Shown here piece by piece: positions 1 to 64,000 of a stretch of DNA of 64,000 nucleotides. Location of the stretch: contig NW_004450380.1 in the NCBI RefSeq assembly GCF_000321225.1, forward strand, positions 668,068-732,067, written 5' to 3'. The notes under the pieces were generated by a model that saw nothing but the letters and a program-made list of their open reading frames with translations, ran no database searches and was not told the origin of the DNA. The stretch comes from Odobenus rosmarus divergens. Taxonomy: Eukaryota > Chordata > Mammalia > Carnivora > Odobenidae. How positions within the stretch are numbered: the stretch's first letter is position 1; every line of letters begins with the position of its first letter. Both the position numbers and the translations under genes were made by a program.

Positions 1-893
1 TGTCTTCTGCCCATTTCTTGATTGGATTATTTGTTCTTTGGGTGTTGAGTTTGATAAGTTCTTTCCTCTGCCTATTTTTAAATCAGATTATTTACTTTTT
101 TTTGGTGTTGAGTAGTACAAGTTTTTTATATACTTTGGATATTAACCCCTTATCAGATATATCATTTGCAAATCTCTTCTCCCATTCACGAGGTTGCCTT
201 TTTTGTTGTTGGTGATTTCCTTTGCTGTGCAAAAACTTTCTGTTTTGGTTTCCCTTGCCTGAAGAGACATATCCATAAACATGTTGCTGATCCAAGAGAT
301 TACTGCCTATGTTTTTTTCTTTTAGAAGTTTTATGGTCTCACATTTAGCTGTTTAATCCATTTGGAGTATATTTTTGTGTATGGTGTGAGAAAGTGGTCC
401 AGTTTCATTCTTTTACATGTTGCTGTCCAGTTTTCCCAACACCATTTTTTATTGAAAAGACTGTCTTTTCCCTATTGGATATTCTTGCCTCCTTTTCATA
501 GATTAACTGACCATTATAGGTGTATCTATTCTGGGCTTCCTATTCTGTTCCACTGATCTGTGTCTGTTTTTGAGCCAGCACCGCACTGTCTTGATTACTA
601 CAGCTGTATAGTACATCTTAAAATCTGGGGTTGTGATACCCCTAGCTTTGTTCTTTAATATTACTTCGACTATTTAGGGTCTTTTGTGGTTCCATACAAA
701 TACTAAGATTATTTATTCTAGTTCTGTGGAAAATGCTATTAGTATTTTGATAGAGATTGCATTGAATTTGTTTGTATCTTTTTCTTTCATCAGTGTTCTA
801 TAGTTTTCAGACTATAGGTCTTTCACCTCCTTGTTTAGGTTTATTCCTAGGTATTTTATTGCTTTTGGTGCATTGTAAATGGGATTGTTTTAA
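1..893 (-). mobile_element. LINE-1 ORF2 C-terminal fragment, antisense
   Basis: The minus strand carries degraded ORF2 endings (for example KVYKKLVLLNTKKK, the usual L1 'LLKLNTQK' block) and upstream blocks. The element is 5'-truncated near 893, where similarity stops at TTGTAAATGGGATTGTTTT. Several stops and indels make it non-coding. Its 3' end lies left of the window. Confidence 0.9.
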
Positions 894-1239
894 TACAAGT
901 TTTATGTAACATGGGAACTCTGATAAGGAAATGATGACTCAAAGAAATGGCAAAACTGAAATGCTTTTATACTTTGTTGAGCAAAGAGAGGCAATGTGGA
1001 AACATAACTAAAATATATGGGGAGGCTAAAGGAAGATGAGTTATTTTAATGAGGTCTGTTTGCACAGATTCCTCTCAGCCTTACTTCCTATCTCTGGTGG
1101 TAAGAATGTTTTCTTTCTTCCTCATATGGGGAGGACATCTTTCACATGGGAGTTTTATCTCCTGCTTCCAGGAAGAAAGGGAAGGTCACTCTTTTTGTAT
1201 CTGCTGTTTTTTAAGTGCTTTTAGCTCAAAATAATTCTT

Positions 1240-1434
1240 TTTTTTTTGAAGATTTTTTATTTATTTATTTGAGAGAGAATGAGAGACAGAGAGCACGAGA
1301 GGGAAGAGGGTCAGAGGGAGAAGCAGACCCCCTGCTGAGCAGGGAGCCAGATGTGGGACTCGATCCCGGGACTCCAGGATCATGACCTGAGCCGAAGGCA
1401 GTCGCTTAACCAACTGAGCCACCCAGGCGCCCGG
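1240..1434 (-). mobile_element. Can-SINE
   Basis: The complete element reads from poly-T and GATTTTTTATTTATTTATTT through AGCAGACCCCCTGCTGAGCA to GAGCCACCCAGGCGCCC. A 14-bp target-site duplication, TCAAAATAATTCTT at 1226-1239 and TCAGAATAATTCTT at 1435-1448, has one mismatch. Confidence 0.95.
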
Positions 1435-1520
1435 TCAGAATAATTCTTATTCAAAGTGGCATATTTTGGGGTGGCAGATTCTACCACAATATAAATTGTA
1501 ATAAACTTACTATTTAGTTG

Positions 1521-1717
1521 TGGATGGCTGGGTGGCTCAGTCGGTTAAGCGTCTGCCTTTGGCTCAGGTCGTGATCCCAGGGTCCTGGGATCCAGTCCCA
1601 CATCGAGCTCCTCTTTCAGCAGGGAGCCTGCTTCTCCCTCTTCCTGTTGCTCCCCTGCCTGTGCTCTCTCTCTTTCTGAGACAAATAAATAAATAAAATC
1701 TTTTAAAAAAATAAAAT
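1521..1717 (+). mobile_element. Can-SINE
   Basis: Head TGGCTGGGTGGCTCAGTCGG, CT-rich body, AATAAATAAATAAAATC tail. Flanked by an 18-bp duplication (1503-1520 and 1718-1735) with two differences. Confidence 0.95.
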
Positions 1718-2053
1718 AAACTTACCATCTAGTTGAGAAGAGAGTACTAATGCCTATGAGCACCACAGTAACACTATAGAGAATATGATGTAGTCTGCGT
1801 TCTGTAGTATTAACTAAAATTATAGTAAGAGTAGAAGGGTACTAAACGCTGGAGTTTTGGGGGATGTTTTTCTGGGAGAGGAAAATCTTAAAGGAGCAGG
1901 ATTGTTTAGATCAGCAGAAGGAGGATGAAAGAGTTCCATAGAGAAAACAGCAACACTGAAAGGACATATTCAGGATGAATGTTTTATTTATGGGAGCCAC
2001 GGGGCATCTATTCTAAATTCCTGCAGTAGAGGATGTCTGTTAGAAATTATTAA

Positions 2054-2244
2054 GGGCACCTGGGTGGCTCAGCTGGTTAAGCGTCTGCCTTCGGCTGAGG
2101 TCATGGTCCCAGGGTCCTGGGATCAAGCCCTGCATCGGGCTTCTTGCTCAGCGGGAAGCCTGTTTCTCCCTTTCCCTCTGCCTGCCACTCTGCCTCTTTG
2201 TGATCTCTCTCTCTCTATCAAATAAATAAATAAAATCTTTAAAA
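2054..2244 (+). mobile_element. Can-SINE
   Basis: Head GGGCACCTGGGTGGCTCAGC and the usual A/T tail. Short duplication AAATTATTAA at 2044-2053 and 2245-2254. Confidence 0.93.
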
Positions 2245-2345
2245 AAATTATTAAAAGGGTGCTGAACTAGGAAAATGGAAGATTATAAAAGCCTTGAAAG
2301 GTAGACAGAATATATATTTGATACATTTTAACAAGGGAATAATAG

Positions 2346-2553
2346 GGTGCCTGGGTGGCTCAGTCGTTAAGCGTCTGTCTTCGGCTCAGGTCATGATCCC
2401 AGGGTCCTGGGATCGAGCCTCACCAGGCTCCCTGCTTGGCGGGAAACCTGCTTCTCCCTCTCCCACTCCCCCTGCTTCTGTTCCCTCTCTTGCTGTGTCT
2501 CTCTCTGTCAAATAAATAAATAAAATCTTAAAAAAATAAAAAATAAAAAAATA
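2346..2553 (+). mobile_element. Can-SINE, perfect 16-bp duplication
   Basis: Near-consensus body ending in an A-rich tail with AAAAAATAAAAAATAAAAAA. Perfect target duplication AACAAGGGAATAATAG at 2330-2345 and 2554-2569 suggests a young insertion. Confidence 0.95.
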
Positions 2554-2723
2554 AACAAGGGAATAATAGAATAAAAGTAACATTTAAGGGTTTAGAAAGA
2601 GCTTATTAGTTTTTTTAATTTATTTAATTTTAAAAACTTTTTAATTTTTTATATCCCTTTTAAATTTATTTTTTATTTTTAAAAGTTTTTGTTTATTTTC
2701 TTATTAAATTTTTATTTATTTAT

Positions 2724-2912
2724 TTTTTAAGATTTTATTTATTCAAGAGAGAGAGAAAGCGAGCAAGTGAGGGGAGGGGCAGAGGGAAAAGCAGACTCCC
2801 CGCTGAGCAGGAAGCCTGATGCGGGGACCCATGATCCTGGGATCCTAGGACCCTGAGATGGTGACCTGAGCCAAAGGCAGATGCTTAACCTACTGAGCCA
2901 CCCAGGCACCCC
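2724..2912 (-). mobile_element. Can-SINE
   Basis: Antisense element from TTAAGATTTTATTTATTCAA to GAGCCACCCAGGCACCCCC. No convincing duplication, because the left flank is AT-rich low complexity. Confidence 0.9.
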
Positions 2913-2932
2913 CAATTTTATTTTATTTTTTT

Positions 2933-3028
2933 TATTTTAAGTAAACTCCCTGCCACATGTGGGTTCGAACTCACAACCTGGAGGTCAAGAGTCCCATGCT
3001 CTACCAACTGACCCAGCCAGGCACCCCT
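2933..3028 (-). mobile_element. Truncated older Can-SINE head
   Basis: Only the tRNA-like head remains: GGGTTCGAACTCACAACC (B-box-like), then ACCAACTGACCCAGCCAGGC. It belongs to an older subfamily that lacks the long CT-rich body; not a tRNA gene. Confidence 0.75.
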
Positions 3029-3564
3029 AAGTTTTTATTTAAATTCCAGTTCGTTAACATACAGTGTGTTAGTTTCAGGAATACAACATAGTGATTCAAC
3101 GCTTCCATACAACACCCAGTGCTCATCATTAACAGGTGCAGTCCTTAATCCCCATCACCTATTTCACCCATCCTCCCACCAACCTCCTGTCTGGTAACCA
3201 TCGTTTGTTCACTATAGTTAAGAGTCTATTTCTTTGTTTGCCTCTCTCTCTCTCTTTTTTTTTTCCCTTTGCTCATTTGTTTTGTTTCTTAAATTCCACA
3301 TATGAGTGAACTCATATGGTATTTGTCTTTCTCTGCCTGACTTATTTCCCTTAGCATAATACTGTGTAGTTCTATCCATGTCTTTGTAAATAACAAGATT
3401 TCTTTCTCTTTTATGGCTGAGTAATATTCCATTATATATATATACCACTTCTTTTTTACCCATTCATCCTTTGATGGACACTTGGGGTCTTTCCATAATT
3501 TGGTTATTGTAGATAATGTTGCTATAAACATTGGAGTACATGTGTCCCTTTGAATTAGTATTTT

Positions 3565-3770
3565 TTGGGGCGCCTGGGTGGCTGTCATTAAGCGTCTGCC
3601 TTCGGCTCAGGTCATGATCCCTGGGTCCTGGGATCGAGCCCCGCATCGGGCTCTCTGCTCAGCGGGAAACCTGCTTCTCCCTCTCCCACTCCCCCTGCTT
3701 GTATTCCCTCTCTTGCTGTCTCTCTCTCTCTGTCAAATAAATAAATAAAATCTTAAAAAAAAAACAAACC
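3565..3770 (+). mobile_element. Can-SINE inside LINE-1
   Basis: Near-consensus head GGGGCGCCTGGGTGGCT and tail AATAAATAAATAAAATCTTA. It sits at the seam between L1 3' sequence and the L1 5'-UTR fragment; I see no clear duplication. Confidence 0.92.
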
Positions 3771-4163
3771 ACCAGCCACTCCCAGTTCACACATGTGGCC
3801 CCACCGCTCCAGGTTTCAGTCCGGGGTGGGGGCTGCCCTAAAGTCCTTTCCCCACTGCTACCAGTCTGCAAGTCCATACCCCATCCCCAGGGCGGGAGGC
3901 TTTCACGCTCTGTCAGTGCAGGATCCCCATGGCTCCTTCCCCCTTCCGTTTATCTTCCGATATCTGCCCGCGAAATCACTTCATACCTTGAAACCAACTG
4001 CCTGCGATATTCTGTTTGTAGAGATCCAGATATATCTTCTTATATCTCAGGCTGATTTCGTGGATGTTCAGAGTGATCTGGTAGATACCCAGCTCAATTC
4101 TGGGACCGGTTGGAATAGGATCCCTGCTCCTCCACCATCTTTTCCTCCCCCTCCAGCTTTGCT
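3771..4163 (-). mobile_element. LINE-1 5'-UTR fragment
   Basis: The minus strand reads GGGGGAGGAAAAGATGGTGG, then GAGCAGGGATCCTATTCCAA, which I recognise as the start of a carnivore L1 5' UTR. It is GC-rich relative to its neighbours and has the same orientation as the L1 around it. The + strand frame over it (143 aa) is a shadow. Confidence 0.75.
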
Positions 4164-5317
4164 TTTCTTTTTCAAGGATGCTTTGGATATTTGGGGGTCG
4201 TCTGTGGTTCCATACAAATTATAGAATTGTTTGTTCTAGCTCTGTGAAAAATGCTGTTGGTATTTTGATAGGGATTGCATTAAATGTGTAGATTGCTTTG
4301 GATAGTATGGACATTTTCACAATATTCTTCTAATCCATGGGCATGGAATGTCTTTCCATTTCTTTGTGTCATCTTCAATTTCTTTTATCAGTGTTTTATA
4401 GTTTTCAGAGTACAGGTCTTTCAGCTCTTTGGTTAGGCTTAGTCCTAGGTATCTTACTGGTTTTGGTGCAATTGTAAATGGGATAGATTCCTTAATTTCT
4501 CTTTCTGCTGCTTCATTACTGGTGTATAGAAATGCAACAGATTTCTGTATGTTGATTTTGTATTCTGTGACCTTACTGAATTCATGTATAAGTTCTAGCA
4601 GTTTTTTGGTGGTTTTTCAGGTTTTCCATATAGAGTATCATATCATCTGCAAATAGTGAAGGTTTTACTTCTTCCTTGCCAATTGGGATGTTCTTTATTT
4701 CTTTTTGTTGTCTGATTGTTGTGGCTAGGACTTCCAGTATTATGTTGCATAAAAGTGACAAAAGTGGACATCCCTGTCTTGTTCTTGACCGTAGAGGAAA
4801 AGCTCTCAGTTTTTCCCCATTGAGGATATTAGCTGTGGGCTTTTGACCTATGGCCTTTATTATGTTGAGTCATGTTCCCTCTAAACCTACTTTGTTGAGG
4901 GTTTTTGTCATGAATGGATATTGTACTTTGTCAAATGGTTTTTCTGCATCTATTGAAATGATCATATGGTTCTTATCCTCTCTTGTATTAATGTGGTGTA
5001 TCATGTTGACTGATTTGCAAATGTTGAACTACCCTTGCAACCCAGGAATAAATCCCACTTGATTGTGGTGAATGATTTTTTTAATGTATTGTTGGATTTA
5101 GTTTGCAAGTATGTTATTGAGAATTTTTGCATCTATGTTTATCAAGGATATTGGCCTATAGTTCTCTTTTCTAATGGTCTCTTTATCTGGTTTTGGCATC
5201 AGGGTAATGCTGGCCTCATAGAGTGAATTTGGAAGTTTTCCTTCCTTTTCTATTTTTTGGGAATCATTTATAGGTATTAACTCTTCTTTAAATGTTTGGT
5301 AGAAATATTTTACTAGT

Positions 5318-8300
5318 TTTTTTAAATTTATAGACTTTATTTTTTAGATCAGTTTCAGGTTTACAGAAACATTGAGAGGGAAGTACCTAGAGTTCCCATA
5401 TACTTCCTTTCCATGCCTCCTCAGCAGTTTCTGCTGTTATTAACAGCATGTATCAATGTGGCACATTTGTTTCAATTGATGAGCCAATATTACTATTATT
5501 ATTTGCTAAATTCCACATTTATGTTAGTGCTCACTCTTTGTGTCATACATTCTATAGCTTTTGAAAAATGTATAATGATGTGTATCCATCATTACAGTAG
5601 CAAAGAGAATAGTTCCACTGCGGTAAAGATCATCTGTGCTCCATTTACTCATCCCTCCTTTCTTAGCCTCCAAATCCCGGCAATTACTGATCTCTCTACT
5701 GTCTGCACAGTTTTGCTTTTTCAGAATGTCATGTAGTTGGAATCATATAGTTTGTAGCCTTTTCACACTGGCTTCACTGACTTAGGAATAGGCAGTTAAG
5801 TTTCCTCCATGTCTTTTCATGGCTCAATAGCCTTTTTTTAATCACTGGGCAATATTCTATTGTGTGGGTATAACATAGTTTGTTTATCCATTCATCCTTG
5901 AAGGACATCTTGCTTGCTTCCAAGTTTTGGCAACTATGAACAACACTGCTATAAATATTTATGTGCAGGTTTTTGTGGATATAAATTTTTAACTCATTTG
6001 AGTAAATACCAAGAAGCTCAATTGCTGGCTCACTTGATAAGAGTATTTTTAGTTTTATAAGAAGCTGTCAAACTGTCTTCTTAAGTGGCTATACCATTTT
6101 GCTTTTTCACCAGCAATGAATGAGAGTTCTTGATGCTCCACATCCTTGCCAGCATTTGGTGTCATTGGTGTTTTGGATTTTAATGTACTTGAGGTGTGTT
6201 TTAATTTAAATTCCCTAATGACATATAATATTGGATATGATTTTCCTGTACTTATTTTCCACTTATAGACTTTCTTTTTTTAAATTGGGTTGTTTGTTTT
6301 CTTATTATTGAGTTCTAAGAGTTCCTTATATATTTTGAATACTGGTCATTTATCAGCTATGTCTTTTGCAGTTCTTTTCTCCTAGTGTGTGGCTAGTCTT
6401 TGATTCTCTTAACAGTGTCTTTCATAGAGCAGAAGGTTTTAATTTCAGTAAAGTCTAACTTACCAATTTTTTCTTTCATAGATTTTGCTTTTGGTATTCT
6501 ATCTAAAGATCATTGCCAAACCCAAGGTCATCAGTATTTTCCCCGTTCTTCTATAATTTTGTGTTTTACATTTAGATCTATGCTCCATTTTGAGTTAATT
6601 TTTGTGTAAGGTGTAAGATCTCTGTCTAGATTGGTTTTTTTTTCTTTTCTTTTTTGTTCTGCATGTGGATATCCAGTTGTTTCAGCACCATTTGTTGAAA
6701 AGACTGTTTCCATTGAATTGCCTTTGCTTCTTTATAAAGATCAGTTGACTATATTTGTTTGAATCTACTTCTGGGCTCACTTTTCTGTTCCATTGATCTA
6801 TTGGTCTATTCTTTTGCAAATACCATACTGTCTTGATTATTGGAACTTTATAGTAAATCTTGAAATTGGGTAGTGTCAATCTTCTGATATTGTTCTTCTC
6901 CTTGTTATGGTGTTAGCTATTTGGGTCTTTTGCCCCTTTATATGAATTAAAATCAGTTGGTAAATATCCACAAAATAACATGCTGGGAATTTGATTGGGA
7001 TTTTGTTGAATCTGTAGAGAAGGTTGGGAACTGACATGTCAACATTACTGAGTTTTCCTATGCATGTACATGGAATGTCTTTCCATTTATTTGGGTATTC
7101 CTTGATTTCTTTTTCAGAGTTTTGCAGTTTTACTCATATAGATCTAGTACATATTTTGTGAGATTTATATGTCAGTATTTCATTTTTTTAGTGTTAATGT
7201 AACTGGTAATGTGTTCTTATTTCAAATTCCAATTATTTATTGCTAATATATAAGAAAACAATCAATTTCTGTATATTAATCTTGTAATCTGCAACCTTGT
7301 TAGAATCACTTATTCTAGCTGTTTTTTGATTCTTTGAAATTTTCTTTGTAGAGAATCATGCCAACTTTAAACAAAACCAGATGTCTTTTTAAAAAATTAT
7401 TTCTTCCTTTCCAGTATATATGGTTTTTGTTTCTTTTTCCTATCTTGTTGCATTAGCTAGGATTTTTTGTATGATGTTGAATAGGAGTGATGAGAAGGGA
7501 CATCCTTGCCTTGTTCTTGTTCTTAATGGGAAACTATCTATAGTCTCACCATTGAGTATGACATTAGCTATATGTTACTTATAGATGCTGTTTATGAATT
7601 TGAGGATGTTTTCCTCTATTTCTCATCTGCTGAGAATTTTTATCTTGAATAGCTACTGGAATTTGTCACTTGCTTTTTCTATCTATTGGTATGAACGTAA
7701 ATTATTTTTCTAGCTTGTTGGTGTGATGGATTACATTAATGCCTTTTCAAATATTGAACCAACCTTGTATACCTAGAATAAATTCCATTTGGTCCTGTTG
7801 TACAGTTCTTTTTATACATCATTGCGTTTAATTTGCTGATATTTCGATGAGGACTTTTGTATTTATCTTCATGAGATATATTATTGGTCTCTAGTTTTCC
7901 ATTTCTGTAGTGTATTCACCTGGTTTGGGTATTAGGGTGATGCTGGTCTCAAAAATGAGTTAGGAAGTATTCCCTCGGATATTTTATGGAAGATGTTGTA
8001 AAAAAATGGTATAATTTGTTACTTAAATTTTTGGTGTAATTCACAAGTGAACTAATGGCAGGCCTGGTGCTTTCTGTTTTAAAGGTTATTAACAATTGAT
8101 TCAATTGCTTTTATAGATGTAGGCCTTGTTCAGACTATTTCTCCTTCTGTGAGTTTTGATAGATTGTGTCTTTCAAGGAATTGGTCCGTTTTATCTAAAT
8201 TACAAAATTTATGGGCATAGAGTTGTTCATGGTATTCCTTTGTTATCCTTTTAATGTCCATGGGATCTGTAATGATGACTCTGCTTTGATTTCTGATGTT

Positions 8301-9504
8301 AGTAATTTGTGTCTTCTCCCTTTTTTTTGTAGTTAGCCAGGCTAGAGTCTAGAGTCTTACAGTTTTATTAATCATTTCAAGGACCCAGCTTTTGGTTTTG
8401 TTGCTTTTCTCTATTGATTTTCTATTTTTAATTTCTTTGATCTCTACTCTAATTTTTATTGTATCTTCTGCTTACTTTGGATTTAACTTATTCCCCATTT
8501 TTTTTTAAGTTTCCTAAGACAAGCTTAGATTATTGATTTGGAATCTTTCCTCTTTTCTGATGTTTTTCCTAATTTTGTGTATCTCACAAATGTTGGTAAG
8601 TTGTATTTTCATTTTTATTTAGTTCAAAATATTTTTAAATTTTTCTCGAGACTTTGTCCTTGACCTGTATGTTATTTAGAACTGTTGTTTAATCACCAAG
8701 TATATTGGGAGTGTTCCAGCCATCTTTCTGTTATTGATCTCTAGTTTAATTCTACTGTGGTCTGAGAACATACTTTTTATGATTTCTATTCTTTTTGATT
8801 TGTTAAGGTGTGTTTTTAGGCCCAGGATGTGGTATGTTTTGGTGAATGTTCTGTTTTAGCTTAAGAAGAATGTGTATTCTCTTGTTGGATAAAATATTCT
8901 ATAAATGCCATTTAGTTCCAGTCGATAGCTGATGCTTTTCAGTTCAACTATGTACCTACCAATGTTTTGCCAATCTGCAAGATCTGTTGGATCTGTCAAT
9001 TACTGACAGAGGGGTTTTGAAATCTCCAGCTGAAATAGTGGATTCATCTGTTTGTTTGTACAGTTCTGTCAGCTTTTATATCATGTATTTTGATCTTCTG
9101 TCATTAGGCATATACACATTAAGGATCATTATGTGCCAGGAGAATTGACCCCTTTATCATTATGTGATGCGTCTTTTTATCCCATATATTTTTGTTTGGT
9201 GTGAAGTCTGCTTTGTCTGAAATTAATATAGCTACACCAGCTTTCTTTTGATTTATGTTAGCATGGTATGTCTCTCTATCCATTTACCTTTCATTTATCT
9301 GTCTTTATATTTAAAGTGGGCTTCTTATAGACAACATATATTTGTGTCATGTTTGTCATTCACTTTTATAGTCTCTTTCTTTTTATTGGTGTATTCAGAC
9401 CATGGACACTTAAAGTTATTATTGATATGCTTGGATATCAATATAGTTGGATAATACCTACCATGTTTGTTACTGTTTTCTATTCATTGCTCTTGTTCGT
9501 TTGT

Positions 9505-9543
<39 letters not shown>

Positions 9544-11740
9544 CTCTCTCTCTCTCTCTCTCTTTCAGTCTTCTACTCTTTTTCTGGCTTTAAGTGATCC
9601 TGTTATTTGATTGCAGTCTTTCTCCTCTCTTAGCATAGCAGTTGAACTTTTTTTTAACTTTTGTAAGTGATTGTCCTTGAGTTTGCAATTATATTGATCA
9701 GTAATCTAAGTCTGCATTCAAATAGCTCTATACCACCACATGGGTAGGGCAAGTCCCTTATGAGAGAGTGTTTCCAATCCCTCCTACCTGTCCTCTATAA
9801 CATTGCTGTCATTCATTTCAATTATTCATAAGCTATACTCACTATATATAGTGCTGCTACAGTGATCTTGAACAAACTGTTATATGTTAGATCAGTTAAG
9901 ATTAAAAAGAAAAACAAAGCATTTTGTTTTATCACCATATATTTCTTTTCTAATGCTCTTTCTTTTTTGTGTACTTCTGAGCTTATAACCTGTATCATTT
10001 TCCTCCTTTCTGAAGAACGTTTAACATTTCTTGCAAGGCAGGTCTACTGGAGACAAACTTCCTCATTTTTTTTTTTTTAATCTGAGAAAGTCTTTATTTT
10101 CCCCTTACCTTTGAAAGTTAATTTGCCTGAATACAGAATTCTAGGTTGGTGAGTTTTTTTCTTTTCAATACTTTAAATATTTCATTCCATTGTCTTCTTG
10201 CTTGCAGGGTTTCTGAAGAAAACCCTGATTTCTGATTTCCTTAAAGATTTTCTGTTTGTCTTTGATTTTCTGCAGTTTGAATATGATATGCCTAGGTATA
10301 GATTTTTTTGTTTATTTTATACTGCTTGATGTTCTCTGAGCTTCCTGGATCTGTGGTTTGGTGGTTATCATTTTGGAAAATTCTTGGTCATTATTGCTTC
10401 AAATACTTCTTCTTGTCCTTTCTCTCTTTGTTACCTTTTATAATTGTCCCACATTTCTTGGATATTCTGTTCTTTTTCATTCTTTCTTCTCCTTGCATTT
10501 TAGTTTGGGAAGTTTCTATTGGCAGTTCTTCAAGTTCCCCGATTCTTTTCTTGGTTGTGTCCAATCTATTAATGAGCCCATCAAAGGCATTCATCATTTC
10601 TGTTATGGTGTTTTTGATTCCCAGCACTGAATCTTTCTTAGAGTTTCCATCTCTGTTTATATTTCCCGTCTGTCCTTTCATGTGGTCCACTTTTTCCATT
10701 AGATGCTTTAACATATTAATCATAATTATTTTAAACTCCCAATCTGATAATTCTAACATTGCTGCCATATTCAAGTCTGGTTCTGTGCTTTCTTCATCTC
10801 TTTAAACTGTACTTTAAGTCTTTTAGTGTGCTTTCTAATTTTTTGTTGAGTGCTGGCCACAAGGTAGTGGGTAAAAACTGTTTAGAGTGAGACATTATGT
10901 TTATCATGGTAGGAGTTAGGCTGTGTTTACTGTTTGGTGTTACTACAGTTGTTAGAGGCTAAAATTTCCGCTAGTGTCCTGCTTTATGTCCCCCCTGCTG
11001 TCTTTGGGCTTCCCTTGAAAATTCTTCTTAACTAGTCTGAGATATGCAGTCATTTCAGTGTATTCCCTTGTTATTTTATAGGTGCCCTTTTGATGTGGTG
11101 GTGGGTGTGAGAGCAGGGGAAGCATTTTATAGTCCTATGATTAGGTCTCAGTCTTTTAGGGAGTCTGTGCCCATTAGCTTTTACCTTCACAAGTGCTTCT
11201 CAGTCACCCTGTCACCGTAAGTGAGGTGGGAAGCCTAGAGGGAGCTGGGGTTGAATATTTCCCTTGAGGGCAGGGCAGTTAGGTTGTGGAAAACCCCAGC
11301 TATTTAGGCTCTGGTAAAATACTTTCTCTTGAGGTAGGCCTTTTTAAGAACAGAAATGCTTTGGGCATATTTCAAAGTGGCCACCTTTCCTCTGGTACTA
11401 GAGGAAGTACTAGAGGAGTTTTTTTAACCTCAAGCTTGTCTGCCATGAGCTGCCAATTACACTTTACCTTTTCCTTCCCAGGACTGGTTCCCCTGGAAGT
11501 TTCTGCTCAGGTAGGTTGTGATTCTCAGGAACACCTCTCTGTCTGTCCAATTTGAGGGATGACAGTTTTCCCTGTGACCTCAGTTCTCTTTTGGATTTAA
11601 GAAGAATGGTTGATTTTTTGGTGTGTCCAGCTTTTCTCTTGCTGTGAATGTTGTCTTCCAAGCTCATTATATTCCAGACCAAAAATTGGAAGCCTGCAAT
11701 ATTTTTTTTAGTTAAAGCTTTCAATTATAGACTTGGGTTT
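5318..11740 (-). mobile_element. Ancient, nearly full-length LINE-1 (L1M type)
   Basis: One old L1 reads continuously on the minus strand: 3' UTR from 5318, ORF2 over roughly 6000-9300, then the ORF1 region. At 10391-10774 an ORF1 coiled-coil fragment is still open for 127 codons (ELSDWEFKIIMINMLKHLME). A degraded 5' region reaches about 11740. The element is divergent and contains a (TTTC)n(TC)n tract. Extent is by recognition of the generic mammalian L1M pattern. Confidence 0.85.
9503..9566. repeat. (TTTC)n/(TC)n microsatellite
   Basis: About nine TTTC units are followed by about eleven TC units, lying inside the old L1. It is a polypyrimidine mirror tract that could form triplex DNA. Confidence 0.95.
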
Positions 11741-12437
11741 TGGCTTTTCTTTGAATGAAATAATTGAAATGGAACTTGCATGTATTGCTTAATAGTTTTT
11801 TATTACACTGGTAATGAAGTATTGTGCCGTCAATGTATTGATATTTTTTACCTTTTTTCAGAGAGTGAGACACCACCCAATAGCTATTTATTGTAATCCC
11901 TTATCTTACGCCTGCAAGGACAGACAAGCACTCTTTGAGAACTCTCCACCAAACTATCTCACTCATAATTTCCCTCCATCTGGCTACCAGACAGTGGATA
12001 ACTATTCTAACTTTCCATGCCTATCTCAGAGTCCTCTATTATCCCTTTAATCCTCTGTTAGGTTCAACAAATTGTCGGCATTTGAGCAGGAGTAATAATA
12101 TATCTCACCTTATTGTTTAAAAGTCTACCTTATTCTTAAAAGTTTTTTAGATAACCCCTTTAATTAAAGTCTTTCTGGAAGCCTACAAAAAAACTCAGAA
12201 ACCACACATTTCTGTGATATGGCCATCAGCAGGCTCTTTTCTATATTCCCCATGCTTCTTTTTGTTAGCTAATGTTTGAGTTGCTTCACTTGTCTAGGTA
12301 AAATTACAATATTTCAGAAAATGAATAGAGACCATGTTTCCCATGCTTTGTATCATGTTAGGTCATCTAGTAATCAGTGATTAACAATGCTTAAAAATGC
12401 TTAATGTAGTTGGTATTTTTGTTTCTGCTTTTTACAG

Positions 12438-12563
12438 GAGGAACTCTCTGGAATGAAAAATAGGGTACAAGTAGTTGTGCTTGAAAATGAAAGGCTCCAG
12501 CAAGAGCTGAAATCTCAGAGGCAAGAGGAAGCAATGAGGGAACAAACACTTCTGGATGCATCT
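12438..12563 (+). CDS. SDCCAG8: SDCCAG8 exon 5 (42 codons, phase 0-0)
   Basis: The acceptor is a strong pyrimidine tract ending TTTTTACAG and the donor is GTGAGC. The exon starts EELSGMKNRVQVVVLENERL and ends LLDAS. It matches human residues 141-182, which begin EELSGMKNK, so it falls at the start of the central coiled coil. The composition is typical coiled coil: Glu/Gln/Leu/Arg-rich with no proline. Both ends are phase 0, so skipping would remove 42 residues without a frameshift. An open frame continues 93 nt into the intron, but the GT donor and the join to exon 6 (DAS|GN) fix the end. Exon number is inferred from human residue counts. Confidence 0.97.
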
Positions 12564-13124
12564 GTGAGCATTTTTTCAAACCATAAATTATATTTTAGTT
12601 TGAATGTTCCTTCCTACTCTCTCCCCCAGCCTTCTGAACTGCTGAAATTCTTGATTTGAAGTTTGGCAAATGTACTGTACTGTTACTCGCTTGGGGCCTC
12701 AAAACTTAAAGATTCACCGTGGTGGAATGAATCCTCAAATGCAATGATGTAGCGTTGCCGAATATCTGTGCTAATTTCCTCTCTGAGCATACATACCATT
12801 TATGTTTTTTCCATATGGAAAGAGCCGGTCCGAAGCAGGAAGCAGATCAAATAGGAAACACTTGGTAAATCCAGAAACTTTCTAACTGTAGCTTAGATTT
12901 CTGTTGTCTTCCTCTAAATTGCCCTTGCACTCTGAATCCTAATAAGTCTAATCGGCAGCATGGGGAGGCATAGAGAGCACTGGCTTGAGGGTACCAGGAT
13001 CAGCATGTTAGTTTCCCGTCGTCCCTAACAAGTGGGGTGTTTCACGAGTAATGTTATGGGCCTTGCAAAAGTGGCTTAATCTCACGTGTCCTCTGTTTAT
13101 TGGCAATTTGAGAAGATTCACCCA

Positions 13125-13330
13125 TATTAGCTGTTCTTACTCTTTAGCATGAGTAACAATCACTTGGGATACTTGTTGATAGTGCAGATTCCTGAGCTCC
13201 CTTCCCTGAGAGTCTGATTCAGTGGGTTTGGGTTAAGTCCTTGAGTTAAAAATATGAATTTTTAACAAGTTACCTAAGTGATTCTAGTATCAATGCACTA
13301 CATTTTGAAGAACAGTGGATTCGATGATGT
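13125..13330 (+). mobile_element. MER5-like hAT-Charlie fossil
   Basis: Contains the family pattern GAGTCTGATTCAGTGGGTTT, then AACAAGTTACCTAAGTGATT and TTTTGAAGAACAGTGG near the end. Non-autonomous, no transposase. Confidence 0.65.
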
Positions 13331-14396
13331 CTTTAATTGTACAACACAAAATTCTTGTGATGATATTTAAGTAGTGTTTAAACTTAATGTCTCCTTATGA
13401 CTTGTCAGAGATACTGTTGCCTTAAAAATGTTATTTACTCTTTTGCTATAGGACACAGTTAATCACAGCTTGTTCTGCTTTTTGAAACAAATTCAGATTT
13501 CCATGGGGAAGTGTTAATATTTGCCTGTTGCAGCTTTACTTTACAATGGATTTTGGTGATTTTGACTCAGTTGTCATTGGTAAATCCATTCTGATTAAGA
13601 AAAAATATGAGTGTCTTAATGTTTTACCTAGGTGTCCTCTAATTTTTTATTTTGAAGTGTTTTTTTGTTGACCTGACCTGATATCTCATTTGTAATCCTT
13701 GAGTTCTGTGTTAGAATTTCCTATTTAGAAGTAGCTGATTGTGTTAAATCTGAATGGCAAAGTGGGCTGATCAGTATTTCAGTTTATTTTTCTGAAGTAT
13801 GTTTCAGTTAGTGTCCAGCTGTTTTCCCTTCACCAGAAGAGGTTTTTGAATATTTATATTATGATATTATTTATTATCAATGTTAGTACAAGTTAAAAAT
13901 TCCATCTTAATTGCTTATTATTTTAATGTCAATTTGAAGATGATAGAGCCATATAAAAAGTACTTCGAAGTAGCTCGTTTTAAAAATATATTCTTTTGCT
14001 TTTCTTCCAAATATGTAGTCACTTAGCAGTGACTCAATTATTCATAGACTTCAGTATTTGTACAATGACAAAGAAGTGGAAGAAGGGGAAGTGAAGTGAG
14101 AAAGGAAATTAGGCAGACAAGTGAACCAGAGGGCAAGAGAAGTGAGTAATACAGAAGGGGAAGGAAACAATGCACCAACACACATGCTTTGCTATAGGAA
14201 CAAAGGAAACTTGCTGAAGAAAATTACAGCCATAGTTATGGAAAAAACAAAGTTGTAGAGTGTTTCTTTTTTAAAAAAACATTCACGTGAACTAAAATAT
14301 AATGCAAACAAAATGATTGTTGCACGTGTCAGGAGACCTTGATACCTATTTTAATGTCAGTCTTTGTTATTTCGTTGCTATAGAATTACTAACCCT

Positions 14397-17035
14397 GCCA
14401 CATTACTGAATTGCTGTATGAGATCTAGTAATTTGGGGGTGGAGTCTTTTGGGTTTTCCACATAAAGTATCATGTCGTCTGTGAAAAGAGAGAGTTTGAC
14501 TTCTTTGCCAATTTGAATACCTTTTATTTCTTTTTGTTGTCTGATTGCTGTTGCTAGGACTTCTAGTACTATGTTGAACAATAGTGGTGAGAGTGGACGT
14601 CCTTGACGTGTTCCTGATCTTAAGGGAAAGGCTCTCAGCTTTTCCCCATTGAGGATGATACTTGCTGTGGGTTTTTCATAGATGGATTTTATGAACTTGA
14701 GGAATGTTCCCTCTATCCCTATACTCTGAAGAGTTTTAATCAGGAAAGGATGCTGTATTTTGTCAAATGCTTTTTCTGCATCAATTGAGAGGACCATACA
14801 TATGGTTCTTCTCCCTCCTCTTATTAATGTGTTCTATCACATTTATTGATTTGCGAATGTTGAACCACCCTTGCATCCCAGGGATAAATCCCACTTAGTC
14901 ATGGTAGATGATCCTTTTAATGTATTGTTGGATCCTATTAGCTAGGATTTTATTGAGGATTTTGGAATCCATATTCATCAGGGATATCGGTCTGAAATTC
15001 TCCTTTTTGTTGGGTCTTTGCCTGGTTTGGGGATTAAGGTAATGCTGGCCTCATAGAATGAATCTGGAAGTTTTCCTTCTGTTTCTATTTTTTGAAACAG
15101 CTTCAGGATACAAAATCAATGCACAGAAATCAGTTGCTTTCTTATACACTAACAATGCAGTTGTACAAAGAGAAATTAGAGAAATGATTCCATTTAGAAT
15201 AGCACCAAAAACCATAAAATACCTCGGAATCAACCTAACCAAAGAGGTAAAGGATCTATACTCTAGGAACTACAGAACACTCATGAAAGAAATTGAAGAA
15301 GACACAAAAAGATGGAAAAACATTCCCTGCTCATGGATCAGAAGAATAAACATTGTTAAAATGTCTATGCTACCCAGAGCAATCTATACCTTCAATGCCA
15401 TCCTGATCAAAATTCCAATGACATTTTTGAAAGTGCTGGAACAAACAATCCTAAAATTTGTATGGAATCAGAAAAGACCCCGAATCGCCAAGGAAATGTT
15501 GAAAAAGAAAAACAAAGCTGGGGGCATCCTGTTGCCCAATTTCAAGCTATATTACAAAGCAGTGATCACCAAGACAGCATGGTACTGGCACAAAAACAGA
15601 CATATAGACCAATAGAACAGAATAGAGAGCCCAGATATGGACCCTCAACTCTATGGTCAAATAATCTTCGACAAAGCAGGAAAAAATATGCGATGGAAAA
15701 AAGTCTCTTCAATAAATGATGCTGGGAAAATTGGACAGCCACATGCAGAAGAATGAAACTCGACCATTCTCTAACACTACACACAAAGATAAACTCAAAA
15801 TGGATGAAAGACCTCAATGTGAGACAGGAATCCATCAAAATCCTAGAGGAGAACATAGGCAATAACCTCTTTGACATCGGCCACAGCAACTTCTTTCAAG
15901 ATACATCTCCAAAAGCTAGTGAAACAAAAGCCAAAATGAACTTTTGGGACTTCATCAAGATAAAAAGCTTCTGCACAGCAAAGGAAACAGTCAACAAAAC
16001 AAGGAGGCAAAACAAGGAGGCAACCCACAGAATGGGAGAAGATATTTGCAAATGACACTACAGATAAAGGGCTGGTATCCAAGATCTATAACGAACTTCT
16101 CAAACTCAACACCCAAAACACAAATAATCAAGTCAAAAAATGGGCAGAAGACGTGAACAGACACTTCTCCAAAGAAGACATACAAATGGCTAATAGACAC
16201 ATGAAAAAATGTTCATCATCATTAGCCAGTAGGGAAATTCAAATCAAAACCACATTGAGATACCACCTTACACCAGTTAGAATGACAAAAATGGACAGGG
16301 CAAGAAACAACAAATGTTGGAGAGGTTGTGGAGAAAGGGGAACCCTTTTACACTGTTGGTGGGAATGCAAGTTGGTACAGCCACTTTGGAAAACAGTGTG
16401 GAGGTGCCTCAAAAAATTAAAAATAGAGCTACCCTATGACCCAGCAATTGCACTCCTAGGTATTTACCCCAAAGACACAGATGTAGTGAAAAGAAGGCCA
16501 TATGCACCCCAATGTTCAAAGCAGCAATGTCCGCAATAGCCAAACTGTGGAAAGAGCCGAGATGCCCTTCAACAGATGAATGGATAAAGATGTGCTCCAT
16601 ATATACAATGGAATATTACTCAGCCATCGGAAAGAATGAATACCCAACTTTTACATCAACATGGATGGGACTGGAGGAGATTATGCTAAGTGAAACAAGT
16701 CAAGCAGAGGAAGTCAATTATCATATGGTTTCAGTTATTTGTGGAACACAAGGAATAGCATGGAGGACATTAGGAGAAGGAAGGGAAAAATGAAGTGGGG
16801 AAAATCGGAGGGAGAAATGAACCATGAGAGACTATGGACTCTGAGAAACAAACTGAGGGTTTTAGAGGGGATGGGGGTGGGAAGGGTGGGTTAGCCCAGT
16901 GATGGGTATTAAGGAGGGCACGTACTGCATGGAGCACTGGGTGTTATACGACAATAATGAATCGTGGAACACATCAAAAACTAATGATGTATTGTATGGT
17001 GACTAACATAACATAATAAAATAAAATTAAAAAAA
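14397..17035. mobile_element. LINE-1 with 5' inversion (twin priming)
   Basis: 14397 to about 15110 is antisense ORF2 RT region (minus-strand frame 14378-14797 with [12 protein letters not shown] and [13 protein letters not shown]). From about 15110 to 17035 the element runs sense, resuming with [17 protein letters not shown] through the ORF2 C-terminus and 3' UTR to a short A-rich tail. A 13-bp duplication AATTACTAACCCT flanks it (14384-14396 and 17036-17048). The two halves meet within a few codons of each other in ORF2. Stops and frameshifts break ORF2 in several places. Confidence 0.95.
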
Positions 17036-17319
17036 AATTACTAACCCTACTGCTTTTTGCTTGTGTAGGTGAATTGAGGCATTTCAGCAATGTATGCTCA
17101 GTGCTGTGTTCAGTTTTAATGTAAATGAAACTTTTTAGAATATCTTAAATATAAACACATCAAGAGACATTATCTTTCTTTTTTTTTTTCCTGAACTCAT
17201 TTTACTGAGTCTGTTACCATGCTAATGGTAGATCTTGCCAAAGCTATTGGCGGATTTGAGTATAGATTTTTCAGTATTTCTTAATGCCTTCTTTTGAAAA
17301 ATAATTAAAATAATTATAC

Positions 17320-17570
17320 AGTAATGACTAATACTTATTGATGACTACATGTTACGATGTGGCAGGCACTATATCAAGCACTTTATTTACATTCAATTAT
17401 TTTAGGTTTATAGTAGCGAAGGAAGGCGAGTGTTATGCCTGTTTTCAGATGAGTAAATTAAGGTACAGGGCAGTTAAGTAAACAAAGCAACACTACTACT
17501 GTCACAAAGCTAGAAAATGGCAAAGCTAGGACTCAAACATGGGACTGTCTGACTCCCCATATCCATCTGC
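17320..17570 (-). mobile_element. MIR
   Basis: The antisense MIR pattern is visible: ATGTGGCAGGCACT, AGATGAGTAAATTAAGGTAC, CACAAAGCTAGAAAATGGCA. Confidence 0.8.
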
Positions 17571-17923
17571 CTAGCCTTGAGTTAGACTTTCTGCATAAGT
17601 TAGGAATAGCTTGTCAGTATTTAACCAAACTACCTTTGTTTGCCATGGGGTAGACGATTCTCCCGACAAGAGAGGAACATCCTTTTTATTGTTCCTGAGT
17701 TTTAGCCTTGGACTTGGATGGTAGCCTACAGGATGTTGAGTGCTTTAACTACTTTATGACCCAGTGGTTGAAGAAACAAGCAGTTTATTTTTTAAAAACT
17801 ACAACCATTTCCATCTTCATCTTTCATCATTTTTTAAGTGAAATTTCTCTTCATGGAGAGCTTTTCTCCGGAGTTCAAAAAATTATAATAATATTAAAAT
17901 ATGCTATTTATTAGAAATTTTGG

Positions 17924-18106
17924 GGGCAACTGGGTGGTGCAGTCAGCTGAGCGAAACTCTTGGTTTTGGCTCAGGTCGTAATCTCGGGGCTGTGAGATCC
18001 AGCTCTGAGTCGGGCTCTGTGTTCTGCATGGAGTCTGCATGGGACTCACTCTGCCCCTCCTTGCCCTCAGATAAATAAATACATCTTAAAAAAAAAAAAA
18101 GAAAAA
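17924..18106 (+). mobile_element. Can-SINE, older subfamily
   Basis: Head GGCAACTGGGTGGTGCAGTC and the ACTCTTGGTTTTGGCTCAGG variant, ending in poly-A. Duplication AGAAATTTTGG at 17913-17923 and 18107-18117. Confidence 0.93.
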
Positions 18107-18599
18107 AGAAATTTTGGCATATGTTCTCATTCAAAGATCTCAGAGATTTTTCTAAAAGTAGGACATTTCTGAGTCATATCTTTCATGTCTACTTTCATCC
18201 CCTCACTACCACCCCTCCCCTCAATTAAGAAATCAAAGGTTTTCAGTGATCTCCAGGGATGTAAATGTAATTAGATTTTCCAAATTTTGGTCAAATACCA
18301 TTCAAGTTCTTAAATGTTATCTGTGAAACACAAAGTGTCAATTAGACTAGCACTTCTTTCCAAAGAATGACAATATTTTATTTCATAAGTCAGCGATGTG
18401 TGGTGTATGTACTTTTTCCAATTTCTCCATAGGAAATTAGTGCTGCCATTCTTCACAATTCTCTAAGGCAACTTTGAATGCACTAAGATCTTGAGAGATT
18501 TGTCCTTACTAGAAAATCAAGTTCAAGCTTGTTATACCATATTTTCCAGATCCTTATTTGACTCTCTAGCGTGACATTTTGATGTCTGTTGTTTTGTGC

Positions 18600-18975
18600 T
18601 TCAATCTCTAGTAATTCTGAATTGCATGAGTCCCCTGTAGGCACCAGACTTTTTCACACCTCTGTGACTTTCCCCATAATGTTTTCTTCTTGGCATGCTC
18701 TTCTCATCTAGCTTGCTCTTTCTCATCCAAGATATCACACCAATGTCAGCACTTCCCCAGAAAACCTTCCTTGAATCTCTAGTTGTTCTTAGTGCCCCTC
18801 CTTTGTTTTCCTATAGTTCCCCATGCACACCTCTGGCCTAACACTTACCTTATTAAATTGAAATTATCTGCTTAGGAGTTTGTCTTGAGGATAAGATTGT
18901 TCTTGTTCATTTTTGCCCCCCAAGCTCTTAGCACAGTGCCTGAACATAGGAGCTATCATACACAAATGTTTGCAT
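18600..18975 (+). mobile_element. L2 3' end
   Basis: L2-type terminal region: GGCATGCTCTTCTCATC, AAACCTTCCTTGAATCTC, CTCTTAGCACAGTGCCTG. Diverged, without coding capacity. Confidence 0.75.
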
Positions 18976-19584
18976 TAAACTGAACTTCCAGAAGAATATG
19001 GAATAGGCCCTCAGAATACTACTTGGGATGAATGAGCAGTTTAGTTCATTCTAGCATGATATGGCGCTGTGGTGTAGTTCTGTGTTTGGGACCTGTCCTC
19101 TCTTGTGAGTACTACCATATCCTTTGGCCCTTAGCAAGAGTTCAGTAATTATTTGTTGAATTAAATTAATATTTCAGTCCTTGTACACACAGATTACCCA
19201 GATCTTCGGGCTGCATATTTCACTGAATGTTGAGAGGGTACCAGAGGTGCAAACACAATGGGTATACACCAGATGTGGTCTATAGGCATGTTTTGTTTAA
19301 TGAACAATGAACCAGTATTTAACAGTGTTTCAGATGAAAAGCCAGATATCTGGCTTATCTTTTAAAAAAAATCAGAAGATTCTTTTTGTAACATGAGTTT
19401 GCATTCACACATGGCAGCAAGTGCCTGCCTGGAACTGAGTAATGGCTGCAACTTTCAGATCATTTGTCATGGTCCCTACCACTCCTTTGTGAGTCCCTGA
19501 TGTGCAGGCTATGTGGCAGTTCTGTTTATCTCCATGCACTGTTTTTCTTATTGAAGATAAATATTTTTCTGGAAAGGCAGGAGA

Positions 19585-20060
19585 GCATGGTGGTTTGGGG
19601 CATGGCCTGGGGAACTAGGTTGCCAGGGTTCAGGTCCTAGCTCTGCTGCTTATTAGCTACTTCCTACCCCTGTGACTCTTACAAGTTACTCAGTGTGACT
19701 CAGTTTCCTCTTCTTTTTTTAAGATTTATTTATTTGAGAGAGAGAGAGTGAGCAAGGACGGTGTGGGGGGGCAGAGGGAGAAGGAGAGAGAATCTCAGAC
19801 TCCCTGCTGAGTGCAGAGCCCAGGGGCTTGATCTCATGACCCTGAGATCATAACCTGAATTAAAATCAAGAGTCAGACACTTAACTGACTGAGCCACCCA
19901 GGCACCCCAATTTCCTCTTCTATAAAATGGAGATAACAATGAAACTTATCTCATAGTATTCTTATAGTGATTAAATAAGTTAATATATGTGAAGCACATA
20001 AACAGTGTCTGGCACATAGTAAACACCATATGTATTAACATTATTATTAGTCATGCCTTT
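19585..20060 (+). mobile_element. MIR split by a Can-SINE
   Basis: The left half (to 19714) has CAGGTCCTAGCTCTGCTGC and the CAGTTTCCTCTTCT core. The right half (from 19922) has ATAAAATGGAGATAACAATG and CAGTGTCTGGCACATAGTA. The halves join cleanly once the SINE and one duplication copy are removed. Confidence 0.9.
19715..19910 (-). mobile_element. Can-SINE nested in MIR
   Basis: Antisense, older subfamily (TCAAGAGTCAGACACTTAAC). Perfect duplication TTTCCTCTTCT at 19704-19714 and 19911-19921. Confidence 0.95.
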
Positions 20061-20396
20061 ATGAAAGGTAGAAAATGAAACCAAGAGAGGGTTGTGTGGT
20101 TTAAGAATATATGTCTCCAGAGAAGTAAGAGAGAAGTTCATTTGTTGAAACACTGGCAGCCAGCCCTCTTTGCTCATTTACATTATTACCTGTGCCTGTA
20201 GGAATCTGACTTTGTAACACTTGGGGAATATGACCCTAATAGCATGAAAATGTAAAATCATTCTTGATGTGTAGTTTAGAAGCATCTGCTCTTGTCTTCC
20301 TTTCATCACAGATGAGAATCAGTGTTCCGTTTGTAAAGCATGTATGTTGATTTAAAGTTAAATGCCAGTTGTAATTACTCGTACATTTTATTTTAG

Positions 20397-20537
20397 GGAA
20401 ACCTGCAGAATTCTTGGATTACAACAGGTGAAGACTGTGGGGTGGATGAAGCTGCCAAGAGGCGATTCTCCCAGGACAATGCAGATACTGTCAAAGGTCC
20501 ATCGGCTGGTGAGGCTGAGAAATGGAAGCTAGAACTG
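20397..20537 (+). CDS. SDCCAG8: SDCCAG8 exon 6 (47 codons, phase 0-0)
   Basis: Acceptor TTTATTTTAG, donor GTGAGA. It reads GNLQNSWITTGED, then a faster-evolving acidic and basic stretch, and ends AGEAEKWKLEL. The human counterpart (residues 183-225) ends AGEQLEL as I recall it, so this copy appears four codons longer near its 3' end. The reading frame is kept. The exon is a Gly/Ser/Asp-containing linker, not a regular heptad run, and probably a flexible gap between coiled-coil blocks. It is in phase at both ends and could be skipped without a frameshift. Confidence 0.96.
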
Positions 20538-21342
20538 GTGAGAATTTGGCTGCTTTTCTCTTATGCATCTACTTTTTTTGTACTTTTTCTATTGTGGTAG
20601 ATATACGTACCATTAAATTTAGCGTTTTTGCCATTTTAAAATTTACCATTTAACCATTGTAAGTGTACGGCTCAATTGCATTAAATACAATCACAGTGCA
20701 CAACACTATCCATTTCCAGAATTTTTATCATCCCAAACAGCAACTCCATAGCCATGAAATAATAACTTCCATTCCCCTCTATCCCAACCCCTGACAACCT
20801 CTTCTACTTTCCATCTCTATAAATTTGCCTAGTCTAGGTACCTGACACACGTGGAAACAAACAATATTTGTCCTTTTGTGTCTGGCATCTTTCATCTAGC
20901 ATAATGTTTTCAAGGTGCATCTGTGGTATAGTACATGTCAAAATATCATGCCTTTTTAAGGGTGAGTAATATTCCATTTACATATATATCACACTCTGTT
21001 TATCCATTCATTTGCTCATGAACTTTTAGTTTGTTACCACCCTTTGGCTCTTGTGAATAAAGCTACCATGAACATCAATGCACAAGTATCTGTTTTCATC
21101 CCTACTTTCACTCCCCTGGGGCATATAACCAGAAAGGGAATGGTTGGATCATATGGTAATTCATTCTTTTCTTTTTCTGCTCCTCAGACTCAGTTATTTT
21201 AACTGTCCTATCTTCAAGTCTGCTGATCCTTTGTTCTGCTGCTCACATCTGCTCTTCTGTGCCTTTAGGAATTTTTCATCTCAGTTGTTGTACTTTTCAG
21301 CTCCAGATGTGTGTTTAGTTCCTTTTATAATTTATTTTCTTT

Positions 21343-21400
21343 AAGTTTTTATTTTAATTCTAGTTAGCATAGATTATATTAGTTTCAGGTGTGCAGTTGT
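21343..21400 (-). mobile_element. Tiny LINE-1 3'-end fragment
   Basis: Reads TTTTATTTTAATTCTAGTTA then ATATTAGTTTCAGGTGTGCA, the last ~55 bp of a carnivore L1, inserted in the older L1. Extreme 5' truncation. Confidence 0.65.
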
Positions 21401-21512
21401 TTTCCTTATTTCTTTTAGTTCTTTGGCCATGTTTTCTCTTAGCTCTTTGAGCATGTTTAGGACTATTGTTTTAAACTGTTTGTCTAGTAGGCCTGGGTCT
21501 ATAGATTTTTTA

Positions 21513-21702
21513 CAAAAAGATTTTTATTTACTTATTTGACAGAGAGACAGCGAGAGAGGGAACACAAGAGGGGGGGAGTGGGAGAGGGAGAAGTAGGCTT
21601 CCCACTAAGCAGGGAGCCCAACGTGGGGCTCGATCCCAGGACCCTGGGACCATGACCTGAGCTGAAGGCAGACACTTAACAACTGAGCTAGGCGCCCCAT
21701 GT
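21513..21702 (-). mobile_element. Can-SINE
   Basis: Antisense element inside the old L1. Perfect 16-bp duplication GTCTATAGATTTTTTA at 21497-21512 and 21703-21718. Confidence 0.95.
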
Positions 21703-22879
21703 GTCTATAGATTTTTTAAGGGTGGTTTCTGGATTTATTCTGTACCTCTAAGTGGGCCATATTTTCCTGGTTCTTTGTAGGTTTTGTGATTTTCTTTTTT
21801 CTTTTTTCTTTTTTTTGGTTGAAAAGTAGACATTGAAATGAACTATTATACTGTGGTAACTCTGGAAATCCAATAGCCCAGTTCCCCATGGGTTTTATCT
21901 CTTGTATTGTTGAAGGCTATGTTGTCCTTTCGTTTTGAGACTTTTCCCAATTATTTTTGTAGATTATTCCTTATTGTGTGTGATCACTGAAGTCTCTGTT
22001 TCATTAGCTCGTGTTTAGCTAATTTTGACAGAATTTCCTTGAATGCCAGGAACTAAAATAAGTAAACAAACAACCACCAAAAAAACACTTGCACAAAAAA
22101 AAAACAAAAAAGAATAGCCATCTCTGCCAGTCTTTGCTGATTGGCTCTGTGCTGGGGCATTCCTTCACCATGTAGTTGGGCTTGCTCTGAGCCTAGAGAT
22201 CAGCTTGAGGTGAAAGCTTAAGGTCCTCTCAGAACTGAGCATGTGTCTTCCCTGGGCATGCTTGTGGCTTTCTGAATTCCCTCATATACACAGCTGGTCT
22301 TGAATGTCCTCACTTCCCAGAGTTGAAAATTAATGTATTTTCTGCTCAAATGATACTTTCCAATCCTTTGATCTCTGTAACAGGCCTTTCTTCTTCCTCT
22401 GGTTTGAAGTTTTCTTTGCATTAAATTTGACATGGCAGAATTGATCAACATTGATGGAAATGTAAAAATGACACTGTAGATGGAGGGTGCCATGGGAAAA
22501 TAGAATGCATTATAATTCAGTTTCATTATCATCTCTAGGTGTTTTAGTTTTTTTCTGTTTTCTGTCAGTCTTTCAAGTATCACTGCAGGCACACAGACCA
22601 CTCACTCCTTAGTTATTTCATAAACTTATTACCCACCTCTGTTTCTTTTTGCATTCCTGGCTGTGGTTTATGCAGACCTCCTGACCTAAAATGTTTCCTT
22701 ATCTTCTACCTACCAAAATGTTTCCAGCCTGCAAGGCTTCATTCAGACACCCCCTCCCATTCCACCTTCCCCGATTACATGTTTCCACTTCTCCTTTACC
22801 CACATTAGAATTAATTTCTCTCTTATGTCTCCTCTCAGTGTTGTGTTTATAACTGTTAGAGATTCATTTGTATGCAGTT

Positions 22880-23500
22880 TGTGTCAAAGGTCAGTCCCTG
22901 CATCTGTGTGCCCTGTGTCCCAGATCTTCCCCACTGTTTCCAAGGGTTTCACTCTTGGACTTACCTCCTCTTGCTCTTATGTCTTTCCTCCCTCTTGACT
23001 GGGTTATTCTCACCAGAATATGAGCTTTACTATCTCCCATCTTTTTTTTTTTTTTTAAGAGAGAGAAAAATAGAGTGCTCGAGTGGGGAATGGGGAGGGG
23101 CAGAGAAAGAGGGAGAGAGAATCTTAAGCAGGCTCCAGCGCAGAGCCCAACGCGGGGTTCAATCTCACGATCCTGAGATTATGACCTATAGTTCCCATCT
23201 TAAAGCAAACAAGTACAAAATATATTCTTTTGACCGTACATTCCCTTTAAACTATCACCCAACCGTATTGCTCCCCTTTATACCAAAACCTTCCCAAACA
23301 GTTGTCCACATTCACAATTGCATTTCTCACCTCCCCTTCTCTCTTTAACATACTTCAGTGGGGCTTAGACCTTATATTGACCTACACTTGTTCTTTTCAG
23401 GGTCATTAATGACCTCCACATATCAGTCCTCATCCTCCTGAACCTTGTGGCAGCATTCTATAATACGTTGGTTAGTTGCTCATGCTCTCCTCCTTTACTT
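22880..23500 (+). mobile_element. L2 reverse-transcriptase fragment
   Basis: Diverged + strand LINE sequence. The run TCAGTCCTCATCCTCCTGAA and onward translates like the RT block SVLILL-L-AAF. It is broken by a Can-SINE at 23044-23192. No intact frame. Confidence 0.65.
23044..23192 (-). mobile_element. 5'-truncated Can-SINE
   Basis: Poly-T tail, CT-body complement and CTGAGATTATGACCTA are present, but the tRNA-like head (GAGCCACCCAGGCGCC) is missing. Duplication TCCCATCTT at 23035-23043 and 23193-23201. Confidence 0.88.
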
Positions 23501-24941
23501 GTCTAATGACCCAATTTAACGTACATTCAGAAGAGTATGCAAAACAAAAATGTGCAGCTTAATGATTTATCTTCAAATGATTTATCTTCAAATGTGATTG
23601 TCACCTGTAAGATGTGTAGCATTGCCCTGTCCCAGAAGCCTTCTTTGTGACCCCTCCCAATCACTGCCCCTCATTCCCTTAGAGCTAATCACTTGACTTT
23701 CATGAAAATTTCCTAAACAGGATCTCTAGCGACTAGTTGATACCTGCCTATTTTTTTAAACATTGTATAAATGGTGCCACACAGTATGTATTTGTTTTGT
23801 GTCTGGCTTATTTTGTTCAACCTTACATTTGTTAGATTCATACACATTGTGGCAGAAGTTTGTTCGTTTTCACTGGTGGGTCTACTGTATAAATATACTA
23901 CAATTCACTTATCTATTCTACCATTGATGGATTTTTGTATTGTTTCCTATTTGGGGCTATTGTGAATATTGCTGCTATGGACATTCTTTAATATGTCTTT
24001 GGTATGCATGACACACATTTATGTTGGGTGTGTACCTTGGAGTGGAATTGTTGATCTTGAGGTATGTGTATGTTCACATTGAATGGTTAGGGTGAGCATT
24101 TTGGGTGGATTTTATCAGTTTACACTCCTACAGCAGCATAGGAGTGATACCATTGCTCCATATTCCTGCCAACACATTATATTGTCAGTTTTTCTGGTGG
24201 GCTTGTAGTCCTATCTCATTGTGATTTTCATTTGAATTTCTCTGATGATTCAATTGTGAGATTGAATATCTTTTCATGTATTTATCGGTGTCCTCCTTTG
24301 TGAGGTATGTGTTCAAACATCCTACTCATTATTTTGAGTTATTTGACATTTTTTTTTAAATTCTTTATGTATTCTGGGTATAAACCCTTAGAATATATCT
24401 ATTGTAAATATATTTTCCCATTCTGTAGCTTGCCTTATAATTGTCCTGATAGTTTTCTTTCTCTCTCTTTTTCTTTCTTCTTTCTTCATGACTAAAATTT
24501 CTTAATTTTAATGTAATCTCAGTTTTCCCCCTTTATTTTTTAGTGCTTTCTGTATCCTTTATCAAAAATGTTTCCCTGCCCCGGGTCATAAAAATATTCT
24601 TTTATATTATCTTCCAGAAACTTTATAGTCTTGCTTTTAACATTTAAATCTACAATCTACCAGTCTTTATTTTGTATATGATGTGTTGTGTAGGGGGTCA
24701 TAATTTGTTCTTTTCCTGTATGGTTATTTATCTATATCCCAGTACCATTTGTCAAAAAGACAGTCCTTTGTCTGGTACCTTTGTCATAAATCAGGTGTAC
24801 ATATATGTCTGGGCTCTGTGTTTTATTTCTTTGGTCTTTGTGCTACTATCATCCTCTCTTGATTGTTACAGCTCTATACCTGGTAGACTACATACCACAT
24901 CTTCCAACATTGTACTTTATCTTCAAGAGTGTCATTTCTGG

Positions 24942-25144
24942 AGGCACCTGGGTGGTGCAGTTGGTTGAACACCTGACTCTTGGTTTCGGCTCAGGTTGTG
25001 ATCTCAGGGTTGTGAGATTGAGCCCCATGTTGGGCTCCACACTCAGCCTGGAGTCTGCTTGAGATTTTCTCTCCCTCTCCTTCTGCCTCTCCCACTCATG
25101 CTCGCTCTCTATCTAAAATAAATAAATAAATCTTAAAAAAAAAA
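24942..25144 (+). mobile_element. Can-SINE, older subfamily
   Basis: Head GAGGCACCTGGGTGGTGCAG with the GACTCTTGGTTTCGGCTCAG variant and an AATAAATAAATAAATC tail. Imperfect duplication AGTGTCATTTCTGG (24928-24941) and AGTGTCTTATGTCTGG (25145-25160). Confidence 0.92.
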
Positions 25145-25198
25145 AGTGTCTTATGTCTGGCCTTTTGTATTTCCAAATACATTTTAGAATTAATTTGT

Positions 25199-25373
25199 TG
25201 GGCACCTGGGTGGCTCAGTGGTTAAGTGACTGCCTTCAGCTCAGGTTGTGATCCCAGAGTTCTGGGATCAAGTCTCACATTGGGCTCCCTGCTTGGCAGG
25301 GAGTCTGCTTCTCCCTCTGACCCTCTTCCCTCGCTCTCTCTCAAATAAATAAAATCTTTTTTTAAAAAAAAAA
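25199..25373 (+). mobile_element. Can-SINE
   Basis: Inserted in old L1. Perfect duplication AGAATTAATTTGT at 25186-25198 and 25374-25386. Confidence 0.95.
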
Positions 25374-25474
25374 AGAATTAATTTGTCAAGTTCCAGAAAG
25401 CTATTATGAGGCTTTGATTGAGATTATCTTTTGATGGAGATTGATTGCTAGAAGTCCCTTGGGGGAGAAGGTAT

Positions 25475-25679
25475 CGTTATTTATTTATTTTTAAAGATTT
25501 TATTTATTTATTTATCAGAGAGAGAGAGAGAGCACAAGCAGGGGGAGCGGCAGGCAGAGGGAGAAACAGGCTCCCCACTGAGCAAGGAGCCCGATGTGGG
25601 ACTCTTTCCCTGGACCTTGGGATCATGACCTGAGCTAAAGGCAGGCAGACGCTTAACCGATGAGCCACCCAGGCATCCC
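25475..25679 (-). mobile_element. Can-SINE
   Basis: Full-length antisense element from TTTTTAAAGATTTTATTTAT to GAGCCACCCAGGCATCCC. It ends the recognisable old L1 on its left. Confidence 0.92.
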
Positions 25680-25715
25680 GAAGATAGCTTTATGATATTA
25701 TATCATCTAATCCTT

Positions 25716-25780
25716 TATTTTTTAAAGATTTTATTTGTTTATTTGAGAGAGAGAGAGAGCACAAGCAGGGGTGGGTAGGG
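25716..25780 (-). mobile_element. Can-SINE tail fragment
   Basis: Only the 3' part is present on the minus strand (TTTTTTAAAGATTTTATTTG to GAGCACAAGCAGGGG), lost after about 65 bp. Confidence 0.8.
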
Positions 25781-26039
25781 GCATATCTCTTCCCTATGTA
25801 GATGCAATGTACTTCATTGGTCTTCTCTTTTCCACACTTCAGAATGACTTAAGATTCAAATCTGATCGAGTTTTCAATGTCCATCCAATGCCTCTACTAC
25901 ATGGAGATTATACATGAGTTGTCTGGGTAAAGGTCTTGTATATTTTTTCTTCTCATGGCCCATTCTCACCTGTTCACCCATCTCTATCCATTCTTCCATC
26001 TAGCATTGTATTTGTAAGTGGATACAGATCCACTCACTG

Positions 26040-26330
26040 GCCAAACATGCAACATGTTTTCTCCAGCCTCTGTGCCTTTTGCTGTGTTGGAAGTTAATCC
26101 TTTAAGTATTAGCACTTCCTCCAGGAAGCCTTCTTTATTTCTCTTAAGCTGAATTACAAGTTCCTGCCTCTCTGATTTCAGTTTACCTTCTATATACCTC
26201 CCTGGAGTGAAATATATAATTGAAATTGTCTCTGTGTTTTTCTATTCCTTCTGAGAATATAAGCTCCTGGAGGTTAAAGGTATCTTCATCTTAGATACCC
26301 AATAAATATTTGTTGAATGAAAGAATAGTG
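26040..26330 (+). mobile_element. L2 3' end
   Basis: Shows AGGAAGCCTTCTTTATTTC, AATATAAGCTCCTGGAGGTT and the terminal AATAAATATTTGTTGAATGA. Confidence 0.85.
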
Positions 26331-26799
26331 GGATGCCAGCATTGTAGCTAGTACATCCGTTTGGTCTGTCATTTATTGTGATTTATAACTTTCCTTTTAT
26401 CATTGATCCAGCACTCCTTTATTGTATGTCAATACACAGCAATCACAGTGGGGGATTCCAGTAAGATTTGATCCTTGCCCTCATGAACCTTATAGGTGAA
26501 AATTGGTTCTTCTCAGAGTCGTACTTTTAAAAGTAAGATCTAATGTATGCATTTTTGAAAAAAATTGGCAGGGGGGCAGTAATAACCATTTTATGACTCA
26601 GTCCACAAAAAGTGGGTGGGTATACACTCAATAAAAGTACAAAAGTTTGGGTGAACTAGAGAAAGTGTTTCTTGAGAGGACACATTATATTTCTTCTTGG
26701 GTAAAAGGACAAAAATTGAGTTTACTATTAATAATTAAAACTTGCTGATAAAGCACAGGGCATGGAGAAAATGTACACCTTTTGTTTTCTTTTCTAAAG

Positions 26800-26864
26800 G
26801 AGAGGCTAAAACTTACTTATGAAGAAAAGGGTGAGATCCTGGAATCTCAATTGAAGTTTTTGAG
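26800..26864 (+). CDS. SDCCAG8: SDCCAG8 exon 7 (65 nt, phase 0-2)
   Basis: This short exon has acceptor TTTTCTAAAG and donor GTAAAG. It encodes ERLKLTYEEKGEILESQLKF, then Leu and the first two bases of an Arg codon completed by exon 8. It corresponds to human residues 226-247, with the exon end at human c.740. Charged heptads (LKLTYEEK, LESQLKFL) restart the coiled coil after the exon 6 linker. The length is not a multiple of three, so skipping would shift the frame. The shortness and the plain GTAAAG donor make it a likely weak exon (inference). Confidence 0.95.
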
Positions 26865-27292
26865 GTAAAGTATCATTGTCCATTTAAAAATTATAGCAAA
26901 AGCATAATGATCTTAAAATGTATTTGAATGTTTGCTGACATGCCAGTTTTACTCAACTTAAGAATTACTTGATGACATTTTATGTTCAATATGAGAAATA
27001 TCCTCAGGTTATTAAAGGAACAGGGGCATAAAATTGTGAAGTCCCATTTCAAAGAACTATGGCTAAATTATAAATTTTATCCCTTCATCAGTTATGAAAT
27101 ATTCATGTTTTCTCATAGAAGTAAGAATCACTAGCTGCTCTGAGAGAAATTATGCTTTTGAAATAAAATACTGAAAATAAACATTCTAGTTTTCAAATTA
27201 ACAAGCATTTTTTTTCTCTCTGGTATTTTTATCTAAAATTGTAACAATAATAGTTTGAGTATTTTTCTATATACGATGAATATGAGTATACT

Positions 27293-27733
27293 GTCTCCTC
27301 TTCTCCATGGGGGATACGTTCCAGGACCCTCAGTGGATGCCTGAAACTGTGGATAGTATTGAACCTTATATATATTGTTTTTTCATGTATGTACATACCT
27401 ATGGTAAAGTTTAATTTAGTAAGAGATTAACAGTGGTAACTAATAATAGAATAGTCATAACAAAATACTGTAATAAGAGTTATGGGAATGTGGTCTCTCA
27501 AAATATCTTATTGTCCTGGCTGATCCTCCTGTTTGAGATGATGGGAGATCTAAAATCCCCGGGGGGGTGAGATGAAGTGGGGGGAATGATACATTGTCAC
27601 GTATTGGTAGGCTACCACTGACCTTCCGATGATCTGTCAGAAGGAGGATCATCTACTGCTGGACCTTGGTTGACCCTGCATAACTCAAATCATGGAAAGT
27701 GAAACTGTGGATTGGGGGGGACTTCTGTATACA
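27293..27733 (+). mobile_element. Tigger-like (Tc1/mariner) DNA transposon fossil
   Basis: The left part reads GTTCCAGGACCCTCAGTGGA and ATGCCTGAAACTGTGGATAG. The right end reads GTGAAACTGTGGATTGGGGG then ACTTCTGTA, which is the inverted-terminal pattern of this group. Interior text (GTAATAAGAGTTATGGGAAT, AGAAGGAGGATCATCT) matches non-autonomous Tigger-type copies. No transposase frame. Confidence 0.7.
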
Positions 27734-28235
27734 CAATAAGTTTTCGTGTACTTTTTGACATGTTTTTTTAGAAGTGCCAATAAAATCTATATATTACAGA
27801 TTAACCTTTAGTGATTTATTATATACTATGGGCAGAAAAAGATACCAGGAATTGAATTTTTTTGGGTGTTGAAGCTTATTTTAAATAATGGCAGTGAAAT
27901 ATTTTTCAATCAAACAAACTTTGAAATACTTTTTATAATTTTATTAAGTCTAATTTGCAATAAACTTTAAAATCTTCAGGCCACATGTTGTTTAGAGACA
28001 TAAGCAGAGTAATAATACCCAGAACCAGAGCTCGTGGCTTTCATGCACATCATCATTCATTTTTTAATATGCTCTTACTCATTTTATACCTTAGCCTGAT
28101 TAGTTTTAGGATTTCTGTAGAGACTTATTTTTTCATGAAGAAACCTAACGTTTAAAAAGTGGCCTAATTTTTGCTTTCTTGCTTTTTTTATCTAAGTCTT
28201 TATTTTGATTTCTGTTGTGTTTTGATTCTTCAGTT

Positions 28236-28431
28236 TTTGTTTTTGTTTTTTAGAGAGAGCGAGCACGAGCGAGCACAAGTGGGGGAGGGGCAGAGGGAGA
28301 GAGAGGATCTTAAGTAGACTCCACGCTGAGCTTGGAGCTGGACGTGAGACTCAATCCCACAACCCTGGGATCATGACCTGAGCCAAAGTCAAGAGTCAGT
28401 TGCTTAACTGGCTGAACCACACAGACGCCCT
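28236..28431 (-). mobile_element. Can-SINE, diverged
   Basis: Older-subfamily antisense element ending CTGAACCACACAGACGCCC, with several substitutions in the head. No clean duplication. Confidence 0.88.
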
Positions 28432-29364
28432 GATTCATTTTTTAAACTAATGGCAATGTGATTATTTTGTCTTATTCATAAGTCAAATGTGCCATCTTTA
28501 ATTACATTAAAATACCGCTTTGCAATGAACTAGACTTTGTTCCCTGCACCTTCTACATCTTTCTTTTCCCTTTAGTATACCTTAAGATTATTTAAAGAGG
28601 CATTTTCTTTAAGAAAGAGAGAAAACCACCATTCTCAGAAGCTCTGGCTTTCTGGTATCTATTTCTTTTTTATTTTTTTGCCATTTAGAGTAATCTACCT
28701 AACTCTTTTGAATTTGAAACTGACAGAAATAGTAATGGAGACCCTTTGATTTTGGAATGTGCTTCCAAAGTTCTTTTTACAAAGCCTTTGAAAGTCAGAC
28801 TTTTTCTATATGATATTTAAAAAGAAAACTTATTACATTGGAGATATTATCTCAGGCATAGGGAAAAAACAGCTCCTTTTTTTTTTTCACTTCAGACTAT
28901 TGTTAGCTTAGCTTTTTTAACCCTTGGATTGCCTGCAGATCTTTCTCACCTCCTCAAGGCTGCCTGAAAGCCCCCACATCCCAGAGTGGAGGTAGTGTGT
29001 GATAGCCAGGTGTCTTATTATTGGCCTCTCTTCTGTGATAGCGAGTTAGGATAGCTGTAGCTCCCTGAGTATAATAGAAATTGACAGCAGAGTTGACTGA
29101 GCTGGAGATAGAGTGCCTGCTTTCAGTAGTCCAGGTATTTAAGGGCTATTTTCTCTTTTGAAAGCTAGGAAGTTATATATATAATATACAGTAGGAAAGG
29201 AAGTGTGCAAGGAAGCTCAGTTGTCCCAGTTGACTTTACCAAAGCTTTACTGGGAAGGGGTGGGGGCAAGAATACAACCCATACACTGGTCATTTTATCC
29301 TTAAAAAGTCAGCATGGAGAACCTCATCCAGGGACTATCTCATATGGTAAAACAAACAAAGTAA

Positions 29365-29365
<1 letters not shown>

Positions 29366-29396
<31 letters not shown>
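29366..29396. repeat. (CA)n microsatellite
   Basis: About fifteen uninterrupted CA units. Confidence 0.97.
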
Positions 29397-29398
<2 letters not shown>

Positions 29399-30076
29399 CC
29401 TCAGCCCTTTCTTTTAGCAGACTGCATATTTCCCGCTAATAGCTGCTACTTAAATCTTTATGACTGGTAAATTCTATATAACTTCTTTCTAAAAGAAGAG
29501 AGCCCACTTTCTTTTGAAATAGCTCTTTATAGAACTTTGTGATTAGATGATTTTTTAGTTTTTTTTCTTCCTAAAGAAGAATGGGCAACAATAAATGACT
29601 CGCAGATGAAATCCATGAGCTTCTAAGGTACTGTACACATTTTAAGGGTTAACACTTGGAATAGGGTATTTCCCTCAATTCAAGAATGTTGTGTTATGTT
29701 GCCTCGCCTTTTTATTAGGAGAAATGACTTAGGTTTTGTATGTGGAGTTTTATTTTTTGATCAGTGGATGATATAACATAATGGAGATGGATCCTTTGAG
29801 AAGAGAGCTGGTATCAAGAGGCAGACTAATCTGTGTTAAAATCTTACAAGAACTTGGGCTAATTATTTAATATATTCAAGTCTCATTTGACTCAGAGTGT
29901 CAATTAGGGTAATCACACTTCCGTTTCAGGGTTGCAGGAAGAATTAATCAGGTATTGTATACAGAGCACCTCATAAGTTAAACACTCGTAAGTAATAGTA
30001 GCAGTTATCTGTGGGATGATACAGGTGCCATAGTGTACGTGGTCATTCGCTAGAACTTTCTTTCCCTTCTTTTCAG

Positions 30077-30265
30077 GAAAGACCTAGCTGAATATCAGAA
30101 AAATTGTGAAGATCTTAAGGAGCGACTAAAGCATAAAGAGTCTCTTCTTGCTGCTAATATATCTAACTGTGTTGGTGGCCTTTGTTTGAAATGTGCTCAG
30201 CACGAAGCTGTTCTCTCCCAAACCCATAATAATGTTCACGTGCAGACCATTGAAAGACTGACTAA
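30077..30265 (+). CDS. SDCCAG8: SDCCAG8 exon 8 (63 codons, phase 2-2), with Cys/His cluster
   Basis: Acceptor CCTTCTTTTCAG, donor GTAAGT (perfect consensus). It completes Arg247 and reads KDLAEYQKNCEDLKERLKHK, followed by LLAANISNCVGGLCLKCAQH and EAVLSQTHNNVHVQTIERL. The middle breaks the coiled coil with Gly-Gly and a C-x2-C-x2-H-x7-H cluster (human C283, C286, H289, H297). Human c.845_848delTTTG (p.C283*), a known nephronophthisis allele, falls in this block, which confirms the numbering. The last two bases AA join G of exon 9 to make Lys310. Confidence 0.98.
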
Positions 30266-30419
30266 GTAAGTAGCTTCTCCACACGGAGGCTCCATAACAT
30301 GGAAAACTGCGTCTTTAAAGGAGCATTGTGTTCTTTCATCCCCATGCTGCCTCATGTGGGGTTGATGCTGAGCTTCAAATAAAATGGATTTTATTTTATT
30401 TCACTGGAGCTTTCTTGAA

Positions 30420-30560
30420 GACGGAACAGGTGGGTTCTGCCAGCTGTGTGTGACCAAGTCACTGAGACAGGTAATTTTACTTCTCTTAGCCTCAGTCTCA
30501 TCTTGAAGGAGAGAATCGAAGTAGATAATCATTACAATTCTGTTCATGTCTATGAGTCTA
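30420..30560 (+). mobile_element. MIR fragment
   Basis: CAGCTGTGTGTGACCAAGTC then CTCTTAGCCTCAGTCTCATC matches the MIR core. Confidence 0.75.
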
Positions 30561-30615
30561 TAATTGCAAATCCAGCACTATTTGTAACAAAAATGAGTTT
30601 GAGAGGAATTCTCTT

Positions 30616-30808
30616 TTTAAATATTTATTTATTTGAGAGAGAGGACAAGGAGCATGAGTTGGGGGGTGTTGGGAGGAGTGGCAGAGGCAGAGGGAGAAGC
30701 AGGCTCCCGCTGAGCAAGGAGCCAGATGTGGGGCTCAATCCCAGGACCCCAAGATCATGGCCTGAGCCGAAGGCAGATGCTTAACCGATTGAACCACCCA
30801 GGGGCCCC
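30616..30808 (-). mobile_element. Can-SINE
   Basis: Antisense. Perfect 16-bp duplication TGAGAGGAATTCTCTT at 30600-30615 and 30809-30824. Confidence 0.95.
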
Positions 30809-31179
30809 TGAGAGGAATTCTCTTGATTTTGCCAAGTCCTGGATTTCTCAGCTGAAGTTTAGGTAGAGTGAATTTTTATCATGTCTTCATCACGTGCCTG
30901 CTGTTAGGAATATTGGGAGTGCATCTGAAGAAGGACCCTTAGATCCACTATCAATATTTGAAGATGGACTAAGGACAAGTTCCAAATGAGCTTTCATGCA
31001 GTCGAAGTTTTCATCTAGGCTGAAATACTACAGTTCTCTATGTACATCCTTTTTGTCCCATCTTCACTCTTCCAGGGAAGGCTTTTCCCGTGAAAAGGTT
31101 ATCCTGCGGAATTCGAGAATTGTTATTTAATACACCATCCAATGGTGATTTATACTGTGTGTTCTTCTGTGCCCCCTAC

Positions 31180-31440
31180 TCTTCTGTATGCTGAATATCA
31201 CCCCTCTCTGTTTGGACTTATTTAAATAGCCCAGACATTAAATAGCCTACCGCCTCCAAGAAGTAGTCTCTCGCCAACCTCACCCCATCTTGCCCTCAAC
31301 TGACTTAGGCTCCTTTCTTCTGTGATTTTATAGTAGATTGTGTATACTTGGAGGTGGCACCTGTGATGTGTTTATTTCTGTGTCCCTGGCTTCTGGCAGA
31401 GGACCTGGCCTGCGGTAGACACTCAGAGAAGGTTTGCTGT
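31180..31440 (+). mobile_element. Probable L2 3' end
   Basis: Diverged L2-like text: ATTTCTGTGTCCCTGGCTTC, GGACCTGGCCTGCGGTAGAC. Confidence 0.5.
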
Positions 31441-31494
31441 TCATAGGACAAGGCATTTGGGAGTCAGAGTTCCTCCAGTTGGAACTGGTGTAGA

Positions 31495-31865
31495 GAATGG
31501 AAAGACTTAGTCGTTAAAGTCAGACTACTTTTACCCCAGTGTTTTGACCTTTGCACAAATTACTTTACCTCTCTGAGTCTGGACTTTTCTTGTTTGAGGG
31601 AATAATACCTACATGTTGGGATTTTACTGGGGCACTTAGCCTTGTGGCTAGAGCACAAACTGCTTAGACTCATATTCTGGTTCTACTAGTAACTGCCCGC
31701 ATAACCTCACGAAAGTTATTTAACCTCTCATGCCTCAATTTCCCCATTTGTAAAACGGAGATAAAATACCTTAATAGCGTTATTTTGAAGGTTCTTTGAA
31801 AGAATACCTATATGGTGCTTAAAACAGTTCCTGCCAAATAATAAATGCTCTATAAATATTAAAAC
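31495..31865 (+). mobile_element. Two adjacent MIR copies
   Basis: 31495-31620 has TTACTTTACCTCTCTGAGTC. 31630-31865 has TAACCTCTCATGCCTCAATT, CCCCATTTGTAAAACGGAGA and AATAATAAATGCTCTATAAA. Both are in + orientation. Confidence 0.8.
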
Positions 31866-32129
31866 TCCTCTGTACCTCTTCTACTCCAAAAGCAATCAAA
31901 ATGTCTGGTAGCCATGGTTTCCATACATAACTAACCTGTTGGTTGTTATATAGAAAGTGAATTTCTCCAGTATGGACTGACTGGTAGTTTTTATGATCTG
32001 AGCTGATGGTTCTGCTTTTTGTTAAATACTATATTAATTAAATATATTATTAAATTATTCTTATATATTTCACATAGCTATAAAACTTATTAAGTGTATA
32101 TTAAATATATTTCCAGATCCAACTACGAT

Positions 32130-32290
32130 GTGGCAAACATTTATTATATACCAAGGACTCTGCCAGGCAGTTTAAAAACATAATCTTTTTTAACCTTAGT
32201 AAAGCATGTATGAGGTAAATATTACACCCATTTTGCAGCTAGGGAAGCTGAGACTCAGAGGAATTAAAAATTTGCCTGTTTACATTTGAA
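32130..32290 (-). mobile_element. MIR
   Basis: Antisense pattern ATTTTGCAGCTAGGGAAGCT, GAGACTCAGAGGAATTAAA. Confidence 0.75.
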
Positions 32291-32923
32291 AAAAAAAAGA
32301 ATAGAACTATACTTCACAGAAACAAATTCAAGATGGTTTAAAGACCCAGATATAATTCAGCCTATAAAAGCGTTAGAAGAAAATATAGAAAATTTTCTTT
32401 ATGGCTTTTGGCTAGGTCAAGTCCTGAACATGGTATGGAAAATGAATGCCATAAAGGAAAAAAATATATACATTTAAATTCATTAAAAAGAAACCTTTTA
32501 TGATACGATACAAATTGAAATTAAAAGACTGGGGAAAATATTTGCATGTTACATAACAAAAAATTGGTGCACTATCTCAAGAACATCCTTTGAAACAGAC
32601 ATTAAGGACAAACTGCCCAGTTGCAATGTGGATAAAGAATAAGAACTGGTGAGCAATCAAATAGGAAGATGTCAATGTATGAGAGGGTATTCACTCTGTT
32701 ATTATTCAGGGAAATACAGATTTTTCAAAAAACCGACTCTTCAAGTTGGTGAAAATTAAGGAGATTGATAGTGAAAAGAATTGGGGAGGCCATGAGTGAG
32801 TGAATATTTTCAGACACTGCTGGTGGGAACTGTAAGTCGATATTACTTTGTAGGGTAATTTAGCATTATCCATTAATAGTTGAACTGTGTATTACATGTT
32901 TCAAAATCTACCCCAGAGAACAA

Positions 32924-33158
32924 TGTGCATAACATAATTTATCTAAACCTTTGAAGGGTATTTAGGTTGTTCACACCTAAAAAAAACACTTCTTTTCCTC
33001 CAGTTTCTGTACTCACAACACTTCTGACACCTTGTGTGCATTTTCCACACCAAGCAATTTTCTAATTTTCAGTTGATGCTAACTCAATTGGGACATTAAT
33101 TTCCTGGAGTCAGCACAGACCCCGCAGGTTAGTGCTCAGTCCCATAAGACTGTCCCCC
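32924..33158 (-). repeat. Left arm of 235-nt inverted repeat
   Basis: Reverse complement of 33962-34198, with about five substitutions and three small indels (about 97 % identity). It contains the LTR 3' end plus about 50 bp of flanking L1, both inverted relative to their originals on the right. Confidence 0.93.
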
Positions 33159-33212
33159 TAAACGTTTTGTGCACAATGGGGCCATTCTAGGGAATGCTTT
33201 CACAGCATTACT

Positions 33213-34140
33213 TGTAATTGGTGTTGTGACACTGTGATATGATAAGAAATACATATTTTGGTCTTTATCTCTAGTCCCTGGCACAGAGCTCCTAAAACCC
33301 CTGTAATGTCTTAAATGATAAGAACAATAGGAACATCCTTTGTTAAATTTGGTTTCTGTCCCCTGCTCCTGAAATAGATCTGGAACATCAAGGTGAAAGC
33401 AACATCTTTTGTTATTCTTACAAGCTTCTTTCAGCCACACCTGAGTTTATGTTAATGAGATGACTTTTGGAAACCCACTAAGGATGGGGGAGGTTAGTCA
33501 CTAGGGGAACCATCCATGTGATTAGAGGATTGGAACTTTCAGCCCCTATTCCCCAATCTCTGGGGAGCAGGCAGGGACTAGAGATAGAGTTCAATCACCA
33601 ATGGCTAATAATTTTATCAATCATGCCTAAAGAACCTCCCTAAAAACCCTAAACTATGGAATTTGGAGGGCTTCTGGCTTGGTGAACATATCAAGGTGCT
33701 GGGAGGGTGGCACACCCAGAGAGGGCATGGAAGCTCCACTCTGCTTCCCACACACTTTGCTCTGTGCATCTCTTCCATTTAGCCCTTTGTGACTTGTATC
33801 CTTTATAGTAAATGGGAAATAGTAAGGCACTTTCCTGAGTTCTGTGAGCTGTCGTAGCAAATTATCAAGGCTGTGCAAGGAGTCATGAGAACCCCTGACT
33901 TATGGCCAGTTGCTCAGAAGTACACGTGACCATCTGGGACTTGCAGTTGGCACCTAAGGCGGGGGGAACAGTCTTATGGGACTGAGCACTAACCTGTGGG
34001 GTCTGTGCTGACTCCAGAAATTAATGTCCCAATTGAGTTAGTATCAACTGAGAATTAGAAAATTGCTTGGTGTGGAAAATGCACACATAAGGTGTCAGAA
34101 GTGTTGTGAGTACAGAAACTGGAGGAAAAGAAGTGTTTCT
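33213..34140 (+). mobile_element. Old endogenous-retrovirus LTR (ERVL-like), no viral genes
   Basis: I recognise this eutherian LTR pattern but not its exact name: TGATATGATAAGAAATACAT, GGAACATCAAGGTGAAAGCA, TCACCAATGGCTAATAATTT, GAGAGGGCATGGAAGCTCCA, ATCCTTTATAGTAAATGGGA (decayed poly-A signal region). It stands alone in the L1 with no gag/pol/env sequence. Confidence 0.7.
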
Positions 34141-34198
34141 TTTAGGTGTGAACAACCTAAATACCCTTCAAAGGTTTAGATAAATTATGTCATGCACA
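33962..34198 (+). repeat. Right arm of 235-nt inverted repeat (original)
   Basis: It covers the LTR 3' end and the first ~50 bp of L1 beyond it. L1 continues naturally past its outer edge, so this arm is in its original place and the left arm is the copy. The loop between arms is 803 nt. Confidence 0.93.
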
Positions 34199-35929
34199 GT
34201 AAAAGAAAAAGAGTGAGGTAGATCTCTTTGTACTAATGTGGGACTAAGCTCCACAATATGTTGTTGAGGGGAAAAAATAAAGATGAAAAAAACACGTCTG
34301 AAATGAAACCCATTTGTATTTTTATTTTTTGAAAAAAGCCCATGCACAACCATACTATGTATTTTCTCCAGGTTCATACATAGGCACAGAAAAAGGTTTG
34401 AAAGAATAAGCACCCAATATTTAACAGGAATTACCCCTGGAGAGGGGGAGGAAGGCACCAAAATCGAAAGTAGGTGTCAAGTGGGTCTTTACCCATGTTG
34501 GTAATTACATTTACAAGGAAAATATAATGAAAAATTCATTTAAAAAGGGCAAAAGGCATATTCAAAGTCACGCAGATGAAGAGAAACAGAGTTTAACTAA
34601 GTGATCTAGCATAGCCAAACCAATAAATAAAAGACAGCATTTTTTTTCCCCTGTTGCCTTTCATATTATTCTTGTAGGTCATGAGAAAAATATTTTAAGA
34701 GGATGCTACAATGTTTACATTGATTTCAAGGCTGGCAGTCATTTAGAAATCAGATTCTTCCTTGGTTATGTATTCCTTTGTGACTATTCTACATTTTCGC
34801 TCTTAGCCTTTTAAAATAAATGTCAGCCTTCTCTGTTCAGTTTTCTGCTTTGTCAGCATATCATGAGCTCATGTTCTGCTTTCCTAACAGAGTACAGTGG
34901 AAGGCTCCTGCTTTTATTGTCAATGAAACCTGTGTCTATAGGATTCCTTTGGCCTCAGCTGGTGTTCAGCTTCTTTCAACTTACTAATGCAGAAGGCTGA
35001 ATATTGGAGTGTTATGCTGCCTTTGAAGAGTGGCCAGCACTTTTTAGGTCTGGATTTCTAGTTTTCTGCATAATTAGAAGCCTGGACCCTCAGTAAGCTG
35101 TATCATAGAATTTCCTGCAGGACTCTAAGATGGAATTTTAAAAAATTATATCCCAAATATGATAAATCAAAAGAATCTTCTGGCCTCTACTTGAAATGTG
35201 GCATTGTGACACGAGCTGTAAGTTCCTCTGTTGAACCTTTAGCACAGAATGTATTGGCTATATGACAGGAGTGCCTCGAGCACTTGAAAGGGACAGGATC
35301 AGGCATGACCTCGAGATCAGACAACCAGTATGTTTGTGGCATTGTGTTAGGACCATAAGGACTTTTTGGAGAGTATACTTAATAACTGTTGATGACATTG
35401 GATACATTTTAAAAGTTGCTTTGAAGTCCTCCTAGTGTTTCTGAACTGCCTTTCACTCAGGCCTCATTATGCCTTGAGGTAAGTAAGAGCAATGACAGTA
35501 AACTCTCTTTCTTGAGTAATGATCAAAACACCTTCGAATGATAATCAGGATGGAACTGCTTTGTAATTTGATCCTTTTCTATAGCTCCTAGTGTCTTGGA
35601 GAAGTTTCAGAGTACCGTTTAGAAAGGAGAAGTGATTACTACTGTACTATCCTGGGACATTAGCCCAGCTTGTGAATTTTGAGTGGGTCTTGGCAATGTG
35701 GTGTATAGTTGGCTTTGAAAGACTATGGCAGGAACTTCCCAGAAATGAGGAACAAGGAAATGTTGTAGTCAGCCTTCTAGACTTGCTTTTAAAAGACAGG
35801 GATAATACTAATGATGCTTAATGATGCTTGAAACTGGTACTCACTGTGGAATAACTGAGAAATTTCAGGCATTTCTTAGACACCTTATCTTTCAAGATGA
35901 AGCTCATGCTCATATATCAGACCAACTCT

Positions 35930-36490
35930 CCCTTTTCCTTATTTTAAACATCTGACCCAGATTATTCAGGGACTTTCTCAGCCCTTGTTGCTCTGATTGT
36001 TGCACTAAATTCCTTAAATACTCCACGCTCATTAGCTGGTTCATCCCAGAACTCGCACCCGCTCCTTGCCTCGACTTGTGCCTTGGCTGCTCTTTCAGGG
36101 GTCTTTTGATCGTGGAATGTGGCAATGTTGATGCCGTGTTGCTTGCTCTGCTTCGAAAAACTCCTTGATGACACTTAGATGGTGCTCTTGAAGCACTCGC
36201 AGACCTTTGGCCATTGCAGATGATGATTTGGCGAACCGCCACCTCACATACTGGTAGGTCATGTGTATTTGTACAGCTTCCCACTGGGAAAGGCACACTC
36301 GGGCCTGGCTCTGGGCTGGGCTTGTGGACTGGGAGATCTGGAGTAGGCCTGCAGCGGCCCGGGTAGTTCTCCAGCGTGGCCAGGATTGACTGCTCCTGAA
36401 GGCCAGATAAAGCGGAGTAGGGTTGGGGCTGGGGCTAAAAAAGGAGCTAAATCAAGAAGGTGACCTAGGAATGGGACTGGAAGCAAGGCC
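35930..36490 (-). pseudogene. Unidentified antisense open frames, possible decayed retrocopy
   Basis: A GC-richer block has overlapping minus-strand frames, one of 128 aa (35910-36296) and one reading QYVRWRFAKSSSAMAKGLRV, then LQEHHLSVIKEFFEAEQATR. Shifting between frames near 36120 extends it to ERAAKAQVEARSGCEFWDEP and VFKEFSATIRATRAEKVPE. The composition looks protein-like, but I do not recognise the family. I see no poly-T that would mark a retrocopy's 3' end. It could be chance. Confidence 0.3.
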
Positions 36491-37848
36491 TCGTGTTGAA
36501 GACAGGGCTAACATGCCCAGAGTTGTGTCTGTTTCAAGGGCTTGCTATTTGGTTATGGGCTGACTGAGTTGAAACAAAGCAAAACAAAAAATGTAGGGAC
36601 TGAGTGGATAATCCTAAATTATCAAGATGGTTCCTGCACCTATAAGTGTGTGTGCAATTTAAGCATCTCTCTGGAGCTTCCCAGCTGATCTGAGGGCCGC
36701 CTTAAAGCATGGGTACATTTCTCTTCCAGAAAATTGGAGTGTGTCAGTCAAGTGGCCATACAGATGTTTAGTATCATCATTTCATGGGTTCACTGTTGAA
36801 TGATGAGGTTAACAAGACATCAGTATTTGGGGGTGTTTATCTTTGATGATTGTCTGTCATCTGAACTTGATGAGCCGATAGTCTGAAAAGTTTTTGAACC
36901 AGAACACCTAAACTCTTTAGTCTCCAATTCTAAACAGCCTAGTGACTTTTTAAATCTAGATCCTAAGATATTAGAACTGGGAGGAGTTTTACTTTACCTC
37001 TTTTGATGCCCTCCTATGGCAGAGTCACTACTTGTTCGTTTGGTCTTTTGTCCTTTATTCCACTGAGTATGTGCTAATGTGGCAAACACCTCTCAGCAAG
37101 AGGACATACTGAAAAGAGATTAAATGTATTAAGTGTTAAGTCTCCTGTAAGAAACAGATTTGTTCAATTTTGATCCTGTTGTGATCTGTCAGCATACTCT
37201 CTACACAGAGCTTTTCTGTTAATACTTTAGTTGGAACCTTGGCTTCAGTGAGGGCACGGCATCACAAAGAGATCAGAGCATCACTGAATGCTTTCTCAGT
37301 CCGACTTACAACTGTAAGAAAGGTGACGATCTGATGCCCATTTTGACTTGTTGTCCTTAAAGAGCGAATTATTTTCTAGAGTCATACGTTCTAGTTGGAC
37401 TGCATATTCTCAATGAAGCTAGTACTCTTTTATGTTAGAGCTTTTTTGAAATGCAAATAAATATAAATTCACTTTGCCTTCAAGTAATCTGTGTTTGACT
37501 TAACGAGAATGATTTAACCTTAGTTTGATTCTTCGACTCTTTCACATAATCATTGTGTTTGATTATATTTGATCAAAATAATTAACTCCTATTTTCATTT
37601 CCTTTAGAACAAAAGAAAGAATAAATTATTTTTCTCAATTCAAAACACACCAGGAAATTCTAAAATGAAGATCACCATGCTCTTATGAATTTTATGATAG
37701 TTGAAGCCATTCTTTTTTTTTTAAACAAAACGGGCTTTTATGAAACTGATAATAATTGTAACTTTGTTCAGTATTACATATTTCTTAAAATATGAGTGCT
37801 TTCCAAATACCACAAATAGTTTGAATTATTTTATCTTTGATTTTTTTA

Positions 37849-38033
37849 GGGGTGCCTGGGGGCTCAGTCAATTAAGCGTCTGCCTTTGGCTCAGGCCATG
37901 ATCCCAGGGTCCTGGGATCGAGCCCCACATCAGGCTCCCTGCTCAGTGGGGTGTCTGCTTCTCCCTCTCCCTCTGCCACTCCCCCAGCTTTTGCTCTCTC
38001 TCTCTGTCAAATAAATAAAATCTAAAAAAAAAA
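37849..38033 (+). mobile_element. Can-SINE
   Basis: Head GGGGTGCCTGGGGGCTCAGT, near-consensus body and AATAAATAAAATC tail. Flanks are T/A runs, so the duplication is unclear. Confidence 0.92.
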
Positions 38034-39173
38034 AATTTTTTTTTAAATCGTGTCACTGGTTCATTCTGAAAGCAACTCAAACTCAGATTATAACCTTTGA
38101 AATTATTTCTCCTTCAAGGTTGCTAAACTTAAAAAAAAATCAGAGTTGGCTCTTTCCTGGTAGTTTAGGACTTGGCAAAAAAAAAGGAAACTGCAAGCAG
38201 TTACTTGAACTGAATTTGAAACCACAGTTTAGAACTTGAGCTCTTTAACAAAGCGTGGAATAGCAGACAAGAGACGTCCAACTTACTTTTTTTTTTTTTT
38301 TTGCTTTGTATGTGTATAGAAAGTTTCCCACTTCATTTTCTTTTTGGTCTAGTGATCATTTTTGTCCAATGGATAAGTTCCAAATATTCTAAAATCTTCT
38401 ATGGGATTTATTTAACCCATGAGATTGGATCTTTGCTAGTTTACATGCCAAAGTGTTTTGGCATCTGGTCACATCTATCCCCAAGAAATAGTTAGCTTAG
38501 AGGACTTCTGAGAATTGCTGATGAGGGTGTGGGGCCAGGCAGCGATCAAAACCAGCGGGATGAGATTTTGTTAAATCCTGAGCGTTCTCTGCGTGACCAG
38601 GGCAGTTAAGGGATTCAGCAGTCCTCCCCATTGAAAGAAGAAACGTGTTCATAAGTAGGTGAAAGAATTTCATTGAAAGAGAAGGGCGGAAAAGGGGGTT
38701 GTGGAGGAAGACAAACAGGCAAGGACCTATTTGTTCAGACAAACGAGAGGGGTGTCAGCAGTGTAGACAAGACCTTAGTAGCCCCTGAACATGTTAACTT
38801 CCACTTTGAGGTAGAGTCCTTGCCTTCTCTGTCTTATTCCTTTTTTCTCCCAGCCCCCCACCCTTCTAATTTTTAAACGAACTTCCTCTTTTCTGGGCTT
38901 TACTCTGCAGCCCACGGTGGGGCGGTCCTCCCCACAATAGGTTATTGTCCCATGCAGATGCAGCCCTGCCACGAATGCCCAGCCTTCCTGGCTGCTCTGC
39001 CTGGCCCTCACCAAGGGAGGGCAGAGGGTCTCTCTCTCGGCGTGCTCTACCATGTGCAGAGCCGGCCCCCCCGGCTCTTCTTCCACCACATGCTAATGCC
39101 TTTCTCTTCCTCACTTATGAATACACGATCGTTTGACCATGTCTTGTTTCGAATGTTCTTTCTGTGCTGACAG

Positions 39174-39312
39174 GGAAAGGGATGACTTAATGTCTGCGCT
39201 GGTCTCCGTCAGGAGCAGCTTGACAGACGGACAGCAAAGAGAAGCCAGTGCTTATGAGCAGGTGAAACAGGCTATGCAGATGACCGAAGAGGCCAACTTC
39301 GAGAAAACCAAG
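39174..39312 (+). CDS. SDCCAG8: SDCCAG8 exon 9 (139 nt, phase 2-0), GC donor
   Basis: The acceptor is TTTCTGTGCTGACAG. After completing Lys310 the exon reads ERDDLMSALVSVRSSLTDGQ, then QREASAYEQVKQAMQMTEEA and NFEKTK, matching human residues 310-356. The end is set by the join TK|ALIQC with exon 10. The bases at that point are AAG|GCAAGT, so the intron begins with GC, the rare U2-type GC-AG class, with otherwise consensus flanks. No in-frame GT donor nearby gives a correct join. Human c.1068 is the last base of this exon, and c.1068+1G>A is a known splice allele as I recall. Confidence 0.96.
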
Positions 39313-39879
39313 GCAAGTCTCGGAAGACCAAAATAAAGGCGCACCGTAACTGCCATTTTCTTTTCCAAAGTATTTCTGTGGTTACTCTTCCATGACTAAA
39401 CTCTTTCTTCCGAACATGCAAAGTGAATGCCAATCTGTTAATGTTGACTTTGTGAAATGAAACAGAGTTACTGGTAGAATTCTTCTTCCTCTGCAAATCT
39501 TGCTGTTATATCACTAGTCAGAGAATGTAGTACCACGTGGGAAAGTGCGTGGAGAGATTTGCATACTTCATCTCTTCATTTGCTGATAATTTTGAACACT
39601 GTGAAAACCTTAACACCATTCGTATGAGTTCATGTATGATGGCCGACAAATGTTTCTCCCCTGTGCCTGGGAAATGTTGAGAACATCCAGACATGCCACA
39701 GATAATAAATAATATATGTGTATTGAATAGCATATTTGGCTATGAATGGGTCTGGATCCATGGATGCTAAGTCATACACACTGAATGACAGTGACAATAA
39801 TCGTTAGCACTTCATAATGAGGTGGTGTTGCAGGCACTTTGAATCATAAGAGGTTCTTGTTGATTCATTGCTGTGTTTG

Positions 39880-41148
39880 GGTGCTGCACCTCAGCATCAG
39901 TATTTTATTAAGGTATGGGGCTCTTCACCCCTGTAGTCAGCTCCTCAGTCACTTCCTTGTCGCTTGGTCTCTACCCAGTTCATCCCTGGCTCTTCCCAGA
40001 CCACTGACCCTCATTGCTTCCGTGACTAATGCCCCTATGCCTCTGAAACTTATGTCCATTCTGACCAAACTCCCTAATGGGCTTTGTCTTCCTCAAACAC
40101 TCCTGGTTGTTCATTTGTACTGAACTCTTGTCCCTCGATGATACCGTGACCCTCAAACCCTCCAGTGAAGGCCCTTTGCTGCTCATATCATCTCATCTGG
40201 CTGTGATGGAGGAATGAGCATGCACTCCACTCCTTACTGACAGTTCCAGGCCTTTCTTTTATCCTCTTCGTTAGTGACCAATCCTCTTTGAAATCATCAT
40301 GGTCTCTCTTCTCCCTAATTTTAATCCATATAAACTCTCAATCACTATTTGTCACAGTGTCACTATTTGACACTGTTTTTCAAAGAAACTCATCCATGTT
40401 ATCACTTGGGTTTATAAAGTAGTTGTTGGCTATTTGATTCCTTTTAAGAGCGTTAGCATCTGACCCTTTTCCCTCTCGTCTTTGTCTGGTCAGACTGCCA
40501 GAACAAAAATACCATAGCCTGACCAGCTTCAACAGCAAACATTTATTTCTCACAGTTCTGAGGGCTGGGGAGTCCAAGATGAAGGCACCAGCAGAGCTGG
40601 TGTCTGGGGAGGGCATGCTTCCTGGTTCATAGTTGGCTGTCTTCTTGCTCTATGGCCTCACATGGCCGAGGGGGTGAGGGAGCTCTCTGGGACCTCTTTT
40701 ATAAGGGCACTAATCCTATTCATGAGGGCTCCATCCTAAGGACGTAATCACCTCCCAAAGGCCAAACATCCTAATACCATCGCATTGGGGTTTAGGTTTC
40801 AACACATGAATTTGGGGGGCACAAACATTCAGTCCACAGAACCCTCCGCCTACCTCCTTTGATCATCCTGAAAGCTTTCTACGTCCATGTTGTTAATACA
40901 TGCAACACCATGGTCCCAACACACTTGGGCTTGCTCACCTCTAACATCTCCCCTCTCCTACAGTAACTGTCACCTGAACCGACGTGTCCATGGTGTCTCG
41001 AACTCTGCATCTGCTACCTCTGCCCAGCGCTTCCCTCTGCCTCCCTATCACCATTAAACCTCCTCAGTGTCCTCATTCCTGCCTCTGCTTCTTCAGTCTC
41101 CTCTCCTGTCTTGTTTTATCTATTGTGTCCAGGCTGGTCTTCTTCTCC
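39880..41148 (+). mobile_element. L2-like pieces flanking the MaLR LTR
   Basis: 39880-40480 and 40850-41148 are CT-rich diverged text of the L2 3' ORF type (CCAGACCACTGACCCTCATT, CTCACCTCTAACATCTCCCC). Extent and identity are uncertain. Confidence 0.45.
40486..40845 (-). mobile_element. ERVL-MaLR LTR (MST/MLT1 type)
   Basis: The minus strand reads CTGTGGACTGAATGTTTGTG, then TATTAGGATGTTTGGCCTTT, GGGAGGTGATTACGTCCTTA, TTATAAAAGAGGTCCCAGAG and GAGAAATAAATG (poly-A signal). Solitary LTR without internal genes. Confidence 0.85.
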
Positions 41149-41229
41149 CGTTCCGTTCCATTCCATTCCATTCCATTCCATTCCATTCCATTCCATTTCC
41201 TTCCTTCCTTCGTTCCTTCCTTCCTTCAT
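41149..41229. repeat. (TTCCA)n then (TTCC)n array
   Basis: About eight TTCCA pentamers pass into TTCC tetramers with one GTTCC interruption. On the minus strand this is the TGGAA unit. Confidence 0.95.
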
Positions 41230-41438
41230 TTATAAAGATTTATTTATTTGAGAAAGAGCGAGCACGTGCGCAAGTGGCGGGTGGGGAGCAGAATGAGGGA
41301 GAGAGAGAGAGAATCTCAAGCAGACTCCCTGCTGAGCACAGAGCCCGACTCAGGGCTTGATCCCATGATCCTGAGATCACGACCCAAGCCGAAATCAAGA
41401 GTCAGACGCTCAACTGACCGCACCACCCAGGCGCCCCC
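41230..41438 (-). mobile_element. Can-SINE, older subfamily
   Basis: Antisense, ending CACCACCCAGGCGCCCC. It abuts the pentamer array directly, and CTTCATTTATA/CTTCCATTTAAA may be its duplication. Confidence 0.9.
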
Positions 41439-41439
41439 C

Positions 41440-41900
41440 CCTTCCATTTAAATATGAACTTTACATCCCCAACTGAACTCAGGACATTTGCTCCCCAATG
41501 CTGCTGCGCTCTCTCTGGGACAGCACCTCTGTCCACCACTGTCCCTGACCTGAAAGCTGGTTGCCATTCTCTCCTTCACGCTGACCTCCCACCAATCACT
41601 AAGTACAAATCTTAGTTTCTGAACTCTTGAATTCTTTCCTCACTGTCACCTTTCTTGTTCAGGACACCATTATCTCTGGGTGTATGAATTACAACATCCT
41701 TTTCCTTTGCTGCGTTCCCTACACTACACTGCAGCCAGAAGGGACCTTTCTTTGAGGCAGATTTGATCCTGTGATTCTTCGATTTCCAATCTGTCTCAGA
41801 TTGCCCACTGCCTCAGGACAGTCTCTAAGCCCTTTGGCATACTTCTGAGGTCTGGCATGGGCTTCCTTAGTACTGTCCTCCAACAGACTCGGCCCCTGTC
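41440..41900 (+). mobile_element. L2 fragment
   Basis: Patterns CCAACTGAACTCAGGACATT, ACTGCAGCCAGAAGGGACCT and TTGCCCACTGCCTCAGGACA fit the L2 3' ORF region. Confidence 0.55.
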
Positions 41901-41904
41901 AGCT

Positions 41905-42102
41905 TGGAAAGGCAGTCGACTTTAGGGGTTGGGTGGGGTCTTTGTTAGAGTTAGCAGACCTCAGTTCAACTCTCAGCTGCACCATTTCCCCAGCTGGGTG
42001 ACCTAGGACAGCTTACTTAATTCCCCGGGCCGCAGTTTTTCCTCATCTGTCAAATGGAAGTAATATCTGACTTAGAGGATTATTAGTGAGGACTGCATTT
42101 TA
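41905..42102 (+). mobile_element. MIR
   Basis: CAGCTGGGTGACCTAGGACA, CTTACTTAATTCCCCGGG and TTTCCTCATCTGTCAAATGG match the MIR core. Confidence 0.85.
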
Positions 42103-42315
42103 TTTTATTTATACTTTTAAAGATTTTATTTGAGAGAGAGAGAGAGAGAAAGCGAGTGAGCAGAGCTGGGTGGTGGGGGGGCGGGGAGTGGGCAGAGGGA
42201 GAAGCAGGCTTCCCGCCGAGTAGGGAGCCCAACGCGGGACTCCATCCCAAGACCCTGGGATCATGACCTGAGCCGAAGGCAGACTCTTCACCAACTGAGC
42301 CACCCAGGCGCCCCA
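42103..42315 (-). mobile_element. Can-SINE
   Basis: Antisense, near consensus. Duplication AGGACTGCATTTTA (42089-42102) and AGGACTCCATTTTA (42316-42329). Confidence 0.95.
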
Positions 42316-42589
42316 AGGACTCCATTTTAAAATGTGTATCCATTATGTTGTAGAAACTCTGGCACAAAGTATTTCCTCAAGAGCTAGAGCCTCTGATGGT
42401 GTCGGCTACTACTGCCCCGGTTTTGCGCTTCTGTTACAGCCAGCCCCTGGGTGTTTGGACCTGCCATGCAAATTCCTGACTCCCCACCTAGATATTTTCT
42501 CCATCTTTCCGGTCTGCTGCTCTCTCTAGAAAATCTCTGGTCTCCCATGCCTAGACTTGATGTACCTCTTATGTGTCTTCATAGCAAGG

Positions 42590-43356
42590 CTTCTCAACCA
42601 TGGCACTATTGACATTTTGGACTACATAATTCTTTGTTTTAGAGCTTGTATGGCCTGCACATCATAGGATTTTTAGCAGCATCCCTGGCCTCTATTCACT
42701 AGATGCCGGTAGCATACCTCCTCTTCCCCAAGTTCTGGCAACCAGAGATGTCTCCATATATTGTGAGGGGTTCCCACAGGTATGTGTGCATGTGTGTGTG
42801 CATGTGCATGTGTGTGTGCATGTGTGCATGCATGTGTGTATATGTGCACGTGTGCGTGTGTGCATGTGCGTGCATGTCTATGTGCATGTGTGTGTATATG
42901 TGCGCCTGCATGTGTGTGCATGTGTGTGCATGTCTATTTGCATGTGTGTGTATGTGCACGTGCATGTGTGTTCATGTGTGTGCCTATGTGTGTATATGTG
43001 CGCGTGCATGTGTGCGCATGTGCATGCATGTGTATATGTGCACGTGCATGTGTGTGTGTGCCTATGTGTGTATATGTGCGCGTGCATGTGTACGTGTGCA
43101 CGTGTGCGTGTGTGCATGTGCGTGCATATGTCTATGTGCATGCATGTGTATATGTGCACGCGTGCATGTGTGTATATGTGTGCATGTGTATGCATGTGTG
43201 CGCATGTGCACGTGTGCGTGTGTGCATGTGCACGTGTGCATGCGTGTGGGTGTGTATATGTGTGCATGTGTGTGCACGTGCATGCATATGTCCATGTGCA
43301 TGCGTGTGTATATGTGCGCATGCATGCTGAATTGCCCCCAGGTAAGAACTACTCCC
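42590..43356 (-). mobile_element. MER20-like hAT element with an expanded core
   Basis: The left part reads CTTCTCAACCATGGCACTAT, TGACATTTTGGACTACATAA, TTTAGCAGCATCCCTGGCCT. The right end reads AATTGCCCCCAGGTAAGAAC. The two ends of one ~200-bp element are separated by the TG/CA array at 42780-43327. Confidence 0.8.
42780..43327. repeat. ~550-bp (TG/CA) alternating purine-pyrimidine array
   Basis: Irregular TGTGTGCATG-type units (TGTGCATG, TGTGTGCACG, TATATGTGCGCG), almost without a break in purine/pyrimidine alternation. All six frames stay open because stops are rare in such sequence. A strong candidate for left-handed Z-DNA. Confidence 0.97.
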
Positions 43357-43417
43357 CATTATGTACAGCATTCATCAGTATTATTCTTCCTTATGTCTTT
43401 ATCTTTCATTAAACTTT

Positions 43418-43619
43418 TTATTTATTTATTTAGAGTGTGCATGCACATGTGTGCGTTGGGGGCGGGGAGAGGAAGAGGCAGAGGGAGAGAGAGAGAACCC
43501 AAGCAGGCTCCACACTCAGTGGGGAGCCCAACATGGGACTCTATCTCATGACCCTGAGATCATGACCTGAGCAAAAATCAAGACTTAGACGCTTAACTGA
43601 CTGAACCACCTAGTTGCCC
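43418..43619 (-). mobile_element. Can-SINE
   Basis: Antisense older subfamily. Duplication CTTTCATTAAACTTT (43403-43417) and CTTTCATTAGACTTT (43620-43634). Confidence 0.95.
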
Positions 43620-43740
43620 CTTTCATTAGACTTTAAAATCTCTGATAGGAAGGAACTTACCCATCTTGATCACTAGTAAATCTTTAGCATCTTGCATAGT
43701 GCTTGGCATGTAATAGGTTCTCAGAAAATATCCTCTAACT
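43620..43740 (+). mobile_element. L2 3' end fragment
   Basis: CATCTTGCATAGTGCTTGGC, ATGTAATAGGTTCTCAG matches the L2 tail pattern. Confidence 0.65.
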
Positions 43741-44039
43741 AAGGGAATTGTAATCTGTTTTCAGTAACACTCTAGAATTCTTTTATTATTATCTTTCCAG
43801 TTTACCCCCATGGCCAGTGCACAGCGGAGCCTCAATCACACATTTTTTTTTCCTATTGCTTCTTTCAGCCTTTCAAGTGATGCTGAAGAAAGCCACAGAA
43901 TGAATTCCACAGGAGACTGATACTGGTCATCCTCAGTGGTTAGAAGTATTATTTAGCAGTTCTTTTCTTTGCAGTTGGCCACTTTCTGTACCATAGGCAG
44001 GAATTCCACTTTCTGTACGTCCCCAACTCCTCTGTTAGC

Positions 44040-45490
44040 TCCTCACTCAGTAGCTGACCTGCGTTACTGACATCACAGCCAACTGACAAGAGCCTCTTCA
44101 ACATCTTCTCATCTCTCAGACATGTCTTCTACTCATTTTTCCTTGCTTATCTGGCCCTCTTACTTCCCAAGATGAAATCTCTTTCTCTAAGTTACTGAAG
44201 TCTCCTACCCATTTGTCATCACATCTTCTTGTATCTTCAGTCCCTCCCTCCCCTGTTTCCCTCTCCATCCATCTCCAGCTGTTATTCTTGTTTAAACAAA
44301 CAACAGGCAGCCTTCACGTGATCAGCTTCCACTTCATCCACTAACTTCTTGCCACCATTTCACCAGCAGACCTTTCAAAATGAGTGTCCACTGTTGCAGC
44401 ATTCCATTCACTTCTGAGCACACTGCAGTCAGGCTTGCAATAAATTGCAGTCTGACTTCATGCTGCTGAATTGCTCACTTAATTAATGGTCACCAGTCAC
44501 TTCCTGATTACTAAGCCCAGTGACGTCATCTCCATCTTCATTTGACTCCCAACTCTGCTGTCTTGGAAGCCATTGGCTGTTCTATCATAACATATCATCT
44601 TTTCCCCTTGATTTATCTGACATTTACTCCCATGGGTTCTTTTTGTATTGCTCTTATCTACTCTTCTCCGTCTCTTTTCACTTGTTTTCCACAAGCCTTA
44701 GACATAATTAGTAGTTCATAGCCTTCCACCTGCGTTGTCCTCATTTCCAGGAATTTGTCTCTCCTGTCATGTCCAGAACATTCCCTGCATTTGAACACCC
44801 CCGCCTTGTGCCTTTAGCTCTAACAGCTTTCTTGAGCACCAGACCTACATTTCTTGCTGCTGCTAGACCTCTGATTATGTATGACATTCTGTTAGCATCT
44901 GAAAATCTACCAAGTTACTGCTCCTCTCCATTTTCTTGTCCACCACTCCTTCTCCTTCTCCCATTGTCTGTGTTCTCTTTCTCAGATGATGGCATCCTCA
45001 TTTTAGCAGCAACCCTGGCTCGCAGCCTTTAAAATATCTTGGCCCCTCCCCATCCCCACTCTCAACATCCAATCAGCTGCCAAGCTATCCCTCTGTCTTT
45101 GGGGCTTTGGGGTCCCTTCTTAAACTCTGCCCACCCTTTCCATCCCGGTTAGGCCTGCATAGATGATCACAGTAGACTTCTGTTGGTCTTGCTCAGGCCT
45201 CTTCCAGTTCCAGCATATCTTTCCCATTGCTGCCAAAGTCCCCCTCGATTGTAACTCTCCCTGTTCAAGTAGCTCCCCTCTTGCAGTAGAATGAAAGCAT
45301 GACCTTCCAGATCTTTCACAATGTGGCCCCACCCTAACTTTTCTAGCCTTATTTTTCACTACACTCTTTCCTATGACCTGTGCTGTTTCCTGAATGTGAC
45401 TTACAAGGTCAGCAATGTGACCTTCCTGAACGTGACCATGAATTTGCTGACCCTATACTTTACAGCAATGTATTGATCTATCTATTCAAC
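44040..45490 (+). mobile_element. L2, 3' half
   Basis: Diverged L2 ORF2 text, CT-rich on this strand: CCCACTCTCAACATCCAATC, AGCTGCCAAGCTATCCCTCT, TCACAATGTGGCCCCACCCT. No open RT frame survives. Confidence 0.65.
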
Positions 45491-45629
45491 CTTGGGGCTC
45501 AACCCAGGCAGCAGTCTTCCCCAAAGTTTGCCCCAGCCCTTTCTTGCTTGAATTAATCTCTTCCTCCTCCATATTCTGACTGAGCTGGTATCATTTTGGT
45601 AGCTGTTTACATAGCTCTCACCACCAAAA

Positions 45630-45825
45630 TACCTTATTTTTTTTAGATTTTTTAAAAATTTATTTATTTGATGGGGGGTTAGAGAGAGAGAGAGCACAAG
45701 AAGGAGGAGAGAGAGAGGGAGAAGCAGACCACTGAGAAGGGAGCCTGATGCAGGGCTCTATCCTAGGACCCTGGGATCATGGCCTGAGCTGAAGGCAGAC
45801 GCTTAACTGAGCTGCCCAGGTGCCC
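45630..45825 (-). mobile_element. Can-SINE
   Basis: Antisense. Duplication CACCACCAAAA at 45619-45629 and 45826-45836. Confidence 0.93.
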
Positions 45826-46314
45826 CACCACCAAAAGACTTTAAAAGGCAGGTAATTAGTGCAATTAGTGCTTTTAAAAATTTAACGGTTAAGAACAAAA
45901 GAAGCTATTGCGTATTGCGAATCTAAAGCATTTTTCCTTGAATTAATAATGCAAGAACTGATTTCTGTGCAGTTTACAAAATACAGTGCACATCTACTAG
46001 CGTTTATCTCAAGTATGTTAAAACATAATAGGAATTTTGCTTTCTGAGAGTAGAAAAGTAAAATGGCATCTATATTTTAATTTTGAAACCAACTACTTGA
46101 TCTTTGAGCTCATGAAATGGGTACTTTGTTCTTATAGTTCCTTGACATTTGTTGCCATCTAGTGTTCACATTTGCACATTGCATGCTAAGTAAATGCACA
46201 TGAGGAATTATTTTATATTCTATACTTATGTTGACGATGGCAGTGAAAACACCTGAGGATTTTATAAGGTAATAGATCTATAACACGAGAAAGCTATAAT
46301 GCCATTCAGCTGTA

Positions 46315-46540
46315 GAACCACCCTGGCTCAGATCTCTACTCTGCCACTTTTTAGGTTTTTAGGTCTGTGATCCTGGGCAAGTTACTTAATGTCTCAGAGC
46401 TGCTCAGTTTCTTCACGCAGCTGAGTGATAAGAACTATTAAAATTTAGCGAGAGTGTTAAATAAATTAATCCATGTAAGCCATTTAGCAAAGTATCTGGC
46501 ACATGGTGAGTGATCAATAAATGGTTTTGATTTTCTCTGA
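46315..46540 (+). mobile_element. MIR
   Basis: ATCCTGGGCAAGTTACTTAA, GTCTCAGAGCTGCTCAGTTT and TATCTGGCACATGGTGAGTG. Confidence 0.9.
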
Positions 46541-46971
46541 AAATTGTAAGCCATTACAACCAGGGATCATTTTAAAAGAGGAAAAAAATATCCTCAGAAT
46601 AAATGAGGGTGGAAAAGCAAGAGGTTTTGCAGTGATGCCTTGGTAAAGCTACAACATGAAAAGGTTAACCAGCCCTCAGACCTGCTTGCTTCTATTTTAA
46701 GGGAAATTGTTGGCTTTAGCATGAAGTTATCATGACTGTATTTATAATGAGATAACCCTCCAAGGGAAGATTTAAAAACAAAAAACAAAAAACAAAAACC
46801 CAGGAGGCTGAATAAATGTCCCCAAAACTTTCATTTTCCTTTCTAAATTATTCTTTTTCTTAGACTATAGAAGAATCAGAAAGGCAAAAATTAGAAACCT
46901 AAAGTAAAAAGATCAAGACATTTGGTCCTTTGACTGCAAGCACAGGCAGAGAATATAATGCTTTTTATTTT

Positions 46972-47168
46972 TTCTTTTTGAGAGAGAGAGAGAGATTGAG
47001 CAAGTAGGGTGTGGGGCAGGAAGGAGCAGAAGGAGAGGGAAAGAATCTTAGGCAAGCTCCATGCTCAATGGGGAGCCTTTCATGGGATTCGAACTCAGGA
47101 CCCTGAGATCATGACCTGAGCCAAAATCAAGAGCCAGACGCTTAACCAACTGAGCCACCCAGGTGCCT
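46972..47168 (-). mobile_element. Can-SINE, older subfamily
   Basis: Antisense, from a T/CT-rich tail to GAGCCACCCAGGTGCCT, with B-box-like GGGATTCGAACTCAGG. Duplication unclear. Confidence 0.9.
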
Positions 47169-48060
47169 CATTGCTTCTTGATATGTACATTATCTGCCAC
47201 AAAACAAACATCTTGAAAATGGGAGATAGGGACAGACTGACTGATAGGTTTCTAGCAAGCAAGAGTTTATAAATTAAAAATAATTATCATTATTTATAAG
47301 TTATCTGCTTAAAACATATTGACAGCATTTTAGTTTTGTGGGCTATAGTTCATAAAAATGAAAACATTTTCATAAGTTTTTATGTGAATTTTAAATTTAA
47401 ATTTTTAAGTGTGAATTTTGTTATTTCTCATAAGGTCTTTAATTCTAGAATTGTGAATTCTTTGATCACAAGGATTTCTAGAAACCTAGCCCTAGCACTT
47501 GGGAAGGACTTTCATATGTCCTAAAATAGGTTTCCTATTTTAAAAAATTGAGTTGACTAGATATAAATTTGTTACGGAAAATGTTTTGGCCCCATTAAGA
47601 CAGTAACCCATACTTGTTGGTTTAATAAAACTAGGGCTGGGAATATCAAGTCCAGTAAATTATGTTTTAATAATGTATTAATGTGGCCAGCATAGAATAA
47701 CCACAATTAAAGAAATTTCCCAGAAGAGAAAAGGTCCCTTGAGGATTGAATCAATTGGGTGGGGGAGTAGTCTAATTCCCTCAACTTCTCAAGGGCAACA
47801 ACCACTTCCACCAAAAAGGGGCTGTGCTCAGGGAAAGAAAGAAGCTACCCCCTTTGGAACCACTGGGAGAAATGGCAGATGCAGGCCCCCAGATCAACTT
47901 GGGCCTCTCTGAAGCTGTAACTGACCATTTACTGACATCGCTTGTGAGAATTCAATTATGCCTTTATGGAGTGGTTAGACAAGCAGAATCAGGTAGTACT
48001 GGATCAGCTGGGATTCTGGAAACTGGGAGAGGGAGACCTGGAATGAAAAGGTAAAGCTTT

Positions 48061-48262
48061 GGGGTGCCTGGGTGGCTCAGTGGGTTAAGCATGTGCCTTC
48101 TGCTCATGTTGTGATCCCAGGGTCCTGGCATCAAGCCCCCAGTCCTCCTTGGGCTCCCTGCTCAGCGGGGAGTCTGCTTCTTTCTCTCCCTCTGCCACTC
48201 CCCCTGCTTGTGCTCTCTCTCTCTCTCTCTCTCTAATAAATAAATAAATTCTTTTTTTTTGT
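48061..48262 (+). mobile_element. Can-SINE
   Basis: Perfect duplication AAGGTAAAGCTTT at 48048-48060 and 48263-48275. The tail has lost its poly-A and ends in T9. Confidence 0.95.
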
Positions 48263-48889
48263 AAGGTAAAGCTTTAATGGAAAGAGTGTATAAATATTTA
48301 TTTCCCCTTGACCTTCTAGTGCGTGAGGTCCACAGTAAGAAAGCTATCTTTAGAAAGATTAAATCGCTTCTCTAAATCCAAGTGTTACTGATCCTTCATA
48401 TTTTCTTCATTGGGATCAGGCATATATATTAAAATCAAGACAAATAAAAGTCCTTACTTTTACTCATACCTCCTCATCATTACCTCTCCGTGGTGGCCAG
48501 TCCTAAGAGGGAGAAGGCTTCAGCAATCGTTTTAAGTGATTTACAAGTTCTTGCCTTGTACTTTATACTTTTCGTTTATATCATCTTACGCTGGCGTTAG
48601 GCCTCTTTCCCTGTCAGGATCATTTACTGTTCCTTGTTTCCGAACTGACTGAATTCTTGAAATTGATTCTTTGGTTGTTCTTCATGTCAGCCTGCTCTTT
48701 GATCTTCAGCAGTCCCTTCCACTGTTCCTGTGCTTAATAATGTTGACTCCTGAGTTTTTGTTCAATGAAAAAGCTTCTGATTGGAAATACTGATTTATAG
48801 TCAATAATCATTTTATTCTTTCGTGCCATGGGTATTAGATCTTTGAAAGTTATGAAGATTTTTATTAGGTTCATATAAAATATTTTTCA

Positions 48890-49177
48890 TGGGGTGCCTG
48901 GGTGGCTCAGTCGGTTAAGCATCTGCCTTTGGCTCAGGTCGTGATCCCAGGGTCCTGGGATGGAGCCCCACCTCGGGCTCCCTGCTCGGCAGAGAGCCTG
49001 CTTCTCCCTCTCTCTCTGCCTGCCGCTCTGCCTACTTGTGCTTTCTCTCTTTCTCTGTCATATAAATTAATAAGGTCTTAAAAAAAAAAAAGATTCTCTC
49101 TCTCCCTCTGCCCCTCCCCACCCCCCACTCATGCTCTCTCTCTCAAAAAATGTATAATAATAATAAAATAAAATGTT
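48890..49177 (+). mobile_element. Composite Can-SINE with a second tail
   Basis: A full SINE ends in A12 near 49091. A second partial SINE 3' half follows (GATTCTCTCTCTCCCTCTGC then CTCATGCTCTCTCTCTCAAA and an AATAATAATAAAAT tail). One 14-bp duplication TAAAATATTTTTCA (48876-48889 and 49178-49191) encloses both. Confidence 0.92.
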
Positions 49178-49915
49178 TAAAATATTTTTCACAACAGCAA
49201 CTGTGTTATGAAGCACAAAAATCTCAAATTCATAATGTTTCACGCTACGAGGGCTTAAATTATAGAAAAACTATGCTTTTTCACTTCTTTTAAAATCTAA
49301 TAGAAGATTTTATTTTACAGACATTCTCAACTAGAATTGGACTTGGTACCAAGTCCCTAGGAGAATAATTTCTCAGTCACTGGATGTGCTTGTCAGTTAA
49401 TCTGAGACAGTTGAGTTTTACCCTCATATTTTATGTCTAGGAGTGCAGAAACTTTCCAGAAGAATTTGAAAGAAATTAGGGTTTAATCGTTTCCAGATGA
49501 AGAGAAGCAAATTCACATACCCTAGATTATTTGTCTGTATTTATTATAGCTTTCACCAGAGGGAAGCAAAGCTATGCATAGAACTTGCAATGCTTACTGA
49601 GACCACTTCCCTCACCATTAACAAGTGTGACTATCAAATATATAACTTGATTCATACTTATAAGGTTGTAGGTCATATGAGACTTGGGTTTCTTGGGTTG
49701 ATAATTCAGAGAAACATAGTGGTTTTGAATGAGGTGAAGGTTGGATATTGGATAAGAGCCACTGGGAGAAGACTAATACAGCATAGAATGACTCAGACTC
49801 TCTGTGTCAAGCACCTTACCTTTATTGGGGTTTTTTAAAATTGGGATTTTGAGATTAGTTTATTATTGGGTATTTTGCATAAAGATACTGTGGATGTAGT
49901 TAAAAGGAAGTTAGA

Positions 49916-50090
49916 GGGCGCCTGGGTGGCTCAGGTCATGATCCTGGAGTCCCAGGATCGAGTCCCACATCGGGCTTCCTGCTCAGCAGGGAGTCTGCTT
50001 CTCCCTCTGACCCTCTTCCCTCTCGTGCTCTCTATCTCTCATTCTCTCTCTCTCAAATAAATAAATAAAATCTTTAAAAAAAAAAAAAAA
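49916..50090 (+). mobile_element. Can-SINE lacking the A-box segment
   Basis: The head jumps from GCCTGGGTGGCTCAG straight to GTCATGATCC. The ~28 bp normally between two GGCTCAG repeats (including TTAAGCGTCTGCC) is absent. Duplication GGAAGTTAGA at 49906-49915 and 50091-50100. Confidence 0.94.
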
Positions 50091-50803
50091 GGAAGTTAGA
50101 AGGATTTTACTTCTAGAAATTCAGAGTGGGAAATTGAGACTAAAGAATAATTATGGACTTACAAATTACCAGCAGTGAGAGATGGCACTTTCCATTTCAT
50201 GAAACTAGGGAGTAAATGTTGTTTTGAGTCTTTTTTTATCTAAACTTTTTATTATTATGTAATTTTTACTTTTGTTATGTTTGGAAGGAGAGTGAACTAA
50301 ATCTTAGTTATATTTAAGGGAACTTGATTATTTGATAATGTTAAAAATAGATGCCTGTATATCATAACAGGTACATTTCATTTTAAATTTTGAAGCATTT
50401 CACTAATTTTTAACCATAAGCAAATGAAAAGTCAGTTAAATTGGATACTTATATATTTCATTTAGTATAGACATGCTATATAATTGAAAAATATTAGAAC
50501 ACTTGATTTCTCTGATGCCGTTTTTCAAAATTTGGATTCATCTGTGGCCTTCATCGGGGTCCATTTACCTGAGTTTTCTTAGTTGCTTCTTTAATATAGT
50601 CTTAATTGTGAAAATTGAAGTGTGTGAATAAATGTACCATTTGAATGGTATTTTAGTTCTATAAGTGGTATTGACAAATATAAAATTCTAATGGGCTTTA
50701 CAGTGACTTGTGAGGATTTTAAAGAAAATTAAAGCTTAATTGTCTTTTTCCTCTCAATTTTGCAAATTCTGAGGCCCCATTTCACTCCGTCTTACTCTGG
50801 CAG

Positions 50804-50956
50804 GCTTTAATCCAGTGTGAGCAGTTGAAGAATCAACTGGAGAGACAGACAGAGCGTCTTGAAAAAGAACTGGCATCTCAGCAAGAGAAAAGGGCCCTTG
50901 AGAAAGAGGCGATGAGAAAGGAAATAACAAAAGAAAGGGAAGACGTGAGGTCAAAG
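50804..50956 (+). CDS. SDCCAG8: SDCCAG8 exon 10 (51 codons, phase 0-0)
   Basis: Acceptor CTTACTCTGGCAG, donor GTACTT. It reads ALIQCEQLKNQLERQTERLE, then KELASQQEKRALEKEAMRKE and ITKEREDVRSK, matching human residues 357-407. It is an almost uninterrupted highly charged coiled coil without glycine or proline. The GTACTT donor has C at +4 and T at +5 in place of the usual A and G, so it is a weak donor. The exon is in phase at both ends. An open frame runs on into the intron for about 50 nt, but the exon 11 join (SK|MLSLSQ) fits the GT. Confidence 0.97.
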
Positions 50957-51585
50957 GTACTTTCGGATTCACTTTGTTACCCGCTGAGGCAGAAACGTTT
51001 GTGGTGATGTGACTGATGATGCTGTAGGCTGCCATTCTTGAATGAACACTCAATTTTAAAAACCTTGTAAATAGTCAATTGCTTATAATTTAGAGTTCAT
51101 AAAAATTTTCCATTTTTCCATGTATTTCTCAAGAAAAGTTATATTCTTGGACCTCTCTGAGTAAAATAATCAATTGATTCCATGATAGGAAACTGTAAAA
51201 TTATACTTTGATCCCACCATTCTGTTTGATTCCTTCTCTCATGTTTGTTAGAGAAAAGCAGGTGCTCTGCAGATATCCAGATTTTATTTCAACCTGGGCT
51301 AAATCCAGGAGAGATGACTCCCCCACCATATTCCCACACTCTCAAATTAGACCTGTAGAAGATGAAACACGTGTAAGAAACCAAGTAACCGAGAAAAAAT
51401 AATTATATACACTGTACAAAGTAGGTTCTGACAAATTGCATGATGAATAATGAACATAACCAGATGAACACATGGAAGGAAGAGATGAAAGGCAAAAGGA
51501 ACAGCTAACATGAAATGGACAGTGTTTGGAAAACAGTAATAAACTGGAATATAGAATTGAAACCTAGCTTTAAAGTTGCTGCAAT

Positions 51586-51786
51586 GCGGACGCCTGTGCT
51601 TCAGTCAGCTAAGTGTCCGACTCTTGGTTTCGGTCAGGTCACGATCTCAGGGTCATGAGATAGAGGTCCAAGTTGGGCTCCGCGCTCAGTGTGGAGTCTG
51701 CTTGGGATTCTCTCTCCCTCTCCCTCCCCCTCCCCCCAGCTCACAAGCTATCTCACTCTCTCTCTAAAATAAATAAATAAATCTTT
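51586..51786 (+). mobile_element. Can-SINE, older subfamily
   Basis: GTCCGACTCTTGGTTTCGGT variant with a CCCTCCCCCTCCCCCC body. Duplication AAAGTTGCTGCAAT (51572-51585) and AAAGTTGCTACAAT (51787-51800). Confidence 0.94.
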
Positions 51787-51939
51787 AAAGTTGCTACAAT
51801 AGAGTAAACACTGAGCAAGATGGGGTCCATAAAATAACCAAAGCAGCTGTTACATGTTTTGTTTTGTTTTTAAAGTGACTCGCAGCTTATACCCTGAATG
51901 CTTTGTTATTATAATATTCCAGTGTGTGATAATTACATT

Positions 51940-52930
51940 ATTCAGCACGTATCTACTGAGTATCTGCTATGTGCAAGGCAATGTGAATCCTGAGGATATA
52001 TAAAGAGAAAAATCACAAGTTCTGTCCAGGGGATTTTAAGGCTTATGGGTGTCTGAGGCATTTACTGTAAACTCCCTTGTCTTAGTCTTTAGAAAAATGG
52101 CGCCTGTCAGAACCTCACTCTATGTCAATTGAACCGTCTGCCTTCTCTGGCCTGGATGGGCGATCTGAGCCTTGCAGACAGCACCCCTGTGCGTCATGAC
52201 CCTAGTGTCCCTGGTGCTCCTGCTGCTTCAGCGGTCCCACTGTGCATTCCTCTCCCCCGTTCATTCCGCATTCAACAGAAAGTAACTGGAGGGCCTGGGA
52301 GTGTGCAGTCCTGCTTCCAGAGGAGGGAAGAGGAAGACATTGGACACAGACTTCCCTGAGTGAGTTTGTAGTTACCACTGTGATAAAGGCAAGGAAGTAC
52401 AGTATAGGGTACCATGGGAGTATGTAACAGGCACGTCTGACCAAGTCCAGGTGGTCGTGAAAGACTGTCCTATGAAAGAGATTTTGAAAACGAGACTCAA
52501 CAGGGTTGAGTAGGAGCAGTCAGGTGAAGAGTTGAGGGGAAGAGATTCAAACCCAGAGAAACAACACCCCCCAGACACTGAAGCTAAAGAGCATCATACT
52601 TTTTAGGAATTTAAAGAAGGCCCAGGTGACTGGAGCATAGGAAGTGGGGACAGTAGCGGGAGATGAGTTTGGAGTAGTATGTAGAGACCAAAGCATGAAT
52701 GGCCTTAAAATGCATTTGAAAGATTTTAAATTTTATCCAGAAACTAATGGAAAACCATCGAACGACTTTAAATTGGGCAGCGTCATGATGCCATTTATAT
52801 TTGAGAAGTACCATCTGTCAAGAGATTGGAAGGAAAATCAGAATAAATGCCTGGAGATCAGGTGGGAGGTAATTATCCTAGTCCAGGTGGCAATGATGGT
52901 ATCTTGGGCCCATTTTCAAGGACTATTTTA
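51940..52930 (+). mobile_element. Ancient mammalian interspersed repeat, family uncertain
   Basis: TACTGAGTATCTGCTATGTG CAAGGC opens it, and 52620-52930 has GGCCTTAAAATGCATTTGAA, TGGAAAACCATCGAACGAC, GTCCAGGTGGCAATGATGG. I recognise the generic mammalian repeat pattern (LINE-type) but cannot name it. Confidence 0.45.
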
Positions 52931-53170
52931 AATCACTTTTATTCTGCTCAAATTCTCTACTATACCATCATTCCCCTCATTATCAGCAGAGAGCCTTACT
53001 TACCTAATGAAGAAAACTGAAAACTTCAACTATTTATCATCCCCCTTACCTGAGACTTCAGGTAAAATTTCACCAGCATCCCAACCGTGTCAGAACAGGA
53101 GAAGCCTCACGCTAATTCATTCCCCTTGCTCTGGGTTCCATTCTCTTCCTCCACCTCAGGGAGGTCATTT

Positions 53171-53383
53171 CTTTCTTTTTTTTTTTTTTAATTTAAAGAT
53201 TTTATTTATTTATTTGAGAGGGGGTGGGGATTATTTATTTGAGAGGGGGAGGAAGAAGGACAAGCAGATTCTGAGCTGAGTGCAGAGCCCATCATGGGGC
53301 TCGATCCCAAGACCCTGAGATCATGACCTGAGCCGAAAGCAAGAGTCGGGTGCTCAACTGACCGAGCTAGCCAGGCGCCCCGC
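53171..53383 (-). mobile_element. Can-SINE with internal duplication
   Basis: Antisense. The segment TTATTTATTTGAGAGGGGG occurs twice (about 53202-53223 and 53231-53249). Imperfect duplication AGGGAGGTCATTT (53158-53170) and AGGGATGTCATTT (53384-53396). Confidence 0.92.
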
Positions 53384-53485
53384 AGGGATGTCATTTCCAT
53401 TCTCCTCACCCGCTGAATCTTCTTCCTTATGAGGAGAATCTGCACAAGTTTCTGTCATCCATTGAAAGAAACAATCTTCCAATCC

Positions 53486-53665
53486 ATTGGTTCTCAATCT
53501 TGGCTCCGTAGAGGCTCCAAAAATCTTCCTGCCCAATCTGCATCCCAAACCGAGATGTGTAAATAGCTGTGGGTAGGATTCAGGTGTCAGTATTTTTAAA
53601 GTTGTCCGGGTGATTCCAATGTGCAGCCAAGGTTGGAAGCCACCTCGGTAATTCCATGGCCCTCC
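53486..53665 (+). mobile_element. MER5A-like hAT fossil
   Basis: Near-palindromic ends: TTGGTTCTCAATCTTGGCTC at left and AATGTGCAGCCAAGGTTGGA at right, with GTCAGTATTTTTAAAGTTGT inside. Confidence 0.85.
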
Positions 53666-53939
53666 TTGCTTTTCCCCGTAATGGGCACATTTCTTGAAAG
53701 GTTTGTCTGTACGTGTTGTCTCATTATGTTCACTGGAGCCCTCCTAGTGCTATTTTTTAGGGAATATTTTTTAGTTCTTACTCCCTTTAAAAGATTCTCT
53801 TTCCTTGATTCCTTTGGATCTATATTCTTGATTTGACAGAATGATGATGTGTGCCTTTCAGTTTGCTCTGAGTTTAAAGTGCCTTTGAGACAAGGAAACG
53901 TATCCAGAAAACAGCTTGATGGAAAGTTCTAGAGTTTAG

Positions 53940-54846
53940 CAGAGAGCTTTAGATTTCGGGGTCTTTGGCATTACTGCGGCTCCCAGTTTCATGTATATGG
54001 AATCGATTCCTAAATCCTCAGCTCTCTAGTGAGCTCCCAAACCAACTTCACTTCCCATCTTCCCTCTCTCAGGGGGTTGCCCAACCCCCAAATTTTGCTG
54101 GCATTCTTGGGTCCTTTCTCTCCCTCACCCTACTCATCATTATGTCACCAAATTCTAGAGATTCAGGTGCCTAGGAATTTTCCATTGCCCTGTCTCTCCA
54201 CCCCACTGCTATCCATACCTCACCCCTGGATGATTTCTAGCCCCAAGCCCTCTCCTTGCTTCCGGTCTCACCTCCTTTTCATCTAAGCCACAGCCGGGAT
54301 GATCTTTCTCAAATGAATACGTCAATATGTCAGTCTCTTGCTTTAAAATCCTTTCATGTCTCCTTACAGCCCCTTAGATAAAATTTAAGATCCTTTAGCA
54401 TCACATGAAAATTCTACATTTCTCTTCCTCTCTTTGGCTCTCCAGTCTCATCTCCCTCCACTTTTCTTCCTGGTTTTGACACCATGCTGACCTACTGCAC
54501 TAGCTCCAACACAGACATGCCAATCTGCCATACTGTGTTTTCATTTTAGGATTTTGCACATGCCTTGCCCCTTGCCTAGAGGAATCCTCTGCCCCATGCC
54601 CTCTCTAAGTGATCCTTCAGAGTTCTTCTGGTTACCACCTACTCCCAGAGATGAATTGCGAGCCTCTTCTGTGGGCTCCTATAACTCAATTAACTGCAAA
54701 TTCTTACTGAATTGTTTGTCTCCCCCAATTTACTGTGAGTCCCTTGAATGTGTGGTTGGTTAACATCGTCATTGCTTGGCACATCCCACTCTCATAAAAT
54801 GTTCTTCACATATATTTGTTGAATGAATGAATGAATGAATGAATGT
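53940..54846 (+). mobile_element. L2 with intact 3' terminus
   Basis: A long L2 3' region: GGATGATCTTTCTCAAATGA, CTCTTGCTTTAAAATCCTTT, ATTTTGCACATGCCTTGCCC, ending CATATATTTGTTGAATGA and a (TGAA)5 tail at 54823-54846. Confidence 0.85.
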
Positions 54847-55060
54847 AGTACAAGGGGAAGGTATGACGAAGATGTTTATTCAGAGGATCAGACAGTCTGT
54901 GTCTACAAGAGATCATGGAAGATTTTGTGAGGAAGGTGGCGTTTTAACTGAGTTTCAAAGTGTAGGTAGGATTCGGAAATGCAGAGCATGGGGGGAGGAA
55001 TGCTGGCTATAACCAACGAGAGTCAGGCGTGGAGTGGGGGTAACTTTGTGAATTGCGTGT
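54847..55060 (+). mobile_element. Ancient repeat, family uncertain
   Basis: GAGGAAGGTGGCGTTTTAAC, TGAGTTTCAAAGTGTAGGTA resembles the same class as 51940-52930. Confidence 0.4.
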
Positions 55061-55214
55061 TGTGTGTGTGACAGAGAATGAGATCCACAGTAAAGACCAG
55101 CTATGTTTTGGCCACAGTAACCCTTGGCTGGCATTGAATCTCAAGGTCCTGCCCTAAATGAAGTGACTGAATGAAGAGCTGAGAGTGGTCCTAGCTCTCG
55201 GGCAGGTGCTTTCA

Positions 55215-55650
55215 CCAGGAAATGGTAGTAAGTGGCTTTGGAGTCAAAAGATTTAGAGTTGAATCCAGGTTGACCTTTCTGTGACCTTGAATAATTTGTT
55301 TAACCTCTCCCATGTCAGAGGAGTAAGAAATGGAGTTGATCTACTCAAGAAATTGGTAGGATTAAATCAGAATGTTTCAAAAGGGCCTAATATACCTGGC
55401 CTAAAGTGGACATTTAATAACTTTGAAACTCAAGGCTATTATCATTCTTATTCCAGAGAAAGAGAAGCTGCCTGATGGGATAGATTTCTCTGTATGAGTA
55501 AAGCAGACAGATTTGAATATAAAGCCTGGCTTTACTTTTTATTCATTAGCTTCAGTGAACTTAGGCACATGCCTTAATTTTCTGAATCTCATTTTTTTCG
55601 ACTGAAAATTAATTGAGTGTAATTCGTCCTTCAAGGGGGGCTGAAAAGTG
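55215..55650 (+). mobile_element. Two MIR copies
   Basis: 55215-55455 has GTGACCTTGAATAATTTGTT and TTAACCTCTCCCATGTCAGA. 55505-55650 has GCCTTAATTTTCTGAATCTC. Both are diverged. Confidence 0.7.
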
Positions 55651-57251
55651 AGAATATGTATCAACTGCCTGGCAGATGATGTCAGTCTAAAGTGAGACTG
55701 AGCAATTCCTCCTAACGTGAGAGCTCTGTAGTTAGGGCTAAAGCAAGCACCCCCCCACCCCCTTTCCAAGCAGTCAGGAAAGCTTGTGAGACTTTTAAAC
55801 TTTCTTCCTCTCTTTTTATTAGTTTTCTTCTTTCCTCTCTCCTGACTCGTTCTCATTAAATTTCATGTGTGTGGGAAGTTCTAGGAGAGCAGATGTCTTC
55901 TACCTAGACAGATTTTGAATCATCCCCCCATGAACAGTACTTGCTGTGAGTTTGTTTGTTGTCTTCAGTTATGGTCCTTGGCTGCTCTGAGCCCCTGAGT
56001 TTGTTAGTTCAGTCAGTCATTTATCATATTTAGTGAGCACCCCCTATGTGGTCCACACTTTTTTTTCAGTTGGTTCCCTTGATAATAGTCCATGGCTAGA
56101 ATCCCTCATTCTTGCACCTGTTCTATGGCGAGTAACACTTTATACCATGTTCAGACCGCTAGGGACTGCTTCAGCTGAGAGATTTCCATCAAGCTCTCCC
56201 AGCCTGGGTGTCCTTGTCTCTTGCTTGCCCCTGTCAAAGTTTAAAGGACTTACCTGATGTCGACGCCCTGGACATCCAGCAGTGTTGCAGCTGTCTGTGC
56301 TACTTCTGTCTCCGCAACAGATGTGGATGGAGAAGCTCCTGCAGTGTAATGCTGACTTCCAGATGGTGGGCGAGGGGAAAAAGAAGGTGTGACAACAGGA
56401 GTGGAGGCCTCAGGAAGTGGGTGACAGGAGGGAGCAGACAGGTAGTGGGCAGGGGAAAGAAGTGATGGGTGGCAGAGGGAGGGAATCAGATGGAAGGGAG
56501 TGTGATTCGGTACCTGCTTATAATAGAAACTGAGTTGGAATTTACAATTAGCAAGTGAATGTCTGTCTGCATATTTACTTCAGAAACCACCGATGTTAAT
56601 ATGTTTACCATAAGATATAGCTTCACATAAGTATGATTTTTAGTAGCTGGTAATTGAAGTTCGCTGCTGTTGTATCCGGAAAAGCTATAATTACCTTCAT
56701 AATATGGATACTCATGAACTTGAATTTTTAAAATTAAGTATATAAATTAATCTCATTATTGGTTGCATTTAATTTCTTTTGACTTTCAATTTGGGGGTCA
56801 GATTGCAATATGCATTAGGATAGTTTGTAGCCTGGTATTAGTAAAAGTAATTTTATGTGCAAATTAAAATTGTTAGTCTTTTGATGATAAGAAGGACATG
56901 TAAACAACCATAAGTCAAATGTACAATTCTCTACAATCCCCAGAAAAGTTAATTAATACATCTACCATTTAATTAGAAAATCGCTACCAGGGCTCATTAT
57001 TTTCATATGTGTCAACTTGAGCTAGTTACATAACTCAAAGGCAGTCTTGATTTTTATCACAAACTTTGCCTTATTGATTTTAGTTGTAAAACTGAATTCA
57101 CACCCATATCCATGTACAACAGTAAATTTAAAATATTCTTTCAGTTCTGTTACAAGCTCTTGTGTAACAGATTAAACACTGATAGATATCTCTCTGTGTT
57201 TCCCTCTCTAGGAAGGTAGCATTTCTTTTTCACTTTAAAGCTGCCAATACA

Positions 57252-57466
57252 GGGGCGCCTGGGTGGCTCAGTCATTAAGCGTCTGCCTTCGGCTCAGGTC
57301 ATGATCCCAGGGTCCTGGGATCGAGCCCCACATCGGGCTCCCTGCTCTGTGGGAAGCCTGCTTCTCCCTCTCCTACTCCCCCTGCTTGTGTTCCCTCTCT
57401 CACTGTGTCTCTCTCTGTCAAATAAATAAATAAATAAATCTTTAAAAAAAAAAAATTAAAAAAAAA
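57252..57466 (+). mobile_element. Can-SINE, young
   Basis: The cleanest copy in the window: GGGGCGCCTGGGTGGCTCAG, full CT body, AAATAAATAAATAAATC and long poly-A. Perfect 15-bp duplication AAAGCTGCCAATACA at 57237-57251 and 57467-57481. Confidence 0.97.
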
Positions 57467-57649
57467 AAAGCTGCCAATACAAATAAGAAATTAAGAGTCT
57501 AGGAAGTTTTGACTTCCTGGAGCAGAGTAAAATGTAATTGCAAATAAAAAACTGTAAAGGTTAAACCTGAGATCTAGAAAGCATTTCTCGCCCTGGGAAG
57601 AAAAAGTAAGAAGCTGACATTCATAGAGTGGATGGTTCCTCTGAAAAGC

Positions 57650-57960
57650 CGTTCATTCCAGTGATCTGTTCATTCATCAAACCTTCGGTGCCTCTTGAGG
57701 AACATGCCCTCGAGGAACTTGTAGTCTGTGGGAGCAAACAGACAACGAAACAGTGGCATAAGTGCCGGGCTGGAAGTGTGCAGACGTCGCAGGCTGCAGT
57801 GTGATGGAGACATAGAGAGGTGGTTGGGGCAGCAATCCATGCCCATGGGTGCCCGCTGCCAACAGCAGGCATGGCTGTCCCGGGGCATAGCAACCTTGGG
57901 TGTGGGAAGGGGTTCCTATTTTGTGCTGGGAGCCAGCGGTCATAGAAACCTTCCTGAGGA
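57650..57960 (+). mobile_element. Possible ancient repeat
   Basis: GTTCATTCATCAAACCTTCG, GAGGAACTTGTAGTCTGTGG and AGACAACGAAACAGTGG resemble the old 'increment of body/plasma' mammalian repeat class; weak. Confidence 0.35.
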
Positions 57961-58081
57961 GAGGGGATGACAGCCGAGAGGAAGAAGGAGGGTAGCTAGA
58001 GAATGGGAGCCCTCCAGCTCTCCCATCCTGTCCTTTGATCCTTCCATGTGGGAGAAGGGTTTAAGACTTCCCTGATTTTTT

Positions 58082-58291
58082 TAAAGATTTAATCATTTTT
58101 AAAAAGATTTATTTATTTGAGAGAGAGCACATTGGGGGAGGGGCAGATGGAGAGGGAGAGGAGAGAATCTCAAGCAGACTCCCTGCTGAGCGGGGAACCC
58201 AACATGGGACTCAACCCCAGGACCCTGAGATCATCACCTGAGCCAAAATCAAGAGTCTGATGCCCAACTGGCTGAGTCACCCAGGTTCCCC
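58082..58291 (-). mobile_element. Can-SINE, older subfamily
   Basis: Antisense. 18-bp duplication AGACTTCCCTGATTTTTT (58064-58081) and AGACTTCTCTGATTTCTT (58292-58309), two differences. Confidence 0.95.
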
Positions 58292-58576
58292 AGACTTCTC
58301 TGATTTCTTGACATCACCTTTGAAATTTATTCCTGTCAGTCCCTTGCACAACTTATATGATTATCACCTTAAGGTTTCAACCCAAACTTTGATTTTTATT
58401 ATCTTGTATGTGTTTCCCAAAATGAGGGTAGAGACCAGAGAATGAATCAGAAGGAAGTATATATTTAAGTCATGGGGGATGGGTGAGTTGAGGAAGTGGA
58501 AAAACGGACATACCCAATTCACAGAGAAATGACTTAAGAGTGAACCCAGTAGCCATGCAGAGACTCCCATTAATTC

Positions 58577-58935
58577 AAGATTTTTTTTTACATGGTATTA
58601 TATTAGTCTCAGGTGTACAATATAATGATTCAGCAGTTCTATACATTGCTCAGTGCTCATCAGGATAAGTGTACTCTGAATCCCCTTCATCTATTTCACC
58701 CATCCTCCCCACCCACCTCCCTTCTGGGAACCACCTGTTTGTTCTCTGTATTTAAGAGTCTGTGTCTTTTTGTTTCTTGGTGTCTTTTTTCCCTTTGTTT
58801 CTTAAATTCCAGAAATGAGTGAAATCATATGGTATTTTGTCTTTCTCTGATTTCTTTCACTTAGCATTACACTCTCTAGGTCCATCCATGTTGTTGCATG
58901 TGGCAAATTCTCATTCTTTTTTATGGCTGAGTAAT
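58577..58935 (-). mobile_element. Carnivore LINE-1 3' end next to exon 11
   Basis: Antisense L1 3' UTR: ATTAGTCTCAGGTGTACAAT, CCCATCCTCCCCACCCACCT, ATATGGTATTTTGTC and TTTATGGCTGAGTAA. 5'-truncated; its right edge is about 66 bp from the exon 11 acceptor. Confidence 0.92.
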
Positions 58936-59000
58936 CAATGTTCTTAATATTTATTTGGTCAAATGGCATTATTGTTTAGGACTTTTATTTCCTCTTATAG

Positions 59001-59135
59001 ATGTTGTCCCTGTCTCAAAATATTGCCCAACTGGAGGCCCAGGTTGAAAAGGTTACAAGAGAGAAGACTTCAGCTATTAATCAACTCGAGGAAGTTCAAA
59101 ACCAGCTTACTTCCAAGGAAATGGATGTCACAAAG
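59001..59135 (+). CDS. SDCCAG8: SDCCAG8 exon 11 (45 codons, phase 0-0)
   Basis: Acceptor TTTCCTCTTATAG, donor GTACAA. It reads MLSLSQNIAQLEAQVEKVTR, then EKTSAINQLEEVQNQLTSKE and MDVTK, matching human residues 408-452. Regular hydrophobic spacing (L-I-L-V-V, then I-L-V-L) supports a dimeric coiled coil. The first codon is ATG by chance; it is not a start. The donor lacks the usual +5 G. A LINE-1 3' end stops 66 bp upstream, so the branch point must lie in the short unique stretch or in the L1 itself. Confidence 0.97.
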
Positions 59136-62013
59136 GTACAATGTGAGATTTTAGTTTAAAATTTTTTCCTAATGTACTAAGCCCAGAAAGCAGTTTGGAA
59201 TGGAAAAGTTTTGTTATTTAAGTTAGTAAAGATCCACATAATGGTCATTAAGCCAGCATTTACTTATTATTGGCAGGCCCTCTGATGGGTGCTGCAAATA
59301 CAAAAGATGAATTAGTCACAAATAATGTCCTGGAAGAACTGAAGGTTAAGTGGCTGAGACAGACTTATCAATAAGCAAGTTTCATTACTTTAATCATTGA
59401 ATATTTGGTCAAATTTATATTTCTAAATTAGATGGGAGAAATGTTTGCCAGAGAAAGCATGGCTTTGGTCTCTGCAATGATAGTAAAAGAGATTTATTTA
59501 CCACATGAAGAGGGTGCTTAACATAAAAAATTCTCCACCTCCCATTCCTTTTCAGACCTGGTCTCTAAAATCAAGGCTCAAATACTAAGTGTCTTATTTT
59601 ATTGGTCCCTAAATTTATACTTTAAAATATCACAGTGTCAAATAAATAAATAAAATCTTAAAAAAAAAATAAAATATCACAGTGTCTGTGCTATGGGCAT
59701 TACAGACTTGTAAACCAAAACTAAATTGTTTATAGTCTTCGCTCGTCACTGTAAGGTATGTATTTATGAAACACTAAAGTCCATGTGGATTTCAGCAATA
59801 AGTTGCTTTAAAACTAAGCAACTAAATATAGGCATGCATGATGTAATAAATTAAATCGATTGTTTTCTTTTTACCAATTTACACAGATGATTTTGTTTGA
59901 AATGCATACCTTTTCATACTGCATTTTACTTATCAACATATTTCCCTAAATGTTGACACATTTGTAATGCCATTGTTACTTATAATTTAGTAATTAAAAT
60001 TACCTTTAGTATATGGAAGAAACAAAGCCTATTTTTTTCTTGTTTTTCCCTTCAATTTCTGTAATTCTCCATTTGCTTTCTAAAATTCAAGCTAGCTAAC
60101 GTTAAAGTTTTAAAATACCATATTTGCCAATATCATCAATGTGTTTGTGTGGAGGGTAGGGGTAGAAGTAAGGGAATGGATATAGAGGGCTGGCAGTGGT
60201 TAATCCAGATTTATGGGGGAAAGCTGGTGGTGAGAGGGTCCAGTCCATTGCAGGAAGAGAACTTTCTGTTGGAATGTGTACGGTAAAGATACCCCTTCTG
60301 TCTTTAGAACCATCCAGAAAGACTCAAGCATCAGAAGCATGCCTCGCGGTGGCTCCAACCCTGAGATATCATTCCACTTCAATTTAATTTGCCCGTTTAT
60401 TTTAGATAAACTTAAGGGTTATGGATAAACTTAGCAGATGCTAAAGTGAAAGTAGTAAGGCAAGGGAACTTTAAAAATAAAATTAAGAGATGAAATAATT
60501 TTAAATAAAACAATGCTTAGACATATAATAATAAACAATAATTTTGTATTGGTATTGAGTTTGAAACACCATGGCTGGGTAATTATAATTTTTTGGTATT
60601 ATCAATTTGGGTTTTTTTTTCATTTCATTCATGTATATAAATCAAATAGGTTGGAATAAGAATAAGAAAGCAAGCAAATTTGGGCCCCTTTAATTTTTTT
60701 CTATCATTCTTAATTTTAAACTTTATTTAGCCTTAGAATTAATAACTTTTTGTAAATTACTAGTTTTTTTTTAATGAGAGGGGTCAGCTCTGACACATTC
60801 AAGGCATTTGAATTTCAAATCAAATTTTTTGTAATTTTATTCTTTTTCTAGCATTTTGAGGGCCATTGGGGAGAAACTTACTGACTTTCCTCTGTCTTGT
60901 CACTATAACCTTTAGACACAGATTTGTTTATTTTTCAAAGTATTTTTTATTTGATTATGGGAGATAGATATAGGTTTTATGAGATTCTAGTACCTCAATA
61001 ATGATGAAAACTAATTTCTGAAGTGCTAATCATCAGTTTTAGAGAAATACCAAAATTGGAAAAAGTTTCAAGCAACTATAACCTTTAGATGATACATGAT
61101 TTTTAAAAAGTTGTATTTGTATATCAGAGACTGAATTAGCAGACTTGTGTGTTAATTAATCTCTCTGCAGGTTCTCAGTTATCTCAAAAGCTCATAATTT
61201 CTTTGTTTAAATTTATCTGCTGATTGCATTTTCCAAATTTATTTACCTGTCTGTAGAGGCCCTGGATTGGAAAAAAAAAATTGTATAAAGAATGATACAC
61301 AACACTCTTAAGATGCTATGTATACTCATTATTTAATGATATGTTAAAATCATTTCACTTATATGTATATTTTCCTTTTAAGTTGAATGCTACTGTTATA
61401 AATGGTTCCAGTCTGTGCCTTTTACCAATGTTTATCAACTTAAATACATCGCACTGTGCTTAAGATTGACATTATCTACAAAGATTACAGTAAATACTGG
61501 GTTCTACTGTACACCTAAATACTATATAGTCTCTTAGCAGAGAGAAAAATTCCTTTATAAATTTCCTTAAATAAAAGCCTAACTGCTCAAATCTTTAAAG
61601 GAAAACTTTACTATATAGAATGTCTATTTAAACCACAACAATTTGAATGAATATTCACATAGCTTAATATTTTAATTAATGATTTTATCTATATAAAATA
61701 GAGATGATAATGCATTTTGAATGATAATGTGCAATTGAAACTGTTATTTTACACAAAAAAATTGGGGCACATTACTTAAATTTCTTAGTTATACATTTCT
61801 TTATCATAATTTGAAATTGTTAAACTCAGTAATACCTGATATTGCCTTCACATCTTAACAGAATACGTTGAATATTCTAACAGAAAATGCCGTTCTTAGG
61901 AAAGTTCTATTGTATTTTATTTATACGACCTCTAGGGGGCACCAAAAGATCTAATTGCAGGCATTGCCTGGTAGATTCCCGCAACTATTGATCTAGTTTT
62001 TACAATCTAACAG
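59136..62013 (+). other. SDCCAG8: SDCCAG8 intron 11
   Basis: GTACAA...TAACAG. Except for a 31-bp SINE tail insertion at 59640-59670, the intron looks like unique AT-rich DNA with no recognisable mobile element or coding block. Confidence 0.85.
59640..59670 (+). mobile_element. Can-SINE tail-only insertion (31 bp)
   Basis: Just AAATAAATAAATAAAATCTT and an A-rich end, flanked by a perfect 16-bp duplication AAAATATCACAGTGTC (59624-59639 and 59671-59686). Confidence 0.9.
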
Positions 62014-62130
62014 GTGTGCGGGGAAATGCGCTATCAGTTGAATCAAACCAAAATGGAGAAGGATGAGGCAGAGAAGGAACACAGAGGGTACAGAACCAAA
62101 ACTAAAAGGGATCTTGAAATTAAAGATGAG
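62014..62130 (+). CDS. SDCCAG8: SDCCAG8 exon 12 (39 codons, phase 0-0)
   Basis: Acceptor TACAATCTAACAG, donor GTAAGA. It reads VCGEMRYQLNQTKMEKDEAE, then KEHRGYRTKTKRDLEIKDE, matching human residues 453-491. The human frameshift position E474 (c.1420delG) aligns with the Glu of KEHRG. Human has HREFR where this copy has HRGYR. The exon is Lys/Glu-rich coiled coil, in phase at both ends. Exon 13 (human QEIEKLRIELDES) is not found in the remaining 1870 nt. Confidence 0.97.
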
Positions 62131-64000
62131 GTAAGAGATGACAAGTGTAACTACAACGATTAAAGACATAATTAAACATGTAAGTTATTTATTTCTATTA
62201 TATTGCTTCTAACTAATGGAACAATCCAGTTTGTACCATTAAAAGAATTTCATTTGTAGTTGCCTAAAATTATCACCTTTCACATGAAATGGTGAGAATA
62301 CAACTGCCTGCATATAAAATCCCAATCTGACAGGTCATAAATATACATTTGGATATGTGTATCTATTACTTACAAAAGTAAAAAAAAAAAAAAATGTTCT
62401 AATGCACAGTTTGAACCTAAAATATACGTACATAAAGTTCTTGAAAGATGCCAACTTGAATCCAATTTTAAGTGAAAAAGTTTAAAATTTGTAAGATGAG
62501 ATGAGTTGATATGTAAATATGTCAATCAAATTGATTGTTGGCAGAGCGAAACCAGTTTTAACTAAGATAACCATGAATACGTTTGCTCAAGAAGCCTTAA
62601 ATACAGGGAAATTAGAAATGTCAGGGGAAAATGCTGCTTACTTCCATTTCAGTTGAACAGATGTTTTATGTTATATCTTTGTTGAGATCATGTAGATACT
62701 CCAATTTTAATTGACGACATGGATAAAGTTTTGAGAGAGGCAGTTCTAATAGACTCATTTTGGGTTTTCTATATTTGTGTTACAGTACAGAACATCGAAG
62801 GCTTTCATTCTTTATATTCAATGGAAGTACATTGATAAATCTATTCAATTAAAATGAGTTCTCAGTGTCAGTATTTTTAAAAAATCACCAAAATTTAAAA
62901 GTAGGTAAACTTAAAAGTAATTTTTTTCAAATATATTTCTAATTCATAGTTTTTTATTGTACTTTCCAGCATCTTTTCCCTTTCAACCCAGTCAACTTTC
63001 TATGCAGATGATGTGAATAGATGATAGGGGAGTATTAAAAATGAAAGTGAATATGAAATTTAGTACTTGAAAAAGTTTTCCAAGTCATGGCTGAAATCCC
63101 TGGCACTAAATTAACATGTGAACAACCAGAATCAGATTTTGCTTTTGTACCACTATATTCAGAGTGTTATGAGTTTTAATTTTCAGAATTTTCATTATTA
63201 ATGTGTACAGATAATGAAACTATTTTATTGCATCCAGTTGGGGGCGTGCCTGATAGTGGAATTGAAAATCTTCCATCAGCAACCCAAGGTCTAGCACTAC
63301 CAAACCAAACAGAACTTTCCTTTCCTTTCCTGATATATTATGATTTTTTTTTTTTAAAGGGTATCATCTTGGTATGCTCGCTAGCATTGTTAAATACTTT
63401 TGTATTATTCTATAGCACCTGCCCAACATAACAACTTGGACTAATTAGAAAAAAAATAAGAGTGTCTGAGTTATTAAAATTACAGGATAATGTTCTAGGG
63501 AGACAAAACACTGTCGGAATAGTAAGATCACCATATCACTTGTAAATGAATAACGTGTAGAAGTATTTGTAATATTTGTCTTTCAGAGCTCTAGCTTGTT
63601 GCAATTAACCAGCAATGATGTGGAGGCCAAAGTGGCAGGATTTTAAAAGGAGCCATTTTCATTTGTAAACATTTCCTGCTTACTAGTCAAACATTAGCAG
63701 TTTTCATAATGATTTCTAGTGTTGTTTTTAGATAAAGATGTGCCTTCTTAGGAGGTCAGAGGGTTAGGAATAAAACCTTGGAATGGTTACAAGGTGTTTG
63801 TGATGGGATGTGCTTGTTATCATTTTCTCTGGGACAGAATGTGAGGACATCTTATAGGTACTCTTTGTAACTATTTTGTATTGAGCAGACAGTTTCAGAA
63901 AGGAAAGTGGTGGTGTCTCATTCCGTGGATCTGGAGGAGCAAAGCAGCAATTGTTCTTTGGTCTTTCAGCCATGACCTGACCTTCTGTCTGGAAGACCAA
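62131..64000 (+). other. SDCCAG8: SDCCAG8 intron 12 (5' part)
   Basis: Begins GTAAGA and runs past the window end. It is unique AT-rich sequence with no recognised repeat. No segment encodes the expected exon 13 start (QEIEKLRIELDES). Confidence 0.8.

Follow-up and report, generated by a model that had tools for sequence, protein, structure and literature searches.

How did two nearly identical sequences come to face each other in opposite orientation in one short region of an intron, with old repeats around and between them? The question is raised by the window analysed here, a stretch of 64,000 nt from Odobenus rosmarus divergens (contig NW_004450380.1, positions 668,068 to 732,067; coordinates below are those of the window), in which two arms are reverse complements of each other:

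32924-33158, plus strand: left arm, inverted copy of 34198-33963 (self-comparison, alignment)
33963-34198, minus strand: right arm, the source, made up of 182 LTR-like bases, a 5-nt flanking repeat and 49 L1 bases (alignments)

The arms, 235 and 236 nt long, were aligned by blastn with 96.2 % identity over 238 columns (E ~1e-107). In a global alignment of 237 columns they differ by 6 substitutions, all of them transitions, one 2-nt indel and one 1-nt indel, and an ungapped listing splits the pair into three pieces with 97, 97 and 95 % complementarity. The near-identical inverted arms described in the first-pass annotation are confirmed by these comparisons, and its count of five substitutions and three indels belongs to the blastn version, an equivalent alignment of the same arms. 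Its bounds for the arms also held, except that the right arm starts at 33963 rather than 33962 and the loop between the arms (33159-33962) is 804 rather than 803 nt long. In a self-comparison at E 1e-10 this is the longest inverted pair of the window; the remaining ones extend over 43 to 203 columns with 78 to 95 % identity, and several of them look like SINEs. Some repeats of the window presumably resemble the CAN-SINEs of caniform carnivores. A second inverted pair, 25493-25683 and 48057-48254, lies far apart and aligns over 203 columns with 78 % identity.

Which arm is the original can be read from the repeats that surround the pair:

32776-32923, plus strand: L1 to the left of the insert (informal L1 reference, profile)
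33168-33219, plus strand: middle piece, probably L1 resuming past the insert, beginning TGTGCACAATGG; weak alone (informal L1 reference, profile)
33220-33224, plus strand: GGTGT, left copy of a candidate target-site duplication (flanking-repeat listing)
33225-34144, no strand assigned: LTR-like block of 920 nt, starting with TG and ending with TA (flanking-repeat listing)
34145-34149, plus strand: GGTGT, right copy of the candidate target-site duplication (flanking-repeat listing)
34150-34338, plus strand: L1 to the right of the LTR-like block (informal L1 reference, profile)

The left arm contains, in inverted form, both the right end of the LTR-like block and 49 bases of the host L1, and therefore derives from this locus. 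The right arm runs on into both the LTR-like block and the L1, and is therefore the source, as had been proposed. The direction of copying is thus from right to left, from 34198 to 33963 of the source. Because the boundary between the LTR-like block and the L1 lies inside the copied piece, both this direction and the switch points are nearly readable from one sequence.

The flanks match an old L1 3' region; the comparisons were made with an informal reference stretch rather than a library entry, and with a profile combining it with five further L1 copies from the window. When 32924-33167 is left out, the L1 reads on across 32923/33168. Without the insert, the joined flanks scored 714 against the informal L1 reference (best of 300 shuffles 467), while the same flanks with the inserted arm kept scored 558 (best shuffle 475), which upholds the view that the left arm is a local inverted copy set into the same L1. 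In the profile test the joined flanks reached 41.7 bits but only 21.5 when the arm was kept, and the right and left pieces by themselves gave 20.6 and 11.8, respectively; the inverted arm alone matched profile interval 239-288 with 7.1 bits, the same interval as the right piece. The left piece did not rise above shuffles with a shorter version of the informal reference, and with the reference extended upstream it scored 272 (best shuffle 267). Scored as a 58-nt piece, the middle piece fits the expected L1 interval with a weak score of 100 (best shuffle 99), and it scored 31 with the shorter reference (best shuffle 33). By itself it had no match to the L1 profile. When it was shuffled within the joined flanks the best shuffle (729) exceeded the real score of 714, and in the profile test the real middle piece ranked first of 21 by a margin of 0.2 bits. 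Taken singly, all five of the other L1 copies scored below the best of 200 shuffles against the joined flanks. Clear L1 matches come from the right piece and the joined flanks only. The informal L1 3' reference also matched at 65-71 % at 16312-16639, 5853-6157, 3341-3546, 23886-24000 and 20946-21072.

For the segment 33225-34144, an LTR that duplicated 5 bp of its target is modestly supported by the TG...TA ends and GGTGT flanks, since among the 8 flanking repeats listed the GGTGT pair is the sole one in which the enclosed sequence starts with TG. No second copy of the block was found in the window at E 1e-3, and one exact 20-mer from it had no match in a set of viral contigs that may omit records near the genome of the window. 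Rfam at gathering scores gave no match either.

The junctions of the insert, which is 244 bp in size (32924-33167), are of two different kinds. Three features are needed to describe them:

32924-32929, plus strand: TGTGCA at the outer edge of the left arm, microhomology of the first switch (motif search, junction test)
34193-34198, minus strand: TGTGCA at the outer edge of the source (motif search, junction test)
33159-33167, plus strand: 9-nt filler TAAACGTTT at the return junction (exact-copy search)

At the outer junction the L1 (AACAA-TGTGCA) and the inverse source (TTTTAC-TGTGCA-TGACATAA) share 6 nt, and a match of at least 6 nt was seen in 0.22 % of 200000 random inverted junctions drawn from 30001-38000. 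The proposal that the first switch took place at a 6-nt match is therefore borne out, and a motif search located TGTGCA at each of the three sites named for it, 32924, 34193-34198 on the minus strand and 33168. In the window as a whole the motif occurs 71 times (34 expected), the excess coming mostly from a repeat array at 42785-43300. At 42780-43317 there is a long array of imperfect TGTG/GCATG-type repeats with several overlapping periods, from 22 to 98.

At the inner junction the copy ends with CCCCC (33158) and is followed by TAAACGTTT and then TGTGCACAATGG, whereas the source continues CGCCTTAGGTGCC. The filler lies outside both arms, and its exact sequence does not recur anywhere else in the window. 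TGTGCA was also put forward as the homology of the return switch, which is not supported, given the different continuation of the source and the 9-base filler; the copy of the motif at 33168 is not a part of the copied piece but the sequence with which the target L1 itself goes on. As an alternative return homology, GTGC found 8 nt past the arm end in the source was considered and rejected, as about 16 % of random cases contain a 4-nt match of this kind. As a 6-nt direct repeat, TGTGCA marks the borders of the insert at 32924 and 33168. Compared with the informal reference, the target lacks a few bases at the insertion point, and the L1 falls short by about 18 nt at 34189-34206, where the source has its outer edge. 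With the L1 shorter than the reference at both sites, small losses are possible; the deficit of about 18 nt may be due to chance, to a subfamily difference or to the event itself.

On balance, we lean towards a germline templated inverted insertion through template switching of the MMBIR/FoSTeS kind, that is, towards replication and a single event. A strand being copied through the old L1 would have reached AACAA (32923), where TGTGCA would have let it pair with the opposite strand at 34198, some 1.03 kb ahead. Backward copying would then have covered about 235 nt of L1 and LTR-like sequence as far as 33963, followed by a return to the next L1 base (33168) with 9 extra bases, and the outcome would be a gain of 244 bp and two inverted arms enclosing a loop of 804 nt. 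The template that the insert repeats in inverse is nearby, about 1.03 kb away in the empty allele. The four switch points, in the order 1-4-3-2, were read from one sequence and leave the 9-nt filler over.

This kind of mutation is already known. The MMBIR model gives junction microhomology of 2-5 bp (PMC2621351). In the account of MMB-TI (MMBIR-linked templated insertions), the inserted piece lies close to its template, in inverse orientation and with microhomology at its sides; such insertions were germline variants in fibroblasts of two people, where the classical kind accounted for 10 of 103 curated calls in one and 11 of 99 in the other, and the search covered insertions of read length with templates within 100 bp (PMC8421209). 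The present insert is likewise near and inverted to its template and has microhomology, but 235 nt were copied here from about 1 kb away and the microhomology is clear at one junction only. In the work on four-point template switches, the order 1-4-3-2 makes a single inverted repeat (PMC7954356), and exit at 32923, copying from 34198 to 33963 and return at 33168 follow this order. In the great-ape gold-standard set of short-range events described there, the copied length is 12 at the median and 128 at most (PMC7954356), so that 235 nt is a long copied piece, and the distance is also larger. The locus is a clear example of its kind with a copied piece longer than in the compared great-ape set.

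Several points speak against a switch: the return junction is without significant microhomology, and a 9-nt filler is equally usual in end joining; the weak middle L1 piece, the single L1 copies that did not exceed shuffles and the possible small losses count on the same side. The main rival is break repair with a copied patch, in which one end of a double-strand break in the L1 would have annealed to the source and been lengthened there or, in a variant, a local fragment of DNA or cDNA would have been joined in (a class 2 templated sequence insertion or a polymerase-theta-like event). Class 2 insertions, as described, have no target duplication, carry microhomology or untemplated bases and derive from a distant template (PMC5110952). 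Microhomology on one side and untemplated bases on the other (the filler at 33159-33167) are such signs. However, the template is local, about 1 kb away, the arm carrying the LTR-like/L1 boundary of the locus itself, and the target bases are without clear loss. Neither of these observations is decisive, and this origin, in either variant, is possible though less likely.

The differences between the arms bear on the age of the event as well as on two further explanations. The 6 transitions in 234 sites correspond to a divergence of 2.6 % (0.9 to 5.6 %). With assumed rates of 1.2e-9 and 2.2e-9 per site and year this gives 11.0 (4.0-24.7) and 6.0 (2.2-13.4) million years, respectively, which suggests an age of about 2-25 million years on these rates. 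As had been pointed out, the arms are much more alike than the L1 and its relatives. Since the L1 is old and the LTR-like block would by inference be old too, yet the arms diverge by only 2.6 %, they might have been inserted long ago and kept alike through gene conversion. The 8 differences are distributed evenly along the arms, up to either end (KS p 0.64, with little power for 8 events), which speaks mildly against conversion, and we consider it improbable. An assembly or amplification artefact is very improbable, as a chimaeric read or an assembly error is expected to give identical arms and 8 differences were observed. The least credible explanation is that the L1 machinery inserted an antisense transcript of local origin (class 1, marked in PMC5110952 by a target-site duplication of at least 5 bp, poly(A), AATAAA and a TTTT/A site): the TGTGCA direct repeat at 32924 and 33168 can be read as the duplication, although it is also explicable as microhomology, but the three other features named there are missing, the insert having neither a poly(A) end nor AATAAA in either orientation and the site being ACAA/TGTG (CCCAGAGAACAA/TGTGCACAATGG), and on this reading the recurrence of TGTGCA at the edge of the source would be mere chance.

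The insertion that we ascribe to template switching lies between two exons proposed on the plus strand by a scan for splice sites and open frames:

30077-30265, plus strand: proposed SDCCAG8 (CCCAP) exon upstream of the arms (exon scan and Pfam match)
39174-39261, plus strand: proposed SDCCAG8 (CCCAP) exon downstream of the arms (exon scan and Pfam match)

The joined translations of both exons match positions 245-336 of Pfam CCCAP in one stretch (E 1.4e-48). A further proposed exon, 59001-59142, also matches CCCAP (E 2.5e-17), and another at 26800-26864 gave 19.9 bits, under the cut-off of 27. We take the CCCAP-matching host gene to be SDCCAG8, and from the matches of the flanking exons the arms therefore sit in an intron of this gene, with about 2.7 kb between them and the upstream exon and about 5.0 kb to the downstream one. 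Among the matches listed on SDCCAG8 intron inversion or carnivore template switching there was no report of this insertion, which does not prove that none exists.

That the transcript could form a strong hairpin agrees with folding predictions. The predicted fold of the sense strand (32924-34198) has -670.1 kcal/mol and 231 pairs between the arms, enclosing the 804-nt loop, and the loop alone is predicted to fold with -247.5 kcal/mol. As both arms are within one intron, the exon ends would not be brought together, and any effect on the RNA is a prediction. In the hairpin-making template switches of PMC8794818, one event likewise yields a ready stem; unlike those cases, the stem here is intronic and predicted, with 231 pairs, an 804-nt loop and no sign of function.

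A neutral intronic scar is the default reading, and apart from its length and the potential hairpin the locus looks like an ordinary one. It would be a long shot to suppose that inverted switches of a few hundred bases over about a kilobase form a size class missed by short-range and copy-number surveys and a regular source of near-perfect intronic dsRNA, and that this one gives an edited or processed hairpin in the SDCCAG8 pre-mRNA, possibly with its arms kept alike by conversion. A single copying error can hand a gene a potential hairpin of 231 pairs.
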